Source: an uncultured Pelagibacteraceae bacterium
Lineage (GTDB): Bacteria; Pseudomonadota; Alphaproteobacteria; Pelagibacterales; Pelagibacteraceae
Direction: 5' to 3'
Length of the DNA stretch: 64,000 nucleotides
NCBI GenBank assembly: GCA_902587755.1
Contig: CACIMN010000002.1
Span: 124,001 to 188,000, forward strand
How positions within the stretch are numbered: the stretch's first letter is position 1; every line of letters starts with the position of its first letter. Made by a program: the position numbers and the translations under genes. Of this stretch, positions 1-64,000 are shown piece after piece. Below the pieces are notes generated by a model that was not told where the DNA came from, searched no databases, and saw nothing but the letters and a program-made list of their open reading frames with translations.

Positions 1-834
1 TTCTTTTCCACGGAGGGTTTAGTTTATAAGATCAAAGCATGGAAAATTCCAGAGGGTTCATCATCTTCTAAAGGTAAATCTTTATTTAATATTTTACCTC
101 TAAAGAGTCACCAAGCTATAAGTTCAATTATGCCAATGCCTGAAGATGAAACAGACTTAAAAAATTATCAAATAATTTTCGCTACAGCTCAAGGAAAAGT
201 AAGAAAAAATAGTTTAGAGGATTTTTCATCAATTAATGCATCAGGAAAAATTGCAATGAAATTAGATAATAATGATAAAATTGTAGGTGTTAAAATTTGT
301 AAAGATGATCAAGATGTAATTTTAAGTACAAAATTTGGAAAATGCATTAGATTTGAAGCCAAAAAGCTTAGAGTTTTTAAAGGCAGATCTTCTAAAGGAA
401 TTAAAGGAATAGAGTTAGCATCAAATGATCAAATAGTATCTTTATCAGTTATTGATAATGATAAAATTAATAAAAACGGAAAGAAGTCAAAAGTCGAAAA
501 ATCTGAATTAAAAGCAATAGAGAAATTTGTTTTATCAATTAGCGAGAATGGTTATGGTAAAAAAACCTCGCATAGAGACTACAGAGTTACTAACAGAGGT
601 GGAAAAGGTATAATAGGAATAGTAAATTCACCAAGAAATGGAAATATTACTTCATCATTCCCTGTTTTTGAAGGTGATGAAATTTTAATTTCTACGAACA
701 AAGGCAGGGTAATAAGAGTAGCTGTCAAAGAAATTAGAACTGCAGGCAGAAATACTCAAGGGGTTAGAATAATTAAGTTATCAGGAGAAGAAAAAGTTGT
801 TTCAGCAATAAAAATTGATGATAATTTAATTTAA
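1..834 (+). CDS. gyrA: DNA gyrase subunit A, C-terminal part (5' end cut by window)
   Basis: The reading frame is open from base 1 and ends at the TAA at 832-834, giving about 277 residues. It matches the C-terminal beta-pinwheel of gyrase A, which wraps DNA so the enzyme can introduce negative supercoils. Repeated blade-like segments with Arg/Lys-Gly turns are visible, for example GRSSKGIKGIEL, NRGGKGIIGI and GRNTQGVRII. The breakage-reunion domain with the active Tyr lies outside the window. The stop overlaps the coaD start by one base (TAATG), so the two are probably cotranslated. Gyrase A versus ParC cannot be fully separated from this part alone, but the number of blades and the coaD/cyclophilin/tgt neighbourhood, usual for alphaproteobacterial gyrA, favour gyrA. 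Confidence 0.9.
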   Translation, partial: FFSTEGLVYKIKAWKIPEGSSSSKGKSLFNILPLKSHQAISSIMPMPEDETDLKNYQIIFATAQGKVRKNSLEDFSSINASGKIAMKLDNNDKIVGVKICKDDQDVILSTKFGKCIRFEAKKLRVFKGRSSKGIKGIELASNDQIVSLSVIDNDKINKNGKKSKVEKSELKAIEKFVLSISENGYGKKTSHRDYRVTNRGGKGIIGIVNSPRNGNITSSFPVFEGDEILISTNKGRVIRVAVKEIRTAGRNTQGVRIIKLSGEEKVVSAIKIDDNLI

Positions 835-1328
835 TGAATAAAATCGCAATTTATCCAGGAACATTTGATCCGATTACTTTTGGGCATATAGATGTCATAA
901 AAAAATCATTAAAACTATTCGATAAAATAGTAGTAGGTGTTTCTGATGAAAGTAATAAAAATTATCTTTTCAGTTCTGATGAAAGAATAGAAATAGTCAA
1001 TAAAGCTTTATTTAAAGATTTAAGGTTAAATAAAAAAAAAATAAAAGTAGTTTCTTTTGGTTCCTTAACTACTGATTTATGCAAAAAGTATAAATCAAAC
1101 ATTATTTTAAGAGGATTAAGAGCTGTGTCTGATTTTGAATATGAATTTCAATTAGCTGGCATGAATAGAAAATTGAACCAAAACATAGAAACAATATTTT
1201 TAATGTCTGACGTGGAAAATCAAATTATTTCATCAAGGTTAGTAAAAGATATTGTTAAATTAAAAGGTGATATAAAAAAATTTACTACAAAAAGCACAAT
1301 TAAATCATTAAAAGATAAATATGAATAA
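834..1328 (+). CDS. coaD: phosphopantetheine adenylyltransferase
   Basis: Penultimate enzyme of coenzyme A synthesis: transfers AMP from ATP to 4'-phosphopantetheine. The 164 residues are the normal family length. The N-terminal nucleotidyltransferase signature YPGTFDPITFGHIDV includes the family's HxGH-type site in the form TFGH, and the C-terminal ISSRLVKDI motif is present. It overlaps gyrA by one base and the downstream cyclophilin by eight bases, so it sits inside a tight forward operon gyrA-coaD-ppi-tgt. Confidence 0.96.
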   Translation: MNKIAIYPGTFDPITFGHIDVIKKSLKLFDKIVVGVSDESNKNYLFSSDERIEIVNKALFKDLRLNKKKIKVVSFGSLTTDLCKKYKSNIILRGLRAVSDFEYEFQLAGMNRKLNQNIETIFLMSDVENQIISSRLVKDIVKLKGDIKKFTTKSTIKSLKDKYE

Positions 1329-1881
1329 GTTTTTTATTAAATTATTTTTTTTGTTTTTTTTAATTAATAATCAATCAATAGCTGAGGAGAATATAATGAT
1401 ATTAAAGTTAAAAGACGGTGATGTTAAAATCGAATTGTTTGAGGATGTAGCACCAAAGCATGTAAAAAGAATTAAGGAATTAGCGAATAGTGGCAAATAT
1501 GACAATGTTGTTTTTCATAGAGTTATTGATGGCTTTATGGCTCAAACAGGTGATGTAAAATTTGGAAATTCAGAGTCTAAAGAGTTTGATCTTACACGAG
1601 CAGGAATGGGTGGTTCAGATTTCCCAGATTTAGAACAAGAATTCAATAGCCTACCACATGATAGAGGAACCTTATCTATGGCAAGAGCTCAAGATCCAAA
1701 TAGTGCAAACAGTCAATTTTTTATTTGTTTTCAACCAGCTCCATTTTTAGATAGACAATATACAGTCTTTGGAAAAGTGATCGAAGGAATGGAATTTGTT
1801 GATAAAATAAAAAGAGGAGATCAAAATAATAATGGTGCTGTAACTGATCCAGATAAGATTATTAGTTTCAAATCTCAATAA
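1321..1881 (+). CDS. periplasmic cyclophilin-type peptidyl-prolyl isomerase
   Basis: Cyclophilin fold (residues about 25-185) that isomerises Xaa-Pro bonds. Signatures seen are FHRVIDGFMAQTGD (catalytic Arg and Phe/Met/Gln region), NSANSQFFICF and FLDRQYTVFGKV. Residues 1-21 form a hydrophobic signal peptide (FFIKLFFLFFLINNQSIA), so the product is predicted to be exported to the periplasm. The acidic, somewhat long loop between about 85 and 110 is a common bacterial variant. It overlaps coaD by eight bases, and tgt starts eight bases downstream, so it is probably cotranscribed. Whether it is orthologous to PpiA or PpiB cannot be settled here, so no symbol is given. Confidence 0.93.
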   Translation: MNKFFIKLFFLFFLINNQSIAEENIMILKLKDGDVKIELFEDVAPKHVKRIKELANSGKYDNVVFHRVIDGFMAQTGDVKFGNSESKEFDLTRAGMGGSDFPDLEQEFNSLPHDRGTLSMARAQDPNSANSQFFICFQPAPFLDRQYTVFGKVIEGMEFVDKIKRGDQNNNGAVTDPDKIISFKSQ

Positions 1882-1889
1882 ATTTTTTA

Positions 1890-3002
1890 ATGGCATTAAA
1901 AAAGTTTGCCTTTAACGTATTAAAAAAAGACAAATTTGCTAGGTGTGGAATAATTGAAACACATCGAGGAAATATACATACACCTGCATTTATGCCTGTT
2001 GGTACTCAAGCTACAGTAAAGGCTTGTACAATAGATGATATAAAAAAAACGGGCTCAGAAATAATACTTTCAAATACTTATCACCTAATGATACGTCCGG
2101 GTGTTGAAAGAGTTCAATCTGCCGGTGGACTTCATAATTTTATGAATTGTGATTTACCTATATTAACTGATTCTGGTGGTTTTCAAGTAATGTCCCTCTC
2201 AAAACTGAATAAGATTGATAGAGTGAAGGGTGCAATATTTAATTCTCATGTTGATGGTAAAAAATTTTATCTTAGTCCTGAGGAGAGTATAAAAATACAG
2301 CTAGGTTTAGATTCGGACATAGTAATGATTATGGATGAGTGTCCAAAGAAAACTAACGATTATGATATTATAAAAAAATCAATGGATCTTTCACTTCATT
2401 GGGCTGAAAGATCTAAAATAGCTTTTGGTAATAATCCTCATAAAGCTTTATTTGGTATTATCCAAGGAGGTCTTTTTAAAGATTTAAGATTAAAATCTCT
2501 GCAAGAATTAGTCAAAATTAGTTTTGATGGATATGCTGTTGGCGGATTAGCGGTAGGTGAGACACAGAATGAAATGTTTTCTGTGTTAGATGATATAAAA
2601 GAATTTTTACCAGAAAAAAAACCACATTATTTAATGGGTGTCGGTACACCATCAGACATAATTGGTGCTGTAAAAAGAGGTATAGACATGTTTGATTGTG
2701 TTCTTCCCACAAGATCTGGAAGAACAGGTCTAGCTTTCACTTGGCAAGGTAGAATCAATATAAAAAATAACAAATTTCAAAATGATAACACGCCATTAGA
2801 CCCTAATTGTGACAATCTAAATTTGAATAAGTATTCAAAAAACTATTTAAATCACTTATTTAATACAAATGAAATTTTAGCATCAATGTTGCTAACTCTT
2901 CATAATATTAATTTTTATCAGCAATTAATGAGATCAATTAGAAAAAATATTTATGAAGGCACTTTTGATGAATTTCATGACAAATACATTGATAAGTTGT
3001 AG
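1890..3002 (+). CDS. tgt: tRNA-guanine transglycosylase (queuine/preQ1 insertion)
   Basis: Exchanges G34 in GUN anticodons for the queuosine precursor preQ1. The 370-residue length is typical. The catalytic Asp lies in LTDSGGFQVMSL (D94), the nucleophile region is MFDCVLPTRSGRTG (D269), and GIIQGG and VGGLAVGE line the base pocket. Oddity: the structural zinc motif CxCxxC...H reads C307-D-N309-L-N-L312, with H338 kept, so two of the three cysteine ligands are replaced by Asn and Leu. The rest of the domain is well conserved and the frame is intact, so this is substitution and not a frameshift. It may be zinc-free or have altered stability. It is the last gene of the gyrA-coaD-ppi-tgt run. Confidence 0.95.
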   Translation: MALKKFAFNVLKKDKFARCGIIETHRGNIHTPAFMPVGTQATVKACTIDDIKKTGSEIILSNTYHLMIRPGVERVQSAGGLHNFMNCDLPILTDSGGFQVMSLSKLNKIDRVKGAIFNSHVDGKKFYLSPEESIKIQLGLDSDIVMIMDECPKKTNDYDIIKKSMDLSLHWAERSKIAFGNNPHKALFGIIQGGLFKDLRLKSLQELVKISFDGYAVGGLAVGETQNEMFSVLDDIKEFLPEKKPHYLMGVGTPSDIIGAVKRGIDMFDCVLPTRSGRTGLAFTWQGRINIKNNKFQNDNTPLDPNCDNLNLNKYSKNYLNHLFNTNEILASMLLTLHNINFYQQLMRSIRKNIYEGTFDEFHDKYIDKL

Positions 3003-3086
3003 CAGTTATCAATTTTTTTGTTCAAATTGACATTTGAAAAATCAGAATAATTCTGTATATAACAATCATTAAGTTGGTTAATTTGG

Positions 3087-3162
<76 letters not shown>

Positions 3163-3171
3163 TTAATTGAT

Positions 3172-3999
3172 TTAACTTATTTCGATTGGTGGGTAATCCA
3201 AGATAACTTCGTTCATTTTATCGTTTAAATCTTTAATTCTATTATCTGAAGAGGGGTGAGTGCTCATAAACTCTGGTGGCTCTTTTCCTTTATTAAGTTT
3301 TTTCATTCTTTCCCAAATTTTAACTGTTTCTCTAATATCATAACCTGACAATGATGAAAAAATCATTCCTAAATAGTCAGCTTCACTTTCTTGTTTTCTA
3401 TTGAAAGGATTTAACAGCCCAATTTGAGTTATTAAACCAACTGTATTTATTCCAGTAGTTCTATTTACTTGAGATAATTTACCTCCACTAAAAATATCAA
3501 TTAATTGAGTTCCAGTATTAACTAAAGTAGCTCTACTTGCTCTTTCAACAGAATGTTTTGCTACAGCGTGAGCAATTTCATGACCCATTACTGCTGCTAA
3601 ACCATCAGTATTTTTGGTTGCTTCAAGTATACCTGTATAAACAGCTATCTTGCCTCCAGGCATACACCATGCATTTCTAACTTTTTTTCTATCGATTAAT
3701 ATATATTCCCATTCAAAATTTATAGTAGGGTCTTCTAATCCAGCTCTATAAAAATACTCAGAAATTGAGTTTTCCATTTTTTTTCCAATTTCTTTAATTT
3801 CATTTAAAGTTTTTGTGTCATCACTCATTTTTTCTTTTTCTTTTATTTTTTCATAAATTGCTGCTGCTTGAGCATTTAGTTTTGCTTCCGAGACAATTTT
3901 TAATTGTTTTCGGTCTGTTATGGGCGCAGTGGTGCAAGACGATAATAATAAACCCCCACATCCACAACCCATATAAGATAAGAATTTTCTTCTATTCAT
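3172..3999 (-). CDS. M48-family zinc metalloprotease, Tat-type lipoprotein
   Basis: Peptidase M48 protein related to the periplasmic quality-control proteases LoiP and BepA. The zinc-binding HEIAH motif is at residues 140-144, and the third ligand (Glu) is in the conserved NRKQESEADYLGM segment. The N terminus is a twin-arginine-like signal (NRRKFLSYMGCGCGG) followed by a lipobox LLLSSC, with Cys22 as the predicted lipidated residue, so it should be exported, possibly folded, and anchored to a membrane. There is no TPR domain, unlike BepA. It is single-gene, convergent with tRNA-Lys and divergent from the small ORF and DUF502 gene. The exact substrate is unknown. Confidence 0.9.
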   Translation of the reverse strand: MNRRKFLSYMGCGCGGLLLSSCTTAPITDRKQLKIVSEAKLNAQAAAIYEKIKEKEKMSDDTKTLNEIKEIGKKMENSISEYFYRAGLEDPTINFEWEYILIDRKKVRNAWCMPGGKIAVYTGILEATKNTDGLAAVMGHEIAHAVAKHSVERASRATLVNTGTQLIDIFSGGKLSQVNRTTGINTVGLITQIGLLNPFNRKQESEADYLGMIFSSLSGYDIRETVKIWERMKKLNKGKEPPEFMSTHPSSDNRIKDLNDKMNEVILDYPPIEIS

Positions 4000-4029
4000 A
4001 ACTATAAAATTTGATAATAGTAGTTTATC

Positions 4030-4107
4030 ATGAATCTTAACAATAAAATATTAATAGTATTATTTATTATTTCAATATTGTTTGTTATTTACGCGAGTTA
4101 TAGTTAA
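4030..4107 (+). CDS. putative 25-residue single-span membrane microprotein
   Basis: A short frame with an ATG start and TAA stop encodes 25 residues: MNLNN, then a hydrophobic helix of about 16 residues (KILIVLFIISILFVIYA), then SYS. It ends four bases before the ATG of the DUF502 membrane protein. In such a compact genome this is the spacing expected of a real upstream cistron or a leader peptide for the next gene. No homologue is recognised and there is no strong Shine-Dalgarno sequence. The alternative is that it is simply the 5' leader of the DUF502 gene. Confidence 0.45.
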   Translation: MNLNNKILIVLFIISILFVIYASYS

Positions 4108-4111
4108 TTTT

Positions 4112-4729
4112 ATGGCTAAAAAAAATAATAAAAAATCATTTTCTTTAACACTTAGAAATTATTTTATTGCTGGCGTTGTTGTTTTAATACCGATAGGTTT
4201 TACTTTATATTTAACTAAAATTTTAATTGGAGTATCTTCAAACTTAATTCCAAAAAATATTAATCCAAATAGCTATTTACCTTTTAATATTCCTGGTGTT
4301 GAAATTGTAATTTCAATTTTACTTATAACTATCGTTGGCGGCCTGTCTTTATCATTTTTTGGAAGAAGAATTCTAAAATTAATTGATGATTTGTTTAAAA
4401 GAATTCCTTTTTTAAGAACCGTTTATTCAGCAATTGTTCAAATGACTGAAACTTTTTCAAAAAAAGATGACGGTAAAAAGAGTGTTGTTTTGATTGAATA
4501 TCCCAGAAAAGGGGTTTGGGCTGTCGGATTTGCTACAAAAGAAAATAAAGGAGAGATGGCAGAAAAAACAGGAAAAAATTTAATTAATGTTTTTGTTCCA
4601 ACCACACCAAATCCAACAAGTGGTTTCTTATTAATGTTTCCAGTAGAAGATGTTATATATTTAAATATGTCTTTTGAAGAAGCTTCTAAATTTATAGTAT
4701 CAGCTGGTACCTCAACAAAAAAATCTTAA
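4112..4729 (+). CDS. DUF502 family integral membrane protein
   Basis: Start placed at ATG 4112 (MAKKNNKKSFSLTLR); a TTG extension to 4082 would add ten unconvincing residues. It has two strong membrane helices, about residues 16-38 (NYFIAGVVVLIPIGFTLYL) and 58-80 (VEIVISILLITIVGGLSL), then a soluble C-terminal domain. The motifs RIPFLRTVYSAIVQ and VPTTPNPTSGFLLMFP are typical of DUF502 proteins, found across bacteria and plants; biochemical function is not established. The 3' end overlaps the convergent recG stop (TTA/TAA share bases). Confidence 0.9.
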   Translation: MAKKNNKKSFSLTLRNYFIAGVVVLIPIGFTLYLTKILIGVSSNLIPKNINPNSYLPFNIPGVEIVISILLITIVGGLSLSFFGRRILKLIDDLFKRIPFLRTVYSAIVQMTETFSKKDDGKKSVVLIEYPRKGVWAVGFATKENKGEMAEKTGKNLINVFVPTTPNPTSGFLLMFPVEDVIYLNMSFEEASKFIVSAGTSTKKS

Positions 4730-6777
4730 GCGATATCGTTTATTATATCAGCTCTATCATATAGTTTTATCAAAGGTTTAAATTTTCCAATATCTTCATT
4801 TGATTTTTCTATTCTTCTCATTTCCTTTTCAGCTAATAAGAAAAGATCACTATTCTGAATTGGATCTGCTAACTTAAAATTTTTTACACCACTTTGTTTA
4901 AATCCCAAAATATCACCAAACCCTCGTAATTTCATATCTTCTTCAGATATTAAAAAACCATCATTAGTGTCTTTTAAAATTTTTATTCTTTTTTTTGCAT
5001 TTTCGCTTAGATTTGATTTAAACATTAATATGCAAGTAGAGTCTTTATCTCCACGACCAACTCTACCTCTTAATTGATGAAGTTGAGATAAACCAAATTT
5101 GTTAGCATTTTCAATTATAATCGTATTTGCATTTGGAAAATCTATCCCAACCTCAATAATCGTTGTAGAAACCAAAATCTTAAATTTATTATTTAAAAAA
5201 TTGTTTAGTATTTCATTTTTTTCATCTACATTAGTTTTGCCATGAAGCAAGCAAACTTGATTTGGAAACTTGCTTTCTAAATATTCATACTTTTTTACAG
5301 CTGATGAGTGATCTAATTTTTTAGATTCTTCAATTAATGGACAAACCCAAAAAATTTGATTTCCTAAGTTAATTTCTTTTTTTATAAATTTTAATACATC
5401 TTCAATTTTAACCTCTAATTTACTATATGTTTTAATTGGTTTTCTATTTTTAGGTTTTTCTCTAATTATTGAAATATCCATATCACCATAAATTGTCATT
5501 GTTAGAGTTCTTGGTATAGGTGTTGCTGTCATTAATAACACATCACAATTTGATCCACCTTTGTCTGACAATTTTTTTCTTTGATTCACTCCAAACTTAT
5601 GTTGTTCATCTATAATTATTAATCCTAAATTTTTGAAAATTACTTTTTTTTGAAAAATGGCGTGTGTACCAAAAATAATATCAATTTTATTATTTTCTAA
5701 TCTTTGAAGTATTTCTTTTTTTTCCTTGTATTCTGATTTTCCAGAGATAAGAGATATATTTATATTTTTAGGAAATAATTTTTTTGCTAGATTAAAATGT
5801 TGTCTTGCTAAAATTTCCGTAGGAGCCATAAAAGCAACTTGGAAACCAGAATTTATACTATTTATTGCTGCTAAAAGAGACACTATTGTTTTTCCACTAC
5901 CCACGTCTCCTTGCAAAAGTCTGAACATTTTATTTGGTGAACTTAAGTCTTTGTTTATTTCGTTAAGTGTTTTTTTTTGATCATCAGTAAGAGAAAAATC
6001 TAATTTATCAATTATAGAATTTTGTTTATTAAAATTAATTACTTTATTTTTTTTTTTTATTTTTCTTATTTTTTTTCTTATTTCAGAATTAACAAGAAAT
6101 GTTGAAAATATTTCATCAAAAGCAAGTCTTTGATAGAAATTTGATTTATAATTTCCAATATTTTCAGGTTTATGTAGTTCTTTAATTGAGCTATTCCAAC
6201 TTATATTTTTAAATTTAGATAAAATACTTTTAGAGTGCCATTCGTTAAAAACCGGTAAATTATTGATTATTTGATTTAATATTTTATTATATATTTTTTC
6301 AGAAATACCTTCAGTTAATGAGTATTTATTATGAGTTTGTTTGATTAAAGAAGAATCCTCAGAAACATATTTTGGATTTGTAATTTGGTATTTATTCCTA
6401 AAATGACCTATTTTACCGCTAATAGTAATTTCTTTTCCCAAAGGTAGTATTTTTTTAATATAACCCTCATAACTATTAAAAAAAATACAATCAATTTCAC
6501 CTGTTTCGTCTCTACATAAAACTCTATTAGGTAATTTTCTTACTCGCGGGAAGTTATACTTTTGTGGAATTATAGTTACTGTTTGTATTTCACCAATTTT
6601 TAAGTCTTTTATATTTGATGACAAGCTTCTATCTGTATATGATTTTGGAAGTTTCCATAGTAAATCAAATAAATTATTAATATTTTTCTTTTTTAATAAA
6701 TTTTTTGTTTTATTTCCTACACCTTTTAAAGAACTCAAATCTGACAATAAATATTCATAATTTGTTTTATAATTCAT
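4726..6777 (-). CDS. recG: ATP-dependent DNA helicase RecG
   Basis: Superfamily 2 helicase that remodels stalled forks and branched DNA. In order it has an N-terminal wedge/OB region (about 1-240), Walker A GDVGSGKT, the DEAH-box variant DEQH in LIIIDEQHKFGVNQR, the TAT motif MTATPIPRTL, and motif VI QLRGRVGRG. The C-terminal motif DMKLRGFGDILGFKQSG is characteristic of RecG. Start taken at ATG 6777; the TTG at 6783 is two codons upstream and less likely. It is divergent from sdhE with only 25 bases between starts. The recG-sdhE pair is a common alphaproteobacterial arrangement. Confidence 0.97.
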   Translation of the reverse strand: MNYKTNYEYLLSDLSSLKGVGNKTKNLLKKKNINNLFDLLWKLPKSYTDRSLSSNIKDLKIGEIQTVTIIPQKYNFPRVRKLPNRVLCRDETGEIDCIFFNSYEGYIKKILPLGKEITISGKIGHFRNKYQITNPKYVSEDSSLIKQTHNKYSLTEGISEKIYNKILNQIINNLPVFNEWHSKSILSKFKNISWNSSIKELHKPENIGNYKSNFYQRLAFDEIFSTFLVNSEIRKKIRKIKKKNKVINFNKQNSIIDKLDFSLTDDQKKTLNEINKDLSSPNKMFRLLQGDVGSGKTIVSLLAAINSINSGFQVAFMAPTEILARQHFNLAKKLFPKNINISLISGKSEYKEKKEILQRLENNKIDIIFGTHAIFQKKVIFKNLGLIIIDEQHKFGVNQRKKLSDKGGSNCDVLLMTATPIPRTLTMTIYGDMDISIIREKPKNRKPIKTYSKLEVKIEDVLKFIKKEINLGNQIFWVCPLIEESKKLDHSSAVKKYEYLESKFPNQVCLLHGKTNVDEKNEILNNFLNNKFKILVSTTIIEVGIDFPNANTIIIENANKFGLSQLHQLRGRVGRGDKDSTCILMFKSNLSENAKKRIKILKDTNDGFLISEEDMKLRGFGDILGFKQSGVKNFKLADPIQNSDLFLLAEKEMRRIEKSNEDIGKFKPLIKLYDRADIINDIA

Positions 6778-6802
6778 TAACAACTAATATATTCTAATTA
6801 TT

Positions 6803-7066
6803 ATGATCAACATAGATGAATTAAAAAAAAAAATTATTTACCGATCTAATTATAGAGGTACAAAAGAAATGGACAATCTTTTGGGTGCATTTACAAAAAA
6901 ATATATAGAAAATTTAAATGAAAATGATCTTCTAGATTTAGAAAAACTACTGAATATTGATGACACTAATTTGTATAATTTTTATAATGGCTTTAAAACT
7001 GATTTTGAATTTGAAAATAATAATGTCAATTCCTTATATAAAAATTTTGACTATGCTCAAAAATGA
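6803..7066 (+). CDS. sdhE: succinate dehydrogenase flavinylation factor SdhE
   Basis: Small 87-residue SdhE/CptB-type protein that promotes covalent FAD attachment to the succinate dehydrogenase flavoprotein. The diagnostic RGxxExD segment is seen as YRGTKEMDNLLGAF (residues about 17-30), with a helical bundle before and after. It is divergently arranged with recG. The TGA stop ends at 7066, and the CCA end of the opposite-strand tRNA-Ser begins at 7067, so there is no spacer at all. Confidence 0.9.
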   Translation: MINIDELKKKIIYRSNYRGTKEMDNLLGAFTKKYIENLNENDLLDLEKLLNIDDTNLYNFYNGFKTDFEFENNNVNSLYKNFDYAQK

Positions 7067-7156
7067 TGGCGGAGAGACTGGGATTCGAACCCAGGAAAGA
7101 GTTGCCCCTTTGCCGGTTTTCAAGACCGGTGCTTTCAACCGCTCAGCCATCTCTCC
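7067..7156 (-). tRNA. tRNA-Ser (anticodon TGA)
   Basis: Class II tRNA of 90 nt read on the reverse strand: acceptor GGAGAGA/TCTCTCC, discriminator G, encoded CCA, anticodon arm around CTTGAAA with anticodon TGA, a long variable arm and T loop GTTCGAATC. The 3' CCA is directly adjacent to the sdhE stop codon of the opposite strand. Confidence 0.97.
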
Positions 7157-7242
7157 GTTTGCAAGGTTTTATAATTATAATTATTTAATTCAACCATAAA
7201 ATAGTCTAATAAACTTATTAATTACAAGCACCACGGTTTCCT

Positions 7243-8121
7243 ATGAACAAAGAATTTAACAAAGGCTTATTACTTGCTGGGTTTGGATCTTTTTGGTGGG
7301 GTTTTTTTGGTGTAATTTATTTTAAATATATAGCTTATATTGGGCATATTGAATTAGTTGTTCATAGATGCTTATGGACAGCGTTTACTTTAATTCTGAC
7401 TACCTTTTTTTTCTCTAAATGGAATATTTTTTTTAAAATTGTAAAAAATAAATCAAATTTATTTTATTTATTTATCTCAGGTTTTTTAATTTTTATTAAT
7501 TGGGGTGTATGGATTTATGCTATAGCAACAAATAGAATTATAGATGCCAGTTTTGGTTATTTTATTATGCCCATTTTAAGCGTAATGCTCGGTTATCTTT
7601 TTTTTAAAGAGAAACTTAATAAAAAAAGAGTCTTTTCAATTCTGTTAGTTATTCTATCTATTCTTTTTTTAATAATTGTAAGTATTAAATCATTACCTTG
7701 GGTTGGTTTAATTGTTGCTTTAAGTTGGGGGTTTTACAATCTAGTTAGAAAAAAAATTAATGTCGATACTGATGTAGGTCTTCTTATTGAGAGTTTATTT
7801 ATATTGCCTTTTGCAATGTTAGCTTTTTATTTGATAGCAAGCAAAGGATATAATAATTTTCAATTGTCTGATCCGCCGATGATGCTATTTATTTATCTTG
7901 CTGGACCTATGACTGTCATACCTTTATTTTTATATGTTAGGGGAGTTGAACTCTGTGGTTTAGGACCGACTGGCATGATATTTTATATTACTCCTACTTT
8001 TCAGTTTTTATTAGGGTATTTTTATTACAACGAGCCTTTTTCAATAACAAAATTAGTTAGTTTTATTTTTATTTGGATTGCTGTAATTATATATTTGAAG
8101 GATTTACATGAAACTAGTTAA
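7243..8121 (+). CDS. rarD: RarD-type EamA/DMT family transporter
   Basis: Integral membrane protein of 292 residues with about ten hydrophobic helices, as in the drug/metabolite transporter superfamily. The N terminus (GLLLAGFGSFWWGFFGVIYF) and the segment NWGVWIYAIATNRIIDAS resemble RarD, a subgroup named after chloramphenicol resistance with undefined physiological substrate. It starts 86 bases after tRNA-Ser and overlaps the next gene by 14 bases, so it heads the forward run up to the MBL hydrolase gene at 15601. The substrate cannot be deduced. Confidence 0.87.
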   Translation: MNKEFNKGLLLAGFGSFWWGFFGVIYFKYIAYIGHIELVVHRCLWTAFTLILTTFFFSKWNIFFKIVKNKSNLFYLFISGFLIFINWGVWIYAIATNRIIDASFGYFIMPILSVMLGYLFFKEKLNKKRVFSILLVILSILFLIIVSIKSLPWVGLIVALSWGFYNLVRKKINVDTDVGLLIESLFILPFAMLAFYLIASKGYNNFQLSDPPMMLFIYLAGPMTVIPLFLYVRGVELCGLGPTGMIFYITPTFQFLLGYFYYNEPFSITKLVSFIFIWIAVIIYLKDLHETS

Positions 8122-9109
8122 TTTTTTTTTATTTTTTATTTTTACTTCTATTAACTTCTCATTTGCTGATATCAATAAAGAATTTGAAAATTGGAAATTA
8201 AATTTTAAAAAAATAGCTTTAGAAAACAATATTTCAGAAAAAACGTTTGATAGAGTTATGTCCGATACTAAATTTTTATCAGATGTAATAAAATATGACA
8301 GGTATCAACCTGAATTTTATGAAGATACTAAAACTTATATTTCAAAAAGAACATCTTCAAAAAAAGTCTCGTTAGGAAAAAAATTCTATGAAAAAAATTC
8401 AACGTTAATAAATACTGTTGAAAAAGAATTTAATATAGAAAGAGAGTTACTGTTAGCTTTAATGGGAATAGAAACTAATTTTGGGACTTATGTTGGTAAA
8501 ATGGATATTTTGTCCTCTTTGGCAACTTTAAGTTTTGATAAAAGAAGATCAGAATTTTTTACAAATGAATTATTGACACTTTTACGATTAATAGAAAATG
8601 AACAAATAGATTATAAAACGTTATATGGATCTTGGGCTGGTGCTTTTGGTTTTTTTCAATTTATGCCATCAACAATGAAAAATTATGCAATAGACCATGA
8701 TGACAATGGATATATAGATTTAAAAAATAATAATGATGCTTATGCTTCAGCATCAAACTATTTAAATCAAATAGGTTGGAAAAGTGAGAAACCTTGTTTT
8801 TATAAAATTGATTTATCAGAGAATATACCAAGTAAATATTTGAACATTTCTGCAAAAAAACTTCATGATAAAAAAAAATTAAAATATTTTAGAAAATTTA
8901 TTAAAAATAATGATCAAATAGACAAAAAGTACAACGCTTTTAAGGTTGCCATTATAACTCCAGATAAAGATATTATACCTGATGCCGAAACTTTAATTCC
9001 AGCTTATGTCGTATTTGATAACTATGAGATAATATTAAAATGGAATAGATCATTGCGATTTGCTTTAGCCGTTTGTACATTAAAAGATAAATTTAAAAAT
9101 GAACTTTAA
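8108..9109 (+). CDS. mltB: membrane-bound lytic murein transglycosylase B family
   Basis: Peptidoglycan-cleaving enzyme that makes 1,6-anhydroMurNAc ends. The catalytic Glu is in LMGIETNFGTYVG, and the conserved segments YGSWAGAFGFFQFMPST and DHDDNGYIDL (EF-hand-like) are typical of MltB. The 333 residues begin with a signal peptide (residues 1-20, FFLFFIFTSINFSFA) without a lipobox, so it should be soluble in the periplasm. Next to it are a SPOR-domain protein and a D,D-carboxypeptidase, forming a cell-wall remodelling group. Confidence 0.92.
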   Translation: MKLVNFFLFFIFTSINFSFADINKEFENWKLNFKKIALENNISEKTFDRVMSDTKFLSDVIKYDRYQPEFYEDTKTYISKRTSSKKVSLGKKFYEKNSTLINTVEKEFNIERELLLALMGIETNFGTYVGKMDILSSLATLSFDKRRSEFFTNELLTLLRLIENEQIDYKTLYGSWAGAFGFFQFMPSTMKNYAIDHDDNGYIDLKNNNDAYASASNYLNQIGWKSEKPCFYKIDLSENIPSKYLNISAKKLHDKKKLKYFRKFIKNNDQIDKKYNAFKVAIITPDKDIIPDAETLIPAYVVFDNYEIILKWNRSLRFALAVCTLKDKFKNEL

Positions 9110-9860
9110 AAAACTCATATTAATCATTTCTATATTTTTTTTGTCTGCATGTAATCAATTTGATCAAGAAAATAAAAACTTAGTTTATATTACTGACCAA
9201 AAGTATAGTAATACTGGATTTACTTTAATTTATGATGATGAATTAAAAAAAGAAAAAAAAATATCAAAAAAAATTGATAATAGATCTCTTTTAATTTTCC
9301 ATAATAAAATTAAAAAAAATTCATTTGTTAAAATTACAAATCCAGTTAATGATAAGTCAATCATAGCTGAAGTAATCTCTAATAATGTTAATTTCCCATC
9401 TTTTTATAACTCTGTAATTACAAAACGAATTGCTGAGGTGCTATCACTGGACCCCAAAGAACCTTATATTGATCTTGTTTTAATCTCAAAAAGTTCAACA
9501 TTTGTAGCTAAAAAAGCAAAGACTTTTGATGAAGAGAAAAGTGTAGCTGAAAAAGCTCCTGTTGACGGAATTACAATAGATAATCTGGGTGAAGAAAAAA
9601 ACAAAGAAATCAAAATAAAAAAACATAAATTTTTATATTCAATAAAGATCGCAGATTTTTATTACAGAGACTCGGCAGAAAATATGGTTGATAGAATAAA
9701 AGATGAGACAAATATAAAAAAACCTGTAATTAAGAAATTATCTAAAACTAAATATAGGGTATTATTGGGTCCATTTAATGATATAAAAAAACTAGAAAAA
9801 TCATTTAATGAAATAAAAGTGTTAAATTTTGAAAATATAGAGATATTAAAAGATGTTTAA
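9099..9860 (+). CDS. RlpA-like lipoprotein with SPOR domain
   Basis: Lipoprotein signal with lipobox FFLSAC (Cys18). The middle part (about 30-135) resembles the double-psi beta-barrel of RlpA, with segments like KNSFVKITNPVNDKSIIAEV and a terminal YIDLVLI strand. The RlpA signature INDRGPF is not present and reads VISNNVNFPSF, so lytic activity is doubtful. Residues about 173-250 look like a SPOR domain (FLYSIKIADFYYRDSAENM ... YRVLLGPF), which binds denuded glycans at division sites. It overlaps mltB by 11 bases and dacC by 8. Likely a septal wall-binding factor; the symbol is withheld because of the degenerate barrel. Confidence 0.75.
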   Translation: MNFKKLILIISIFFLSACNQFDQENKNLVYITDQKYSNTGFTLIYDDELKKEKKISKKIDNRSLLIFHNKIKKNSFVKITNPVNDKSIIAEVISNNVNFPSFYNSVITKRIAEVLSLDPKEPYIDLVLISKSSTFVAKKAKTFDEEKSVAEKAPVDGITIDNLGEEKNKEIKIKKHKFLYSIKIADFYYRDSAENMVDRIKDETNIKKPVIKKLSKTKYRVLLGPFNDIKKLEKSFNEIKVLNFENIEILKDV

Positions 9861-11004
9861 AATATTATTAATTGTAATTTTTTTTAGTTTTTCATTAGTA
9901 AATTTTTCAAAAGCTAATTTTGATGTAAAAGCAAGAACTGCAATATTACAAGACTATCATTCTGGTGAAATTCTCTATGAAAAAGAGCCAGATATTTCAA
10001 TTTATCCAGCCTCTATGACAAAAATAATGACAGCAATTATTGCTTTTGATCTAATAAAATCAGGTGATCTTAGTTTAGATGAAAAATTTATAATATCAGA
10101 GAGAGCTTGGAGATTATCTACATCCGGATACTCATCGATGTTTATAATGGTAGGTGATCAGGTTTCTGTAGAAAATTTATTAAGAGGTATTATTGTTGCT
10201 TCCGGAAATGATGCTTGTATTGCATTAGCTGAAGGTATAGCAGGCACTGAAGAAGAATTTGCAATTTTAATGACTGCTAAAGCAAAAGAATTAGGAATGG
10301 ATAATACAAACTTTTCTAATTCATCAGGAATAAATGACCCCAATAATTACTCAACTGTTAGAGATATTTTAAAAATGTCTAGATATTTAATTAAAGAACA
10401 TCCTGAATTTTACAAAATGTTTGCTGAAAAAGAATTTACGTGGGATAGAACAGGGGGTGATCCAATAACACAAGGTAATAGAAATCCTTTACTTTATAAA
10501 AATCTTGGAGCAGATGGAATAAAAACTGGTTATTTAGCAGTTGAAAAATATTCTTTAGCATCATCAATAGATAGAAATGGTAGAAGATTAATAGCTGTGG
10601 GAAGTGGCTTTAAATCAAAAAACTCCAGATCCAGAGAAAGCACAAAATTACTTACATTTGGTCTTACCAATTATGATCTTGTTGAAATAGCTATAGCGAA
10701 TAAACCATTACATAAAATTGATGTTTGGTTAGGAAAAGAGAATAGTGTGGAAGCATATACAAAGGAGGATATTTTTAAAACAATCAAAAAAGCGAAAAAA
10801 AAACTTTTAAAAGTTGTTGTTAAGTATGATGGACCAGTCGAAGCACCAATTAAAAAAGATCAAAAAATAGCCACTTTAAGAGTTGTTTATGATCAAGAAC
10901 TTGTTGGTGAGTATGATCTACTTTCATCGAAAGAAATTAAAAAAGTTAATTTTTTTACAAGATTAATAAAATCAATAAATTATCTAATTTGGGGTGATGT
11001 CTAA
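9853..11004 (+). CDS. dacC: D-alanyl-D-alanine carboxypeptidase (PBP5/6 type)
   Basis: Low-molecular-weight penicillin-binding protein that trims the terminal D-Ala from peptidoglycan stem peptides. The three serine-acylase motifs are present: SMTK (Ser54, Lys57), SGN in ASGNDACIALAE, and KTG in DGIKTGYLA. Residues 1-21 are a signal peptide, and the C terminus has the beta-domain (about 285-360) plus an amphipathic tail (FFTRLIKSINYLIW) typical of membrane-associated PBP5/6. It overlaps the upstream SPOR gene and the tmk start. dacA or dacF would be equally valid names; the paralogue label is uncertain. Confidence 0.92.
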   Translation: MFKILLIVIFFSFSLVNFSKANFDVKARTAILQDYHSGEILYEKEPDISIYPASMTKIMTAIIAFDLIKSGDLSLDEKFIISERAWRLSTSGYSSMFIMVGDQVSVENLLRGIIVASGNDACIALAEGIAGTEEEFAILMTAKAKELGMDNTNFSNSSGINDPNNYSTVRDILKMSRYLIKEHPEFYKMFAEKEFTWDRTGGDPITQGNRNPLLYKNLGADGIKTGYLAVEKYSLASSIDRNGRRLIAVGSGFKSKNSRSRESTKLLTFGLTNYDLVEIAIANKPLHKIDVWLGKENSVEAYTKEDIFKTIKKAKKKLLKVVVKYDGPVEAPIKKDQKIATLRVVYDQELVGEYDLLSSKEIKKVNFFTRLIKSINYLIWGDV

Positions 11005-11611
11005 AAAACCCATCATTGTTTTTGAGGGTATAGAGGGCAGTGGTAAGAGCCATCATATTAATAAAGTTTCAAACTTTTTAGATAAAAAAAAAATAAAATA
11101 TATAAAAATAAGAGAACCAGGAGGAAGCTTAAATTCTGAAAAAATAAGAAGATTAATCTTAAATAAGAAATCTAATTTTAATATTAATACTGATTTACTT
11201 TTATATTTAGCAGCGCGTAGTGAAAATATAAATCTTATAAAAAAATCATATATGAAAAAAATTATTTTGATTGATAGATTCGTAGACTCAACTATTGCAT
11301 ATCAACATTATGGAATGGGTGTCGATTTAAAAATTATTAAAATCATAAATAAATTTCTATTAAAAAATATTAAAGTCAACTTTACTTTTCTTAATGTTGT
11401 AAATAAAAAAAATTTATTTCAAAGATTAAAAAAAAGGAAATCATTAAATAGATATGATCATTTTGATATGAATTTTTATAATAAAGTTCAAAAAGGTTTT
11501 TTAAAATTAGTAAAACTAAATAAAAAATCGTACAAAATAATAGACTCTAATTTAGATATAAAAAAAAATGAATATTTAATAATAAATCAAATTAAAAAAT
11601 TAATAAAATGA
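10997..11611 (+). CDS. tmk: thymidylate kinase
   Basis: Phosphorylates dTMP to dTDP. P-loop FEGIEGSGKSHH at residues 8-19, substrate motif REPGG, DR(Y/F) motif as LIDRFVDSTIAYQ. The 204-205 residue length is normal. Start chosen at ATG 10997, inside the end of dacC; a GTG at 10994 directly before it is also possible. The stop overlaps the holB start by four bases (ATGA). tmk-holB-metG-tatD is a widespread bacterial gene order. Confidence 0.95.
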   Translation: MSKKPIIVFEGIEGSGKSHHINKVSNFLDKKKIKYIKIREPGGSLNSEKIRRLILNKKSNFNINTDLLLYLAARSENINLIKKSYMKKIILIDRFVDSTIAYQHYGMGVDLKIIKIINKFLLKNIKVNFTFLNVVNKKNLFQRLKKRKSLNRYDHFDMNFYNKVQKGFLKLVKLNKKSYKIIDSNLDIKKNEYLIINQIKKLIK

Positions 11612-12537
11612 ATTTAAGTCCCTTAACTCAAATAAATTTATTTGAGCATAAAGAAATTTTAAATCAATTAACCAAATTATCTAAAAACGATACTTTGCCT
11701 AATAAAATTCTTTTATCTGGTGAAAAAGGTATTGGCAAATCAACATTAGCATATCATCTAATCAATTTTGTATTGTCAGAAAACGAAGAATATCCCTATG
11801 ATTATGAAAATAATAAAATTAATCCAGATAATAAGTCATACAAACTTATACTAAATAAATCTAACCCAAATTTTTACTTAATTGATGTCTTAGAGGAAAA
11901 GAAAAATATTGATATAAATCAGATTAGGGAATTGATAACAAATCTAAACAAATCCTCATTTAATAATAAAAAAAGATTTGTTTTAATTGATAATATCGAA
12001 TTATTAAACTTAAATTCTATTAATGCTTTGTTGAAAATTTTAGAGGAACCTAATGAAAATATAAATTTTATTTTAATAAACAACAATAAAAGAGTGTTAC
12101 CAACTCTTAAATCCAGATGTTTAAATTTTAAAGTTTTTTTAACAAAAGATCAGTCTATTAGAATTTTTAATCAATTACTAGAAAATGACATGAATAATAT
12201 CATTAATAATAAGTTATTAGATTATTATGCAACACCTGGAAAATTATTTAAATTAATTAAGTTATCTGAGAAATATGATTTGGATATTGTTAATTTTGAT
12301 TTAGATACCACTCTAAAAACTCTAATTAAAAATAAAATTTATAAAAAGGATAAATCAATTATTGAAATTATTTATTCCTTTATTGAACTTTATTTTAGAA
12401 ACAATATATCTATTAAAAATATTAGTTTACTAAAGTCATACCATTATTTTTTAGGAAAAATTAATAATACTAGAATTTATAATTTAGACGAGGAAACATT
12501 ATTTATGGAATTTGAGGATAAAATACTAAATGGTTAA
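11608..12537 (+). CDS. holB: DNA polymerase III subunit delta'
   Basis: Clamp-loader subunit of the replicative polymerase. AAA+ domain with Walker A SGEKGIGKSTL (about residues 37-47), a short linker instead of the zinc cysteines seen in many homologues, the conserved LLKILEEPNENINFILI segment (SRC-motif region follows as LKSRCLNF), and a C-terminal helical collar domain. The 309 residues are in the normal range. ATGA overlap with tmk and eight-base overlap with metG indicate translational coupling. Confidence 0.93.
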   Translation: MNLSPLTQINLFEHKEILNQLTKLSKNDTLPNKILLSGEKGIGKSTLAYHLINFVLSENEEYPYDYENNKINPDNKSYKLILNKSNPNFYLIDVLEEKKNIDINQIRELITNLNKSSFNNKKRFVLIDNIELLNLNSINALLKILEEPNENINFILINNNKRVLPTLKSRCLNFKVFLTKDQSIRIFNQLLENDMNNIINNKLLDYYATPGKLFKLIKLSEKYDLDIVNFDLDTTLKTLIKNKIYKKDKSIIEIIYSFIELYFRNNISIKNISLLKSYHYFLGKINNTRIYNLDEETLFMEFEDKILNG

Positions 12538-14071
12538 AACTTATTATATTACAACGCCTATATACTACCCATCAGCCAAACCTCATATGGGTCATGCATA
12601 TTCAAGTATTATCTCAGATTTTTTCGCGAGATTTAAAAAAATTGACGATTATCAGGTTCATTTTCTTACTGGTACTGACGAACATGGATTAAAAATTCAA
12701 AGATCTGCGGAAAAAGCAGGGAAGGAACCTTTAGTATTTTGTGATCAAATTAGTCAAACCTTTAGAGATCTCTCCAATACTTTGAATTTATCAAATACTG
12801 ATTTTATAAGAACTACAGAAGCTAGACATAAAAAAACAGTTCAACATCTTTGGAATGAACTTGAGAAAAATGATGACATATATTTATCAAATTATTCTGG
12901 ATGGTATTCTGTATCAGATGAAGCCTTTTATAACGAAGACGAAATTGAGGAATTTGATGGAAAAAAAATTTCAATATCTTCAAAATCTCCTGTTGAATGG
13001 ATTGAAGAAGAATCTTATTTTTTTAGACTTTCAAAGTGGGAAAAACCGTTATTAGATTATTACGAAGCAAATCCAGATTTTATTGCTCCACTATCTAGGA
13101 AAAATGAAGTTATTAGTTTTGTAAAAAGTGGTCTTAAAGATCTTTCTGTAAGTAGAAAAAGTTTTTCATGGGGCATACCTGTTCCAAATAATAAAAACCA
13201 TGTGATATATGTATGGCTCGATGCTTTAACAAATTATTTAAGTGCATTAAACTATCCTAATACAAATGATGATTTATTTAAAAAATTTTGGCCAGCCTCA
13301 ATACATTTAATTGGAAAAGATATACTCAGATTTCATGCTGTTTATTGGCCTGCCTTTTTATTAGCAGCAAAAATAGATTTACCAAAAAGAGTTTACGGAC
13401 ATGGATGGATATTATCAGGAGAAGAAAAAATGTCTAAATCTAAAGGGAATATTCTTGATCCACTTGAAATAATTAAAAAGTATGGCCTAGATCCTTTAAG
13501 ATACTACTTAATCAAAGAAGTTTCTTTTGGGAATGATGGAAATATATCTCAAGAAAGACTAGAAGATTGTATTAATAGTGATCTAGCTAACAATTTTGGA
13601 AATTTATGTCAGCGTGTAACCGCTTTTGCAATAAAAAATTGTAATGGAAAAATTCCATTAGAAGTAAAATTTCATGATCAGGATTTAATAATACTAAATA
13701 AGTATAAAGATAATTTAGATAATATTAGGTCGCAAATTGACAATCAAAATATTAATTTTTATATTGATTATATTGTAAATTCACTTTTTGAAGCTAACAA
13801 ATATTTTAATGATCAAGAACCATGGAAAAAAAAAGACGATATAATTAGATTAAATACTATTGTTTACACCACTTTAGAAATTGTAAGAAAAATAAGTTTT
13901 TTACTATATCCAATTATTCCTGAATCTTCTTTAAAGGCATTAAAGATCTTTGACATAGAAGAAAAAAATATAAAATTAGACTCAGTTTCAAATAATGAGT
14001 ATTTAACAAAAGGTAATTATATCCATAAAATAGACATACTTTTTAAAAAAATAGAGAAAAACAATGATTGA
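12530..14071 (+). CDS. metG: methionyl-tRNA synthetase
   Basis: Class I aminoacyl-tRNA synthetase charging tRNA-Met. HIGH-like site PHMGHAYSS near residue 20, KMSKS loop as EEKMSKSKGN (about 300), and the anticodon-binding helical domain after about 370. The 513-residue form lacks the C-terminal dimerisation (EMAP-like) domain, typical of the short alphaproteobacterial type. The connective peptide carries no clear zinc-knuckle cysteines. It overlaps both neighbours by eight bases. Confidence 0.97.
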   Translation: MVKTYYITTPIYYPSAKPHMGHAYSSIISDFFARFKKIDDYQVHFLTGTDEHGLKIQRSAEKAGKEPLVFCDQISQTFRDLSNTLNLSNTDFIRTTEARHKKTVQHLWNELEKNDDIYLSNYSGWYSVSDEAFYNEDEIEEFDGKKISISSKSPVEWIEEESYFFRLSKWEKPLLDYYEANPDFIAPLSRKNEVISFVKSGLKDLSVSRKSFSWGIPVPNNKNHVIYVWLDALTNYLSALNYPNTNDDLFKKFWPASIHLIGKDILRFHAVYWPAFLLAAKIDLPKRVYGHGWILSGEEKMSKSKGNILDPLEIIKKYGLDPLRYYLIKEVSFGNDGNISQERLEDCINSDLANNFGNLCQRVTAFAIKNCNGKIPLEVKFHDQDLIILNKYKDNLDNIRSQIDNQNINFYIDYIVNSLFEANKYFNDQEPWKKKDDIIRLNTIVYTTLEIVRKISFLLYPIIPESSLKALKIFDIEEKNIKLDSVSNNEYLTKGNYIHKIDILFKKIEKNND

Positions 14072-14825
14072 TTCACACTGTCATCTAGATCATGAACCAT
14101 TATTAAGCGATTTAGCTAATGTAATACAAAGATCAAAAGAAGTTGGTATAAAAAAATTACTTACTATCTCAACTTCGTTTGAAAGTTTTTCTAGAGTAAA
14201 AGATTTAATTAATAAAGATGAGATGATCTATGGCACAATTGGTATTCATCCTCATGAAAGCTCCAGAGATATTATCACTTCAAAGCAGATCATTGAAAGT
14301 CTCAATGAAAACTCAAAAATTATTGGAATTGGAGAAACTGGATTAGATTTTTATTATAATAATAGTGAAAAAGATAAGCAGATAGCAAGTTTTAAAGAAC
14401 ATATAGATGCATCCATAAAAACCAATAGTCCATTAATTGTTCATTCAAGAGATGCAGAAAAAGATACTTTTGAGATTTTAAATGAATATAAAAATGAAAA
14501 CCTTAAAATTTTGATGCATTGTTTTACTGGGTCTAAAGAATTCTCTAAAAAACTAATGACTTTAAATTCATTCTTTTCAGCAAGTGGTATAATTACTTTT
14601 AAAAACTCATTAGATTTGCAACATACGTTCAAATCTATTCCTATGGATAATATCTTAATTGAGACAGATAGTCCTTTTTTAGCACCCGTTCCTAAAAGAG
14701 GAAAAAAAAATGAACCATCATTCATTGATTATACTGCTGCAAAATTAGCTGAAATTAAAAATATATCCAAAGAAGATCTTATCAAAAAAACTACAGATAA
14801 TTTTAATAAACTATTTTTTAATTGA
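14064..14825 (+). CDS. tatD: TatD family metal-dependent hydrolase/DNase
   Basis: TIM-barrel metallohydrolase. N-terminal metal site DSHCHLDHEP, Glu ligand in GIGETGLDFYY, HSRDAEKDTFEIL, HCFTGS, and the final IETDSPFLAPVPKRGKKNEP. Family members act as 3'-5' DNA/RNA exonucleases; the cellular role in this organism is not known. It is coupled to metG by an eight-base overlap and followed by the MBL hydrolase, the usual metG-tatD-MBL order in alphaproteobacteria. Confidence 0.94.
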   Translation: MIDSHCHLDHEPLLSDLANVIQRSKEVGIKKLLTISTSFESFSRVKDLINKDEMIYGTIGIHPHESSRDIITSKQIIESLNENSKIIGIGETGLDFYYNNSEKDKQIASFKEHIDASIKTNSPLIVHSRDAEKDTFEILNEYKNENLKILMHCFTGSKEFSKKLMTLNSFFSASGIITFKNSLDLQHTFKSIPMDNILIETDSPFLAPVPKRGKKNEPSFIDYTAAKLAEIKNISKEDLIKKTTDNFNKLFFN

Positions 14826-14830
14826 AATTA

Positions 14831-15601
14831 ATGCAATTTATTATTTTAGGCTGTGGTAGTTCAATGGGTGTACCAAGACCAGACGGTTTTTTTGGTAACT
14901 GTGATCCTGAAAATAAAAAAAATTATAGAACAAGATGTTCAGCTTTAATAAAAACTACAGATGAAAATATCCTCATAGATACATCTCCTGATCTACGTCA
15001 ACAACTTTTAAGACATAAAATAAAAAAAATTAATAAAGTGATATATTCTCATATGCATGGGGATCAAACTCATGGAATAAATGATCTGAGATCTTTTTAT
15101 ATAAACAGCAGAAAACAGCTTGATGTTTACGCTGATAAATATACTTCTAAATATCTTAATTCTACATTTTCTTATATATTTAAAAGCTACTCAAAAGAAT
15201 ATCCTGCAACCCTTAAACTTAATAAACTACCAAAAAGAATATTTGCAAAAAATAATAATAAAAAGATTAGTATTCAATCAATTATGGTTGAACATGGTAA
15301 GGTTAAATCAAATTGTTTTATTATTAATAAAAAATTGGCGTATATTAGTGATGTAAGTAAAATTTATAACAAAGATCATAAGTATTTTAAAAATCTAAAA
15401 TATTTAGTTATTGATTGCTTGTGGTACAATTTCCATCCTTCACATTTTAATTTAGAGACTTCACTAGCTATAATTAAAAAATTCAAACCCAAAAAAGCTA
15501 TTCTCACAAATTTATCTCCAGTTTTGGATTATAAAGTGCTTAAAAAAATGCTGCCAAAAAATGTTGTTCCAGCACATGATGGATTAAGTATTAACTTATA
15601 A
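14831..15601 (+). CDS. MBL-fold metallo-hydrolase (PhnP-like)
   Basis: Metallo-beta-lactamase fold protein resembling PhnP-type phosphodiesterases: N-terminal LGCGSSMGVPRP, two-metal motif SHMHGDQTHGIND (HxHxDxxHG), Asp in YISDVSKI, and C-terminal His in VPAHDG. Start taken at ATG 14831; an in-frame TTG at 14822 overlapping the tatD stop is the alternative. There is no phn gene nearby, so PhnP identity is not implied. Its 3' end overlaps the convergent glutathione peroxidase gene by six bases. Confidence 0.88.
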   Translation: MQFIILGCGSSMGVPRPDGFFGNCDPENKKNYRTRCSALIKTTDENILIDTSPDLRQQLLRHKIKKINKVIYSHMHGDQTHGINDLRSFYINSRKQLDVYADKYTSKYLNSTFSYIFKSYSKEYPATLKLNKLPKRIFAKNNNKKISIQSIMVEHGKVKSNCFIINKKLAYISDVSKIYNKDHKYFKNLKYLVIDCLWYNFHPSHFNLETSLAIIKKFKPKKAILTNLSPVLDYKVLKKMLPKNVVPAHDGLSINL

Positions 15602-16138
15602 AATATCTTCTATAATTTTAATTAACTTTTTTGACATAGGTTTGGTCATGGATGCAAATGTATCTTCTATTTTACCTTCTTTATTAATTAAAATTTTGTG
15701 AAAATTCCACTTTGGTACTGCTGATTTACCATGATTTTCTTTTGCCCATTTGAAAATTTCATGAGCATTTTTACCTTTAACTTCCGTAATAGTTGTTAAT
15801 GGAAAGTTGATATTAAAATTTACTTCACAAAATTCTTTTACATCTGCATCACTATTTTTTTCTTGATTAAATGAATTAGATGGAACACCAAGAACAATTA
15901 AGCCTTTTTCTTTATATAAGTCCCACAATTTTTGTAATTCTTCATATTGTCTAGTAAACCCACAATAACTTGCTGTATTAACAACTAAAATAACTTTATT
16001 TTTGTAATCTTTAAAATTAATTATTTCACCAGTTATACTCTCTATACTGAAATCATAAATTTTTTTTTCGTAGTTTGCAGTTGCCGAGGTTTTAAAAAAA
16101 AACATAACTATAGATAATAGAAATATTACTTTTTTCAT
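15596..16138 (-). CDS. glutathione peroxidase family thiol peroxidase, exported
   Basis: Cysteine-type GPx: NTASYCGFTRQYEELQ contains the peroxidatic Cys in place of selenocysteine, followed by GVPSNSFNQEKN (catalytic Gln/Asn region) and the WNFHKILIN motif (conserved Trp/Asn). Residues 1-20 form a signal peptide (FLLSIVMFFFKTSATA), so it probably acts on peroxides in the periplasm. Bacterial members often use thioredoxin-like reductants, so glutathione use is not assured. The ATG overlaps the nhaA stop (ATGA), making it the last gene of a three-gene reverse unit. Confidence 0.92.
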   Translation of the reverse strand: MKKVIFLLSIVMFFFKTSATANYEKKIYDFSIESITGEIINFKDYKNKVILVVNTASYCGFTRQYEELQKLWDLYKEKGLIVLGVPSNSFNQEKNSDADVKEFCEVNFNINFPLTTITEVKGKNAHEIFKWAKENHGKSAVPKWNFHKILINKEGKIEDTFASMTKPMSKKLIKIIEDIL

Positions 16139-17316
16139 TTATTTGGTTTATTTGGCGTGAGTAAAATTAAAAAATAACCAAATAATGTTGATAATAACGA
16201 TCCAGTTAATACCCCAATTTTTACACCATCCATATATTGCATGTTTTCGACAAAAGCTAAATTTCCAACAAATAAACTCATTGTAAAACCAATCCCAGTA
16301 AGTACACCCACACCATAAAAATTGTACCAACTTGTATCGTTTGGCATTTGGGCTACTTTTAATTTTATCGATATATAAGAAAATATAAATACTCCAAGTT
16401 GTTTACCTAGAAACAGTCCAAGTACAATGCCTAAAGGAACTTTATCCAGTAATGAAGCAAATGATAAACCATCTAATGATACTCCAGCATTTGCAAATGC
16501 AAATAAAGGCATTATCCCAAAAGCCACATACGGACTAATTGCATGTTCTATTTTAATCAATAAAGAAAAATCTTTTTCTTTTTTTCTATGAGGAATTGTC
16601 ATGGCTAATAGAACCCCCGCAATAGTAGCGTGTATTCCTGAGTTATGTGTAAAATCCCAAAGGAAAAGACCTACAACCAAGTAAGGTAGAAACTTTTTAA
16701 TATTAAATTTGTTAATTAATAATAAAATAATAAATGCTAATAACATTAAGGTTAAATATTTAATACTCAGATCTCCAGAGTAGAATAGGGCAATAATTAC
16801 TATTGCTCCTAAATCATCAATTATAGCTAATGCAGTTAAGAATACTTTTAAAGATAAAGGAACTCTTTTACCTAATAAAGATAATACTCCTAAAGAAAAA
16901 GCGATATCAGTAGCTGATGGAATTGCCCATCCATTTAATGTTTCAGTATCTCCAAAATTTATGAAAACATAAAATAATGCAGGAACTAACATACCTCCTA
17001 CTGCAGCTATGATTGGTAAAAGAGCTTGTTTAATATTAGAAAGTTCCCCTTGTAAAAATTCTCTTTTAATTTCTAACGTAACAAAGAAAAAGAAAATTGC
17101 CATTAAGGCATCATTGATCCAATGCAATACTGATAATTTTAATCCGAAATTATTAATACCTATAAATAAATATTTATTTAGAGTAGCAAAATATAAATCT
17201 GCTAGGCCAGAATTACTTATAAATAATGCAATTATTGCAGCAAACAACAATACCAATCCACTTGCAGCTTCTAGTTTAAAAAACCATTTAAAAGGCTTAG
17301 ATATATAATTAATCAT
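16135..17316 (-). CDS. nhaA: Na+/H+ antiporter NhaA
   Basis: Electrogenic Na+/H+ exchanger of the inner membrane. About 12 hydrophobic helices over 393 residues; the ion-binding Asp pair is in TALAIIDDLGAIVIIALFY. The segments SATDIAFSLGVL and SGIHATIAGVLLAMTIP are typical of NhaA, as is GIGFTMSLFVGNLAF near the end. It lies eight bases after the zinc-ribbon gene and overlaps the glutathione peroxidase start. In a marine bacterium it likely serves sodium/pH homeostasis. Confidence 0.96.
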   Translation of the reverse strand: MINYISKPFKWFFKLEAASGLVLLFAAIIALFISNSGLADLYFATLNKYLFIGINNFGLKLSVLHWINDALMAIFFFFVTLEIKREFLQGELSNIKQALLPIIAAVGGMLVPALFYVFINFGDTETLNGWAIPSATDIAFSLGVLSLLGKRVPLSLKVFLTALAIIDDLGAIVIIALFYSGDLSIKYLTLMLLAFIILLLINKFNIKKFLPYLVVGLFLWDFTHNSGIHATIAGVLLAMTIPHRKKEKDFSLLIKIEHAISPYVAFGIMPLFAFANAGVSLDGLSFASLLDKVPLGIVLGLFLGKQLGVFIFSYISIKLKVAQMPNDTSWYNFYGVGVLTGIGFTMSLFVGNLAFVENMQYMDGVKIGVLTGSLLSTLFGYFLILLTPNKPNK

Positions 17317-17323
17317 AAAAAAC

Positions 17324-17824
17324 TTAAATTAGGTCTATAATAAATAGTTTTATATCTTGCAATGTTTCAAAAAGGTTAAATAGTATAATTTCTAATCCTG
17401 GAAACACATTAATTAGTGGAGTTTTTAGAGTATCTAGCAAGATAATTAATGCTACAAAAGATATAATAAATACTATTAAATATGAAAAAAACTTACTTCC
17501 TTTATTTTCTGTTTTTTTAAGTGTAGTATTTTTTGTTTGTTTTTCTGAATTTTTTTCTTTTTTTTTATTATTATTTATTTCAGTTATAATTATTTCTTCT
17601 GGTTGTTGTTTCTCTTCTATTTTATCTTTTTTATTTTCAGCTTTTGTTTCAATATCTTCACTGATAATTTCATATTTCAGCTCTAGTGCTTCATTATTTT
17701 TTTCTTGGATATTATAAAACCAAACATGATTACATGATCCACATTGTAAATCTCTACCTTCATCTGGTATTAAAGAATTATCAATTTTGAATTGCTTGTT
17801 ACAATTTGGACAAGTAATTATCAT
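17324..17824 (-). CDS. MJ0042-type zinc-ribbon membrane protein
   Basis: N-terminal zinc ribbon with paired CxxC motifs (TCPNCNKQFKI ... LQCGSCNHVW, residues 4-36), then a long charged low-complexity linker (about 45-115), then one hydrophobic helix (about 116-136) and a short amphipathic tail. This architecture recurs in alphaproteobacteria and its function is unknown. It is the first gene of the reverse unit with nhaA and the peroxidase, starting 95 bases from the divergent tRNA-Pro. Confidence 0.8.
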   Translation of the reverse strand: MIITCPNCNKQFKIDNSLIPDEGRDLQCGSCNHVWFYNIQEKNNEALELKYEIISEDIETKAENKKDKIEEKQQPEEIIITEINNNKKKEKNSEKQTKNTTLKKTENKGSKFFSYLIVFIISFVALIILLDTLKTPLINVFPGLEIILFNLFETLQDIKLFIIDLI

Positions 17825-17918
17825 GCCTCGTTATATACCAGATTTTAATCAAATTTCTTTTAATTTTGGCTTCTTTATGCATTGAAATTATCAATAACTG
17901 CTGTATTAGTACTCGGAT

Positions 17919-18000
<82 letters not shown>

Positions 18001-18036
18001 AAGCAAGTATATCAATACTTATTTCATCACAAAACA

Positions 18037-18060
18037 AAACGAGAGGGTAAACGAGAGGGT
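18037..18060 (+). repeat. tandem 12-bp motif AAACGAGAGGGT x2 at left inner end
   Basis: Two perfect adjacent copies of AAACGAGAGGGT, followed by TAATGA. A matching, slightly diverged pair is at the other end of the element (20435-20460). Paired sites with 12-base spacing near both attachment sites are what arm-type binding sites of a tyrosine integrase or a directionality factor would look like; the binding protein is not known. Confidence 0.75.
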
Positions 18061-18115
18061 TAATGAAGTTAGTTTTTAAATATGATATTAAAATATTGTT
18101 ATTTGTTTAAATTAT

Positions 18116-18778
18116 ATGAATTTTCTTTTTAAGATAATTACAAAAATAACATTTCTAGGTAAACTAGTAGAAAAGTTAGGATCAAAAGTACCAATAATAT
18201 TTATTTTTATCTCTTTAATTTTTATAGCTTTTTACATTCCTTATGAATATGAAAACATATTAGAATTTACTGAGAAGTATCCCAATGATAATATTGGTTT
18301 TACATTGAATTTATTAAGACCAATAATAATAAATTTCATTATTTTAATTTTAGTAGTAGCGTCTTTTAAAGCTGTAAATGAACAAAAGAGAAAATTAATT
18401 GAAGAAGAAATCGAACGACAAAAAAAAGCTGATGAATTATTAGCAAAAAAAGAAGAGGCTTTAAGAAAAATTACTGAATTAAAAAATTCATCAATAACAA
18501 AAACTACAGAAAAAATAGTTTCAAAAAAAACCGTAGGGGCTATAGGTGGTTCAGTTATAGGTGCTACATTAGGTGGTTCTTTAGGAATAGCTGGAAAATT
18601 CTTAGGTACAATGGTTTTTATAAATGGTGCATGGGTTTTGGCGCCAATAGGTGGTTTGTTGGGATATATAGCTGTAAAAAAAATTAATAAAAAAAAGGAA
18701 GAAAAAGAAGAGCATAAAAAAATAAAAGAGTATGGTGAAAATATTAATGATCAAACCAGAAATAAAAAAAATGATTGA
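18116..18778 (+). CDS. glycine-zipper membrane protein, element cargo, unknown function
   Basis: 220 residues, not recognised as a known family. Two hydrophobic helices near the N terminus (about 25-42, IIFIFISLIFIAFYI; about 68-84, IIINFIILILVVA), then a charged coiled coil (about 88-122, QKRKLIEEEIERQKKADELL). A Gly/Ala-rich hydrophobic stretch (about 140-185, GAIGGSVIGATLGGSLG ... LAPIGGLLGYIAV) follows with GxxxG spacing like a glycine zipper. The tail (186-220) is Lys/Glu-rich. It is the first gene of the tRNA-Pro element, 57 bases before the helicase and in the same direction. Membrane insertion or pore formation is an inference from the zipper only. Confidence 0.75.
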   Translation: MNFLFKIITKITFLGKLVEKLGSKVPIIFIFISLIFIAFYIPYEYENILEFTEKYPNDNIGFTLNLLRPIIINFIILILVVASFKAVNEQKRKLIEEEIERQKKADELLAKKEEALRKITELKNSSITKTTEKIVSKKTVGAIGGSVIGATLGGSLGIAGKFLGTMVFINGAWVLAPIGGLLGYIAVKKINKKKEEKEEHKKIKEYGENINDQTRNKKND

Positions 18779-18835
18779 AGTTTTGATTGCAATTGAATTA
18801 ATTTTTTTAACATATAATTTAGTTAGTGACTAATT

Positions 18836-20431
18836 ATGAATTACGTCACACAATTTGATCTTGGAACAGTTTTACCTAAAAATTTTTATGAGTCTAAGCA
18901 GTTTAAACAATTAAGAAGTAATTTAGAAAACTCGAAAAAATCATACTTTCTGACAGGAAAAGCAGGAACTGGCAAATCTACATTTGTTGAATATTTTAGA
19001 TTAAATACTAATAAAAATGTTATGATACTTGCCTATACGGGTATTGTAGCAATTAAATGTAGAGGAAGAACAATTCACTCTTTTTTTGGCTTTCCACATC
19101 ATATTTTAAAAAAAAAAGATTGTAAAATTTCAAGAAATCAAGAATTTTTAAAAGCATTAAATACATTAATTATAGATGAAGTTTCTATGGTTAATCCAAA
19201 TTTAATGGATGCAATTGATCAATCTTTAAAAATTAATAGAGGAAACGATTTGCCTTTTGGTGGTGTTCAAATGTTGTTCGTAGGGGATGTATTTCAACTG
19301 TCACCTATAGCAAAGGATAAAGAAAAAGAAGTTTTGGACAAGATGTATCCCGATGGTAATTTTTTTTTTAATTCAAAATGGTTTAAGATTTTAGATCCAA
19401 AAAGAATCGAATTTGAAAAAATTTTTAGACAAAAAGACTTATCTTTCATTCAAAAATTAGAAAATATAAGAAGAAATGAGATTTCAGATGAGGTTCTTAA
19501 TTTCTTTAATAAAAGAGTTAATAAAAAAGTTACCAACGATAATGTTAGTTATGATGATAGATTAAATAATTTAATCAAAAAATATCCAAAAACATTTGAA
19601 AAATGGAGAAACTACAATGATGAAGATCAAAGTAAAGATATGAATGAAATCAAATTAAAATTTCCAAAGGCGTATAAAAAATGGTCATTAAAAGAAGATA
19701 ATGCCTTAAAAAAACTTCTAAATGATAAAAAAGATATATTTGAGATTTCCAAACTTTTTCAAAGAAAACCTTCCGCTGTCTCATCAAGAATAATTAAATT
19801 TGAAGATGAAAATTTAGAAAATATACCTGATGGTCTTATATTATTAGCTCCAACTAATAGAAGAACTTTTCAAATAAATCATATTAAGCTAAATAATTTA
19901 GCCTCACCTGAATTTACTTTTAAAGGAAAAATTACAGGTTCATTTAAAACAAGCGATATGATGTCTGAATTAGAATTAAAATTGAAAGTTGGAGCACAAA
20001 TTATGCTTACCAAAAATGATCCTTATGGTCAGTGGGTAAATGGTACAATAGGGTTTGTAGATAAATTAGAAAAAGATCAAATTATTGTAAAAATTGGCAA
20101 TAAAACATGTCAAGTTGAAAAAGTCTTGTGGGAAAAATTTGATTATTTTTTAAAAGATGGAAAATTTGAACCAAAAGTAATAGGAACATTTGAACAATAT
20201 CCAATTAGGCTAGCCTGGGCAGCAACTATTCATAAATGTCAGGGTCAAACTTTTGAAAAAGCAATTGTAGATTTTGATTCAGGTTCATTTGCTCATGGCA
20301 TGACTTATGTAGCCTTAAGCAGAGTTAAATCTTTAGATGGATTAAATCTTATTAGACCAATCAAATCTAGTGATATTAGGTTTGATGATAGAATTTATAA
20401 ATTTCAGAATACTGTAGAGTTATTTAATTAA
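18836..20431 (+). CDS. Pif1-like superfamily 1 helicase with inserted Myb/SANT-like segment
   Basis: 531 residues. Pif1/RecD-type 5'-3' helicase motifs: Walker A TGKAGTGKST (40-49), AYTGIVAI with RTIHSFF (66-84), Walker B LIIDEVSM (111-118), VGDVFQLSPI (149-158), and C-terminal WAATIHKCQGQTFEKAIVD (461-479) with YVALSRVKSL (491-500). Between the ATPase halves (about 240-322) is an extra piece: two related lines (KYPKTFEKWRNYNDED, 249-264; KFPKAYKKWSLKEDNALKKL, 275-294) leading into EISKLFQRKPSAVSSRI, which reads like a Myb/SANT or GcrA-type helix-turn-helix. It could unwind DNA during transfer or replication of the element, or act in defence; neither is shown. It belongs to the tRNA-Pro element. 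Confidence 0.9.
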   Translation: MNYVTQFDLGTVLPKNFYESKQFKQLRSNLENSKKSYFLTGKAGTGKSTFVEYFRLNTNKNVMILAYTGIVAIKCRGRTIHSFFGFPHHILKKKDCKISRNQEFLKALNTLIIDEVSMVNPNLMDAIDQSLKINRGNDLPFGGVQMLFVGDVFQLSPIAKDKEKEVLDKMYPDGNFFFNSKWFKILDPKRIEFEKIFRQKDLSFIQKLENIRRNEISDEVLNFFNKRVNKKVTNDNVSYDDRLNNLIKKYPKTFEKWRNYNDEDQSKDMNEIKLKFPKAYKKWSLKEDNALKKLLNDKKDIFEISKLFQRKPSAVSSRIIKFEDENLENIPDGLILLAPTNRRTFQINHIKLNNLASPEFTFKGKITGSFKTSDMMSELELKLKVGAQIMLTKNDPYGQWVNGTIGFVDKLEKDQIIVKIGNKTCQVEKVLWEKFDYFLKDGKFEPKVIGTFEQYPIRLAWAATIHKCQGQTFEKAIVDFDSGSFAHGMTYVALSRVKSLDGLNLIRPIKSSDIRFDDRIYKFQNTVELFN

Positions 20432-20434
20432 ATT

Positions 20435-20460
20435 AAACGAGAGGATTTTGAGAGGGTTAA
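20435..20460 (+). repeat. paired GAGAGG motif at right inner end
   Basis: AAACGAGAGG (20435-20444), then five bases, then GAGAGGGTTAA (20450-20460). This aligns with the left-end block (AAACGAGAGG at 18037, GAGAGGGTTAA at 18052) with the same spacing; only the bases between the two motifs differ. It begins four bases after the helicase stop codon and has the same orientation as the left block. Confidence 0.7.
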
Positions 20461-20587
20461 CGATAAGTCAATTTGATATATCACTCACCAATCAACGATT
20501 ATTTTATGGGTAAAATGTCAATTTTTCTAATTCAATTATTAGATGAATTGGTATAAACACTTTACAAATCGGAAGTTTGTTGGATAA

Positions 20588-20616
20588 GTTCGAATCCTGC
20601 CACTCCGACCATCATT
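20588..20616 (+). repeat. right attachment-site repeat (attR), 3' tRNA-Pro fragment
   Basis: Exact copy of 17972-18000, containing half the T arm and the acceptor 3' strand with CCA of tRNA-Pro. The 40 bases before it (TTGGTATAAACACTTTACAA and onward) show only a vague tRNA-like D-arm (TTGGTA) and no acceptor partner, so this is not a functional tRNA. The NDUFS4-like start codon follows one base later. Confidence 0.9.
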
Positions 20617-20617
20617 T

Positions 20618-20899
20618 ATGAAAAAAGCAATTATTTACATTCCAAATAAAAATCCAATGCAATCTGGATTAGCAAAAAATAATAAATGGATTTTACAATT
20701 CAAAACAAAAGATCCAACAAAAAACCCTTTAATGGGCTGGGAAAGTTCATCTGATACTTATACTGAGCTAAAATTAGAATTTTCTTCTAAAGAATTAGCA
20801 ATCAATTATGCAAAAAAAAAGAAAATTGATTTTGAATTGATTGAACCTCGTAAAAGAAAAACAGTAAAAAAATCTTACGCTGATAATTTTTTAAAGTAA
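20618..20899 (+). CDS. complex I accessory subunit, NDUFS4-like (ETC complex I subunit family)
   Basis: 93-residue protein of the family related to mitochondrial NDUFS4, an accessory subunit of NADH:ubiquinone oxidoreductase found in alphaproteobacteria. Segments seen are ARIY-equivalent KAIIYIPNKNPMQSGLAK, WILQFKTKD, NPLMGWESSSDTYTEL and FSSKELAINYAKKKKIDFELIEP. It begins one base after the right repeat of the element; before insertion it would have been 22 bases after tRNA-Pro and probably read from the tRNA promoter, so the insertion may have changed its expression. It ends three bases before the sbmA-like gene. Confidence 0.9.
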   Translation: MKKAIIYIPNKNPMQSGLAKNNKWILQFKTKDPTKNPLMGWESSSDTYTELKLEFSSKELAINYAKKKKIDFELIEPRKRKTVKKSYADNFLK

Positions 20900-20902
20900 A
20901 CT

Positions 20903-21895
20903 ATGTTTAGATTTTTTACAGAAAGAAATTGGTTTATCTGGTCATGGTTAGGTTCGGCAATTATTTTGTCATCTCTTTGGATACAGGTAAAGATTGATGT
21001 AAAAATTAATGAATGGTTTGGTGAATTTTATGACATGATTCAAAAAGCCTTAGGTGCGCCAAATTCAATTACTATCGAAGAGTATTGGGCTAGCCTGTTG
21101 TCATTTATTATATTAGCTGCCATGTATGTTGGTGTTGCTGTAATTGTCAGTTTTTTTACTTCACACTATTTATTTAGATGGAGAACAGCTATGGTCGAAT
21201 GGTATCACAGTGTATATGATAAAGCTCGAAAAATTGAAGGAGCAGCTCAAAGAGTTCAAGAAGATACTATTAAATTTTCTAGAATAATGGAGTCTCTAGG
21301 AACTAGCTTAATTGAAGCTTTAATGATACTTATTGAATTTATGCCTATATTATTTGGATTAAGTATAGGTATACCAATTTTCTTTTTTGGAGATTGGGAT
21401 TATGGATTAATAGTAGGTGCTTTAATTTGGTCAGTTGGTGGCACAATTTTTTTAATTTTACTTGGTTTAATTTTAAGGTTAGTAGGTGTTGAGTATGATC
21501 TTCAAAAGAAGGAAGCGGCTTATAGAAAAATACTTGTAATTGCAGAAGATGATGGAACTGTAAGACCTAAAACTATTGAAGAATTATTTGATGGTGTAAG
21601 AAGTATTCATTTTTTAAGTTATATTAGATATTTGTATTTTAATATAGGAAGAATAGCTTATTTACAGGCTAACGTTTTGTCTGCGTATGTTTTTTTAGCT
21701 CCTGCTATAGTCGCTGGCGCAGTTACTCTTGGTGTTATGCAGCAAATAATAAGAGCATTTGGTAGAGTAGAGGGGTCAATGCAATACATATTAAAAGCTT
21801 GGCCCACAATTATAGAACTTGCAAGTGTATATAAACGTCTAAGAGAATTTGAGTCTAAAATAAATCAAGAAGATTTAATTGATGAAAAAGTTTAA
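20903..21895 (+). CDS. sbmA: SbmA/BacA-like peptide transporter
   Basis: Inner-membrane protein, 330 residues, with SbmA_BacA family signatures: RWRTAMVEWYHSVYDKAR, IEGAAQRVQEDTIKFSRIME, DWDYGLIVGALIWSVGGT and FGRVEGSMQYILKAWPTIIELASVYKRLREFE. Relatives are proton-driven importers of peptides such as bleomycin, microcins and proline-rich peptides, and contribute to long-chain lipid phenotypes in rhizobia. It lacks an ATP-binding domain. Its stop overlaps the glpX start (TAATG). The substrate in this free-living organism is unknown. Confidence 0.93.
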   Translation: MFRFFTERNWFIWSWLGSAIILSSLWIQVKIDVKINEWFGEFYDMIQKALGAPNSITIEEYWASLLSFIILAAMYVGVAVIVSFFTSHYLFRWRTAMVEWYHSVYDKARKIEGAAQRVQEDTIKFSRIMESLGTSLIEALMILIEFMPILFGLSIGIPIFFFGDWDYGLIVGALIWSVGGTIFLILLGLILRLVGVEYDLQKKEAAYRKILVIAEDDGTVRPKTIEELFDGVRSIHFLSYIRYLYFNIGRIAYLQANVLSAYVFLAPAIVAGAVTLGVMQQIIRAFGRVEGSMQYILKAWPTIIELASVYKRLREFESKINQEDLIDEKV

Positions 21896-22836
21896 TGGCA
21901 ATCGACAAAAATTTTATTGATCAATTTATTAAAGTTACTTCTAAAGCAGCACTATCCTCTTCATATTTAGTTGGTAAAAATGATAAAGTTGCAGCTGATA
22001 AAGCTGCTGTGGATTCTATGAGATCAGAGTTAAATAAAATGAATATTCAAGGTAAAATAGTTATTGGTGAGGGTGAATTAGATGAAGCGCCAATGTTATA
22101 TATTGGTGAAAAAGTTGGCAATAAAAATGGACCTGAGCTAGATATAGCTGTTGATCCTTTAGAAGGTACAAATTTTGCTGCAAATAATCTTCCAGGAGCT
22201 CTTTCAGTAATTGCCATTTCAGAAAAAAATAATTTATTGAATGCTCCTGAAACTTATATGGAGAAAATTTCAACTAGAGTAACAGAAAAAAATGTTATTG
22301 ATTTAGATTATTCAGTCAAAAAAAATATTAGTAATTTAAGTGACTATTTAAATAAAAATCCTGAAAATATTACTGCGTGTATACTTGATAGGCCCAGACA
22401 TGTAAAAATAATTGATGAGTTAAAAAGAATGAAAGTTAAACTTAAATTAATTTCAGATGGTGATGTTTCTGGAGCTTTATTGGTAACAGAGAATAGACAC
22501 AATGTTGATATATTTTTGGGAATTGGAGGTGGTCCAGAAGGAGTATTAGCTGCTTCAGCTTTAGACACCTTTGGTTGCAGTTTTCAAGGAAGATTTTTAT
22601 TTGAAACTGATGAAGATAAATCTAGAGCAAAAAAAATGGGTATAAATGATCTAAAAAAAAAATATGAATTAAATGAAATTGTTTCTGGTGATTCTATTTT
22701 TTGTGCAACTGGTATAACTTCTGGTGATCTAGTTTCGGGTATAGAAATTCAAGACAATGAATTTATTTCAGAGACATTAGTGACACACAAATCTTCTGGT
22801 CTTAAAAAGGTGATAAAACTAAAACAAAATATATAA
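21895..22836 (+). CDS. glpX: fructose-1,6-bisphosphatase class II
   Basis: Gluconeogenic phosphatase of the GlpX type. Metal-site motif GEGELDEAPMLYIGE (about 55-69) and DIAVDPLEGTN (about 80-91), with GGGPEGVLAASAL in the second half. The 313 residues are normal. Start shares a base with the sbmA stop. tRNA-Glu follows 47 bases downstream; no clear hairpin terminator is seen in that gap. Confidence 0.95.
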   Translation: MAIDKNFIDQFIKVTSKAALSSSYLVGKNDKVAADKAAVDSMRSELNKMNIQGKIVIGEGELDEAPMLYIGEKVGNKNGPELDIAVDPLEGTNFAANNLPGALSVIAISEKNNLLNAPETYMEKISTRVTEKNVIDLDYSVKKNISNLSDYLNKNPENITACILDRPRHVKIIDELKRMKVKLKLISDGDVSGALLVTENRHNVDIFLGIGGGPEGVLAASALDTFGCSFQGRFLFETDEDKSRAKKMGINDLKKKYELNEIVSGDSIFCATGITSGDLVSGIEIQDNEFISETLVTHKSSGLKKVIKLKQNI

Positions 22837-22883
22837 TGATAAGCTTGATTAATTATTCATTTTACAATAAAAAGCAGCAATTT

Positions 22884-22958
22884 GGTCCCTTCGTCTATCG
22901 GTTAGGACACGTGGTTTTCATCCTCGAAAGAGGGGTTCGATTCCCCTAGGGACCGCCA
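22884..22958 (+). tRNA. tRNA-Glu (anticodon TTC)
   Basis: 75 nt with acceptor GGTCCCT/AGGGACC, discriminator G, encoded CCA, D stem GTCT/GGAC, T arm AGGGG/CCCCT. The anticodon stem CGTGG/CCTCG has a U-U mismatch at the middle pair (29-41), which is unusual. The GIY-YIG gene starts only five bases after the CCA. Confidence 0.96.
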
Positions 22959-22963
22959 AAAAA

Positions 22964-23215
22964 ATGTACCACTATGTATATATCCTTAAAACAATAGAAG
23001 GGTGTATTAATAAAACTTATGTTGGTTATACCACAGACCTAATTTCAAGATTAAAAAAACACAATTCTTCAAAAGGAGCAAAAGCTACTAGAGGTTATAA
23101 GTGGAAAATAATTTACAAAAAAAAATTTTTATCAAAATCTAAAGCTTTATCATTTGAATATAATCTTAAAAAAGATAGAAAAAAAAGGTTATTCATAATA
23201 AAAGAGTTAGAATAG
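22964..23215 (+). CDS. GIY-YIG domain protein (UPF0213-like)
   Basis: 83-residue single GIY-YIG nuclease domain: YVYIL (residues 4-8), TYVGYTTDLISRLKKHN (19-35, with the Arg), KGAKATRG, and the terminal Glu in LSFEYNLKK. Such stand-alone proteins are widespread; the nuclease activity and role of most are not known. The ATG lies five bases after the encoded CCA of tRNA-Glu, so after tRNA processing the mRNA would be almost leaderless. The next gene starts eight bases downstream. Confidence 0.88.
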   Translation: MYHYVYILKTIEGCINKTYVGYTTDLISRLKKHNSSKGAKATRGYKWKIIYKKKFLSKSKALSFEYNLKKDRKKRLFIIKELE

Positions 23216-23222
23216 ATAGTAT

Positions 23223-25328
23223 ATGAAAATAGCAACAATTCTTCCATATAAAGAAAATTATACATTTTCAAAAGCACAAGCAGCAGCAATATGGGTTTGT
23301 GATTTTTTTAAATATTCCAAATACCAAAATAGAAATTATATATTTGGAAATACCAATACAAAAGACTACCTAACAAAAAATTATATTAATATTAATATTA
23401 GCAATCTTAAGTCTAAATTATCAAGTACAACTAAAGAATATTGCAAAAATATAATAAATAAAATTAAAGATGAAAATTTTGATATTATTGAAATACACAA
23501 TAGACCATTAATATTCAATTATTTAAAAAAAAAAATAAATTCAAAATATATTTTATATTTCCATAATGACCCTTTATCAATGAACGGATCAAAAACATCA
23601 AATGAAAGATTAAATTTACTTATAGGTTTAGACAAGATAGTATTTGTAAGTAAATGGGTTCAGGATAGATTTTTTATAGATTTGGACAAAAAACTTTCAG
23701 ATAAAACAGAGATTGTTTACCCAAGCATCCAGAAAATTAAAAAAAAAAACAAAAAAGAAAAAAAAATTACATTTGTCGGAAAATTAAATACATCAAAAGG
23801 TTATGATATTTACAAAGATGCAATAACTAAAATACTAGATGAATATCAAGATTGGAAAGCATATTCTATTGGAGATGAAGATAGAAAAAGACCCATTATA
23901 AATCATCACAATCATCAAGAATTAGGTTTTCTTAAACATAAAGAAGTTTTAAATTTTTTAAATAAATCTGAAATTGCTGTTGTACCATCTAGGTGGGAAG
24001 AACCTTTTGGCAGAACTGCGCTTGAATCATCTTCAAGGGCATGCGCAACTATTATATCAAATAGAGGTGGGTTGCCTGAAACTACTGATCACTGCATTAT
24101 TTTAAAAAAAATAAATTCAAAGGAACTTTATAAAGAAATTAAGAAATTAATTTTAAACCCAAAATTAAGAAAAAAAATACAAAATAATGGTTTTAAGAAT
24201 ATTAAACATCTTGTTAAAAATAATTCTGAATTAATAGATAGAATAAGAAATAGTTTAATTCAAAATTTTAGTCTTAATTATATAAGAAATAAATTAAGAA
24301 TTATAAACATATATAATACTGGACAAAAAAATTTCCATAGACTTTACAATATTTCATTAGGAAAGAAATTTACAAATGGTTTCATAAGAAATGGGCATGA
24401 CGTTCTAGAAATTAGTGATCGCGATTTCATTAGGCAAAATAGAAATATATTCCAAGCAAAAAATATTGACAAATTCCAAGATTATTTAGTTAATACATCA
24501 AAAAATTATAATCCTGACCTAATTTTTTTTGGTCACACACAAAATATATCGCCAGAAACTATAAGAGAATTCAAAAATTTAAATGATAAGTTAATAATTT
24601 CTCAATGGAATGAAGATCCTGTTATGAAGAGTTTAAATTATTCAAAAAAAAATATAGAAAATATTAGAAAATATTCGGAAATAGTAGATCACAATTTTGT
24701 GACAACTCATCCAAGTGTTTTAAAAAAACAAAAAATTAATATAAAAAATTTACATTTTTTATTTATACCAGTTGATAAAAATATTGAATGTTTTGATGTT
24801 TCTAAAAAAAATCCAACTAAAGACCTGTTTTATGCGATGAGTCACGGTGTAAATAGAGCAACTCTTAAAAGAGGCAAAGATGACTCAAGAATACATTTTT
24901 TAAATAATCTTATAAAAAAATTAGAAAATATAGATTATGATTTTTATGGTTTCCAAAATAAGGAACCAATATGGGGTAACGATTTTTATAAAGCGTTAGT
25001 TAATTCAAAAATGGGATTAAACTTGAGTAGGGGCCTCCCTACAAAACATTATTCAAGTAATAGAATTGCCTCTCTAATGGGTAATGGGTTACTAACATTT
25101 GTAGATAAAAAAACAGAACTTGATGACATGTTTAATAATAAGGAAATTGTTATGTACGAAAATATAAATGATTTAACAAATAAAATTAATTTTTATAAAA
25201 AAAATAATCACTTAAGATCGAAGATAGCATCAGCTGGACGAAAAAAATATTTTAAATTATTTAATGAACTAAAGACTACAAAATATATTATAGATAAATC
25301 GCTAGGTAGGGAAGCTAATCTTTATTGA
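23223..25328 (+). CDS. two-domain glycosyltransferase (GT4 plus CgeB-like)
   Basis: 701 residues. The N-terminal half (about 1-350) is a GT-B, GT4-type transferase: FVGKLNTSKGYDIYKDAI, LGFLKHKEVLNFL and PSRWEEPFGRTALESSSR with the E-x7-E donor site. The C-terminal half (about 360-700) resembles CgeB/spore-maturation type glycosyltransferases: FFGHTQNISPETI, ISQWNEDP, SKMGLNLSRGLPTKHYSSNR and a final DLTNKINFYKK. No signal peptide. It leads a three-gene set of transferases, so a surface-polysaccharide role is likely. The sugar and acceptor are unknown. The stop overlaps the next ATG. Confidence 0.85.
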   Translation: MKIATILPYKENYTFSKAQAAAIWVCDFFKYSKYQNRNYIFGNTNTKDYLTKNYININISNLKSKLSSTTKEYCKNIINKIKDENFDIIEIHNRPLIFNYLKKKINSKYILYFHNDPLSMNGSKTSNERLNLLIGLDKIVFVSKWVQDRFFIDLDKKLSDKTEIVYPSIQKIKKKNKKEKKITFVGKLNTSKGYDIYKDAITKILDEYQDWKAYSIGDEDRKRPIINHHNHQELGFLKHKEVLNFLNKSEIAVVPSRWEEPFGRTALESSSRACATIISNRGGLPETTDHCIILKKINSKELYKEIKKLILNPKLRKKIQNNGFKNIKHLVKNNSELIDRIRNSLIQNFSLNYIRNKLRIINIYNTGQKNFHRLYNISLGKKFTNGFIRNGHDVLEISDRDFIRQNRNIFQAKNIDKFQDYLVNTSKNYNPDLIFFGHTQNISPETIREFKNLNDKLIISQWNEDPVMKSLNYSKKNIENIRKYSEIVDHNFVTTHPSVLKKQKINIKNLHFLFIPVDKNIECFDVSKKNPTKDLFYAMSHGVNRATLKRGKDDSRIHFLNNLIKKLENIDYDFYGFQNKEPIWGNDFYKALVNSKMGLNLSRGLPTKHYSSNRIASLMGNGLLTFVDKKTELDDMFNNKEIVMYENINDLTNKINFYKKNNHLRSKIASAGRKKYFKLFNELKTTKYIIDKSLGREANLY

Positions 25329-26173
25329 TGAAAATCTCTATAATAGTTCCCACTTTTAACAATCTCAATTATCTAAATTTTTTTTTATCTTCACTTAAAA
25401 AAAATTCATTATATGATCATCAGATAATACTTCATATTAATGATGGTTCGGATGGCACTCTAGATTTCGCTAAAGAAAAAAAAATATTATTTACATATAG
25501 TAAAAATAATATTGGTTTATGTAGCTCTTTGAATAAAGCTGCTCAATTGGTTAATTCAAATTATATTCTTTATGCTCATGATGATATGTTTTTTTGTAAA
25601 AATTGGGATCTACATTTAGAAAATGAAATTAAGAAATTTCCGGATAATTTATTTTATTTAACTGGTACAAATGTGTCTATTAATAGTGGACTTATAAATT
25701 TTGACTGTGGGTCAGCGCCAGAGAATTTTAATGAAAAAAAGTTTGATGAATTTTGCAAAAATGACTTAAGTAAAGATTTGCAAGGATCTCATTGGGCACC
25801 ACATTTAATTCATAAAGATCTATGGAAAAATATAGGTGGATTTAGTGAAGAATTTAATCCTGGAGATGGTTCAGACCCAGATTTTTGTATGAAGTTATGG
25901 AATAAAAATGTTAGAGTTTTTAAAACAATATCAAAATTTAAGGTATATCATTTTAGCTCCATAACAACTCGGAAAGGTATGATTAAATTGAATAATGGCA
26001 CCAAAACATTCACTCTTAAATATGGTTTTAATCCAAGATATTTTAGAAAATATTATTTAAAAGGTGATGGTTCAAATCACTATAATGGACCATTAAATAA
26101 TCCAAAGATGAATCTTGAAATGTTTGTTGATTACTTAATTAATAAACTTAAATTTATCTATTATAAGATTTAA
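25328..26173 (+). CDS. family 2 glycosyltransferase
   Basis: GT-A fold transferase of about 281 residues: ISIIVPTFNNLNYLNFFL at the N terminus, LHINDGSDGT, the DxD-type site YAHDDMFF, and ED-like LQGSHWAPHLIHKDLW with GGFSEEFNPGDGSDPDF. Start taken at ATG 25328, which shares one base with the preceding stop (TGATG). It sits between the two-domain transferase and the fucosyltransferase-like gene and probably adds a sugar to the same surface glycan. Confidence 0.88.
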   Translation: MKISIIVPTFNNLNYLNFFLSSLKKNSLYDHQIILHINDGSDGTLDFAKEKKILFTYSKNNIGLCSSLNKAAQLVNSNYILYAHDDMFFCKNWDLHLENEIKKFPDNLFYLTGTNVSINSGLINFDCGSAPENFNEKKFDEFCKNDLSKDLQGSHWAPHLIHKDLWKNIGGFSEEFNPGDGSDPDFCMKLWNKNVRVFKTISKFKVYHFSSITTRKGMIKLNNGTKTFTLKYGFNPRYFRKYYLKGDGSNHYNGPLNNPKMNLEMFVDYLINKLKFIYYKI

Positions 26174-26177
26174 TTAA

Positions 26178-27077
26178 ATGAACAGAATAATAATAGCAAA
26201 AATCTCTGAAGGATTAGGAAATCAACTGTTTATGTATTCAAACGCTTATGCAATTTCAAAACAATTCGATTTTGATTTATGTTTAGATCCATACACAGGA
26301 TACTATAAAAATAATATTAGATCATTTATGCTTAATAATTTTAATATATCATCTGCTATTGCACCATCAAATTGGATATTTTCTAATTATCATAGAAACA
26401 TAATAAAAAAAATTAAAATTAAATGTGATTTTTTTAAAAATAAAAAATCTTTTTTATTTGAATTAAAAGATAAAAACAAATTAACAAAATTTAATTCTAT
26501 TAAATTAGATAATTTTAATGATAAAATTTATATTGATGGAAATTTTGAGTCAGAAAAATATTTTCTAGATTATAGAAATGATCTTCTGAAACAATTTTCT
26601 TTCAAAAAAAAAATGAGTAATAATAAATACCTAGATGTTATCAAGAATCACAATGTTGTTTCTATATGTGTTAGACAACATCGATACTCTGAAAGAATAA
26701 GTAATAAATTTGACCAAAATTCTATTAATAAATCTGAAGATTTTGTTGCTAAAACTGTAGATTATATTTATCAATCCATTAAATTTATTAAATCCAAAGT
26801 ACATAATCCAAAATTCCTATTATGGAGTAATGATTTTACAGGTCTTGAAAAATATTTTCCGAATAATGAATTTCTATATGTAGTTAATCCAGAGAATAAA
26901 ATTTTAAATGATTTCTATTTGTTAACACAATGTAAATATTTCATTGTTGGTCCTTCGACTTTTAGTTGGTGGGGTGCTTGGTTATCTAATAATGAAAATA
27001 AAATATGTATTAGACCTAAAAGTATTAATCCCTCAAATAATTTAGATTTTTGGCCTGAGTCTTGGATATCAATTTAA
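26178..27077 (+). CDS. GT11-like alpha-1,2-fucosyltransferase
   Basis: 299 residues with GT11 signatures: the N-terminal GLGNQLFMYSNAYA, the region ICVRQHRYSER at the position of the usual HxRRxDY motif, LLWSNDF (FSDD/SND-type motif) and the C-terminal FIVGPSTFSWWGAWLS. Such enzymes transfer L-fucose from GDP-fucose in alpha-1,2 linkage to surface glycans. The first motif lacks its usual His and Asp, so specificity may differ. No GDP-fucose synthesis gene is in this window. It is convergent with the recombinase, 20 bases apart. Confidence 0.86.
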   Translation: MNRIIIAKISEGLGNQLFMYSNAYAISKQFDFDLCLDPYTGYYKNNIRSFMLNNFNISSAIAPSNWIFSNYHRNIIKKIKIKCDFFKNKKSFLFELKDKNKLTKFNSIKLDNFNDKIYIDGNFESEKYFLDYRNDLLKQFSFKKKMSNNKYLDVIKNHNVVSICVRQHRYSERISNKFDQNSINKSEDFVAKTVDYIYQSIKFIKSKVHNPKFLLWSNDFTGLEKYFPNNEFLYVVNPENKILNDFYLLTQCKYFIVGPSTFSWWGAWLSNNENKICIRPKSINPSNNLDFWPESWISI

Positions 27078-27097
27078 TTTAAATCAGCGATTTTTTA

Positions 27098-28051
27098 TTA
27101 AATCTTCACTTTATTAAGTGCATTATTTTTAAATATATTGGCTTCTCTAATATATCTTCTAACCATTTGTGTTGTTTTGTGACCAGTCATTGCCATAATA
27201 CTACGTTCATCAGCACCAGATTCTGCGGCAACAGTTGCAAAACCAGATCTTAAACTATGTCCTGCAAAATTTTTATTCTCAATACCTGCTAAATTTAAAT
27301 ATTCTTTCATTAATAAAACTACTGATTGGTCAGTTAATCTTTTTTCTGTTAAAAATGATCCTTTAGAAAATCTCCTAAAAATAGGTCCAGATTTAATTTT
27401 AGAAATTTCTAGCCATTTTTTAAGATTTGCTACAGGGCAATAGTTTTCGTTAGTAAAATAGGGTAGTCCTTTAACCATTCCTTCACCGAATTGATCAGTT
27501 TTTGATCTTCTCACAGTGATTTTAAGACCCTCAGTTACAAATTCTAAGTCTTCGTGATCGATAGAGATTAGTTCAGTTCGTCTAAAACCACCTCCAAAGC
27601 CCACTAAGAAAATTGACTTGTCCCTATACTTCTTTATGTCTTCTATTTTTTGTTCATTTATAATATTAATTATTGATTTTAAATGATTGATTAATATGGG
27701 TTTTTTACCTTTTTGAATGCTTCCTTTTACCCTTTTTATTCCCATTAAATTTTCAACAATAATTGGGTGTTTTGTATCTAAATAATGCCCTTTGAGTTTA
27801 TGCACCATGCTTATAGACACTAATCTTCTTCTTAAAGTGCTGATTTTTGAATTTTTAGAAAGATAGGTTAGGTATAAAGACACTATTTTTGGCTCTGATG
27901 GCAATGAATTTAAACCATGTTTAGCACAAAATACTTCAAAGTCTTTGAAGTCTGATTTATATGCTCTTAAAGTATTGTTTGCTTTAGAGCTTTTAAGATT
28001 ATTTAAAGTTGACTCTTGAAGCGATTTTAGGTCTGTTGTCAGTTCATTCAT
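27098..28051 (-). CDS. tyrosine recombinase / phage-type integrase
   Basis: 317 residues: N-terminal SAM-like core-binding domain (about 10-100) and catalytic domain (about 115-305). Active-site residues are Arg157/158 in GFRRTELISI, Lys184 in RRSKTDQ, His265 and Arg268 in GHSLRSG, His291 in MTGHKTT and Tyr300 in VRRYIREA, so it looks active. The XerC/XerD-sized protein lacks an arm-binding extension. It stands at the border of the glycosyltransferase group. An inverted repeat shaped like a recombinase core site begins four bases before its ATG. It may be the trans-acting recombinase of the tRNA-Pro element 6.5 kb away, but this is not shown. Confidence 0.93.
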   Translation of the reverse strand: MNELTTDLKSLQESTLNNLKSSKANNTLRAYKSDFKDFEVFCAKHGLNSLPSEPKIVSLYLTYLSKNSKISTLRRRLVSISMVHKLKGHYLDTKHPIIVENLMGIKRVKGSIQKGKKPILINHLKSIINIINEQKIEDIKKYRDKSIFLVGFGGGFRRTELISIDHEDLEFVTEGLKITVRRSKTDQFGEGMVKGLPYFTNENYCPVANLKKWLEISKIKSGPIFRRFSKGSFLTEKRLTDQSVVLLMKEYLNLAGIENKNFAGHSLRSGFATVAAESGADERSIMAMTGHKTTQMVRRYIREANIFKNNALNKVKI

Positions 28052-28054
28052 ATA

Positions 28055-28089
28055 ATTACTATTGATAACAATTAATTATCATTAGTAAT
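28055..28089. promoter_or_regulatory. dif-like inverted repeat at recombinase start
   Basis: Arms ATTACTATTGATAA (28055-28068) and TTATCATTAGTAAT (28076-28089), complementary at 13 of 14 positions, separated by the seven bases CAATTAA. The inner ends ATAA-N7-TTAT and total geometry resemble tyrosine-recombinase core sites such as dif. It lies directly upstream of the recombinase gene and could be its recombination site or its own operator. Confidence 0.6.
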
Positions 28090-28186
28090 ATATCAAGAGT
28101 TTTAAAATGTCAAATAAAATAATTTATTATTTTAAAGGACAATTAACAACATTGTGATCACATTAACTTTATAATAAGAATTAAAT

Positions 28187-28357
28187 ATGGGTATAGATGG
28201 AGTAATTGAACCAATATATTTTCTAATAACTTCAATTGGTTTTATAATATTAAGCGTTATTCAGTACAAAAAAACTGGAAAAACCTTAGAAACGATTTAT
28301 TTGTCTATTTTATCTGTTTTCTTTATTGTTTGCTTTATAATTTTAAATTTTTATTGA
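28187..28357 (+). CDS. putative 56-residue two-helix membrane protein
   Basis: ATG-to-TGA frame of 56 residues. It has two hydrophobic helices (about 10-25, IYFLITSIGFIILSVI; about 38-56, YLSILSVFFIVCFIILNFY) joined by a polar loop QYKKTGKTLET. This is a regular small membrane hairpin protein layout. It precedes the DUF2938 gene by seven bases in the same direction. No family is recognised. Confidence 0.6.
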   Translation: MGIDGVIEPIYFLITSIGFIILSVIQYKKTGKTLETIYLSILSVFFIVCFIILNFY

Positions 28358-28364
28358 GTAAATA

Positions 28365-28841
28365 TTGATTGATATATTGAGCATTTTAGTTGCAGGCATA
28401 TTCTCATGCATAATTTTAGATATTTTGGGTTATTTATTAAAAAAAATAGGTATTCCAGAACCCTCTTGGGGAATTGTAGGTAGATGGACCTATTATATGA
28501 TTAAAAATGGAATTTTTTTTAACCCAACAATTATTGAAAAACCTCAATTTAAATATGAAGTATTACTTGGATGGGTTTTTCATTATTTTATATCAATATC
28601 CTGGGCAGTTATTTATTATATTTTCTTTATTTATATTGGTTTTAAAATGTCCTATTTTTCAGGACTTATTTTTGGAGCAATAACAACTTTAGCTCCACTC
28701 TTGGTATTTTTACCTTTTACAGGACAAGGCATTTTTGCAAAAAAAACAGGAAAACCAATAAAAACATCTGGTGTATTTCTTATAAGACATTCAATTTATG
28801 GAATAGCAATGTATGAAGGTTTTAGATGGTTTGTAATATGA
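28365..28841 (+). CDS. DUF2938-type membrane protein
   Basis: 158 residues with about four hydrophobic helices. The pattern SCIILDILGYLLKKIGIP ... WGIVGRW, then GWVFHYFISISWAVIY and SGLIFGAITTLAPLLVFLPFTGQGIF, is that of DUF2938 proteins, whose function is unknown. Start taken at TTG 28365 because no ATG is available in a suitable place. The stop overlaps the ATG of the MGMT-type gene (ATGA), so the two are coupled. Confidence 0.8.
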   Translation: MIDILSILVAGIFSCIILDILGYLLKKIGIPEPSWGIVGRWTYYMIKNGIFFNPTIIEKPQFKYEVLLGWVFHYFISISWAVIYYIFFIYIGFKMSYFSGLIFGAITTLAPLLVFLPFTGQGIFAKKTGKPIKTSGVFLIRHSIYGIAMYEGFRWFVI

Positions 28842-29113
28842 AATTGAAGGGAACAAAATTTCAGCAAAAAGTTTGGAAATATCTCAAAACTATACCAAAA
28901 GGTACTGTCAAAACCTATAAAGAGGTAGCAATAGCAATAAAAAGACCTAAATCAGCCCGTGCTGTAGCTAATGCATGTGGAAAAAACCCTTATGCCCCTA
29001 AAATACCATGTCATAGAGTAATTCGGTCCGATGGAGGCCTTGGAGGATACTCAGGCAGAGGCGGAATTAAGACAAAGCTTCGTTTATTGAGATCTGAAAA
29101 AGTTAATATTTAA
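28838..29113 (+). CDS. methylated-DNA-protein cysteine methyltransferase domain protein
   Basis: 91 residues comprising only the C-terminal DNA-binding domain of O6-alkylguanine transferases: FQQKVWKYLKTIPKGTVKTY, the helix region ARAVANACGKNP, and the acceptor motif IPCHRVI with the Cys retained, then GLGGYSGRGG. The N-terminal ribonuclease-like domain of Ada/Ogt is missing. It could repair alkylated guanine alone or be an MGMT-fold protein with another role; alkyltransferase-like proteins normally have Trp instead of the Cys, so it is not of that type. Start at ATG 28838, coupled to the DUF2938 stop. Confidence 0.9.
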   Translation: MKLKGTKFQQKVWKYLKTIPKGTVKTYKEVAIAIKRPKSARAVANACGKNPYAPKIPCHRVIRSDGGLGGYSGRGGIKTKLRLLRSEKVNI

Positions 29114-29631
29114 TGGCTTTTTTTTTCTATTTTATGGTTAAAAACACTTGTAAAATCAACGTTTTTTCAATATTTAAGCTAATTTCAATATGATTAGTAA
29201 TATTCACCCTTCAGTTGCACTATATATCGAAATATAACAAAATAAAGCACCTCTATGGCTGTTTAAAACATATATTCTATAACTGCATTGCTCTACTTTT
29301 TAATGATTCCAAGGCATAAATTTAGTGTGAATTTTCATGTAATTTTTAAAAAATTTTTGTTCCCCTGTTCACTTATTAAAATAACAATTTTTAAATTTTG
29401 TGTTTAATTAGATAATAAAACCATTAGTATTTAACACTTTTAAGTATTATGGTGTATTTTCTTTATTAATATTGCTGTTTTTGCCTTTATCGATTTAAAA
29501 TCACAGTTATTAATTGTATATTTTGTATTTATTTTTCTATTTTTTTATATAAAAAAAAAAATAATAATTACAGTAGTTTAATAGTATATATTAATGTAAT
29601 TAATTGCATATTAGTAACTATTTATTTACTA
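29114..29631. other. 518-base AT-rich region without a supportable gene
   Basis: No RNA gene, hairpin terminator or repeat is evident. The longest suggestive frame (29444-29581, forward) reads as about 45 mostly hydrophobic residues but has no ATG, GTG or TTG start, so it may be a decayed fragment. Short ATG frames of 15 and 34 codons are unconvincing. It is one of the longest gene-free stretches of the window and separates the accessory zone from the core argC/hom operon. Confidence 0.6.
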
Positions 29632-30483
29632 CTAAGTAGAACGATTAAGCAAATATTCTCGTCTAGAAATATATAGACCACTTAGAACAATAATAAACAA
29701 ACCTAAATAAGTCCAATTATCAGGCAATTCATGAAAGAAATAGTAACTAATTAGTATGTTGGTAATTATCTCTGTATAGCCTAAAGGAGCTAATTTAGAT
29801 GCATCAGCGTATTTGAGTGATAATATGAGAAAAAGATGAGCTACAGACGCTATAAAGCCGATTAAAGCCATTAAAATCCACTGATTTGAGGTAGGATTAA
29901 CCCAAACAGAGGGCATAAATAGGCTAATTATTATAGTTCCTATTAAACCCGATAATAAAAGGGTTAAAAGAGGATTATCAGAAGTACTGAGCTTCCTCGT
30001 GATAATAAGATAAAACCCATAGCAAATTCCATTACCTAAAGCAGCCATGGTAGCTAAATTAAGTTCTATAAAGCCAGGCCTGATTACAATTAAAGTTCCA
30101 ATAAATCCTAATGATACAGCAGTCCACCTCTTCAACCCTACTTTCTCATTTAAAAAAAATGGAGATAAGGCTGTAACACAAATTGGAGCAACAAAAGCTA
30201 ATGTTAAGGCTTTAGGAAGTGAAATTTCCGATATTGCATAAAAGAATAAATAAGTAGAAAAAACAAAAATTAATCCTCTAATTAATTGAAGGGCTGGTTT
30301 TTTCGTCCAAACTAATGAATGTCTATAAAAGATAAGCATTAGGGATAACGTAAATACTACAGTAAAAAAATATCTTGCCCACGTTATCTGCAAAACATCC
30401 ATAGATGAGCTTAAATATTTAGCAAAAGCATCCATTACAGGAACTATCATCCAAGCAGAAGCATTTAAAATTATAGCCTTCAT
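29632..30483 (-). CDS. EamA/DMT family transporter
   Basis: 283 residues with ten predicted helices in two EamA repeats: MKAIILNASAWMIVPVMDAFAK at the start and LGNGICYGFYLIITRKLS opening the second repeat. Typical segments are ITWARYFFTV, SLPKALTLAFVAPICVTAL and PLGYTEIITNILISYYFFHE. It is the last gene of the reverse run rplM-rpsI-argC-lipoprotein-hom-AEC-EamA, 16 bases after the AEC gene, so an amino-acid or metabolite exporter role is plausible but unproven. Confidence 0.9.
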   Translation of the reverse strand: MKAIILNASAWMIVPVMDAFAKYLSSSMDVLQITWARYFFTVVFTLSLMLIFYRHSLVWTKKPALQLIRGLIFVFSTYLFFYAISEISLPKALTLAFVAPICVTALSPFFLNEKVGLKRWTAVSLGFIGTLIVIRPGFIELNLATMAALGNGICYGFYLIITRKLSTSDNPLLTLLLSGLIGTIIISLFMPSVWVNPTSNQWILMALIGFIASVAHLFLILSLKYADASKLAPLGYTEIITNILISYYFFHELPDNWTYLGLFIIVLSGLYISRREYLLNRST

Positions 30484-30499
30484 GAAAGAAGAATATCTC

Positions 30500-31399
30500 T
30501 TAATAGAAGTATTTTAAAGCAAAGAATAATGTAATTGGGATGGTAAATAATGACATGATTGTTGATACCACAATTGTGCTAGAAATATTATCCACAATTT
30601 CTTTAGGAGAGTACATGTGGGCAACCAAATAACATAAAATTGCACTTGGCATACACGATTGTATCAACAATACACCCGCTGGTATTCCGGATAAATTAAA
30701 AAATTTTATAACAGCAAATCCAATAATTGGCCCAAGTATTACTCTTCCAAAGGATGTTATTAATGCATCTTTGAAAGAAAATACTTTCATTTGAGTAAGA
30801 GCTACTCCAAGAGACATTAAAATCATAACAATCATACCGTAAGCTAAAAGCATTACAGTATTTAATACAAATTGAGGAAACGGTATTTCAAAATATAAAA
30901 AAATAACTGTTATTAAAATTGCATAAAAAGATGGACTTTTTAATATAATTTTAAAATCAAAAGAGCGTTTTGCTAAGAATATGTTAAGTGTAAAATGAAG
31001 CAAAACAATTAGAGATGAAATTGCTGCAGCTATTCCCATTCCTAATTCGCCATAAGCAAATAAACATATTGGTATACCCATATTTCCAGTATTTGGTAAA
31101 ATAAAAGTAGGTAATTCTCGAATATAATCTTTTTTCATAAGTATAAGAAAAATTAATCCAACAACACCAAACAGACTTAATAGAATTATTGAATAACCAA
31201 AATACTGTTTAAATACGTCATAAGTAACACCACCTGCCGTGATAGCAAAAATAACGAGAGCTGGTGTTCCAAAATTACCAGCATATGTAGTTATAAATGA
31301 TGTATCAAAATCTGGATTTTTTTTACCCAAGTGATATCCAAGTCCTACTATTAAGAATACTGGAAATAAAACTTCAAAAAGTTTTAAATAAATTTCCAT
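30500..31399 (-). CDS. AEC family transporter (auxin efflux carrier type)
   Basis: 299 residues and about ten helices. Family pattern: N-terminal LFPVFLIVGLGYHLGK, FILPNTGNMGIPICLFAYG (the conserved N-T-G-N-x-G-x-P) and C-terminal IQSCMPSAILCYLVAHMY. Bacterial AEC proteins include malate and other carboxylate carriers. The start overlaps the hom stop by one base, so it is translated with homoserine dehydrogenase; transport of a threonine/methionine-pathway metabolite is a reasonable but unsupported guess. Confidence 0.9.
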   Translation of the reverse strand: MEIYLKLFEVLFPVFLIVGLGYHLGKKNPDFDTSFITTYAGNFGTPALVIFAITAGGVTYDVFKQYFGYSIILLSLFGVVGLIFLILMKKDYIRELPTFILPNTGNMGIPICLFAYGELGMGIAAAISSLIVLLHFTLNIFLAKRSFDFKIILKSPSFYAILITVIFLYFEIPFPQFVLNTVMLLAYGMIVMILMSLGVALTQMKVFSFKDALITSFGRVILGPIIGFAVIKFFNLSGIPAGVLLIQSCMPSAILCYLVAHMYSPKEIVDNISSTIVVSTIMSLFTIPITLFFALKYFY

Positions 31400-32691
31400 T
31401 AACCAAGCAATCTAATTAATGTTGGAGTTTTTAAAATATTTTTATTATTTTTGAAAATATACAAACAATTGTGAATATTAATATCAGTTGTTTTATGTGT
31501 AATAATAACAATTGTTGCTTTATTGTTTTTTTTATCAGGTGTCTGTATTAGCCTTTTAACTGAAATTTTATATTTAGCTAAACGATTAGTTATCTCCGAT
31601 AATACACCGGGCTTATCTTTTACTTCGAACCTTAAATATAATGAATTAACATAATTATTTACATTATATGGTTTTAAAGATTTAAGCTTAGAAACACTAA
31701 CACCAAAAGGTTTTTTTATATTTCCACGCAAAATTGAGAGTAAATCAGAGAGTAAAGACGAAGAAGTAGGACCTGGTCCAGCCCCCTCTCCCTGCAGTAC
31801 ACTCTCTCCAACTGGTTTACCTTGAAGAATAACTGCATTCATTACACCATTAACATTACCAACATAAGATTTTTTACTAACCAAACATGGATGCACGGTT
31901 TCAAAAAGATGATTATTCTTTAACTCAGAAATTCCCAGCAACTTAATTCTTAAATCTAATTGATTTGCAATTTTAATATCTTTTAATTCAATTTTTTCTA
32001 TTCCTTCCATTAAACATTTATGTTTAGAAATTTTACTATTAAAGGCTAAAGCAGATAAAATTCTTACTTTGGCAAATGCATCAAAACCATTTAAATCTAA
32101 TTTTGGATTACCTGGTTCGGCATAACCAAGTATCTGTGCTTTTTTTAAAACATCCGCAAAATTTTGATCTGAATTTTCCATTTCGGATAGAATATAATTT
32201 GAAGTACCATTCAAAATTCCAAAAACTTTTGATATTTTGTTTGTTGCCAATCCCTCTTTAATAGATCTTAATATTGGGATACCACCAGCAACTGATGCTT
32301 CAAATTCTAAATTAACTTTATTTTTTTCTGCAAGTTTTGCTAACTCATTGCCATGTTTTGAGATTAAAGCTTTATTAGGTGTAATAACATGGATTTTACT
32401 TTTTAAAGCAGTCTCTACAACTTTTTTAGAAATACCATCTGATAATCCTATGGCTTCAAATAATATATCTATATTATTTTTCTTAAAAATTTTTAAAGGA
32501 TTTTTGTAAAAAATTTTTTTATTAACTTTAAATTTTCTTTTTTTATTAATATTTCTGGCAGAAACAGCCACAACATTTATTTTTTTACCTGTTTTAAGCT
32601 CAATATCTTTCTTTTTCGTATTTAATTCGTTTAACAAATAATTACCGACCTGACCAAGTCCTACTACTGCAATATTAATTAATTTAGTCAT
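31399..32691 (-). CDS. hom: homoserine dehydrogenase
   Basis: Reduces aspartate semialdehyde to homoserine for threonine and methionine synthesis. Rossmann start VAVVGLGQVGNYLL, catalytic-domain motifs GGIPILRSIKEGLA, GILNGTSNYILSEM and GYAEPGNPKLDLNGFDA, and a C-terminal ACT domain (about 348-425, YLRFEVKDKPGVLSEITNRL) for feedback control. The 430 residues are normal. It overlaps both the lipoprotein gene upstream (ATGA) and the AEC gene downstream. Confidence 0.96.
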   Translation of the reverse strand: MTKLINIAVVGLGQVGNYLLNELNTKKKDIELKTGKKINVVAVSARNINKKRKFKVNKKIFYKNPLKIFKKNNIDILFEAIGLSDGISKKVVETALKSKIHVITPNKALISKHGNELAKLAEKNKVNLEFEASVAGGIPILRSIKEGLATNKISKVFGILNGTSNYILSEMENSDQNFADVLKKAQILGYAEPGNPKLDLNGFDAFAKVRILSALAFNSKISKHKCLMEGIEKIELKDIKIANQLDLRIKLLGISELKNNHLFETVHPCLVSKKSYVGNVNGVMNAVILQGKPVGESVLQGEGAGPGPTSSSLLSDLLSILRGNIKKPFGVSVSKLKSLKPYNVNNYVNSLYLRFEVKDKPGVLSEITNRLAKYKISVKRLIQTPDKKNNKATIVIITHKTTDINIHNCLYIFKNNKNILKTPTLIRLLG

Positions 32692-32915
32692 TTGCTTATA
32701 TCTGGATATTTACTCTTTTTTGTATAGTCATCTATATAAATCTCATATTCCTCTATTGTCATTGATGTTATATCGTCTGACTTTTTTAATATCTCATTTA
32801 ATTTTTTTTGATTAGTTTTGCTTTCAATAGAATTTTCTGTCCAATATTGAGAATCTTTGTTTAAAGAACAATTGGCTAATGTTAATGAAATAAAAATTAT
32901 TATAAATTTTCTCAT
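32688..32915 (-). CDS. small putative lipoprotein between argC and hom
   Basis: 75 residues: signal FIIIFISLTLANCS with a candidate lipobox Cys16 preceded by Asn, then a polar acidic stretch with no recognised domain. The start overlaps the argC stop (ATGA) and the stop overlaps the hom start (ATGA), so it is coupled to two biosynthetic genes. The family is not recognised. That it is real is supported by the tight coupling and the signal peptide, although BamE (40311) is the only other lipoprotein here with Asn before the Cys. Confidence 0.75.
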   Translation of the reverse strand: MRKFIIIFISLTLANCSLNKDSQYWTENSIESKTNQKKLNEILKKSDDITSMTIEEYEIYIDDYTKKSKYPDISK

Positions 32916-33934
32916 TTTAATCCAGTCTTTTCAGAAAAATTAAATTTATTATTCAGATTTTGTACGGCTTGACCTGCTCCACCCTTAATCAAGTTGTCAA
33001 GAGCGGATAGAATAATTATTTTATTGCTATATTTAGATTTGCACACAGAAATATAACAATTATTTGTATTTATTACTTCATTGGTGCTTAAAAAAGAGTC
33101 AGACTTTAATATTTTTACAAAACTCTCATTTTTATAAAAATTATTTAATGTTTTTAATACTTTTGTTTGTGAAATATTATTTTCTAAATCAACATATATA
33201 GTACTAAGAATACCTCTGAACATTGGTGATAAGTGAGGCGTAAAACTAAATTGAAATTTTTTCTTAGTAAATTTTCTTAACATTTGATCTATTTCAGAAT
33301 TATGACGATGAAAACCAACACCATATGCACTTAAAGATTCATATAAATTTTTATCTTTATATTTTTTATGAACTCCTCTACCAGCACCTGAATAACCAGA
33401 TTTTGAATCAATTATAATATTATTTAATTTAATTAAATTTTTCTTAAATAAAGGAAATAAAGGTAGCAATATTGATGTTGGATAACATCCTGGGCATGAA
33501 ATTATATTATACTTCTTAATCTTTTTTCGGTTTATTTCAGGAAGTAAATAGATGCTTTTCTTTATTAAATTGGTTGCACGATGTTTTTGCTTATACCATT
33601 TTAAATAATCAGAAGCTCTTTCTAATCTAAAATCTGCAGCAAGATCTATTAGTGTATGATTTCTGCTTAAATATTTAGATATATCCTGTGCTTCCCCATT
33701 TGGAAGTGCTGTAAAAATAACATGAACGTCTTTTAATAATTTTTTATTAAATTTTAAAATTTTTGGTAATTTATATTTAGATAAAGATTTATCATAAAAA
33801 TTAATGTGTTTACCCACAGAAGAATTTCCGCAAAGGTATTTAATATTAATATATTTGTGTTTAACTAATAATTTAATTAATTGAACACCAATATATCCAG
33901 TTGATCCAGCAACTAATGCGTTAAGCTTAGGCAT
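32912..33934 (-). CDS. argC: N-acetyl-gamma-glutamyl-phosphate reductase
   Basis: Third step of arginine synthesis. NADP-binding start VAGSTGYIGVQLIKLL, catalytic Cys in ISCPGCYPTSILLPL, dimer/active-site segments DSKSGYSGAGRG, GVGFHRHNSEI and SFTPHLSPMFRG, and ALDNLIKGGAGQAVQNLN at the end. The 340 residues match the long ArgC type. It follows rpsI by 33 bases; the rplM-rpsI-argC order is common in alphaproteobacteria. Confidence 0.96.
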   Translation of the reverse strand: MPKLNALVAGSTGYIGVQLIKLLVKHKYINIKYLCGNSSVGKHINFYDKSLSKYKLPKILKFNKKLLKDVHVIFTALPNGEAQDISKYLSRNHTLIDLAADFRLERASDYLKWYKQKHRATNLIKKSIYLLPEINRKKIKKYNIISCPGCYPTSILLPLFPLFKKNLIKLNNIIIDSKSGYSGAGRGVHKKYKDKNLYESLSAYGVGFHRHNSEIDQMLRKFTKKKFQFSFTPHLSPMFRGILSTIYVDLENNISQTKVLKTLNNFYKNESFVKILKSDSFLSTNEVINTNNCYISVCKSKYSNKIIILSALDNLIKGGAGQAVQNLNNKFNFSEKTGLK

Positions 33935-33967
33935 TTTATATTATAACAGTTAAAAATTAAAAAAAAA

Positions 33968-34405
33968 TTATCTTTTAGAGAACTGGAAGCTTCTTCTAGC
34001 TTTTCTTCTACCAGGTTTTTTTCTTTCTACTGCTCTTGAGTCTCTGGTGGTAAGTTTTTCTGTTTTTAAGGTCGCTTTGAGATTATCATCAAATAACACT
34101 AAAGCTTTTGAAATACCATGAACCATAGCCCCCGCTTGGCCTGTGGGTCCTCCTCCTTTTACACTGCATCTTACATCGTAATCGGTAGCCTGATTAATAA
34201 TCTCAAAAGGTCTTGTAATTTGCATTTTATGAGTTTCGTCAGCAAAATAATCACTAAATAATTTACCATTTACATAAATTTTACCAGAACCTTTTTTTAA
34301 CCAAACTTTTGCAATTGATGTTTTTCTTCTTCCAGTAGCGTATTTACTGTCTTTAAAATCTAATTTTAATTTTGCAGATTTTGATGTTGATTGTGTATTT
34401 TCCAT
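33968..34405 (-). CDS. rpsI: 30S ribosomal protein S9
   Basis: 145 residues with S9 signatures: ATGRRKTSIAKVWLKKGSGK, GGGPTGQAGAMVHGISKAL and the C-terminal DSRAVERKKPGRRKARRSFQFSKR (given here only as a region, about 122-145) whose last Arg contacts the P-site tRNA. The N-terminal 16 residues are a Ser/Lys-rich extension. It starts one base after the rplM stop, as usual for the L13-S9 pair. Confidence 0.97.
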   Translation of the reverse strand: MENTQSTSKSAKLKLDFKDSKYATGRRKTSIAKVWLKKGSGKIYVNGKLFSDYFADETHKMQITRPFEIINQATDYDVRCSVKGGGPTGQAGAMVHGISKALVLFDDNLKATLKTEKLTTRDSRAVERKKPGRRKARRSFQFSKR

Positions 34406-34406
34406 C

Positions 34407-34865
34407 TTAGTTTCTAGCTATATTTTTATTATTTAATTTATCTAACTCAATTACAGTTGGATTTTGTGCAGAATGTGGATGCTCATTACCTGCATATATT
34501 TTTAATTTTGTTAATTGTTTTCTGCCCAGTACTCCTCCTGGTAACATTCTTTTAACAGCCATTTTTAAAGTTTCTCCAGGTTTTTTTTCATGAAGTTTTT
34601 CTGGGGTTGAAACTTTAATTCCACCTGGATGGCCAGTGTGTCTGTAATATTTTTTATTTTGAAATTTTTTTCCAGTAAATTTTGCTTGTTCAATATTTTT
34701 AACTACAACAAAATCACCGTCATCCATGTGAGGTGTGTATGTAGTTTTATTCTTACCTCTTATGATATTGGACACAACTGTTGCTAATCTACCTACTACA
34801 GCATTTTTAGCGTCAATTTCATACCAAGATGATGTTATTTGATCTTTTTTTACAAATTTAGTCAT
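34407..34865 (-). CDS. rplM: 50S ribosomal protein L13
   Basis: About 152 residues: SWYEIDAKNAVVGRLATVVS, YTPHMDDGDFVVVKN, KKYYRHTGHPGGIKV, MLPGGVLGRKQLTKLKIYAG and HPHSAQNP. Start set at ATG 34865 (MTKFVKKDQITSSW); an open frame continues 19 codons further upstream, but those residues do not look like L13. The gene is divergent from metY, leaving 212 bases that hold the rplM promoter and the metY leader. Confidence 0.97.
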   Translation of the reverse strand: MTKFVKKDQITSSWYEIDAKNAVVGRLATVVSNIIRGKNKTTYTPHMDDGDFVVVKNIEQAKFTGKKFQNKKYYRHTGHPGGIKVSTPEKLHEKKPGETLKMAVKRMLPGGVLGRKQLTKLKIYAGNEHPHSAQNPTVIELDKLNNKNIARN

Positions 34866-34948
34866 TGTGCGTGGATTAATACTATTAAATAATTCAAAGT
34901 CAATTTTATATTTACCTTGCAAAATGGTGCTATTCTGTTAAAAGTTAA

Positions 34949-34991
34949 TTGCCGATTTGATCCTATTGCGGGCTTATAACTGCTAAAAAGG
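34949..34991 (+). promoter_or_regulatory. SAM-II-like riboswitch motif (upstream of a tandem pair)
   Basis: The bases GATTTGATCCTATTGC (34954-34969) and later ATAACTGCTAAAAAGG (34976-34991) match the conserved core of the SAM-II (metA) aptamer, GAUUUAACCGUAUUGC ... AUAAAUG-GCUAAAAAGG. Possible P1: GCC 34951-34953 with GGC 34971-34973, only three pairs, so folding is less certain than for the second motif. It lies 27 bases before the SAM-V-like motif on the metY leader. It is the weaker of the two and could be degenerate. Confidence 0.55.
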
Positions 34992-35018
34992 AAATCTCAT
35001 TAAATTGTAAAAATCGGT

Positions 35019-35073
35019 AGGCATTTGAACTGTATTGTGCGCCTAACATAATGTTGAAGCACTAAAAAAGGAG
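35019..35073 (+). promoter_or_regulatory. SAM-V (SAM-II-like) riboswitch controlling metY translation
   Basis: H-type pseudoknot: P1 AGGC (35019-35022) with GCCT (35041-35044), P2 GTGC (35037-35040) with GCAC (35059-35062). The first loop reads ATTTGAACTGTATTG and the tail TAAAAAAGGAG. SAM-V aptamers in SAR11 relatives precede metY and share the SAM-II binding core. The AAGGAG in the tail is also the Shine-Dalgarno sequence, four bases before the metY ATG at 35078, so S-adenosylmethionine binding would hide the ribosome site and lower metY translation. Confidence 0.85.
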
Positions 35074-35077
35074 TAAA

Positions 35078-36406
35078 ATGACTAAAAAAAGAAATAACCC
35101 TGAAACTATTGCCATACATGGTGGTGACTATAGGAGTGATCCAGCTACGAATGCTGTAGCTGTTCCAATTTATAGAACAACATCATACCAATTTAACAAT
35201 ACTGAACACGCTGCTAACCTTTTCGCTCTTAAAGAGTTTGGTAATATTTATACACGTATAATGAACCCTACAAATGATGTACTGGAAAAGAGAGTTGCCG
35301 CACTTGAAGGAGGTTTATCATGTGTAACAGTATCCTCAGGTCAAACTGCTTCTACGTTTGCTGTATTAAATGTAGCTCAAGCTGGCGACAATATAGTAAG
35401 CTCAACTGATCTTTATGGTGGAACTGTATCTTTATTCACGCATACACTCAGTAAACTTGGTATAGAAATAAGATATGCAGACCCAAGTAATCCTGAAAAT
35501 TTTGAGAAGTTAATAGATAACAAAACTAGAGCGTTTTATGGTGAAACTTTACCAAATCCATATTTAAGGGTATTTCCAATAAAGGAAGTTTCTGACATTG
35601 GAAGAAAATATAATATTCCACTAATTATGGACAACACTGCTGCACCCGTAATATGTAAACCGATTGAACATGGGGCTGCTGTAGTAATTCACTCGCTTAC
35701 AAAATATATAGGTGGACATGGTACAGCGGTTGCAGGAAGTATAGTTGATAGTGGTAACTTTGATTGGACAGCGGATCCAAAAAGACAACCACTTTTTAAT
35801 GAGCCAGATCCAAGTTATAACAATGTAATCTGGGGAAAGGCAGTACCAGAGTTAACAGGTGCAAATGTACCATTTGCAGTTAGGGCAAGAGTCTGCTTAT
35901 TAAGGGACTTAGGATCAGCTCTGGCTCCAGATAATGCCTTTGCAATAATTCAAGGACTTGAAACAGTTGCTTTAAGAATGAGACAACATTGTGCTAATGC
36001 GGAGTATGTAGTTGATTTTCTTAAGAAGCATAAAGAAGTTACAAAAGTTATTTATTCTACTGAGCACGATAAGCCTATTGCTGATAGAGCAAAAAAATAT
36101 CTTAAAGGTGGAAATGGACCAATGATTGGTATTGAACTTAAAGGAGGTATTGAGGCTGGTAAAAAATTTATTGAGTCTTTAAAGATGTTTTATCACGTTG
36201 CTAATATTGGTGATGCTAGAAGTCTAGCAATTCATCCAGCCAGCACAACTCATAGTCAATTAAATGAAAAAGAATTAGCTGCATCAGGTGTTACTCAAAG
36301 TTATGTAAGACTTTGTATTGGTATTGAACATATTGATGATATTATTGAGGATCTAGATCAAGCATTGAATAAATCTTCAAAGGGTAATTTAAAGGCTGTA
36401 AGTTAA
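35078..36406 (+). CDS. metY: O-acetylhomoserine sulfhydrylase (aminocarboxypropyltransferase)
   Basis: PLP enzyme making homocysteine from O-acetylhomoserine and sulfide. Cys/Met-metabolism fold: VPIYRTTSYQFNN, YTRIMNPTNDVLEKRVAALEGG, SSGQTASTFAVLNVAQAGDN, the PLP lysine in HSLTKYIGGHG, and long C-terminal segment ending LCIGIEHIDDIIEDLDQAL. The 442-residue length separates MetY from shorter MetB/MetC relatives. A strong AAGGAG sits four bases upstream within the SAM-V motif. It is alone on its transcript, ending 29 bases before the convergent ctaA. Confidence 0.95.
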   Translation: MTKKRNNPETIAIHGGDYRSDPATNAVAVPIYRTTSYQFNNTEHAANLFALKEFGNIYTRIMNPTNDVLEKRVAALEGGLSCVTVSSGQTASTFAVLNVAQAGDNIVSSTDLYGGTVSLFTHTLSKLGIEIRYADPSNPENFEKLIDNKTRAFYGETLPNPYLRVFPIKEVSDIGRKYNIPLIMDNTAAPVICKPIEHGAAVVIHSLTKYIGGHGTAVAGSIVDSGNFDWTADPKRQPLFNEPDPSYNNVIWGKAVPELTGANVPFAVRARVCLLRDLGSALAPDNAFAIIQGLETVALRMRQHCANAEYVVDFLKKHKEVTKVIYSTEHDKPIADRAKKYLKGGNGPMIGIELKGGIEAGKKFIESLKMFYHVANIGDARSLAIHPASTTHSQLNEKELAASGVTQSYVRLCIGIEHIDDIIEDLDQALNKSSKGNLKAVS

Positions 36407-36435
36407 TCTGAGTTTTAAATGTCAACAAATAGAAA

Positions 36436-37461
36436 TTAATAAATAGATTCTTTATTTTTTACAATATAAAGAAAATACAAAGTTGAAAGTATTATTAAAA
36501 TAGAGTTTATCTGGTGTAAAGATGCATAAAGCATTTTTACTCCAGATAAAATTGTAAGGACTCCAAGAAATATTTGAAATAATAAAGCAATTCCAATAAT
36601 AAAAATTGGGGTTCTTAAATTTATATTTCCATTTTTTAAAACAAAATAAAGTATGTAAAAATATATTATGACAATTAAATATGCTAAATTTCTATGGATA
36701 AATTGAACAAGTGATTGATCGTCAAATACCGTGAGATAGAAAATATCACTATATACACTATCATCAGGAAAATATGATGAACCCATTAAAGGCCAAGTAT
36801 TATAAATTTTACCTGCATCCATCCCTGAAACAAATGCTCCAATTATTAATTGTAAAAATAATAATAAAAGAAAGAATTTGATTAAGTTTAATTTAATATT
36901 AACTTGATTAATTTTTATGTCAGTTAGATTTAAATATTTCCAAAAAACTATAGATAAAATAATAAAAGCTGTAACTAAATGAAGTGATAATCTATAATGA
37001 CTAACATCAACTCTATCAATCAATCCACTTGAAACCATATACCATCCAATAAATCCCTGAAAACACACTAAGAAAAAAATAATTGAATATTCTCTTAAAA
37101 TCCAAAAACCATTTTTAATTGTTAAATACATCATGGGCAAAAGGACAGCTAAACCAATTAATCTACCCAATTGACGGTGCGCCCATTCCCACCAAAAAAT
37201 TATTTTAAATTCATTTAAGGTCATATTAAAATTTTGCTCTTTGAATTCAGGTATTGTTTTATAAAGATCAAAATATTCAATCCATTGATCATTTGATAAA
37301 GGAGGTAATGAGCCAATAAAAAGTTCCCAGTTTGTAATAGATAGACCAGAGTCAGTTAATCTGGTTAGACCACCTACCAGAATAATAAGGACAATCATCA
37401 CTAATAAACTAATCATCCATATTTTTAATTTAGAATTTAAAGAATAATTCTGACTGTACAT
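36436..37461 (-). CDS. ctaA: heme A synthase (COX15/CtaA)
   Basis: Converts heme O to heme A for cytochrome c oxidase. 341 residues, eight helices, with conserved histidines in WWEWAHRQLGRLIGLAV, VSHYRLSLHLVTAF, QFIHRNLAYLIVI and ASLHQINSILII, plus GGLTRLTDSGLSITNWE at the N terminus and GSSYFPDD. This is the type 2 (alphaproteobacterial/mitochondrial) CtaA without the extra Cys pair. Divergent from the chorismate mutase gene; 43 bases separate the starts. Confidence 0.94.
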   Translation of the reverse strand: MYSQNYSLNSKLKIWMISLLVMIVLIILVGGLTRLTDSGLSITNWELFIGSLPPLSNDQWIEYFDLYKTIPEFKEQNFNMTLNEFKIIFWWEWAHRQLGRLIGLAVLLPMMYLTIKNGFWILREYSIIFFLVCFQGFIGWYMVSSGLIDRVDVSHYRLSLHLVTAFIILSIVFWKYLNLTDIKINQVNIKLNLIKFFLLLLFLQLIIGAFVSGMDAGKIYNTWPLMGSSYFPDDSVYSDIFYLTVFDDQSLVQFIHRNLAYLIVIIYFYILYFVLKNGNINLRTPIFIIGIALLFQIFLGVLTILSGVKMLYASLHQINSILIILSTLYFLYIVKNKESIY

Positions 37462-37504
37462 GAATAGATAAATATAATAATTATTAACGAAACCAATAAA
37501 TTAA

Positions 37505-37795
37505 ATGTCGCCTATAAACAAAAAAAAATTAGAAATAATAAGAGCTAAATTAGATAAATTAGACAATAAGTTATTATCATTGATTAAATATAGGACAATT
37601 CTTGTAAAAGAAGTTTTAAAACTTAAAGAATTTAAAAAAGAAATAGTAGATAAAAAGCGTATAAATTTAATACTTAAAAAAATTAACTCAAAATCTAAAA
37701 AACTAAAGATTGATCCTAAAATTACTAATCGTATATGGAAAAATATGATTTTGTCTTATATCGATTACGAAAAGAGAAACTTTAAAAAAAAGTAA
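37505..37795 (+). CDS. AroQ-type chorismate mutase domain protein
   Basis: 96 residues, all helical, matching the monofunctional AroQ chorismate mutase pattern: IRAKLDKLDNKLLSLIKYRTIL (Arg and Asp of the first helix), KEVLKLKEFKKEIVDKKRI and IWKNMILSYIDYEKR. It would make prephenate for phenylalanine and tyrosine. It is a single gene, ending one base before the convergent rpmG stop. The short length and lack of other domains make the annotation fairly safe. Confidence 0.83.
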   Translation: MSPINKKKLEIIRAKLDKLDNKLLSLIKYRTILVKEVLKLKEFKKEIVDKKRINLILKKINSKSKKLKIDPKITNRIWKNMILSYIDYEKRNFKKK

Positions 37796-37987
37796 TTACT
37801 TGCTGTGAGGTGGAAGTTTTTTTTCCACAAAAATTTCATGTTTTCTTGTATCTGGATTGTATTTTTTAGCTGAAAGTTTAACTTTAGCTTTCTCTCCTCC
37901 AGCCGGTTTTTTAACATAATAAAAGTAAGGACTATCGGGTTTTGCTTCTGGAACCATTCTTACTTTAACGTGCGTTTTTTTTGCCAT
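37796..37987 (-). CDS. rpmG: 50S ribosomal protein L33
   Basis: 63 residues: MAKKTHVKVRMVPEAKP, YFYYVKKPAGGEKAKVKL and the conserved AKKYNPDTRKHEIFVEKKL. There are no cysteines, so it is the zinc-free form. Its 5' end overlaps the 3' end of the MerR-family gene by 28 bases in another frame, which is long for this window. Confidence 0.88.
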   Translation of the reverse strand: MAKKTHVKVRMVPEAKPDSPYFYYVKKPAGGEKAKVKLSAKKYNPDTRKHEIFVEKKLPPHSK

Positions 37988-38346
37988 TTTAATTCTTTTA
38001 ATTTATTAGAAATTTTTAATAACTTATTTTTTAAATTTTTAGCTCTTATAGATTTATCTGTACTTTCGTCAAGCTTTAAAGAGTCTTCATTATTTAATAT
38101 TTTCTTTACACCATTTATTGTCATACCTTGATCTTTAAGTAAAAATTTAACTTTTTTGAGAAGATTTATTGTTTTCTCATCATAATATCTTCTATTGGAA
38201 TTTAATATCTTAGGTTTAATTTGTTTAAATTGAGTTTCCCAAAATCTGATAACATGTGTTGATAAAACTCCCTTTTTATTAGTTTTTAGATTTAATATTT
38301 TCGCAACCTCACCAATAGTTCTGTAAGCGCTGTGTAATTTATCCAT
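37960..38346 (-). CDS. MerR-family transcriptional regulator
   Basis: 128 residues. N-terminal winged helix: YRTIGEVAKILNLKTNKKG, HVIRFWETQF and LNSNRRYYDEKTINLLKKVKFLLKDQGMTINGVKKIL (described as region 60-90), then a basic coiled coil. No ligand-binding domain or metal cysteines. In alphaproteobacteria a MerR-like gene regularly follows ihfA, as here (ATG overlaps ihfA by eight bases); target genes are not known. Confidence 0.88.
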   Translation of the reverse strand: MDKLHSAYRTIGEVAKILNLKTNKKGVLSTHVIRFWETQFKQIKPKILNSNRRYYDEKTINLLKKVKFLLKDQGMTINGVKKILNNEDSLKLDESTDKSIRAKNLKNKLLKISNKLKELKWQKKRTLK

Positions 38347-38638
38347 TATCTCTTGAATTAATAAATTCTTTAAATTCTTTGGATGGCTTAAACAATACTA
38401 CATTACGACTTGAAATTAATTTAGTTTCCTTAGTTTTAGGATTTCTTCCCATTCTAGATTTTTTTTGTCTTATTGTGAAAGTACCAAACTTAGAAAGTTT
38501 TAATTTTTTTTCATTTTTAATATTTTCTAAAATAGTAGATAATAAATCCTCTATTAAATTTTCTGATATTTGTTTTGAAAAACCAAGCTGCATGTAAACT
38601 AAATTAACTAGATCTCTTTTAGTTAAGTTAATTCTCAT
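38339..38638 (-). CDS. ihfA: integration host factor subunit alpha
   Basis: 99 residues of the HU/IHF fold: LTKRDLVNLVYMQLGFSKQ, IKNEKKLKLSKFGTFTIRQKKSR, GRNPKTKETKLISSRNVVLF (arm with the intercalating Pro) and KPSKEFKEFINSR. Its place after plsX and before merR identifies it as IhfA. It starts one base after plsX. The fabH gene usually between plsX and ihfA is not here. Confidence 0.93.
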   Translation of the reverse strand: MRINLTKRDLVNLVYMQLGFSKQISENLIEDLLSTILENIKNEKKLKLSKFGTFTIRQKKSRMGRNPKTKETKLISSRNVVLFKPSKEFKEFINSRDNG

Positions 38639-38639
38639 A

Positions 38640-39641
38640 TTAAATATTTAGCTTAATCTTTTCTATCAAATTACCTTTTACAATTCTATGACAAACATCT
38701 AATGAATTTGAAAAACCAATGTAATCAGTACCACCGTGACTTTTAACAACTGGAGAGTCTAAACCAATGAAGATAGCACCATTATATAGCCTGGGATCTA
38801 ATCTTTTTTTAAATTTTTTTAGGTTCGAGATATTTAGCAAAGATGAAATTTTACCTATAATTGAACCTGTCATAGCTTTTTTGAGTTCCTCTGTAATGAA
38901 ATTTGCAGTTCCTTCAGCTGTTTTCAATGCAACATTTCCGGTAAAACCGTCAGATACAATAACATTAACTTGTCCATCCATTAAATGATTACCTTCTATA
39001 TAACCTTCAAAATTAAAATTTGAGGATTTTTTTTCATTTAATAGTTGATATGTTTCTTTGATTGTTTCATTACCTTTTAGTTCCTCAGAACCAATATTTA
39101 ATAAAGCCACATTCGGCTTATCATTTGGGTATAAAGATGTATATAATGATGCACCCATAATTGAAAAATCTAATAGATTTTTCGAACTACACTCAATATT
39201 TGCTCCTAAATCTAATACAACACTCATTCCTTTTTTATTTGGCCATAATGCTGATAAGGCTGGCTTGTCAATATTTTCTATCATTTTTAAATTTAATTTT
39301 GAAACAACTAGCAATGCACCTGTATTACCCGCTGATATTACTATGTCTGCAAGTCTATCTTTGACACTTTGAATGGCAAGCCACATACTTGTATCTTTTC
39401 CACGTTTTGCTCCTTCTAAAGGACTATCTGTACTTTCTATTTTGTTTTCTGTATGAACTATTTCAAAAAAACTAGTTGGAATTTTACCATTTATTAAAGG
39501 AAAAATTTTATTTTTATCGCCAAAAATTTTATAGTAATTTTTTTTGTTTACAGAATGATTAAAAACAATACCGTCAATAATTTTTTTTGGTGATCCGTCA
39601 CCACCCATTGCATCAACTGCAATTTTAATCAAATCTGACAT
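38640..39641 (-). CDS. plsX: phosphate acyltransferase PlsX
   Basis: Makes acyl-phosphate from acyl-ACP for phospholipid synthesis. IAVDAMGGDGSPKKIIDGI at the start, ADIVISAGNTGALLVVSK, LDLGANIECSSKNLLDFSIMG, NVIVSDGFTGNVALKTAEG and HGGTDYIGFSNSLDVCHR. The 333 residues are normal. It follows rpmF by 18 bases; the usual rpmF-plsX-fabH-ihfA order appears with fabH missing. Confidence 0.96.
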   Translation of the reverse strand: MSDLIKIAVDAMGGDGSPKKIIDGIVFNHSVNKKNYYKIFGDKNKIFPLINGKIPTSFFEIVHTENKIESTDSPLEGAKRGKDTSMWLAIQSVKDRLADIVISAGNTGALLVVSKLNLKMIENIDKPALSALWPNKKGMSVVLDLGANIECSSKNLLDFSIMGASLYTSLYPNDKPNVALLNIGSEELKGNETIKETYQLLNEKKSSNFNFEGYIEGNHLMDGQVNVIVSDGFTGNVALKTAEGTANFITEELKKAMTGSIIGKISSLLNISNLKKFKKRLDPRLYNGAIFIGLDSPVVKSHGGTDYIGFSNSLDVCHRIVKGNLIEKIKLNI

Positions 39642-39659
39642 ATTTGATAAGTATATATG

Positions 39660-39842
39660 TTATTCTTTCGGATCTAAAACTTGTCTTCCCTTATACATTC
39701 CAGTTTTGAGATCCAGATGATGGGAAAGTCTATATTCGCCAGATTTTTTATCTTCAACTATATTTTTAGTTGAATATTTCATTGTCTGACCCCTTCTCAT
39801 TCCTGTTCTTGAAGGAGTTTGTTTTCGTTTAGGTACAGCCAT
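39660..39842 (-). CDS. rpmF: 50S ribosomal protein L32
   Basis: 60 residues: [19 protein letters not shown] and [20 protein letters not shown], the alphaproteobacterial zinc-free L32 (no Cys pairs). It begins two bases after the cytochrome bc1 chaperone stop. The DUF177 (YceD) gene that usually precedes rpmF is not present. Confidence 0.94.
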
Positions 39843-39844
39843 AA

Positions 39845-40312
39845 TTAAAGGTTACTTACACTTTTTAAATAAGAATTCAAAGTTTTTTTTGATAATTTTA
39901 GATTAAAATCATCAAAATATTGAGTTAAATCATCAATATTTTTAAATTCACTTAAAAAAAGTGAAATTTTTTTTATTTTATCAGATTTTGATAATTCATC
40001 CCAAAAATGTATTTCTGAAACCATAGAATGAAATAAATTTATATAATCTTTCATTTTTTTGTTTATCGACTGATCACCATATCCAATTTCTCTAATACTT
40101 AACTCAAGTTGTCTGAAGTTAAAATCATAAATTTCTTGTAAGATTAACTTATTTTCATCATTTTTAAAATTTTTCAAAAAGAATGAAAAATGCAGCAAAA
40201 AGAGCGTTAAACGATCTGAAAAAATATCTTCTCTATTTAAATTTTTGTATAAATCTTTATTTCTAGTGTAATTAATTAAATTGTTATAAATATGTATATA
40301 TTTTTCATTCAT
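39845..40312 (-). CDS. ubiquinol-cytochrome c chaperone family protein (CBP3-like)
   Basis: 155 residues resembling the Ubiq_cyt_C_chap family (CBP3/UQCC1), assembly factors for the cytochrome bc1 complex. The pattern [56 protein letters not shown] (as region 60-95) fits, with the invariant GxGD seen as GYGD. The fit is by motif and by the conserved place next to bamE, rpmF and plsX. The ATG shares two bases with the divergent bamE ATG (CATG). Confidence 0.8.
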
Positions 40313-40796
40313 GATTAAATTATTATATATAATTTTATTTTCTTTAATAGTTACAAATTGTTCATTTAAGCCTGTTGTTAAACATCATGGTGTTCCTTTT
40401 TTAGATAAAAAACAAAAAAAACTCAAAATTAATGAAAGTAATAAAAATGATATTAAAAAAATATTAGGAAATCCTTCAACCAAAAGTAAATTTGATAACG
40501 ATGTATGGATATATATAGAAAGAAAACAAACCCAATCTGAATTGAAGAACTTAGGTAGAATGAAAATATATAAAAACGATGTTTTGGTGTTAGAAATTAA
40601 TGAATATGGGATATTAAAGTCTAAAAAATTCTACAATAAAAACGATATGGAAAAATTAAAAATTGTAGAGGAGACTACACAGACGGGATTTACAAAAACA
40701 TCATTTATATATGATTTTCTATCGAGTATGAGGCAAAAGATAAATGACCCTCTAGGTGTGAGGGTCAAAAAGCGTGAAGAAATTAGCCAGCGATAA
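40311..40796 (+). CDS. bamE: outer-membrane assembly lipoprotein BamE
   Basis: 161 residues: signal and lipobox LIVTNC (Cys17), then the BamE/SmpA fold [34 protein letters not shown] (region 41-73), the KxGxP-like turn typical of the family, and a C-terminal tail (about 115-161) that is longer than in E. coli. It stabilises BamD-BamA during beta-barrel insertion. The start codon overlaps the divergent chaperone start, and the 3' end overlaps convergent hppA by 14 bases. Confidence 0.85.
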
Positions 40797-42888
40797 CTGC
40801 TAATAAGAGAAGTGCTACAATATTAGTAATCTTAATCATTGGATTTACAGCAGGTCCAGCTGTATCTTTATAAGGATCACCAACTGTATCCCCTGTTACT
40901 GCAGCTTTATGAGCTTCAGAACCTTTTCCACCATGATTTCCATCTTCAATAAATTTTTTTGCATTATCCCAAGCACCGCCACCGGCAGTCATAGATACAG
41001 CAACAAATAACCCTGTTATAATAACTCCTAATAACATTGCTCCTACTGCAGCTAACGCTGCAACCTGGCCGCCTATTGAGAAAATAATAAAGTAAAGAAC
41101 CACAGGCGAAAGGACAGGTAACAATGAAGGTATAATCATTTCTTTAATTGCTGCTACAGTTAATAAATCAACTAATTTAGCATAATCAGGTTTTTGTTTT
41201 CTTTTCATAATGCCTGGGAATTTTTTAAACTGTCTTCTAACTTCAACAACAACAGCGCCACCTGCTCTACCAACAGCTTGCATTCCCAATGAACCAAACA
41301 GATATGGTAACATACCTCCAATTAATAAACCTACAACAACATATGGATTGGATAAATCAAATGTAACTACAATTCCCTCTAAGGCTGACCCAGCTTCTTT
41401 TGAAAAATGTTTAATATCTTCAGTATATGCAGCAAAAAGAACTAATGCACCCAGACCTGCTGAACCAATAGCATAACCTTTTGTGACAGCTTTTGTAGTA
41501 TTGCCTACTGCATCTAAAGCATCAGTAGTTTTTCTAACTTTTTTATCTAAATTTGACATCTCAGCAATACCACCTGCATTATCAGTAACTGGTCCATATG
41601 CATCTAATGCAACTACCATTCCAGCTAAAGCAAGCATAGTAGTTACTGCAATTGCAATTCCAAATAGTCCTGCAATAGAATTTGTAAGAAGAATACCGGC
41701 TACAATTATTAATGCAGGTATTGCAGTTGCTTCCATAGAAACTGCTAAACCTTGAATAACGTTTGTACCATGTCCGGTTGTAGACGAAAGAGCAACAGAT
41801 TTAACTGGTCTATAACTTGTGCCTGTATAATATTCAGTAATCCAAATTAATAATCCAGTAATAACAAGTCCAATTACACCACAATAATATAAATCCATCC
41901 CATTAAAAGATTTATTATTAACTGTATATTCGTTAGCAAATCCAATTACGTGATCTGTAACAGGCCATAGAATGACTAAAGATGCTACTGCAGAAACAAT
42001 GAAACCTTTATATAAAGCATTCATTACATTTTTGTTTTTTCCAAGTTTAACAAAAAATGTTCCAATTATAGATGTTAATAAACATGCTGCACCGATCGTT
42101 AAAGGGTAAATCATCATATTTAAATTTCCAACAAAGAAAATAGAAGATAAAACCATTGTCGCAACAATTGTAACCGCATAAGTTTCAAATAAATCAGCAG
42201 CCATCCCTGCACAGTCTCCTACATTATCACCAACGTTATCTGCAATTACAGCAGGATTTCTAGGATCATCTTCAGGAATTCCAGCTTCGACTTTTCCAAC
42301 TAAATCTGCACCAACATCAGCACCTTTCGTGAAAATACCACCACCTAATCTTGCGAAAATTGAAATTAATGATGCACCAAAACCTAATGCAACAAGAGCA
42401 TTAACAATTTCTCTTTCATCTACGTTAGACTTTAATAAAATATAATAATAAACAGCTATAGATAATAATGCTAAACCAGCAACCAACATTCCGGTAACAG
42501 CACCAGATTTAAATGCAACAGAAAGACCTTGAGCTAAGCCTTTTCTTGAAGCTTCTGCTGTTCTTACGTTTGCTTCTACAGAAACCAACATTCCTACATA
42601 ACCTGCAATACCTGATAAAGCAGCACCTATTAAATAGCCAAGTCCTACTAATGGGCTAAATGCAATACTCACAATAACTAAAACTACAGCACCAACAATA
42701 GCAATAGTTTTATATTGTCTTGCTAAATAAGCCTTTGCACCAATTTGAATTGCAGATGCAATATCTTTCATTTTTGAATTTCCTGTACTTGAATTTAAAA
42801 TATTTTTACCAGTTAAAAATCCATATACGATAGATAATAAACCAGCTCCGATTGTGTATAATAGTATTGTTTCTACTGTTCCGCTCAT
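40783..42888 (-). CDS. hppA: membrane-bound proton-pumping pyrophosphatase
   Basis: 701 residues and about 16 helices. Core motifs: [20 protein letters not shown] and [19 protein letters not shown] (pyrophosphate/Mg sites) and the C-terminal [30 protein letters not shown] carries Lys where K+-dependent pumps have Ala, which indicates the K+-independent H+-pumping type. It uses pyrophosphate from biosynthesis to energise the membrane, a known SAR11 feature. The leader upstream (42889-42966) is 78 bases. Confidence 0.97.
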
Positions 42889-42966
42889 ATTAACCTTAAG
42901 TTGTTGGTTGTTAAATTTTTAAGCCCGCACAATACAAAAAAAGATAGAAAAGACAACGATTAACTT

Positions 42967-43926
42967 CTAAAACTGATGAATATAACCTTTAGATTTAGCT
43001 TGTATTTGCTTATCTTTTTCATCAAATATCACAGATCTATCTTTGCCACATACAATTTTACCAATTTTAGTTATTTTAATTCCTGTTGTTTTGGATGCGT
43101 TTTGAATGATTCTAGCTTTATTAACATCTGCAGTAAATAATACTTGATAATCATCTCCGTTAGAAATTAAATTAATTTTATTTAATCTTTGTTTTTTAAT
43201 CAAGTTACTCAATTTTTTAGAAACAGGTATTTTTTTTTCAAATAAATGAAAAGATAAAGTTTGTCTATTAATCATTTTTAACAAATCATCAATTAAACCA
43301 TCTGAAACATCAATCGAACTATTAGCAAATTTTAATAAATATTTTGTTAAATTAATAGGCAAGTCTGGTTTGTAATATTTATCTACAAAGAATAATTTAT
43401 CTTCATTTCTAAATTTAACTTTATTGCTTAGAGCTTTTAATCCTAAATAGCTATCTCCCAAATTTCCAGTAACATAAATATCATCATTTAATTTAGCTTT
43501 ATTACGAAAAATTATTTTCTTTGAATATCCCAATGAAGTAATTGTAAAACTTAGTTTATTTGAAAAGGTTGTATCACCACCACATAAATCTATATTAAAT
43601 TTATTTTGTTCTGATTTAAGTGACTTAGAAATTTTGTATAAATTATTTTTTGTAAAAGTTTTTTTATTACCAGAACCAGAAATAAAATAAAACATTGGTT
43701 TTACACCTTTGCAAATTAAATCAGAAATAGATGATCTTAATATTTTTTTTATTACCAAATCAGGTGATTTAAAATTAATAAAATGTGTACCAATGTTATA
43801 TGTATCTACAGATATAACAACACCTCTTTTTTTATCAAAAAAAACATCGTCATTTAAATTAAGAGCAGAATAATTGTTTTTAGCTATTTTTGAAAAATAA
43901 TTTCTTATCAGCTCAAATTCATGCAT
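42967..43926 (-). CDS. thiL: thiamine-monophosphate kinase
   Basis: Final step to thiamine diphosphate. 319 residues: N-terminal EFELIRNYF, DVFFDKKRGVVISVDTYNIGTHF (metal/ATP region), VTGNLGDSYLGLKAL and SSIDVSDGLIDDLLKM. Its eight-base overlap with nusB (start inside nusB end) fits the common nusB-thiL pair. Thiamine-precursor dependence is typical for SAR11, which makes retention of ThiL sensible. Confidence 0.93.
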   Translation of the reverse strand: MHEFELIRNYFSKIAKNNYSALNLNDDVFFDKKRGVVISVDTYNIGTHFINFKSPDLVIKKILRSSISDLICKGVKPMFYFISGSGNKKTFTKNNLYKISKSLKSEQNKFNIDLCGGDTTFSNKLSFTITSLGYSKKIIFRNKAKLNDDIYVTGNLGDSYLGLKALSNKVKFRNEDKLFFVDKYYKPDLPINLTKYLLKFANSSIDVSDGLIDDLLKMINRQTLSFHLFEKKIPVSKKLSNLIKKQRLNKINLISNGDDYQVLFTADVNKARIIQNASKTTGIKITKIGKIVCGKDRSVIFDEKDKQIQAKSKGYIHQF

Positions 43927-44323
43927 TTTTAGATCTTAATTTTTTTCCAACGTTGTCTAATAAAGCATTAAGATACTTTGTTTGTGAATCTTCAAGAAAA
44001 AAATTGGATGAATTTAAATATTCTTTAATGATTATATTAATTGATAAATTTGGTTTATACATAAACTCATAAGTTGCAGCTTTTAAAATTGTTTGAAAAA
44101 CTTTGTCTAATTTTTCAATTACAAATTCATCACCTAATTTATTATTTAATTCATCTAAAATAAGATCGTTTCTTTCTATAGTTCCTAAAACAATATCCTT
44201 TATAAATTTTTTAAATCTATGCTTTGGAAAATCTAAATTGTCATCTTCATTATAATATTTTCCATATAATTTCTGAATAATTATAACCCTAGGGTTATTT
44301 TTTGGATTATAATGAGTTCTCAT
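43919..44323 (-). CDS. nusB: transcription antitermination protein NusB
   Basis: 134 residues, all-helical: IIQKLYGKYYNEDD, KKFIKDIVLGTIERNDLILDEL, ILKAATYEFMYKPNLSINIIIKEYLNSSNFFLEDSQTKYLNALLDNVGKK as spread-out signatures of the RNA-binding bundle (about 80-130). It assists rRNA transcription with NusE. Start overlaps the ribH stop (ATGA). NusB after ribH is the standard arrangement. Confidence 0.92.
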   Translation of the reverse strand: MRTHYNPKNNPRVIIIQKLYGKYYNEDDNLDFPKHRFKKFIKDIVLGTIERNDLILDELNNKLGDEFVIEKLDKVFQTILKAATYEFMYKPNLSINIIIKEYLNSSNFFLEDSQTKYLNALLDNVGKKLRSKNA

Positions 44324-44709
44324 TTTTGAGACAAAACTGAAACAACAGCTACTGCAGCTTCAGCACCCTTTTTTCTTCTAGCTCTTGCTTGAGCCATGTT
44401 AAGACAAGTAATTATTCCATTTCCAATTGGTTTTTTACTATCTATAGACAATTTCATTATGGCATCTGTTGATGCTTGAGAGATGAAATCGAAATGCGGT
44501 GTTTGACCTTTAATTACACAACCTAAGGCTAAAAAACCATCAAATTTTTTTATATTTTTTGAGATTGTAACTGGGATTTCAAAAGCACCTGGCACTTTAA
44601 TAATTTTTACTATATTTTTTTTAGGAATTATTTTTAATGCGCTTTTTATTAAGCCTTCAGCAATGTCTTTATAATAATCTGCTACAACAATTAGATATTT
44701 TTTTCTCAT
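44320..44709 (-). CDS. ribH: 6,7-dimethyl-8-ribityllumazine synthase
   Basis: Penultimate riboflavin step, forming an icosahedral or pentameric assembly. Motifs: VVADYYKDIAEGLIKSAL, KVPGAFEIPVTI, FLALGCVIKGQTPHFDFIS (substrate loop with His) and PIGNGIITCLNMAQARARR. The 129 residues are on the short side but complete. One-base overlap with ribBA. Confidence 0.95.
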   Translation of the reverse strand: MRKKYLIVVADYYKDIAEGLIKSALKIIPKKNIVKIIKVPGAFEIPVTISKNIKKFDGFLALGCVIKGQTPHFDFISQASTDAIMKLSIDSKKPIGNGIITCLNMAQARARRKKGAEAAVAVVSVLSQK

Positions 44710-45809
44710 CAGATTAATTCCTGTTTTGTAATTTTTATACCATAACCGTCAAGACCAATAACTTTTTTTGGTGATTTGGTGATTAATATCATGTTTTTAA
44801 TTTTTAAGTCTTTAATAATTTGAGCTCCAATACCATAATTTTTTATTAACTTATCTTTACCTTTTTTATAAAATTTTTTATTTTTATAGTCCTTTAAGGT
44901 CTGTGTTACTGATTTTAAATTTGAGTCTTTAATAAACACTAAAACACAATTTTGATATTTTTTAAAATAATTTAAGGTCTTATTAAATGAATTTGGTAAT
45001 GATTGATTTATTAAATAATTTTGGACTACATTAGAGGAAATTACTCTTACTCTTGGAGTGATACCTTTTTTTATTTTACCTTTTATTAATGCAAAATGTT
45101 CTGAACCATCCAAAAGATTCTCATAAATTCTAATATTATATTTTTGATTTTTTACATCAATCTTACTTTGCTTTTTAAGTTTAATAAGTTTTTCTTTTTT
45201 TAATCTGTATGCGATTAGATCTTCTATTTTTCCAATTTTTAATTTATGTTTTTTTGCAAAGTTGATTAAATCCTGATCTTTAGCCATAGTACCATCTTCA
45301 TTCATAATTTCACAAATTATGGCAGAGTTATTTTTTTTTGCTAATTTAGATATATCTACAGAGGCCTCAGTATGTCCTGCTCTAACAAGGACTCCACCAT
45401 CTTTGGCTATTATAGGAAACACATGACCAGGCGAAACAATTTCATTTTTATTTACATTTTTTTTTGAAGCAATTTTAATTGTTCTAGCTCTATCTTTAGC
45501 AGATATACCTGTAGTTATTCCTTTTTTAGCTTCAATAGAAATTGTGAAGGCTGTTTTGTTTCTTGATTGATTTATTGGTGACATTAAAGATAAGTTTAAT
45601 CTTTTTGCTTGGAGAGTATCGAGTGCCAAACAAATTAAACCTCGTCCATATTTTGCCATGAAGTTAATATTCTTTGCATTGCAGTCTGATGTAGAAATAA
45701 CTAAATCTCCCTCATTTTCCCTTTTTTCATCGTCGACTAAAATAAACATACCCCCTTTTTTGGCTACACTTATAATTGACTCGATTGATGCAAAATTATT
45801 TTTTTCCAT
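44709..45809 (-). CDS. ribBA: DHBP synthase fused to degenerate GTP cyclohydrolase II
   Basis: 366 residues. The RibB part (about 1-200) is intact: FILVDDEKRENEGDLVIS, YGRGLICLAL, ITTGISAKDRARTI and GHVFPIIAKDGGVLVRAGHTEASVDI. The RibA part (about 205-366) keeps C-terminal landmarks (NYGIGAQIIKDLKIKNMILIT, GLDGYGI). The zinc-binding CxxGxxxxxxxCxC of GTP cyclohydrolase II is missing; that region reads ITPRVRVISSNVVQNYL. So DHBP synthase is expected to work and GTP cyclohydrolase II is not; a separate ribA would be needed elsewhere. It overlaps ribE by 14 bases. Confidence 0.9.
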   Translation of the reverse strand: MEKNNFASIESIISVAKKGGMFILVDDEKRENEGDLVISTSDCNAKNINFMAKYGRGLICLALDTLQAKRLNLSLMSPINQSRNKTAFTISIEAKKGITTGISAKDRARTIKIASKKNVNKNEIVSPGHVFPIIAKDGGVLVRAGHTEASVDISKLAKKNNSAIICEIMNEDGTMAKDQDLINFAKKHKLKIGKIEDLIAYRLKKEKLIKLKKQSKIDVKNQKYNIRIYENLLDGSEHFALIKGKIKKGITPRVRVISSNVVQNYLINQSLPNSFNKTLNYFKKYQNCVLVFIKDSNLKSVTQTLKDYKNKKFYKKGKDKLIKNYGIGAQIIKDLKIKNMILITKSPKKVIGLDGYGIKITKQELI

Positions 45810-46389
45810 GAAAATAATTCCTAACGTATTTAGACAAGATATCTATCTCTATGTTAACTAAACTAGATTTTTTTAAAGCTGATAAATTCGTTTCTTTGTA
45901 GGTATGTGGAATTATCCATATCTGGAAACCCTTTTTAGTGACTTTTGAAATTGTAAGGGAAATCCCATTTACACAGATTGATGCTTTTTCTATTAAGTGT
46001 TTTCTTTCCTTTTTAGGTAAATCAAAGTCAAAAAGAAATGATTTATCTATTTTTTTAATAGTTAATACTTTACCTACAGTATCAACATGACCTTGACAAA
46101 TATGACCTGAAATTTTTGTCCCATATTTTAAAGGTAATTCTAAATTTATTTTATCTCCTATTTTTAAAAATTTAAATTTTGAACGAATTATTGTCTCTTT
46201 AGAAAGGTAAAATTCCATAATTTTTGATTTATATGAGATTAAAGTTAAGCAGACACCATCACATGCAACTGATAAGCCCATATCTTTTTTGGAAACTTTA
46301 AGATTACTTTTTACAAAAATATTAAGACCTTTGGGTCTTTTGATAATTTTAGTAATAATACCTTGGTTGTAAATTATTCCATTAAACAT
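45796..46389 (-). CDS. ribE: riboflavin synthase alpha subunit
   Basis: 197 residues with two lumazine-binding barrels: MFNGIIYNQGIITKI, SVACDGVCLTLISYK, GTKISGHICQGHVDTVGKV and, in the second repeat, ASICVNGISLTISKV. It dismutates two ribityllumazines to riboflavin. It lies between ribD (six bases upstream) and ribBA. Called ribC in some species. Confidence 0.94.
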   Translation of the reverse strand: MFNGIIYNQGIITKIIKRPKGLNIFVKSNLKVSKKDMGLSVACDGVCLTLISYKSKIMEFYLSKETIIRSKFKFLKIGDKINLELPLKYGTKISGHICQGHVDTVGKVLTIKKIDKSFLFDFDLPKKERKHLIEKASICVNGISLTISKVTKKGFQIWIIPHTYKETNLSALKKSSLVNIEIDILSKYVRNYFHGKK

Positions 46390-46394
46390 AATTT

Positions 46395-47498
46395 CTATCT
46401 ATATAGTGTTATTCTGTCTTTTCGCAAATTCAGATTTAAATTAATCTTTGTTTTATACTTTTGATCTAATATTTTTAGACCACTAAATTTTAAAAATTCG
46501 ATGCTTTTAGAAAGCTTTTTAGGGCTTTTGAATAAATAAAATTTATTAAAAATTTTATTTTTGATCAGGGAATTGGTAAGATCATTTCCTCCCTCTATTA
46601 ATAAATTCCTACAGCCAAAATTATATAGTTTTTTTAAAATTTCTCTCATATCAAATCTGTTATCTCTATCAACTTTAGATTTAATGAGAATAATACCTTT
46701 TCTTTTAAATTTAGAAATTTTTGATTTATCAGCTTTGTTATAAAATATTAAAGTATTTTTTTTATTAGAGGATTTTATTATATAGCTGTTTGTTTTAGTG
46801 TTTAAATTGTTATCTAAAATAATTCTTTTGGGAGAAAAATTTTTTACACCTTTAAGGCGACAATTTAATCTTGGATTATCTTTGTTTAATGTTTTGTATG
46901 TAATCATCAAGCCATCGTTTTGATATCTCAAAAGATGTGTAAACTGATCTGAGTAAATATCTGTAATTTTTTTTTGATATTTACTGTAAATAATATTATT
47001 TTTTGAAATAGCTATTTTGCCAGTAACAAAAGGTAATTTTTTCTTTCTATTAAAAAAATAAGGATAATAAAAATTTTCAATTTTATTTTTTAACAAACCT
47101 TTTTTTACGATTATTTTTTTTGATTTTAAAATTTTAAAACTTTTATTTCTAACTCTTTTGTCGATATCATTAACAGCATATATAACTTCTGAAATTTTTG
47201 ATTTAATTATTGAGTCTGTACAAGGTGGTGTTATTCCATGATGACAACATGGTTCTAAAGTAATATACATTTTTGAACCCTTTAAATCTTCAAAACAATT
47301 TTTAATCGCATTAGACTCTGCATGTGGTCTTCCATTAAATGAAGTTTGACCTATAGATATTATTTTGTCATTTTTAACAATTACACAACCTACTGATGGA
47401 TTTGATCCAGTTAATCCATGACGAGATTTAGCCAAATCCAAGGCTAACTCCATATAAAATTTATCTTTTAATGTAAATTTATCTTTTTTTGTAGACAT
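46395..47498 (-). CDS. ribD: bifunctional riboflavin deaminase-reductase
   Basis: About 367 residues. Deaminase domain: [16 protein letters not shown], zinc site RPHAESNAI (HAE) and [14 protein letters not shown] (PCxxxGxTPPC). Reductase domain from about 155: [30 protein letters not shown] and [14 protein letters not shown]. Start placed at ATG 47498 ([14 protein letters not shown]); an upstream in-frame ATG at 47561 lies deeper inside nrdR and looks unlikely. That still overlaps nrdR by 20 bases. Confidence 0.93.
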
Positions 47499-47937
47499 CA
47501 AGCTTGTCCACGAATTGTACGAAGTCTTTTTCTTCTCTAAAGTTCCTATATACAGATGCAAATCTTACATATCCAACTGGATCTAAATCCTTCAAACCTT
47601 CCATAACCATAGTTCCAATTGTATTAGTAGATATTTCACTTTGACCAATTTCTTCTAATGATCTTGAGATCTGACTTATAAATTTTTCTATGGTTTCGGT
47701 GTCTATGGGTCTTTTCTTTAAGGCAATATAAATAGATTTTGATAGTTTATCTCTATCGAATACGGATTTTCTACCATTTTTTTTTACTACCATTAATTCT
47801 CTATATTGAACTCTTTCAAAAGTTGTGAAACGAGCTCCACAAGTACAAAGTCTTCTTCTTCTTATAGCAGTACCATCTTCTGTTGGTCTAGAGTCGACAA
47901 CTGAGGTCTCCCCTTTTTTACATATTGAGCAAATCAT
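47479..47937 (-). CDS. nrdR: transcriptional repressor NrdR
   Basis: 152 residues: zinc finger [18 protein letters not shown] ... [18 protein letters not shown], then the ATP-cone domain (about 50-135, [26 protein letters not shown]). NrdR senses dATP/ATP and represses ribonucleotide reductase genes. Second zinc pair reads LCTCG, a compact CxC instead of the frequent CxxC. It lies between glyA and ribD, the conserved alphaproteobacterial order. Confidence 0.95.
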
Positions 47938-47940
47938 TTA

Positions 47941-49248
47941 CTAAAGGTTCTTATATATCGGAAATGATGAAGTTAAAGAAATAACTTCATTTTTTACTTC
48001 TTCTTCTATTTTGCTATTATCTGACGGATTTTCAGATAAACCTTTTAAAGTTTTTGTGATTAATTCTCCTACAGTTTTAAACTCACTTAATCCAAATCCT
48101 CGAGTTGTAGCTGCTTGTGTGCCCAATCTAATACCTGAGGTAATCATGGGTTTTTCTGTATCAAAAGGAATACCATTTTTATTGCACGTAATATTTGCTC
48201 TAGATAAACTTTCAGCTGCAAGATTGCCTTTTACATTATACGGTCTTAAATCTACCAACATTAAATGTGTATCCGTTCCATCTGAGTATATTTTAAATCC
48301 ATTATTTTTTAGTGTCTCTGCAAGCATTTTAGCGTTTGCTAAAACAGATTTTATATAATTTTGAAATTCTGGCTGTAAGGCCTCCAAAAATCCAGCGGCC
48401 TTAGCAGCAATGATATGCATCAAAGGTCCTCCCTGATAACCAGGAAAAACTGCTGTATTAAATTTTTTAGCAAGATCCTCGTGATTAGTTAAAATTATAC
48501 CACCTCTTGCACTTCTAAAAACTTTGTGTGTCGTTGATGTAACAACATGTGCATAGTCACAAGGATTAGGGTAACCTTTACCTGCAACTAAACCAGAGAA
48601 GTGTGCCATATCAACCATTAAATATGCTCCGACTTTATCTGCTATTTCTCTAAATCTCTTAAAATCAATTACTCTAGAATATGCACTTCCACCCGCAATT
48701 ATTAGTTTAGGTTTATGTTCAAAAGCAAGTTTTTCAACATTATCATAGTCAATCAATTCTGACTCCTTATCAACATCATATCCTATTGCGTTGAACCATT
48801 TGCCAGACATTGAAATTTTTAATCCATGAGTAATATGACCACCTGAATTTAAACTCATACCCATAAATGTATCCCCTGGGCTTAACAAAGCTAAAAATAC
48901 TGCTCCATTTGCTTGAGCCCCTGAATGTGGTTGCGCGTTAGCAAATTTACAATTAAATAATTTTTTTAATCTTTCAATCGCAAGATTTTCTGCAACATCA
49001 ACATGCTCACAACCATTGTAATATCTTTTACCAGGATACCCTTCTGCATACTTATTGGTTAAAACTGAACCTTGTGCTTCTAATACTGCTTGAGAAACTA
49101 TATTTTCAGAAGCAATTAATTCTATATGCTGTTGTTGTCTGATTAATTCATCCTTAATTGCTTTATAAAGCTCTGGGTCTTTTACTGATAAACTATCTTC
49201 AAAGAAACTTTTGTAACTATCGTTTAAATAATTTTTTTCACTAGACAT
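47941..49248 (-). CDS. glyA: serine hydroxymethyltransferase
   Basis: 435 residues. Interconverts serine and glycine with tetrahydrofolate. [53 protein letters not shown] and the PLP lysine in [14 protein letters not shown]. It follows rpiB by two bases and precedes nrdR by three. Glycine/serine supply matters in SAR11, which often need these from outside; no glycine riboswitch is seen here. Confidence 0.97.
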
Positions 49249-49250
49249 AA

Positions 49251-49676
49251 TTATATTTTTTTAACTCTTTTTATGTGTCTCCCACCATCAAATTTTGTAT
49301 TTAAAAAAATACCAATAAACTTTAAAGCATTTTTTTTGGATATCAATCTTGAACCTAATGTAATGATGTTTGCATCATTATGCAATCTGGATAATTTTGT
49401 TGATTTTAGATTAAAACATTGAGCTGCACGTACATTTTTATGCTTATTTGCCGCAATATTCATACCCGTACCAGATCCACACACTAAAATACCTATATAT
49501 CTTTTATTTAGTTTGACTTTTTTTGCAACTTTATGTGCATAGTCAGGATAATCAACACTACTATCATCTTTTGGACCAAGATCTTCAAATTTTACTTTTT
49601 TGTTTTTTAAATAATCTTTAATTGACTCTTTTAATTTGAATCCAGCGTGATCTGATGAAATAAATATTTTTTTCAA
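49251..49676 (-). CDS. rpiB: ribose-5-phosphate isomerase B
   Basis: 141 residues of the LacAB/RpiB family: [31 protein letters not shown], the catalytic Cys in [15 protein letters not shown], and [16 protein letters not shown] with HIKRVKKI at the end. Interconverts ribose-5-phosphate and ribulose-5-phosphate. It starts one base from the hydroxylase-like gene and leads into glyA; the rpiB-glyA-nrdR order is common in alphaproteobacteria. Confidence 0.94.
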
Positions 49677-49677
49677 A

Positions 49678-50316
49678 TTAATTAAATTTGTAATCTAAAA
49701 CACAAGCTACTAAATGTATTCTATTTTCTTCACCACCATTAAATGCATTGTGATACTTGGTATTGTTTGTAATCCAAACAGAACCATCAGCAGGCATATG
49801 CTTTGCGACGTTATCAATAACCATTATACAGCCAGGGTTAGTAATTAATGGTATATGTAATCTCGGCTCAGGATCTCTATGCCAACTTAAAGTTGATCTT
49901 GGCTCTTTTAAAAGAATTCTTACTCTCCCAAGTTTATATCTTGATGAAAGGGTGTCATATACTTCTTTGAAATATGTATTTTCATAATCTTTTATGAATT
50001 CTGAATATAATGACTCATCAAGAGATTCATCTCTAACTACTTCTTTTCCTGATTTATCAGGTTTTGTCCAATATAATCCTCTAGCCTTGTTGCCTTTGAT
50101 AGAATCTGGATCACCAGGTATTTGGGTTAATGATATCGCTCCAAAGTGAGTTACACCAGCATCTTCAAATTTTTTGATCTTAACTATTTGATGATAAGCT
50201 TCTTGCAACTTTTCAATATCAAACTTAATTTCTTGTTTCTGAAAATCGCTAAAGTCTAAAACTCTATCTTCTTTTTTAATATTTAAGTCTATTACTTTTG
50301 AATTTTCTAACGCCAT
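49678..50316 (-). CDS. aspartyl/asparaginyl beta-hydroxylase-like dioxygenase
   Basis: 212 residues. The cupin core fits the Asp/Asn hydroxylase family: first metal His in TLSWHRDPEPRLHIPLITNP (HxD-like and Arg for 2-oxoglutarate) and ADGSVWITNNTKYHNAFNGGE with second His, then ENRIHLVACVLDY. The first 100 residues carry no recognised domain. It could hydroxylate a free amino acid, peptide or other small molecule; the substrate is not known. It heads the rpiB-glyA operon, 73 bases from the divergent hemB. Confidence 0.78.
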   Translation of the reverse strand: MALENSKVIDLNIKKEDRVLDFSDFQKQEIKFDIEKLQEAYHQIVKIKKFEDAGVTHFGAISLTQIPGDPDSIKGNKARGLYWTKPDKSGKEVVRDESLDESLYSEFIKDYENTYFKEVYDTLSSRYKLGRVRILLKEPRSTLSWHRDPEPRLHIPLITNPGCIMVIDNVAKHMPADGSVWITNNTKYHNAFNGGEENRIHLVACVLDYKFN

Positions 50317-50389
50317 CTTGATTGCTTTCTACCCTTTTTTTTGTATATGTGTATATTACATTTGTCGCAATTTAAAAGTAAATTAAAAC

Positions 50390-51379
50390 ATGATTATTGG
50401 TAAATATCCAAGTCTTAGACTTAGAAGAAATAGAAAAGAATCTTGGTCAAGAAGACTGATTCAAGAAAATACCTTAAGTCCAAATGACTTTATATTACCC
50501 ATTTTTTTAATTGAAGGGTCAAATAAACGGCAAGAAATTTCATCGATGCCGGGTGTATACAGATATACAATTAATAGATTGAGTCAAATAGTGGATAGAG
50601 CCATAAAAAAAAAGATACCAATGGTTGCGCTTTTTCCAAAAACCCAAAATATTCGTAAAGATGAATTGGGAACAGAATCACTTAATGAAAAAAATTTAGT
50701 TTGTAGAGCAATAAAAGAAATTAAAAAAAGATACAAAAACCAAATAGGTATAATGTGTGACGTAGCATTAGATCCCTACACATCACATGGTCATGATGGT
50801 ATAATTAAATCTAACAATATTCTAAACGACGAGACTATAGAAGTGCTGATTAATCAGTCATTACTTCAAGCAGAGATGGGTTGTGATGTCATTGCCCCAT
50901 CAGATATGATGGATGGCAGAATAGGAAAAATAAGAAAAGCTTTAGATAAAAATAAATTTCAAAACGTTCAAATATTATCTTATGCTGCAAAATATGCTTC
51001 AAGCTTCTATGGACCTTTTAGAGATGCTGTTGGATCTAAAGGCTCTTTAAAAGGAGACAAAAAAACCTATCAGATGGATTATAGGAATTCTGATGAGGCT
51101 TTAAGAGAAGTTGCTCTAGATATTAAAGAAGGAGCCGATATGGTAATGGTAAAACCGGGTATGCCCTACTTAGATATTATAAAATCTATAAAAGAAAAAT
51201 TTAAATTACCAGTTTTTGCATATCAAGTATCAGGTGAATATAGTTTGATTGAAACAGCCATAGCAAAAAAATTAATTAGCAATGACGCAATATATGAAAT
51301 TTTAGTAGCGTTTAAGAGAGCTGGTGCCAATGCTATAGTAAGTTATTATGCTGATAGAATTGATAAAATAATTAAATAA
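50390..51379 (+). CDS. hemB: porphobilinogen synthase (delta-aminolevulinate dehydratase)
   Basis: Condenses two aminolevulinates to porphobilinogen. 329 residues: LRLRRNRKESWSRRLIQEN, MCDVALDPYTSHGHDGI, DVIAPSDMMDGRIGKIRKAL, the active lysines in LSYAAKYASSFYGPFRDA and MVMVKPGMPYLDII. The metal loop has DVALDPYTSHGHDG, without the Cys cluster, so it is the Mg-dependent/zinc-independent type. It ends one base before the convergent recO stop. Confidence 0.97.
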   Translation: MIIGKYPSLRLRRNRKESWSRRLIQENTLSPNDFILPIFLIEGSNKRQEISSMPGVYRYTINRLSQIVDRAIKKKIPMVALFPKTQNIRKDELGTESLNEKNLVCRAIKEIKKRYKNQIGIMCDVALDPYTSHGHDGIIKSNNILNDETIEVLINQSLLQAEMGCDVIAPSDMMDGRIGKIRKALDKNKFQNVQILSYAAKYASSFYGPFRDAVGSKGSLKGDKKTYQMDYRNSDEALREVALDIKEGADMVMVKPGMPYLDIIKSIKEKFKLPVFAYQVSGEYSLIETAIAKKLISNDAIYEILVAFKRAGANAIVSYYADRIDKIIK

Positions 51380-52060
51380 TTATTTTAAAGTATTTAAGAA
51401 TAACAACCTACTATTTGGATAGTTTAAATTATTAGGTCTTAATATAGTTTTATCTAAATAATCGCCCACTAATTTAAAACCATCTAGTAAAGTATTTAAA
51501 TCTTTGACCTCTAGATCTTTTTCAATTAAAAAATTAGGAACATATTTTTTTTCATTTGAGGAACTTACATAATAAACGGTTTTATTACCCTCCAAATCTT
51601 TATCAACTATATTTTCAAGCTCTAAATCGTATCCTAATATTTTAAGTAACTCCAATTCCCAAAATATATATTTTTTTAACCAGTTTTTTTCTTTTAAAAT
51701 TAAAAATAAATTTTGAATTAAAAAATAAACTTTATCGTTAGATTGAGAATCTGCAGTCAATATTTTAATTAGGTTCATAGAGGATGTAATGCAGGATAGC
51801 TTTTGTTTATAATCAAAATATAATGGGGTATAGGCATTTAAAATTTCAATTTTAAAATAACCTATTCTATTTTCATTTTTAGAATTATAATTAACATGAA
51901 GTTTATTACCAACTTGAAGATAATTTTTAATTTTTTTTGAAGTGCCTCCAAATATAATTCCAGAAACCTTTCCTTTATCTTTTGTAAATAATTCAGCAAT
52001 TAATGAATTTTCATTATATCTGGTTTTACTTATTAAAAATCCTTCGTCTGACCAATTCAT
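51380..52060 (-). CDS. recO: DNA repair protein RecO
   Basis: 226 residues: N-terminal OB fold (DEGFLISKTRYNENSLIAELFTKDKGK, region 4-30, and GISGIIFGGTSKK-like GKVSGIIFGGTSKKIK) and a helical C-terminal part. It loads RecA with RecR on gapped DNA. The C-terminal zinc cysteines found in many RecO proteins are not seen. ATGA overlap with rnc; era, normally between rnc and recO, is absent. Confidence 0.88.
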   Translation of the reverse strand: MNWSDEGFLISKTRYNENSLIAELFTKDKGKVSGIIFGGTSKKIKNYLQVGNKLHVNYNSKNENRIGYFKIEILNAYTPLYFDYKQKLSCITSSMNLIKILTADSQSNDKVYFLIQNLFLILKEKNWLKKYIFWELELLKILGYDLELENIVDKDLEGNKTVYYVSSSNEKKYVPNFLIEKDLEVKDLNTLLDGFKLVGDYLDKTILRPNNLNYPNSRLLFLNTLK

Positions 52061-52725
52061 TTTTTATTTATAATTTTTAAACATTCTATTGCTGCATTTT
52101 GTTCAGCTTCTTTTTTTGATTTTCCAGAGGCTATAAAATATTTTGTAAAGGGTAATTTTACTCCAACTTTAAATATAGGCATATGCCTTGGACCTGTATT
52201 TGAAATTAGTTTATACGTAGGAAGTTTTTTAAAATTTTTTAATGTTAGTTCCTGCAGTTTAGTTTTAGCATCTATTTCAGTAACAACACTTTTTTTAATA
52301 TGATCCTGCCATAAATTCAAAATTGTTTTTTCAGCATTTGTAAAACCTTTATCAAGATATATTGCACCAATTAAAGCCTCACAGCTATCTGATATGATCT
52401 TGTCCTCAATTTTAATTTTTTTATTATACGGATTAAATGTTTTTACATAACTAGCTAAATTTAATTTTTTTGCTATGTCTAAACATGTTTTCTTATTAAC
52501 TAGTGAAGCAAATTTCTTATCAAGAATACCTTCCTTTTCTTCTGGATAAATTTCTAAAAGTTTTTTTGCAATTACCAAACCAAGTACCCTATCACCGAGA
52601 AACTCTATTTTTTCATTATTATTAATTGGGTTATAACTTTTATGTGTTAATGATTGTACTAGAAGATCTTTGTTTTTAAATTTTAAATTAATTTTTTTTT
52701 CTAAACTCTGATAGTTTATTTTCAT
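52057..52725 (-). CDS. rnc: ribonuclease III
   Basis: 222 residues. Catalytic signature NEKIEFLGDRVLGLVIAKKL (Glu/Asp of the metal site), SDSCEALIGAIYLDKGF, and double-stranded RNA-binding domain from about 150 (DAKTKLQELTLKNFKKLPTY, GKSKKEAEQNAAIECL). Processes rRNA precursors and structured RNAs. Coupled to lepB by a one-base overlap and to recO by ATGA. Confidence 0.96.
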   Translation of the reverse strand: MKINYQSLEKKINLKFKNKDLLVQSLTHKSYNPINNNEKIEFLGDRVLGLVIAKKLLEIYPEEKEGILDKKFASLVNKKTCLDIAKKLNLASYVKTFNPYNKKIKIEDKIISDSCEALIGAIYLDKGFTNAEKTILNLWQDHIKKSVVTEIDAKTKLQELTLKNFKKLPTYKLISNTGPRHMPIFKVGVKLPFTKYFIASGKSKKEAEQNAAIECLKIINKK

Positions 52726-53462
52726 TACCTGATTTTATTAAATGTTCTATTAAATCTTATTGACTTATGCCATTTCCAAAATTCTAAAAAACTTCCTTTT
52801 TTTTTATCTGATGAAAAAAAGATAAATTGAGCTTTTCCTACTAAATTATCTTTATGAACATATCCAACACTTGTTAAGTACCTGCTATCTTTAGAACAAT
52901 CTCTGTTGTCACCTAAAAAGAAATAATGATCTTTTGGCACCGTAAATACGTCTGAATTTTGATAAGTATAATCTTTTAGGTAAACGGTATGAAATTTTTT
53001 ACCATTTGAAAGTTTTTCTTCAAATCTATAAACCTCGATACTTTTGTCTCCACAATAAATTTTGGTTTTGTTTTTAATTTTTGATTTAAGTAACTCTGTA
53101 TTATTTAAATACAAATTAGAGTCTATAAACTGAATTTTATCACCTGGCAGACCAATTAATCTTTTAATGTAATCTGTTCGATTATCTGCTGGTGTTTTAA
53201 AAACAATTACATCACCTCTTTCTGGGATGCTAAACATAATTCTTTTGCTTAATATGGGAGGACTAAAAGGAAATGAATGCTTGCTGTATCCATAGCTATA
53301 TTTAGTTACAAACAGCCTGTCACCTACTAATAAAGTAGGCTCCATAGATGAAGACGGGATGTAAAATGGTTGGACCAGAAAAGATCTTATAATTACCGCA
53401 ATTATTAAAGCATAAACTAATGTTTTTATGTTTTCTGAAAAAAAATTTCTATTTAATTTCAT
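52725..53462 (-). CDS. lepB: signal peptidase I
   Basis: 245 residues, one N-terminal helix (about 12-33, IKTLVYALIIAVIIRSFL). Catalytic Ser39 in YIPSSSMEPTLLVGDRL, Lys in RTDYIKRLIGLPGD, and box E as FFLGDNRDCSKDSR. Removes signal peptides from exported proteins at the periplasmic face. Coupled to acpS (ATGA) and rnc; the pdxJ-acpS-lepB-rnc order is typical of alphaproteobacteria. Confidence 0.96.
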   Translation of the reverse strand: MKLNRNFFSENIKTLVYALIIAVIIRSFLVQPFYIPSSSMEPTLLVGDRLFVTKYSYGYSKHSFPFSPPILSKRIMFSIPERGDVIVFKTPADNRTDYIKRLIGLPGDKIQFIDSNLYLNNTELLKSKIKNKTKIYCGDKSIEVYRFEEKLSNGKKFHTVYLKDYTYQNSDVFTVPKDHYFFLGDNRDCSKDSRYLTSVGYVHKDNLVGKAQFIFFSSDKKKGSFLEFWKWHKSIRFNRTFNKIR

Positions 53463-53845
53463 GATTTTTCGATAATTGCAAATGCAGTTGAGTATTTTTT
53501 TTCATCAGAAATTGATAAAAAAAATTTAAAATTTTTGATTTTAAAATTTTTTTGAATAATTTTTGTAATTTTTTTATTTTTAACATAATAAGGCTTTCCC
53601 ATTTTGTCATTAATAACTTCTATATCTTTAAAATTTAAATTCCTACGAAAACCTGTTCCAAGGGCTTTGGAGAATGCTTCTTTTGCAGCAAATCTCTTTG
53701 AAAAATAACCTACCTTATTTTTCGCTGCTTTAGATTGTTTCAATTCTTTTTGTGTATAGATTCTTTTTGTAAACAAAGGGTTTTTAATAGATTTTTGAAT
53801 TCTCCTATTTTCAACTATATCAACACCAATGCCAAGAATTTTCAT
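53459..53845 (-). CDS. acpS: holo-[acyl-carrier-protein] synthase
   Basis: 128 residues: GIGVDIVENRRIQKSI, the Mg/CoA motif GYFSKRFAAKEAFSKALGTGF, and LSISDEKKYSTAFAIIE at the end. Transfers phosphopantetheine to ACP, linking to CoaD product use elsewhere. It begins right after pdxJ with no spacing. Confidence 0.95.
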   Translation of the reverse strand: MKILGIGVDIVENRRIQKSIKNPLFTKRIYTQKELKQSKAAKNKVGYFSKRFAAKEAFSKALGTGFRRNLNFKDIEVINDKMGKPYYVKNKKITKIIQKNFKIKNFKFFLSISDEKKYSTAFAIIEKS

Positions 53846-54565
53846 TTACTTTTTTATAATTTTTTTAAAGTTTTTAATTACTTTGGAAAGTCCATAAAAT
53901 ATAGACTCACCAATTATAAAATGTCCGATGTTATATTCTTCTATATCTAATATTTTTGTTAATATTTTAGTAGTTTTATAATCTAAACCATGGCCTGCAT
54001 GAACCTCAATTTTTAAACTTGATCCTAATTTTGCACTTTTTTTAATTCTTTTTAATTCTCTAGAGTAATTTTGTTTTGATTTAACTAGGTTAGCTAATTT
54101 TCCAGTATGTATTTCAACACAATCAGCATTTAATTTTTTTGCAAGTCTTATGTCTTTTAAAGAGGGATTAATGAATAAACTTGTTCTAATCTTCGCTTTT
54201 TTAAATTTTTTAATAATTTTCTCTAATTTATTAAAGTTATTTTTTATACTTAAACCTCCCTCTGTAGTAATTTCTTTTCTATTTTCTGGAACTAAACAAA
54301 TATAGTTTGGTTTTATCTTAAGTGCTTTATTAACTATTTCTTTATTCATAGAAATTTCAAGGTTTACCGGCACATTTTTTAAACTACATATGTTTTTTGC
54401 ATCTAAGTCGTTTATATGTCTTCTATCTTCTCTTAAATGAATTGTAACAGAGTCAGCTCCATAACTAATAACTTTTTTAGCTGCATATAGTGGGTCTGGA
54501 TGTATCTCACCACGAGCATTTCGTAAAGTTGCGATATGGTCGATATTTACACCTAATCTTTTCAC
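53846..54565 (-). CDS. pdxJ: pyridoxine 5'-phosphate synthase
   Basis: 239 residues: LGVNIDHIATLRNARGE at the start, HLREDRRHINDLD, LEISMNKEIV, KLNADCVEIHTGKLA and EVHAGHGLDYKTTKIL. Forms pyridoxine phosphate from deoxyxylulose phosphate and aminoacetone phosphate. ATGA overlap with pyrE upstream. Confidence 0.96.
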   Translation of the reverse strand: MKRLGVNIDHIATLRNARGEIHPDPLYAAKKVISYGADSVTIHLREDRRHINDLDAKNICSLKNVPVNLEISMNKEIVNKALKIKPNYICLVPENRKEITTEGGLSIKNNFNKLEKIIKKFKKAKIRTSLFINPSLKDIRLAKKLNADCVEIHTGKLANLVKSKQNYSRELKRIKKSAKLGSSLKIEVHAGHGLDYKTTKILTKILDIEEYNIGHFIIGESIFYGLSKVIKNFKKIIKK

Positions 54566-55149
54566 TTAATAAATCTGCTTCCTGGTGTAGTTATTGGTAT
54601 TGACTTAAGTTCTAGTGGTAAATTGTTTGCTTTAAAAGTTGGAACATCTATTTTTAAATGAGATATTATTCTAGAGTTTATTTTCAATGATTGTTTCGTT
54701 GATCGATCAATTATAGATGCAAATCCTATTAATTTTGCTTTTGATTTTTTTATTAACTTTTCACATTCTAGGCTTGATTTTCCTGTAGTGATTACATCTT
54801 CTATAATTAATACTCTTGCGCCTTTTTTGATATTAAAACCTCGTCTGAGAGTAAATTTACCATTTACTCTTTCACAAAAAATTGTTTCTTTTTTAAGTAA
54901 TTTTCCTATTTCATATCCAATTATTACACCTCCCATTGCTGGTGCTAGTATTAAATCAATTTTTTTGAATTTTTTTTTAATTTTATATGCTAAGGATTTG
55001 CAAATTTTATCTGCTAAATTAGGGAAACTTAAAAGTTTTGCGCACTGAATGTACTTTGAAGAATGTAGACCTGAGGATAGAACAAAGTGACCTTCTAATA
55101 ATGCATTAGTTTTTTTTAAAATATTTAAGGATTTTTTGTGTGAAAGCAT
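54562..55149 (-). CDS. pyrE: orotate phosphoribosyltransferase
   Basis: 195 residues. Adds ribose-5-phosphate to orotate. KYIQCAKLLSFPNLADKICK, APAMGGVIIGYEIGKLL and the PRPP loop VLIIEDVITTGKS. The start ATG 55149 lies 44 bases inside the 3' end of the RSH gene in another frame, the longest coding overlap here; no suitable later start exists before the first conserved strand, so the overlap seems real. Confidence 0.93.
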   Translation of the reverse strand: MLSHKKSLNILKKTNALLEGHFVLSSGLHSSKYIQCAKLLSFPNLADKICKSLAYKIKKKFKKIDLILAPAMGGVIIGYEIGKLLKKETIFCERVNGKFTLRRGFNIKKGARVLIIEDVITTGKSSLECEKLIKKSKAKLIGFASIIDRSTKQSLKINSRIISHLKIDVPTFKANNLPLELKSIPITTPGSRFIK

Positions 55150-56851
55150 TTCGTTTTTCTTCGTGTCTAATTATCTTAAATTTTATACTCTTTTGTTTTA
55201 GCTCTGCAATAAAATTAGTAAAATTCTTTAGGTTTCTAATGATTAATTTAAATTTAAAATTTATATAATTGGGATTTTTACCAACCATTTCTAAGCTCGA
55301 TATATTTAATTTATGACTTCCAATCAATGAACTTATATCTCCTAATTGACCTGGCTTATCTGGTAATGACATCCATAAAGTAGTATTATATTTTTTTATT
55401 TTTTCCTCTTTTTGCTCTCCTTTGTCATGCCAATATCTTCTTATCGCAGCTCTGGCCTTACCTGTTTTAGTTGATGGTATCCAATGAAGTGACGGTGAAT
55501 TATTTTTAGAAGTAATAATATTTACACGATCACCATTTCTTAAAATAGTTTGAAGTTCGCTCTTGTTACCATTAATTTCACAACCGATTGCTGAATTACC
55601 AATTTTAGTATGAACAGCATAAGCAAAATCTATGGCTGTTGCTTCTTTTGGTAATTTAATTACCGAACCCTTTGGTGTGAAACAAAATACGTTTTCTTGA
55701 AACATTTGAAGCTTTGTGTACTCATAAGAGTCTTCAGGGTTTTCATTTTTTTCTATAATCTCAACAAGATCTTTTAACCAATCATACTCCTTCCAACTTA
55801 ATGAATTAAATTTTTCAGAAGATTTGTATTGCCAATGAGATGCAACACCTCTTTCTGCAAATTCATGCATTTCGTGTGTTCTTATTTGTAATTCTATTGG
55901 TTTTTTATTAGAACCAATTACAGACGTATGAATAGATTTATAACCATTTATTTTTGGAGAAGAGATATAGTCTTTAAATTTTCCAGGTATACAATTCCAT
56001 TTTTTATGAAAAATACCTAGAGTTTTGTAGCAATCATCAACGTTCCGCAAAATTATTCTAAATCCAATAATATCTGTTATTTGTTCAAGTGAAACTCTTT
56101 TTTTTTGGACTTTTCTCCAAATTGAAAAAGGTGTTTTTTCTCTTCCATGTATCTCAGCATTAATTTTATTATCGTTCAAGATTTCACTAAGTTCAAAAGA
56201 TTGTTCCTCAAATAAATCTTTTTTATCAAATTTTATCTCATCAAGTCTTTTTTTAATTAATTTTCTAGCGTCGTTATTTAAAATTTCAAAAGATAAATCC
56301 TCAAGTTCATCTCTTATTCTGTGCATACCCATCCTGTCAGCTAATGGAGCATAAATTTCCATAGTTTCTTGAGCTATTCTTTTTCTTTTATCTTCTTTTG
56401 TGATCGCTTTTATAGTCCTCATGTTGTGTAGTCGATCTGCAATTTTAACTAACAAAACTCTAATATCTTTTGATGTTGCTAAAATTAATTTTCTAAAATT
56501 TTCTACTTTAGAATTCGCTCCAGCTGAATTTTCGAATGCTGATATTTTAGTTACACCATCAACTAAATCAGCAACCTCATCACCAAACTCTTGTTTGATG
56601 GTTTCATAGGTTGCAAAAGTATCTTCTATAGTGTCATGCAATAAACCTGTTGTAATTGTAGCGCTATCTAGTTTCAATTCGGTTAAAATATTTGCAACCT
56701 CAATTGGGTGAACTGAGTAAGGATCACCCGAAGCTCTTTTTTGACTCTTGTGTGCATTAACTGCAAAATTATATGCTTTGTCCAATTTTTCAGGATTTAA
56801 AAATTTATTATAAATTTTAACCTTATTTATTAGTTCATTTGAATTAAGCAT
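55106..56851 (-). CDS. bifunctional (p)ppGpp synthetase/hydrolase (RSH)
   Basis: 581 residues, about 120-150 shorter than most long RSH proteins. HD hydrolase domain (about 20-180): GDPYSVHPIEVANIL, LLHDTIEDT, DRLHNMRTI. Synthetase (about 235-350): GREKTPFSIWRKVQKKRV, DIIGFRIILRNVDDCY, PKINGYKSIHTSVIG. TGS (about 385-445): VFCFTPKGSVIKLPKEATAIDF. C-terminal ACT (about 495-570): LWMSLPDKPGQLGDISSLI. The conserved zinc-finger/CC region between helical and ACT parts is missing. It is expected to be bifunctional by its domains. Confidence 0.92.
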   Translation of the reverse strand: MLNSNELINKVKIYNKFLNPEKLDKAYNFAVNAHKSQKRASGDPYSVHPIEVANILTELKLDSATITTGLLHDTIEDTFATYETIKQEFGDEVADLVDGVTKISAFENSAGANSKVENFRKLILATSKDIRVLLVKIADRLHNMRTIKAITKEDKRKRIAQETMEIYAPLADRMGMHRIRDELEDLSFEILNNDARKLIKKRLDEIKFDKKDLFEEQSFELSEILNDNKINAEIHGREKTPFSIWRKVQKKRVSLEQITDIIGFRIILRNVDDCYKTLGIFHKKWNCIPGKFKDYISSPKINGYKSIHTSVIGSNKKPIELQIRTHEMHEFAERGVASHWQYKSSEKFNSLSWKEYDWLKDLVEIIEKNENPEDSYEYTKLQMFQENVFCFTPKGSVIKLPKEATAIDFAYAVHTKIGNSAIGCEINGNKSELQTILRNGDRVNIITSKNNSPSLHWIPSTKTGKARAAIRRYWHDKGEQKEEKIKKYNTTLWMSLPDKPGQLGDISSLIGSHKLNISSLEMVGKNPNYINFKFKLIIRNLKNFTNFIAELKQKSIKFKIIRHEEKRNAFTQKILKYFKKN

Positions 56852-56872
56852 AAATAATATTATACCACTAAA

Positions 56873-57391
56873 TCAAATTTGTTTAATAGATCTAATGTCT
56901 CTATTAGGAAGTAGAGAAATCAAGGTTTTAACATCAATTTGTTTATCAGGATGGATCCAATTTTTTTGGATTTCAAATAAAGGAAATAATACAAAATTTC
57001 GTTTATGCATCATTTTATGAGGTAAATTTACTAAAGCTTTTTTTTTGGATACCAATTTATCAAAATCGATTATGTCCAAATCACATATACGTGGAGCGTT
57101 TTTTTTTGCTTTTTTTCTACCTAATTTAGTTTCTATAGATTTACATATTTTTAAAAGTTCTTGAGGATTGTAATAGCATCTTAATTTTAGAATAATATTT
57201 AAGAACTTAGGTTTTTTTGGATCTGGCCAGGAAGGCGTTTCATAATAGCTTGATACTGATAGAAAATCTAAATTATACTCTGCTAATAAAAATTTTGCCT
57301 TTTCTATATTAGTTTTTCTTAGACCTAAATTTGACCCTATTCCTAAAAAAACAATTTTAGCTTGATTTTCTAATATATCTTGCTTTCTCAC
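56873..57391 (-). CDS. folK: 2-amino-4-hydroxy-6-hydroxymethyldihydropteridine pyrophosphokinase
   Basis: Folate pathway kinase. [65 protein letters not shown] and [19 protein letters not shown]. Start is uncertain: an ATG at 57451 would give a 32-residue extension inside smpB; a GTG at 57391 ([12 protein letters not shown]) sits closer to the conserved core and is used here. Either way it overlaps the smpB end, by 35 bases with this choice. Confidence 0.88.
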
Positions 57392-57827
57392 GATTCCAAT
57401 CTCTACTTTTTTTGGTTGCTCTTTTATCATATTGTTTTTTTCCTTTAGCAACAGCTAATTCTATTTTAGCCTTTCCTTTCTTAAAATACATCTTAGTTGG
57501 AACTAATGTGAAACCATCTCTTTGCATTTTACCTATTAGTTTATTTATTTCTTTTTTATTAAGAAGTAGCTTTCTATCATCGGTTGGCTTATGATTGGTA
57601 TAACTGGCTTGCTTGTATGGAGATATGTGTGAATTAATTAAAACAATTTCGCCTCCTTTTTCAACAGCATAAGACTCAGCAATGTTCACCTTTCCATCTC
57701 TTACTGATTTAATTTCAGATCCCTTTAAAACAATTCCAGCTTCAAAAAGATCCTCGAAAAAGTAGTTAAAACTAGCTTTCCTGTTTAAACATATGATTTT
57801 TAAACCAGGGTTGGTTTTTTTGTTCAT
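57357..57827 (-). CDS. smpB: SsrA-binding protein
   Basis: 156 residues: [32 protein letters not shown] (region 15-46), [44 protein letters not shown] (region 101-130) and the C-terminal basic tail. Binds tmRNA for rescue of stalled ribosomes. It starts one base from the dapA stop; the dapA-smpB pair is usual. The tmRNA gene is not in this window. Confidence 0.95.
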
Positions 57828-58708
57828 TAAACTAATTTAGCAGACTGTAGAGCTTTTTTTACGATTTCTTTTGTTGTCTCTGTTACTTTGACTAGTGGTA
57901 ATCTTACATTATCATCACAAAGTCCTAAAAGTTTGGCAGCAAATTTTACAGGACTAGGATTACTTTCTACAAACATCGAGTGATGAACTGGTTGTAATAT
58001 TTTATCTAATCTCTCTGCTTCTTTTATTTCATTATCAGTATCTGATTTTGAAAATCTTTGAAAATCAGAGCAAAGTTTAGGTGCTATATTTGCTGTTACA
58101 CTAATAGTACCTACACCACCACGCTTATTAAATTCAAAGGCATTATCATCATTGCCTGTTAATTGAATAAAATCTTTTCCCATTTTTTCAAGTGTTTGAT
58201 TTACTCTATCTAAATCACCTGTTGCATCTTTAACACCAACTATATTTTTTAATTCATACAGTCTGGCCATTGTGTCCACTGACATGTCAATCACAGATCT
58301 ACCAGGAATATTATAAATTATAATTGGTATCCCACACTTGTCATTAATTGCTTTATAATGTTGATATAAGCCCTCTTGTGTTGGTTTGTTGTAATAGGGA
58401 GTAACTATCAAAGCTCCATTAGCTCCTGCTTTTTCTGCATGAGTGGTTAAAGAAATCGCCTCTTCTGTTGAGTTAGACCCTGTTCCAGCAATTACTGGAA
58501 TTTTTCCATTACTTTCCTTTATGCATAAATCTATTACTCTTTGGTGTTCATCGTGACTTAGCGTAGGAGATTCACCTGTTGTACCAGCTGGAACAAGTCC
58601 ATTAGTACCATTATCAATGTGGTAATGGATTAATTTTATGTAAGCTTCCTCATCTAGACCATTATTTTTAAATGGTGTAATTAAAGCAACATTTGATCCT
58701 TTAAACAT
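57827..58708 (-). CDS. dapA: 4-hydroxy-tetrahydrodipicolinate synthase
   Basis: 293 residues, TIM barrel. [67 protein letters not shown] with the catalytic Tyr, and the Schiff-base lysine in VGVKDATGD. First lysine/diaminopimelate step. It heads the long reverse run to recO; 43 bases separate its start from divergent slt. Confidence 0.97.
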
Positions 58709-58751
58709 AAATACTTATAACATAGTTTAAAGATTCATATACTAAAAGATT

Positions 58752-60977
58752 ATGCTCAGAAAAATATTATTTGTAGGTTTCACTGTAACAATATTAATGT
58801 TTTCAAATATTCTCTTCGCTAAAATCAATTCAGTTATTCCCTTAAAAAAACCAATTTTAAGTAAAGAAGAAATTCAAAAGAAAATATCTATAAATATCCT
58901 TAAACCTTTAAAGAAACCCTCGAAAACTAAAGAAGTTAAAATCGAAGAAGTAATTGTAAAAAAAGAGTTAGTCTTAAAAGAAAAAAAATTAAGTTTTAAA
59001 ATACCTAAGAAAAAACCAATAATAGCAGGCACGAGTAAGTTTAAGAATGTAAAAATATCCAGATACTATAGTAAAAGAGACTTTGGGTTGGCTAAAAAAG
59101 CCATTTCAGAAATGCAGAAAAGTAAATGGTCATCTGCACTTACAATAGCAAAAAAAGCAAAAGATAAATCTATTTATAATTTTATACAATGGAGACGTCT
59201 TTTAACGTCTGGTAATCAAGCATCCTTTTATGAATATCAAGTTTTTTTAAATAAAAATTCAGATTATCCTAGAATAAGTAGAGTTAAATATCTTGCCGAA
59301 CACAAACTATCCACAGAAAATGTTTCACCAAAAAAAATAATAAATTGGTTTGGAGAAAAAGATCCATTAAGTGGCTACGGAAAAATGATACTTGGTGAAA
59401 GTCACATTTTAGTTGGAAACAAAAATAAGGGCACAAACCTAATTAAAGAAGGCTGGATAACAGCAGATTTATCTAAAAATGAATTAAAATATTTTAGAAA
59501 AAAATATAAAAAATATTTAAATGCAGATGACTATATTAAACGAGCTGATTATTTAGCTTGGAACGGAGATCGTTGGAATTTACAAAGGTTAATAAGATAT
59601 CTACCAAAAGATTATGAGCTTTTATATAACGCAAGACATCTTTTAATGAGTAAAGGCTATGGTGTTGATCAAGCTATAGCAAATGTTCCTCAAAAATTTA
59701 AAAATGATGCTGGACTAAACTACGATCGATTAAAATGGAGAAGAAAAAAAGGACGTGTAGACTCCTCAACAGAGATCCTATTGAAAATAAGAAATGATAA
59801 AGAATATTTAGTTAGACCTGACAAATGGTGGAAAGAGAGAGAAATTATCTCAAGAGCATTGCTTTATAAAAAAAAATATGAAATTTCGTATAAAATTTCA
59901 AGCAATCATGGAATGACTGAAGGTTCTGAATATGCTGCTGCAGAATGGATGAGCGGTTGGATAGCATTAAGTTTTTTAAACGATCCAATGACAGCTAAAA
60001 ATCATTTTAAAAATTTTTATGAAAATGTTAGCTATCCAATAAGTTTATCTAGAGGTGCTTACTGGCTTGGAAGAGCTTATGAGAAAATAGGAGAAAATGA
60101 AAAATCGAATAATTGGTATAGAGAGGCAACCAAATACTTAACTACATACTACGGTCAACTAGCTTTTTTAAAATTAAATCCAAATGGAAAATTTGAGTTA
60201 GATAAAGACATGGAAATTGATCCAAAATACAGAATTCAATTTTTTAATAAAGAGCTTGTAAAAATTTCTTATCTTTTAGATGAATTAAAGAAAGATAAAT
60301 ATACAAAACATATTTTAAGACATTTAGCTAACGATAATATAGCTAAAGGTAGTGAAGTTTTAGCTGCAGAACTTGCTACAACTATTAACAGATATGATTT
60401 TGCTATACAGGTTTCAAAAATTGCATCATATCAAAAAAGATTTCATAATAAATATAATTACCCAATAATTAGTACTCCCAAATATATTAATAAAAGAAAA
60501 ATTCCAGAAAGTGCTTTAATCTTATCTATAATTAGACAAGAAAGTGAATTTGATTTGGAAGCTAGTAGTCATGCAGGTGCAAAGGGATTGATGCAATTAA
60601 TGCCTTACACAGCAAAATTAGTTTCAAAACAAGCTAAACTTCCTTATTCAAAATCAAGATTAACCACAGATCCAGAATACAATATTAATTTAGGTTCGCA
60701 TTATATTGCAGGTTTAATTTTACAATATGATGGTGCTTATCCATTTGCAGTAGCTGCTTACAATGCAGGACCAAACAGAGTTAAATATTGGAAAAAAATA
60801 AATAAAGATCCACAAAAAAAACAAGTTGATTATGTTGATTGGGTTGAATTAATAAAATTTAGAGAAACAAGGAATTACGTACAGCGAGTAATGGAAAATT
60901 ATAATGTCTATCGATATATTCTCGAACAACAACCTGTTACCATGAAAAACTTTTTTAAAGATCAGCCTCTATTTTAG
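58752..60977 (+). CDS. slt: soluble lytic murein transglycosylase (Slt70 type)
   Basis: 741 residues. Signal peptide (1-23, FTVTILMFSNILFA), a Lys-rich low-complexity stretch (about 24-90) with several KKP repeats, a superhelical alpha domain (about 100-570), and the SLT catalytic domain: the Glu in ILSIIRQESEFDLEASSHAG, KGLMQLMPYTAKLV, NLGSHYIAGLIL and FAVAAYNAGPNRVKYW. A periplasmic enzyme. The TAG stop ends at 60977, immediately before the CCA end of the opposite tRNA-Ser. Confidence 0.94.
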   Translation: MLRKILFVGFTVTILMFSNILFAKINSVIPLKKPILSKEEIQKKISINILKPLKKPSKTKEVKIEEVIVKKELVLKEKKLSFKIPKKKPIIAGTSKFKNVKISRYYSKRDFGLAKKAISEMQKSKWSSALTIAKKAKDKSIYNFIQWRRLLTSGNQASFYEYQVFLNKNSDYPRISRVKYLAEHKLSTENVSPKKIINWFGEKDPLSGYGKMILGESHILVGNKNKGTNLIKEGWITADLSKNELKYFRKKYKKYLNADDYIKRADYLAWNGDRWNLQRLIRYLPKDYELLYNARHLLMSKGYGVDQAIANVPQKFKNDAGLNYDRLKWRRKKGRVDSSTEILLKIRNDKEYLVRPDKWWKEREIISRALLYKKKYEISYKISSNHGMTEGSEYAAAEWMSGWIALSFLNDPMTAKNHFKNFYENVSYPISLSRGAYWLGRAYEKIGENEKSNNWYREATKYLTTYYGQLAFLKLNPNGKFELDKDMEIDPKYRIQFFNKELVKISYLLDELKKDKYTKHILRHLANDNIAKGSEVLAAELATTINRYDFAIQVSKIASYQKRFHNKYNYPIISTPKYINKRKIPESALILSIIRQESEFDLEASSHAGAKGLMQLMPYTAKLVSKQAKLPYSKSRLTTDPEYNINLGSHYIAGLILQYDGAYPFAVAAYNAGPNRVKYWKKINKDPQKKQVDYVDWVELIKFRETRNYVQRVMENYNVYRYILEQQPVTMKNFFKDQPLF

Positions 60978-61069
60978 TGGCGGAAGAGGAGGGATTCGAA
61001 CCCTCGGTACAAGTTTCCTCGCACGGTCATTTAGCAAACGACTGGTTTCAGCCTCTCACCCACTCTTCC
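60978..61069 (-). tRNA. tRNA-Ser (anticodon GCT)
   Basis: 92-nt class II tRNA on the reverse strand. Acceptor GGAAGAG/CTCTTCC, encoded CCA, anticodon stem GTCGT/ATGAC with loop TTGCTAA, long variable arm. The CCA end abuts the slt stop codon, as the other tRNA-Ser abuts sdhE. Confidence 0.96.
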
Positions 61070-61136
61070 GTATGACATTGTGTATTAAGCGATTGTATTG
61101 AAAATTCAATATATATAAAGTAATTATTCATTTATT

Positions 61137-62390
61137 ATGAAAAATAAGTACTCAGTATTTTCATTAATTAAAAATGCTCTTTCATATCATGAAAATTGGC
61201 AAAGAGCATGGAAAGACCCTGCTCCTAAAAAAGAATACGATGCAGTTATTGTTGGCGGTGGTGGTCATGGATTAGCTACAGCCTATTATTTAGCAAAAAA
61301 ACACAACATGAATAATATTGCAGTAGTCGAGAAAGGTTGGATTGGTGGAGGAAATACTGGACGGAATACTACAATTATTAGATCAAATTATTTATGGGAT
61401 GCCAGTGCAGGATTATATGATCATGCGTTAAAAATTTGGGAGGGTTTATCTCAAGAACTTAACTACAATGTAATGTTTAGTCAAAGAGGTGTAATGAACC
61501 TTGCACATAATTTACAAGATGTTAGAGATTTAAAAAGACGAACACATGCAAATAGACTAAATGGAATTGATGCGGTTTACTTAAGTACCGAAGAGGTAAA
61601 AAAGTTTTGTCCAATTATAAATACATCACCAGATATTAGATATCCTGTTTTAGGAGGAACTTTACAACGAAGAGCTGGTACAGCAAGACATGATGCTGTT
61701 GCTTGGGGATATGCTAGAGGAGCTGATGCAATGGGTGTTGATATTATTCAAAATTGTGAAGTTAAAGGAATAAAAAGAAATGGAGATAGTCTTGAAGGAA
61801 TAGAAACAACAAAAGGATTTATAAAAACTAAAAAAGTTGGTGTAGTTGCAGCTGGTCATTCTAGTGTAATAGCTAATATGGCTGGTCTAAGACTTCCCCT
61901 TGAAAGTAAACCTTTACAGGCTTTAGTTTCTGAACCTGTAAAACCAATTATTGATACTGTTGTAATGTCTAACGCAGTGCATGCTTATGTCAGTCAATCT
62001 GATAAAGGAGAATTGGTTATTGGTGCTGGAACAGATGATTATGTTTCTTATACTCAAAAAGGAAGTCATCAAATAGTTGAAGGTACATTAAATGCTATTT
62101 TAGAATTATATCCAATTTTTAGTAGAATGAGAATGTTAAGACAATGGGGAGGAATAGTAGATATTTGTCCTGACGCTAGTCCAATTTTAAGTAAAACTTC
62201 TATTAAAGGATTATACTTTAATTGTGGTTGGGGTACTGGAGGATTTAAGGCAACTCCTGGTTCTGGAGATTTATTTGCTCATACTATTGCAAACGATGAG
62301 CCTCACAAACTTAATGCTGCATTTAATTTAAATAGATTCGTAAGCGGTGACCTTGTTGATGAACATGGTGCTGCAGCAGTTGCTCATTAA
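61137..62390 (+). CDS. soxB: sarcosine oxidase subunit beta
   Basis: 417 residues, FAD-dependent amine oxidase. Dinucleotide motif [19 protein letters not shown], the covalent-flavin region [18 protein letters not shown], and C-terminal [16 protein letters not shown]. The heterotetrameric enzyme demethylates sarcosine to glycine with folate. The gene starts 67 bases after tRNA-Ser and shares one base with soxD. Confidence 0.95.
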
Positions 62391-62665
62391 TGTTTTTAAT
62401 AAACTGTCCATACTGTGGTGAAAGAGATCAGCAAGAATTTAAGGCTGGTGGTGAAGCTCATATTGAAAGACCTAAACAACCAACAGAATTAAGTGATGAT
62501 GAGTGGGCAGAATATTTATTTATGAGAAAAAATATTAAAGGTATTCAATTTGAAAGATGGAACCATGCACATGGTTGTCGTAAATGGTTTAATATGGTTA
62601 GAGATACTTCTAACGATGAAATAAAAGCAATTTATAAAATGGGTGAAAAACCACCTTCTCAATAA
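62390..62665 (+). CDS. soxD: sarcosine oxidase subunit delta
   Basis: 91 residues: zinc site INCPYCGERDQQEFKAGGEA, FMRKNIKGIQFERWNHAHGC and KWFNMVRDTSNDEI. Small zinc-bearing subunit of the sarcosine oxidase complex, one-base overlap with soxB; soxA begins one base after its stop. Confidence 0.95.
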   Translation: MFLINCPYCGERDQQEFKAGGEAHIERPKQPTELSDDEWAEYLFMRKNIKGIQFERWNHAHGCRKWFNMVRDTSNDEIKAIYKMGEKPPSQ

Positions 62666-62666
62666 A

Positions 62667-64000
62667 ATGACTAAAAACTTAAGAGTAAAATCCAGTGAGT
62701 ACATTGATGAAACTAATAGAATTTCCTTTAAATTTAATGGCAAAACTTACCATGGATTTAAAGGCGATACTTTAGCATCAGCATTACTTGCAAATAATGT
62801 TCATTTAGTTGGAAGAAGTTTTAAATATCATAGACCAAGAGGAATTATGACTTCTGGTTCCGAAGAACCAAATGCCATAGTTCAATTAAATCCTGGTACC
62901 AACAGAACAGAGCCCAATGTTAGAGCAACAGAAATTGAGATTTATGAAGGTTTAGAGGCATCCAGTCAAAATTGTTGGCCAAGTGTAGAGTTTGATATTG
63001 GTGGAATAAACAATTTTCTCTCACCTTTTTTTCCAGCAGGTTTTTATTACAAAACATTTATGTGGCCTCCTAGTTTCTGGAAGAAATATGAATTTTTCAT
63101 ACGACACTCAGCAGGTTTAGGAAAATCACCAACCTCAAGTGACCCTGACATTTATGACCACCGTAATATTCACTGTGATGTATTGGTTATAGGTGCAGGT
63201 ATATCAGGAATATTAGCAGCAAAAAATGCAGCTAAAAATAATTTTAAAACAATGTTAGTTGATGAAAAAAATGAACTTGGTGGCACAACTATTTTTGAAA
63301 ATAACGAATTTAACAAAATTGATAATAAAACTCCTTCTGAATGGTTAAAAAAAGAAATAGAGGAACTTAAACATATTAAAAACCTTGAAATAAAAACTAG
63401 AACAAGTGTAGCTGCTTATCATCAATATAATTATCTTTTGGCTAGAGAAAATCTAACTGATCATTTAGAGACAAAAGATAAAACAAATAAAATCAGACAA
63501 AGACTTCTGAAAATTAGAGCTAAGAAAGTTATTTTGGCCACAGGTGCTTTGGAAAGACCTTTGATATTTAACAATAATGATAGACCAGGAATAATGCTTT
63601 CATCTGCTGTTAAAAAATATAGTGAATTTTATGGAGTTGCATGTGGTAATAAAAATATATTTTTTACTAATAATGATAGTGCATACGAAAGTGCTTTGTC
63701 ACTATATAACAAAGGAATAAATGTTGAAGCAATTATTGATGTAAGAGAACAATCTGAAAGTAAAATTGTTAAAAAAGTAAAAGAAGCAGGTATTAAAGTT
63801 TACTGGTCACATACAATTGTTGATACTGCTGGATACAAAAGATTAAATAGTGTTTCAATTATGAAGCTATCTAATGATGGTACTTCAGTGACTGGAAGTA
63901 AAATTTCTATTTCATGTGATTGCTTGGGAGTTGCTGGTGGTTGGACACCTGCTGTACACTTATATACACAATCAGGTAGTAAACTAAAGTTCGATGAGGA
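62667..64000 (+). CDS. soxA: sarcosine oxidase subunit alpha (3' end outside window)
   Basis: Open from ATG 62667 to the window end (444 codons). N-terminal 2Fe-2S-like fold of the family with GFKGDTLASALLANNVHLV, SFKYHRPRGIMTSGSEEPNA, then the NAD-binding motif LVIGAGISGILAAKNA and the segment ATGALERPLIF. The C-terminal folate-binding half lies beyond the window. Together with soxB and soxD it forms a sarcosine/dimethylglycine catabolism cluster; soxG is probably further downstream. Confidence 0.95.
   Translation, partial: MTKNLRVKSSEYIDETNRISFKFNGKTYHGFKGDTLASALLANNVHLVGRSFKYHRPRGIMTSGSEEPNAIVQLNPGTNRTEPNVRATEIEIYEGLEASSQNCWPSVEFDIGGINNFLSPFFPAGFYYKTFMWPPSFWKKYEFFIRHSAGLGKSPTSSDPDIYDHRNIHCDVLVIGAGISGILAAKNAAKNNFKTMLVDEKNELGGTTIFENNEFNKIDNKTPSEWLKKEIEELKHIKNLEIKTRTSVAAYHQYNYLLARENLTDHLETKDKTNKIRQRLLKIRAKKVILATGALERPLIFNNNDRPGIMLSSAVKKYSEFYGVACGNKNIFFTNNDSAYESALSLYNKGINVEAIIDVREQSESKIVKKVKEAGIKVYWSHTIVDTAGYKRLNSVSIMKLSNDGTSVTGSKISISCDCLGVAGGWTPAVHLYTQSGSKLKFDE

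Follow-up and report, generated by a model that had tools for sequence, protein, structure and literature searches.

Within the 64-kb window, which is the whole stretch of DNA that was analysed, a tRNA-Pro gene is followed by a small element that is bounded by two identical direct repeats and contains two genes, the second of which encodes a Pif1-family helicase with an internal insert. The features are as follows (all on the plus strand, with the basis of each assignment in parentheses):

17919..17995, +, tRNA-Pro (TGG), the integration target (ARAGORN)
17972..18000, +, left 29-bp direct repeat, covering the 3' end of the tRNA plus the next 5 bases (exact repeat)
18001..18062, +, left arm; its GAGAGG repeats form a pair with starts at 18041 and 18053 (weakly similar to phage contig L340 in the P' arm of the latter)
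18116..18778, +, protein of 220 aa that by eye looks membrane-type and has a stretch rich in glycine (homologous DNA beside the L090 helicase)
18836..20431, +, Pif1-family helicase, 531 aa (ORF, Pfam and PDB sequence comparison)
19529..19816, +, 96-residue insert at the 1A-2A junction of the helicase, residues 232-327 (missing from L090 and from all 159 further rows that were measured)
19562..19636, +, incomplete first copy of an internal repeat of the insert, LNNLIKKYPKTFEKWRNYNDEDQSK, residues 243-267 (score reached by 1/5000 shuffles)
19676..19813, +, predicted three-helix domain of Myb/SANT/GcrA-like type, residues 281-326 (91.7% hhalign probability against the tails of SAR11 Pif1 proteins; model m65428199eb3c)
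20437..20587, +, right arm; its GAGAGG repeats form a pair with starts at 20439 and 20450 (homology to the L335 attP arm)
20588..20616, +, right 29-bp direct repeat (exact repeat)

The helicase ORF matches PF05970 over residues 25-219 (96.8 bits, cut-off 25.9), and its GTGKST, IIDEVSM and VALSR stretches, which are SF1B motifs, align with those of its relatives. Among PDB sequences it matches 8bnv (E = 6.4e-86) over residues 22-236 and 332-526, the residues between them being unmatched. The helicase was found in one of 201 genomes of the genus and nine of 297 of the family; a separate draw from the order found it in six of 297, two more members of the window's genus among them. A viral scan with the window protein alone returned two pattern matches, neither of them confirmed. 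The nearest homologue found is encoded by L090, from the uncultured Pelagibacteraceae bacterium AG-422-K08, and is 81.8% identical in amino acids over 435 aligned codons. Since dN is 0.116 between these two helicase cores and dS is 1.33 (NG86), a value near saturation, the core appears to be under purifying selection.

The two 29-mers lie 2,616 bp apart, start to start, and delimit an element of 2.6 kb (17972-20616) in which the two genes listed above are the only ORFs of at least 60 aa. The downstream gene is present in 50 genomes, and the sister locus was fetched from seven of these. Six of the seven loci show an empty site, with the flanks adjacent and a single copy of the repeat, so that repeats of a tRNA 3' end and an empty site in relatives, the marks by which integrative elements are recognised, are both found here. 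The seventh locus, G250 (L053:1983-4089), contains a different insertion of about 2.08 kb with ORFs of 306 aa and 219 aa; its right end is 95% identical to that of the window element, and the 219-aa ORF is PrsW-like by eye. A third tRNA-Pro element with a related right end was found in G308 (L085:7273-8480). It is 1.19 kb long, has 21-bp repeats 1,187 bp apart and contains one ORF of 297 aa, for which there was no PHROG match at E ≤ 0.1 and no PADLOC match. In the search with the right end, 14 of 300 genus genomes gave a match; outside the window's own genome, G250 and G308, the matching stretches measure 20-48 bases. As for the gene content, the 220-aa protein has a weak PADLOC match to LeoBC (E = 5e-4), and L090 carries DNA homologous to both genes of the element, the upstream gene being there only a 104-aa ORF counted from its ATG. 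In L090 the homologous two-gene cassette (positions 2000-4120) is flanked by paired GTGGGGTAC-type repeats; a search of that locus for a tRNA found none. The window element contains no integrase ORF, and the single PF00589 match of the genome (window positions 27143-27682) lies outside it.

The arms of the element resemble those of phage attachment sites. The 24-bp core is held by 51 viral stretches, of which the 26 with a GC content below 0.36 were inspected, the remaining 25 (GC 0.36 or more) falling outside this set. In eight of the 26 the core stands by itself, the remainder of the tRNA being absent. In seven of these eight attP contigs a 335-aa protein is encoded within 0.75 kb of the core, and the eighth contig ends about 400 bp away. 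The protein tested, that of L335, matches PHROG integrase families (phrog_1, E = 1.5e-17) and corresponds to a tyrosine integrase of marine phage contigs; the stretch L335:3731-5279 of a marine phage contig contains both the tRNA-Pro attP and this 335-aa integrase. The right arm of the window element is homologous to the L335 attP arm (71% over 124 nt, E = 5e-13, 0/1000 shuffles), the distance to the core being equal in the two, and the right arm of G308 is likewise similar to the phage attP arm (0/1000 shuffles). For the left arm, the score against L340 is reached by 3/1000 shuffles and that against L335 by 665/1000, the latter being no signal. From their GC content, the core and the arm homology, we infer that phages with this attP infect SAR11. 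The assignment of phages to SAR11 through their integrase and tRNA attachment site is described in PMC3861242. By tblastn the phage integrase matched nothing in the window and nothing in eight loci of related elements; it also had no match in 250 genus genomes (a search run without a positive control) or in the phage collection, so that the helper is a presumed one. Similarly, the DNA patterns of the right end had no match in viral contigs, and the right end had none in the phage collection.

Paired direct repeats occur at matching positions in the element, where they are of GAGAGG type, and in the phage, where they are of the related but different CAGAGTGTG type. Four of the five plus-strand GAGAGG occurrences in the window are the arm repeats of the element. 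Because their positions match the attP repeat pairs, and because the elements of G250 and G308 at the same tRNA-Pro have GAGAGG-type repeats and no helicase, these repeats are most likely integrase sites and not targets of the helicase, to judge from the sequences compared. Arm-type sites, as such repeats would be called, is a term that comes from the lambda-type integrases. The earlier suggestion that the insert reads a GAGAGGG motif is thereby weakened, and a helicase steered to GAGAGGG is the least supported step of any mechanism considered here and an unlikely one.

Other Pif1 genes of the SAR11 order, whose products carry a C-terminal tail that will be described below, are also found in tRNA elements. 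In G543 and G568, both of the window's genus, a tail-bearing Pif1 lies behind a tRNA-Lys in elements with repeats of 48 bp and 44 bp respectively. The 1.96-kb element of G568 (L061:3252-5254) has the Pif1 as its sole listed ORF of at least 80 aa within the repeats, and paired GTGTACAGT repeats were seen near the end of this element. L095 has a tail-bearing Pif1 in a tRNA-Lys element with 28-bp repeats, where the right arm is lost and the repeat follows directly after the Pif1 stop. Only three of 73 GTDB loci (L093-L095; 73 being 80 loci minus seven without a recognised ORF) have repeats that overlap a tRNA, two more having repeats without a tRNA, and none of nine loci from other SAR11-order genomes has a flanking repeat of at least 16 bp or a tRNA (the gene is cut by the contig end in one of them). 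The presence of Pif1 in tRNA elements is thus limited to a few SAR11 lineages and is no general property of Pif1. Elsewhere, a Pif1 relative in G124 is located beside a Cas4-like nuclease and near a gene whose product resembles, by eye, a cytosine methylase, and the 1118-aa protein encoded just upstream of the G504 Pif1 (L059:2858-6211) has a match to MkoA (E = 8e-43) and weak ones to Cas4.

Several scenarios may explain an element of this kind. One possibility is that the helicase is anti-phage defence cargo, which the insert would steer to invading phage DNA. The different cargo of the same-site elements in other genomes is in keeping with this, as are the neighbours of the related Pif1 proteins, namely the Cas4-like nuclease and the methylase-like gene of G124 and the MkoA/Cas4-matching protein of G504. 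Nevertheless, the PADLOC matches of the window helicase are only partial ones to helicase domains, and a Pif1 that is the sole listed ORF of at least 80 aa in its element, as in G568, would suit a replication gene equally, so that we regard the defence scenario as possible but rather unlikely. Alternatively, the element could be the remnant of a decayed prophage or island and not a hitch-hiker with a selected minimal content. Bounding repeats without an integrase, and the loss of the right arm in L095, are what decay would leave. Yet it would be hard for independent decay to produce, at one tRNA-Pro, three different cargoes of 1.2-2.6 kb whose right arms are related, together with Pif1 genes at tRNA-Lys, and the apparent purifying selection on the helicase core also speaks against it. 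Decay is accordingly doubtful as an explanation, and an integrase-less hitch-hiking element is the reading retained below.

The insert itself was delimited by aligning the window helicase with L090, which lacks exactly the 96 residues 232-327. The earlier note had seen an interruption between the two ATPase halves at 19575-19805 (residues about 247-323); this is borne out by the L090 alignment, which extends the insert to 19529-19816, and by the PDB matches that flank the gap. The spacing from FRQ to LAPTN is 141 residues in the window protein versus a median of 46 and a maximum of 67 in 159 other rows. These rows come from the 158 of 160 GTDB and IMG/VR loci that gave a frame, the two others being left out of the count, and from G504, a gene identical with that of L091. 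The insert is known solely from the window's genome; the 160 loci are the best-scoring ones of the scans and not a census, and insert-bearing relatives may exist elsewhere. An ordinary helicase 1B or 2B subdomain, the identity that would have spoken against a special insert, is excluded: PF21530, the 2B domain, matches residues 377-409, outside the insert (22.6 bits, just below the cut-off of 23.9), and homologues without the insert are complete. The two similar lines noticed earlier within the insert also exceed chance, with a local alignment score of 46 that one of 5000 shuffles equalled, but the first copy (residues 243-267) is only the shortened start of the second, and the full domain continues from the second alone. 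This domain, residues 281-326, begins with W-S-L-K-E-D-N-A-L and finishes with R-K-P-S-A-V-S-S-R-I.

A C-terminal tail of similar pattern, W[ST]..DD..L..L, is present in eight of the ten relatives in alignment A1, all of the SAR11 order, G504 and G040 being those without it. A profile of seven tails scores the insert at 12.0 bits, a value equalled by 3/20000 shuffles, and over the 168 ORFs of the window it gives 8.2 for the helicase ORF and at most 6.1 for all others, these profiles of tails and insert being short. With hhalign, the insert alone aligns to the tails across 42 columns without a gap (probability 91.7%; E = 7.6e-7, calculated for one comparison). Six of the eight members of the insert-plus-tails alignment match phrog_323, annotated as a D5-like transcriptional regulator, at E ≤ 1 (best 5.4e-5); for the insert itself E is 0.011 when 46 aa are used and 5.1e-4 when 74 aa are used. 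Relatives of the insert outside these proteins were sought with less result. Among 250 genus genomes, 24 including the window's own had a match at E ≤ 0.1, the best foreign one (E = 0.00108) being treated as chance; the phage collection had none at E ≤ 10, and five pattern matches in viral contigs included no relative. With profile A2, 19 of 118 family genomes had a match at E ≤ 0.01, strong only in the window's own genome and in G045, the weaker ones (E = 2.2e-4 or worse) covering 22-31 of the 46 positions and falling for the most part in a protein 875-898 aa long.

The window helicase and L090 are sister sequences (100/99) within a clade also including G504 and L092 (100/99). The tree was reconstructed from 38 rows, with hinge and tail cut from 32 of them and the hinge kept in six SAR11 rows, and columns filled in fewer than 30% of rows were dropped. 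All four members of this clade are without tails, whereas the tail-bearing proteins belong to a separate SAR11 clade (99/98). Since the window's own clade lacks the C-terminal tail, and since the window protein and L090 are sisters inside it, the module is a recent internal gain of the window lineage, made after its split from L090. The module, which is related by profile comparison to that of the tail-bearing SAR11 Pif1 proteins, is C-terminal there and internal in the window helicase. A simple relocation of the helicase's own tail is ruled out, as the three nearest relatives have neither tail nor insert. The donor may have been a tail-bearing Pif1 or a phage protein, the genus genomes, phage collection and viral contigs searched having yielded no closer one.

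An AlphaFold2 model of the insert (m65428199eb3c) has a mean pLDDT of 75.7 and helices at residues 285-296, 301-308 and 312-326, the blocks across model residues 51-90 having values of 86-90 and the terminal one a value of 61. As the tails were used as its alignment, the model presupposes the homology of insert and tails. In a model of the full-length helicase the core is mostly confident, and the insert, at a pLDDT of 39-53, shows helices at almost identical positions. VIA-align, run against 46 chains, gave Z scores of 6.2 for spliceosome chains (6qdv_O), 5.5 for Reb1, 5.4 for the GcrA DNA-binding domain and 4.0 for a SANT domain, Z values in this range, those of about 6 included, possibly reflecting only a common arrangement according to the tool's own warning. 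We take 6qdv_O to be CDC5L, a Myb protein. Several of the neighbours belong to spliceosome and deacetylase complexes, and transposase is also represented. Foldseek against the PDB returned 22 matches, none at E ≤ 0.001; one of the 22 is 5yiu, the DNA-binding domain of GcrA (TMt 0.79, E = 7.3). The BFVD search likewise had no match at E ≤ 0.001, and its matches, all above E = 0.1, include viral proteins labelled SANT or Myb-like.

Sequence comparisons with the same families were less favourable. Neither the insert nor the tails matched any DNA-binding family of Pfam, Myb/SANT and PF07750 included; a PDB sequence search with the insert had 0 matches, and the Myb chain 1h88_C compared with the profile gave E = 0.87. 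Membership of GcrA by sequence is ruled out by this lack of a Pfam match and by an hhalign probability of 0.2% for the insert against ten GcrA proteins from SAR11-order genomes, against which the SAR11 Pif1 tails reach 33%. Myb repeats usually have several tryptophans, and residues 281-326 contain only one. The window's genome, whose assembly is 96% complete, has no GcrA (PF07750) match, and 17 of the 21 genomes searched, its own included among the 21, have one. The earlier reading of the insert as SANT- or GcrA-like thus holds in part. The predicted three helices and their Myb/SANT/GcrA neighbours agree with it, the resemblance being one of arrangement; a statistically strong fold match, a significant sequence match to the GcrA, Myb or SANT domains and GcrA membership do not accompany it. 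A Myb/SANT/GcrA-like three-helix fold is likely according to these models, and membership in a named family is not established.

The function of such a fold can be interpreted in several ways. Some SANT domains bind proteins, and the module could bind a protein such as a helper replication protein, an SSB or an integrase in place of DNA. The spliceosome and deacetylase complex chains among its neighbours are compatible with this, and the fold by itself would allow either ligand. Nevertheless, the GcrA, Reb1 and transposase neighbours and the match to PHROG 323, a transcription regulator, favour DNA, and a protein ligand seems improbable. Just as improbable is that the insert is a nearly neutral expansion of the linker, derived from a partly duplicated lysine-rich helical stretch and devoid of a DNA-binding function: its presence in a single genome, its GC content (0.235 versus 0.271 in the remainder of the helicase gene), its internal duplication and its low pLDDT in the full-length model would fit, whereas its matches to the tails by profile and hhalign and the predicted three-helix fold with Myb/SANT/GcrA neighbours would not. 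On balance, the insert is probably a small Myb/SANT/GcrA-like DNA-binding module gained in the 1A-2A linker of a functional Pif1, the helicase belonging to an integrase-less hitch-hiking element and being tethered to DNA.

According to this preferred interpretation, a two-gene element of 2.6 kb would have entered the tRNA-Pro 3' end through a phage-like attP, and, because it contains no integrase, it would presumably rely on one that a phage provides in trans. A module related to the C-terminal tails of SAR11 Pif1 proteins would recently have been inserted into the 1A-2A linker of its helicase, where it may replace the missing tail by tethering the enzyme to duplex DNA beside the unwound strand. 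Such a tether could raise the residence of the helicase on the replicating DNA of the element or of its helper, and the helicase might in that case help to copy the element during phage infection or else hinder the phage. As the earlier note proposed, the insert may direct the helicase to element ends or to invading DNA.

Known systems offer partial parallels. PMC9964779 describes bacterial Pif1 helicases with a C-terminal WYL domain in Deferribacter desulfuricans and Sulfurihydrogenibium, and reports that in a thermophilic Pif1 this domain tethers the motor next to its substrate. These proteins share with the window helicase the same core with an added nucleic-acid-contacting domain (predicted in the case of the window protein), but their addition is C-terminal and has a WYL fold, whereas here a three-helix module lies in the 1A-2A linker. 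By analogy, the insert and the C-terminal tails of its relatives may tether the motor as the WYL domain does. Among mobile elements, the PICMI satellites of PMC10803314 are small, site-specific and phage-dependent elements of marine bacteria, and the window element is also small, site-specific and marine; their core genes include an integrase, AlpA and a primase, whereas the window element has two genes in 2.6 kb and lacks an integrase of its own, a mark of phage satellites. Tycheposons, according to PMC10872708, are likewise small, site-specific and tRNA-bounded in marine bacteria, but the one presented there has a tyrosine recombinase. A parallel in mobilisation would be that of CALIN arrays and MITEs, which, according to PMC11389934, have no recombinase of their own and are mobilised in trans by a related one, as is proposed for the window element; their recombinases are of other classes, whereas a phage-type tyrosine integrase and a tRNA attB would serve here. 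Literature searches found no publication on Pif1 with phage satellites, helicase and integrase, none on SAR11 satellites with tRNA, mobile genetic elements and helper phages, and, judged by title, none on a bacterial Pif1 among those on Pif1 with SANT or Myb.

A broader scenario can be put forward tentatively. SAR11 could harbour micro-satellites, 1.2-2.6 kb long and without an integrase, which as a class would imitate at tRNA-Pro and at tRNA-Lys the attP found in temperate marine phages. Some would have little beyond Pif1, and in the window lineage the placement of a helix-turn-helix inside the helicase would have created an origin- or helper-recognising protein of replication or interference. 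SAR11 is an abundant group of ocean bacteria, and the findings point to very small elements without an integrase in it, which would need integrases provided in trans by phages in order to move. Within one of them, the existence of an 82%-identical sister helicase without the insert provides a natural domain-insertion experiment for a DNA-binding-like module in the 1A-2A hinge of Pif1.
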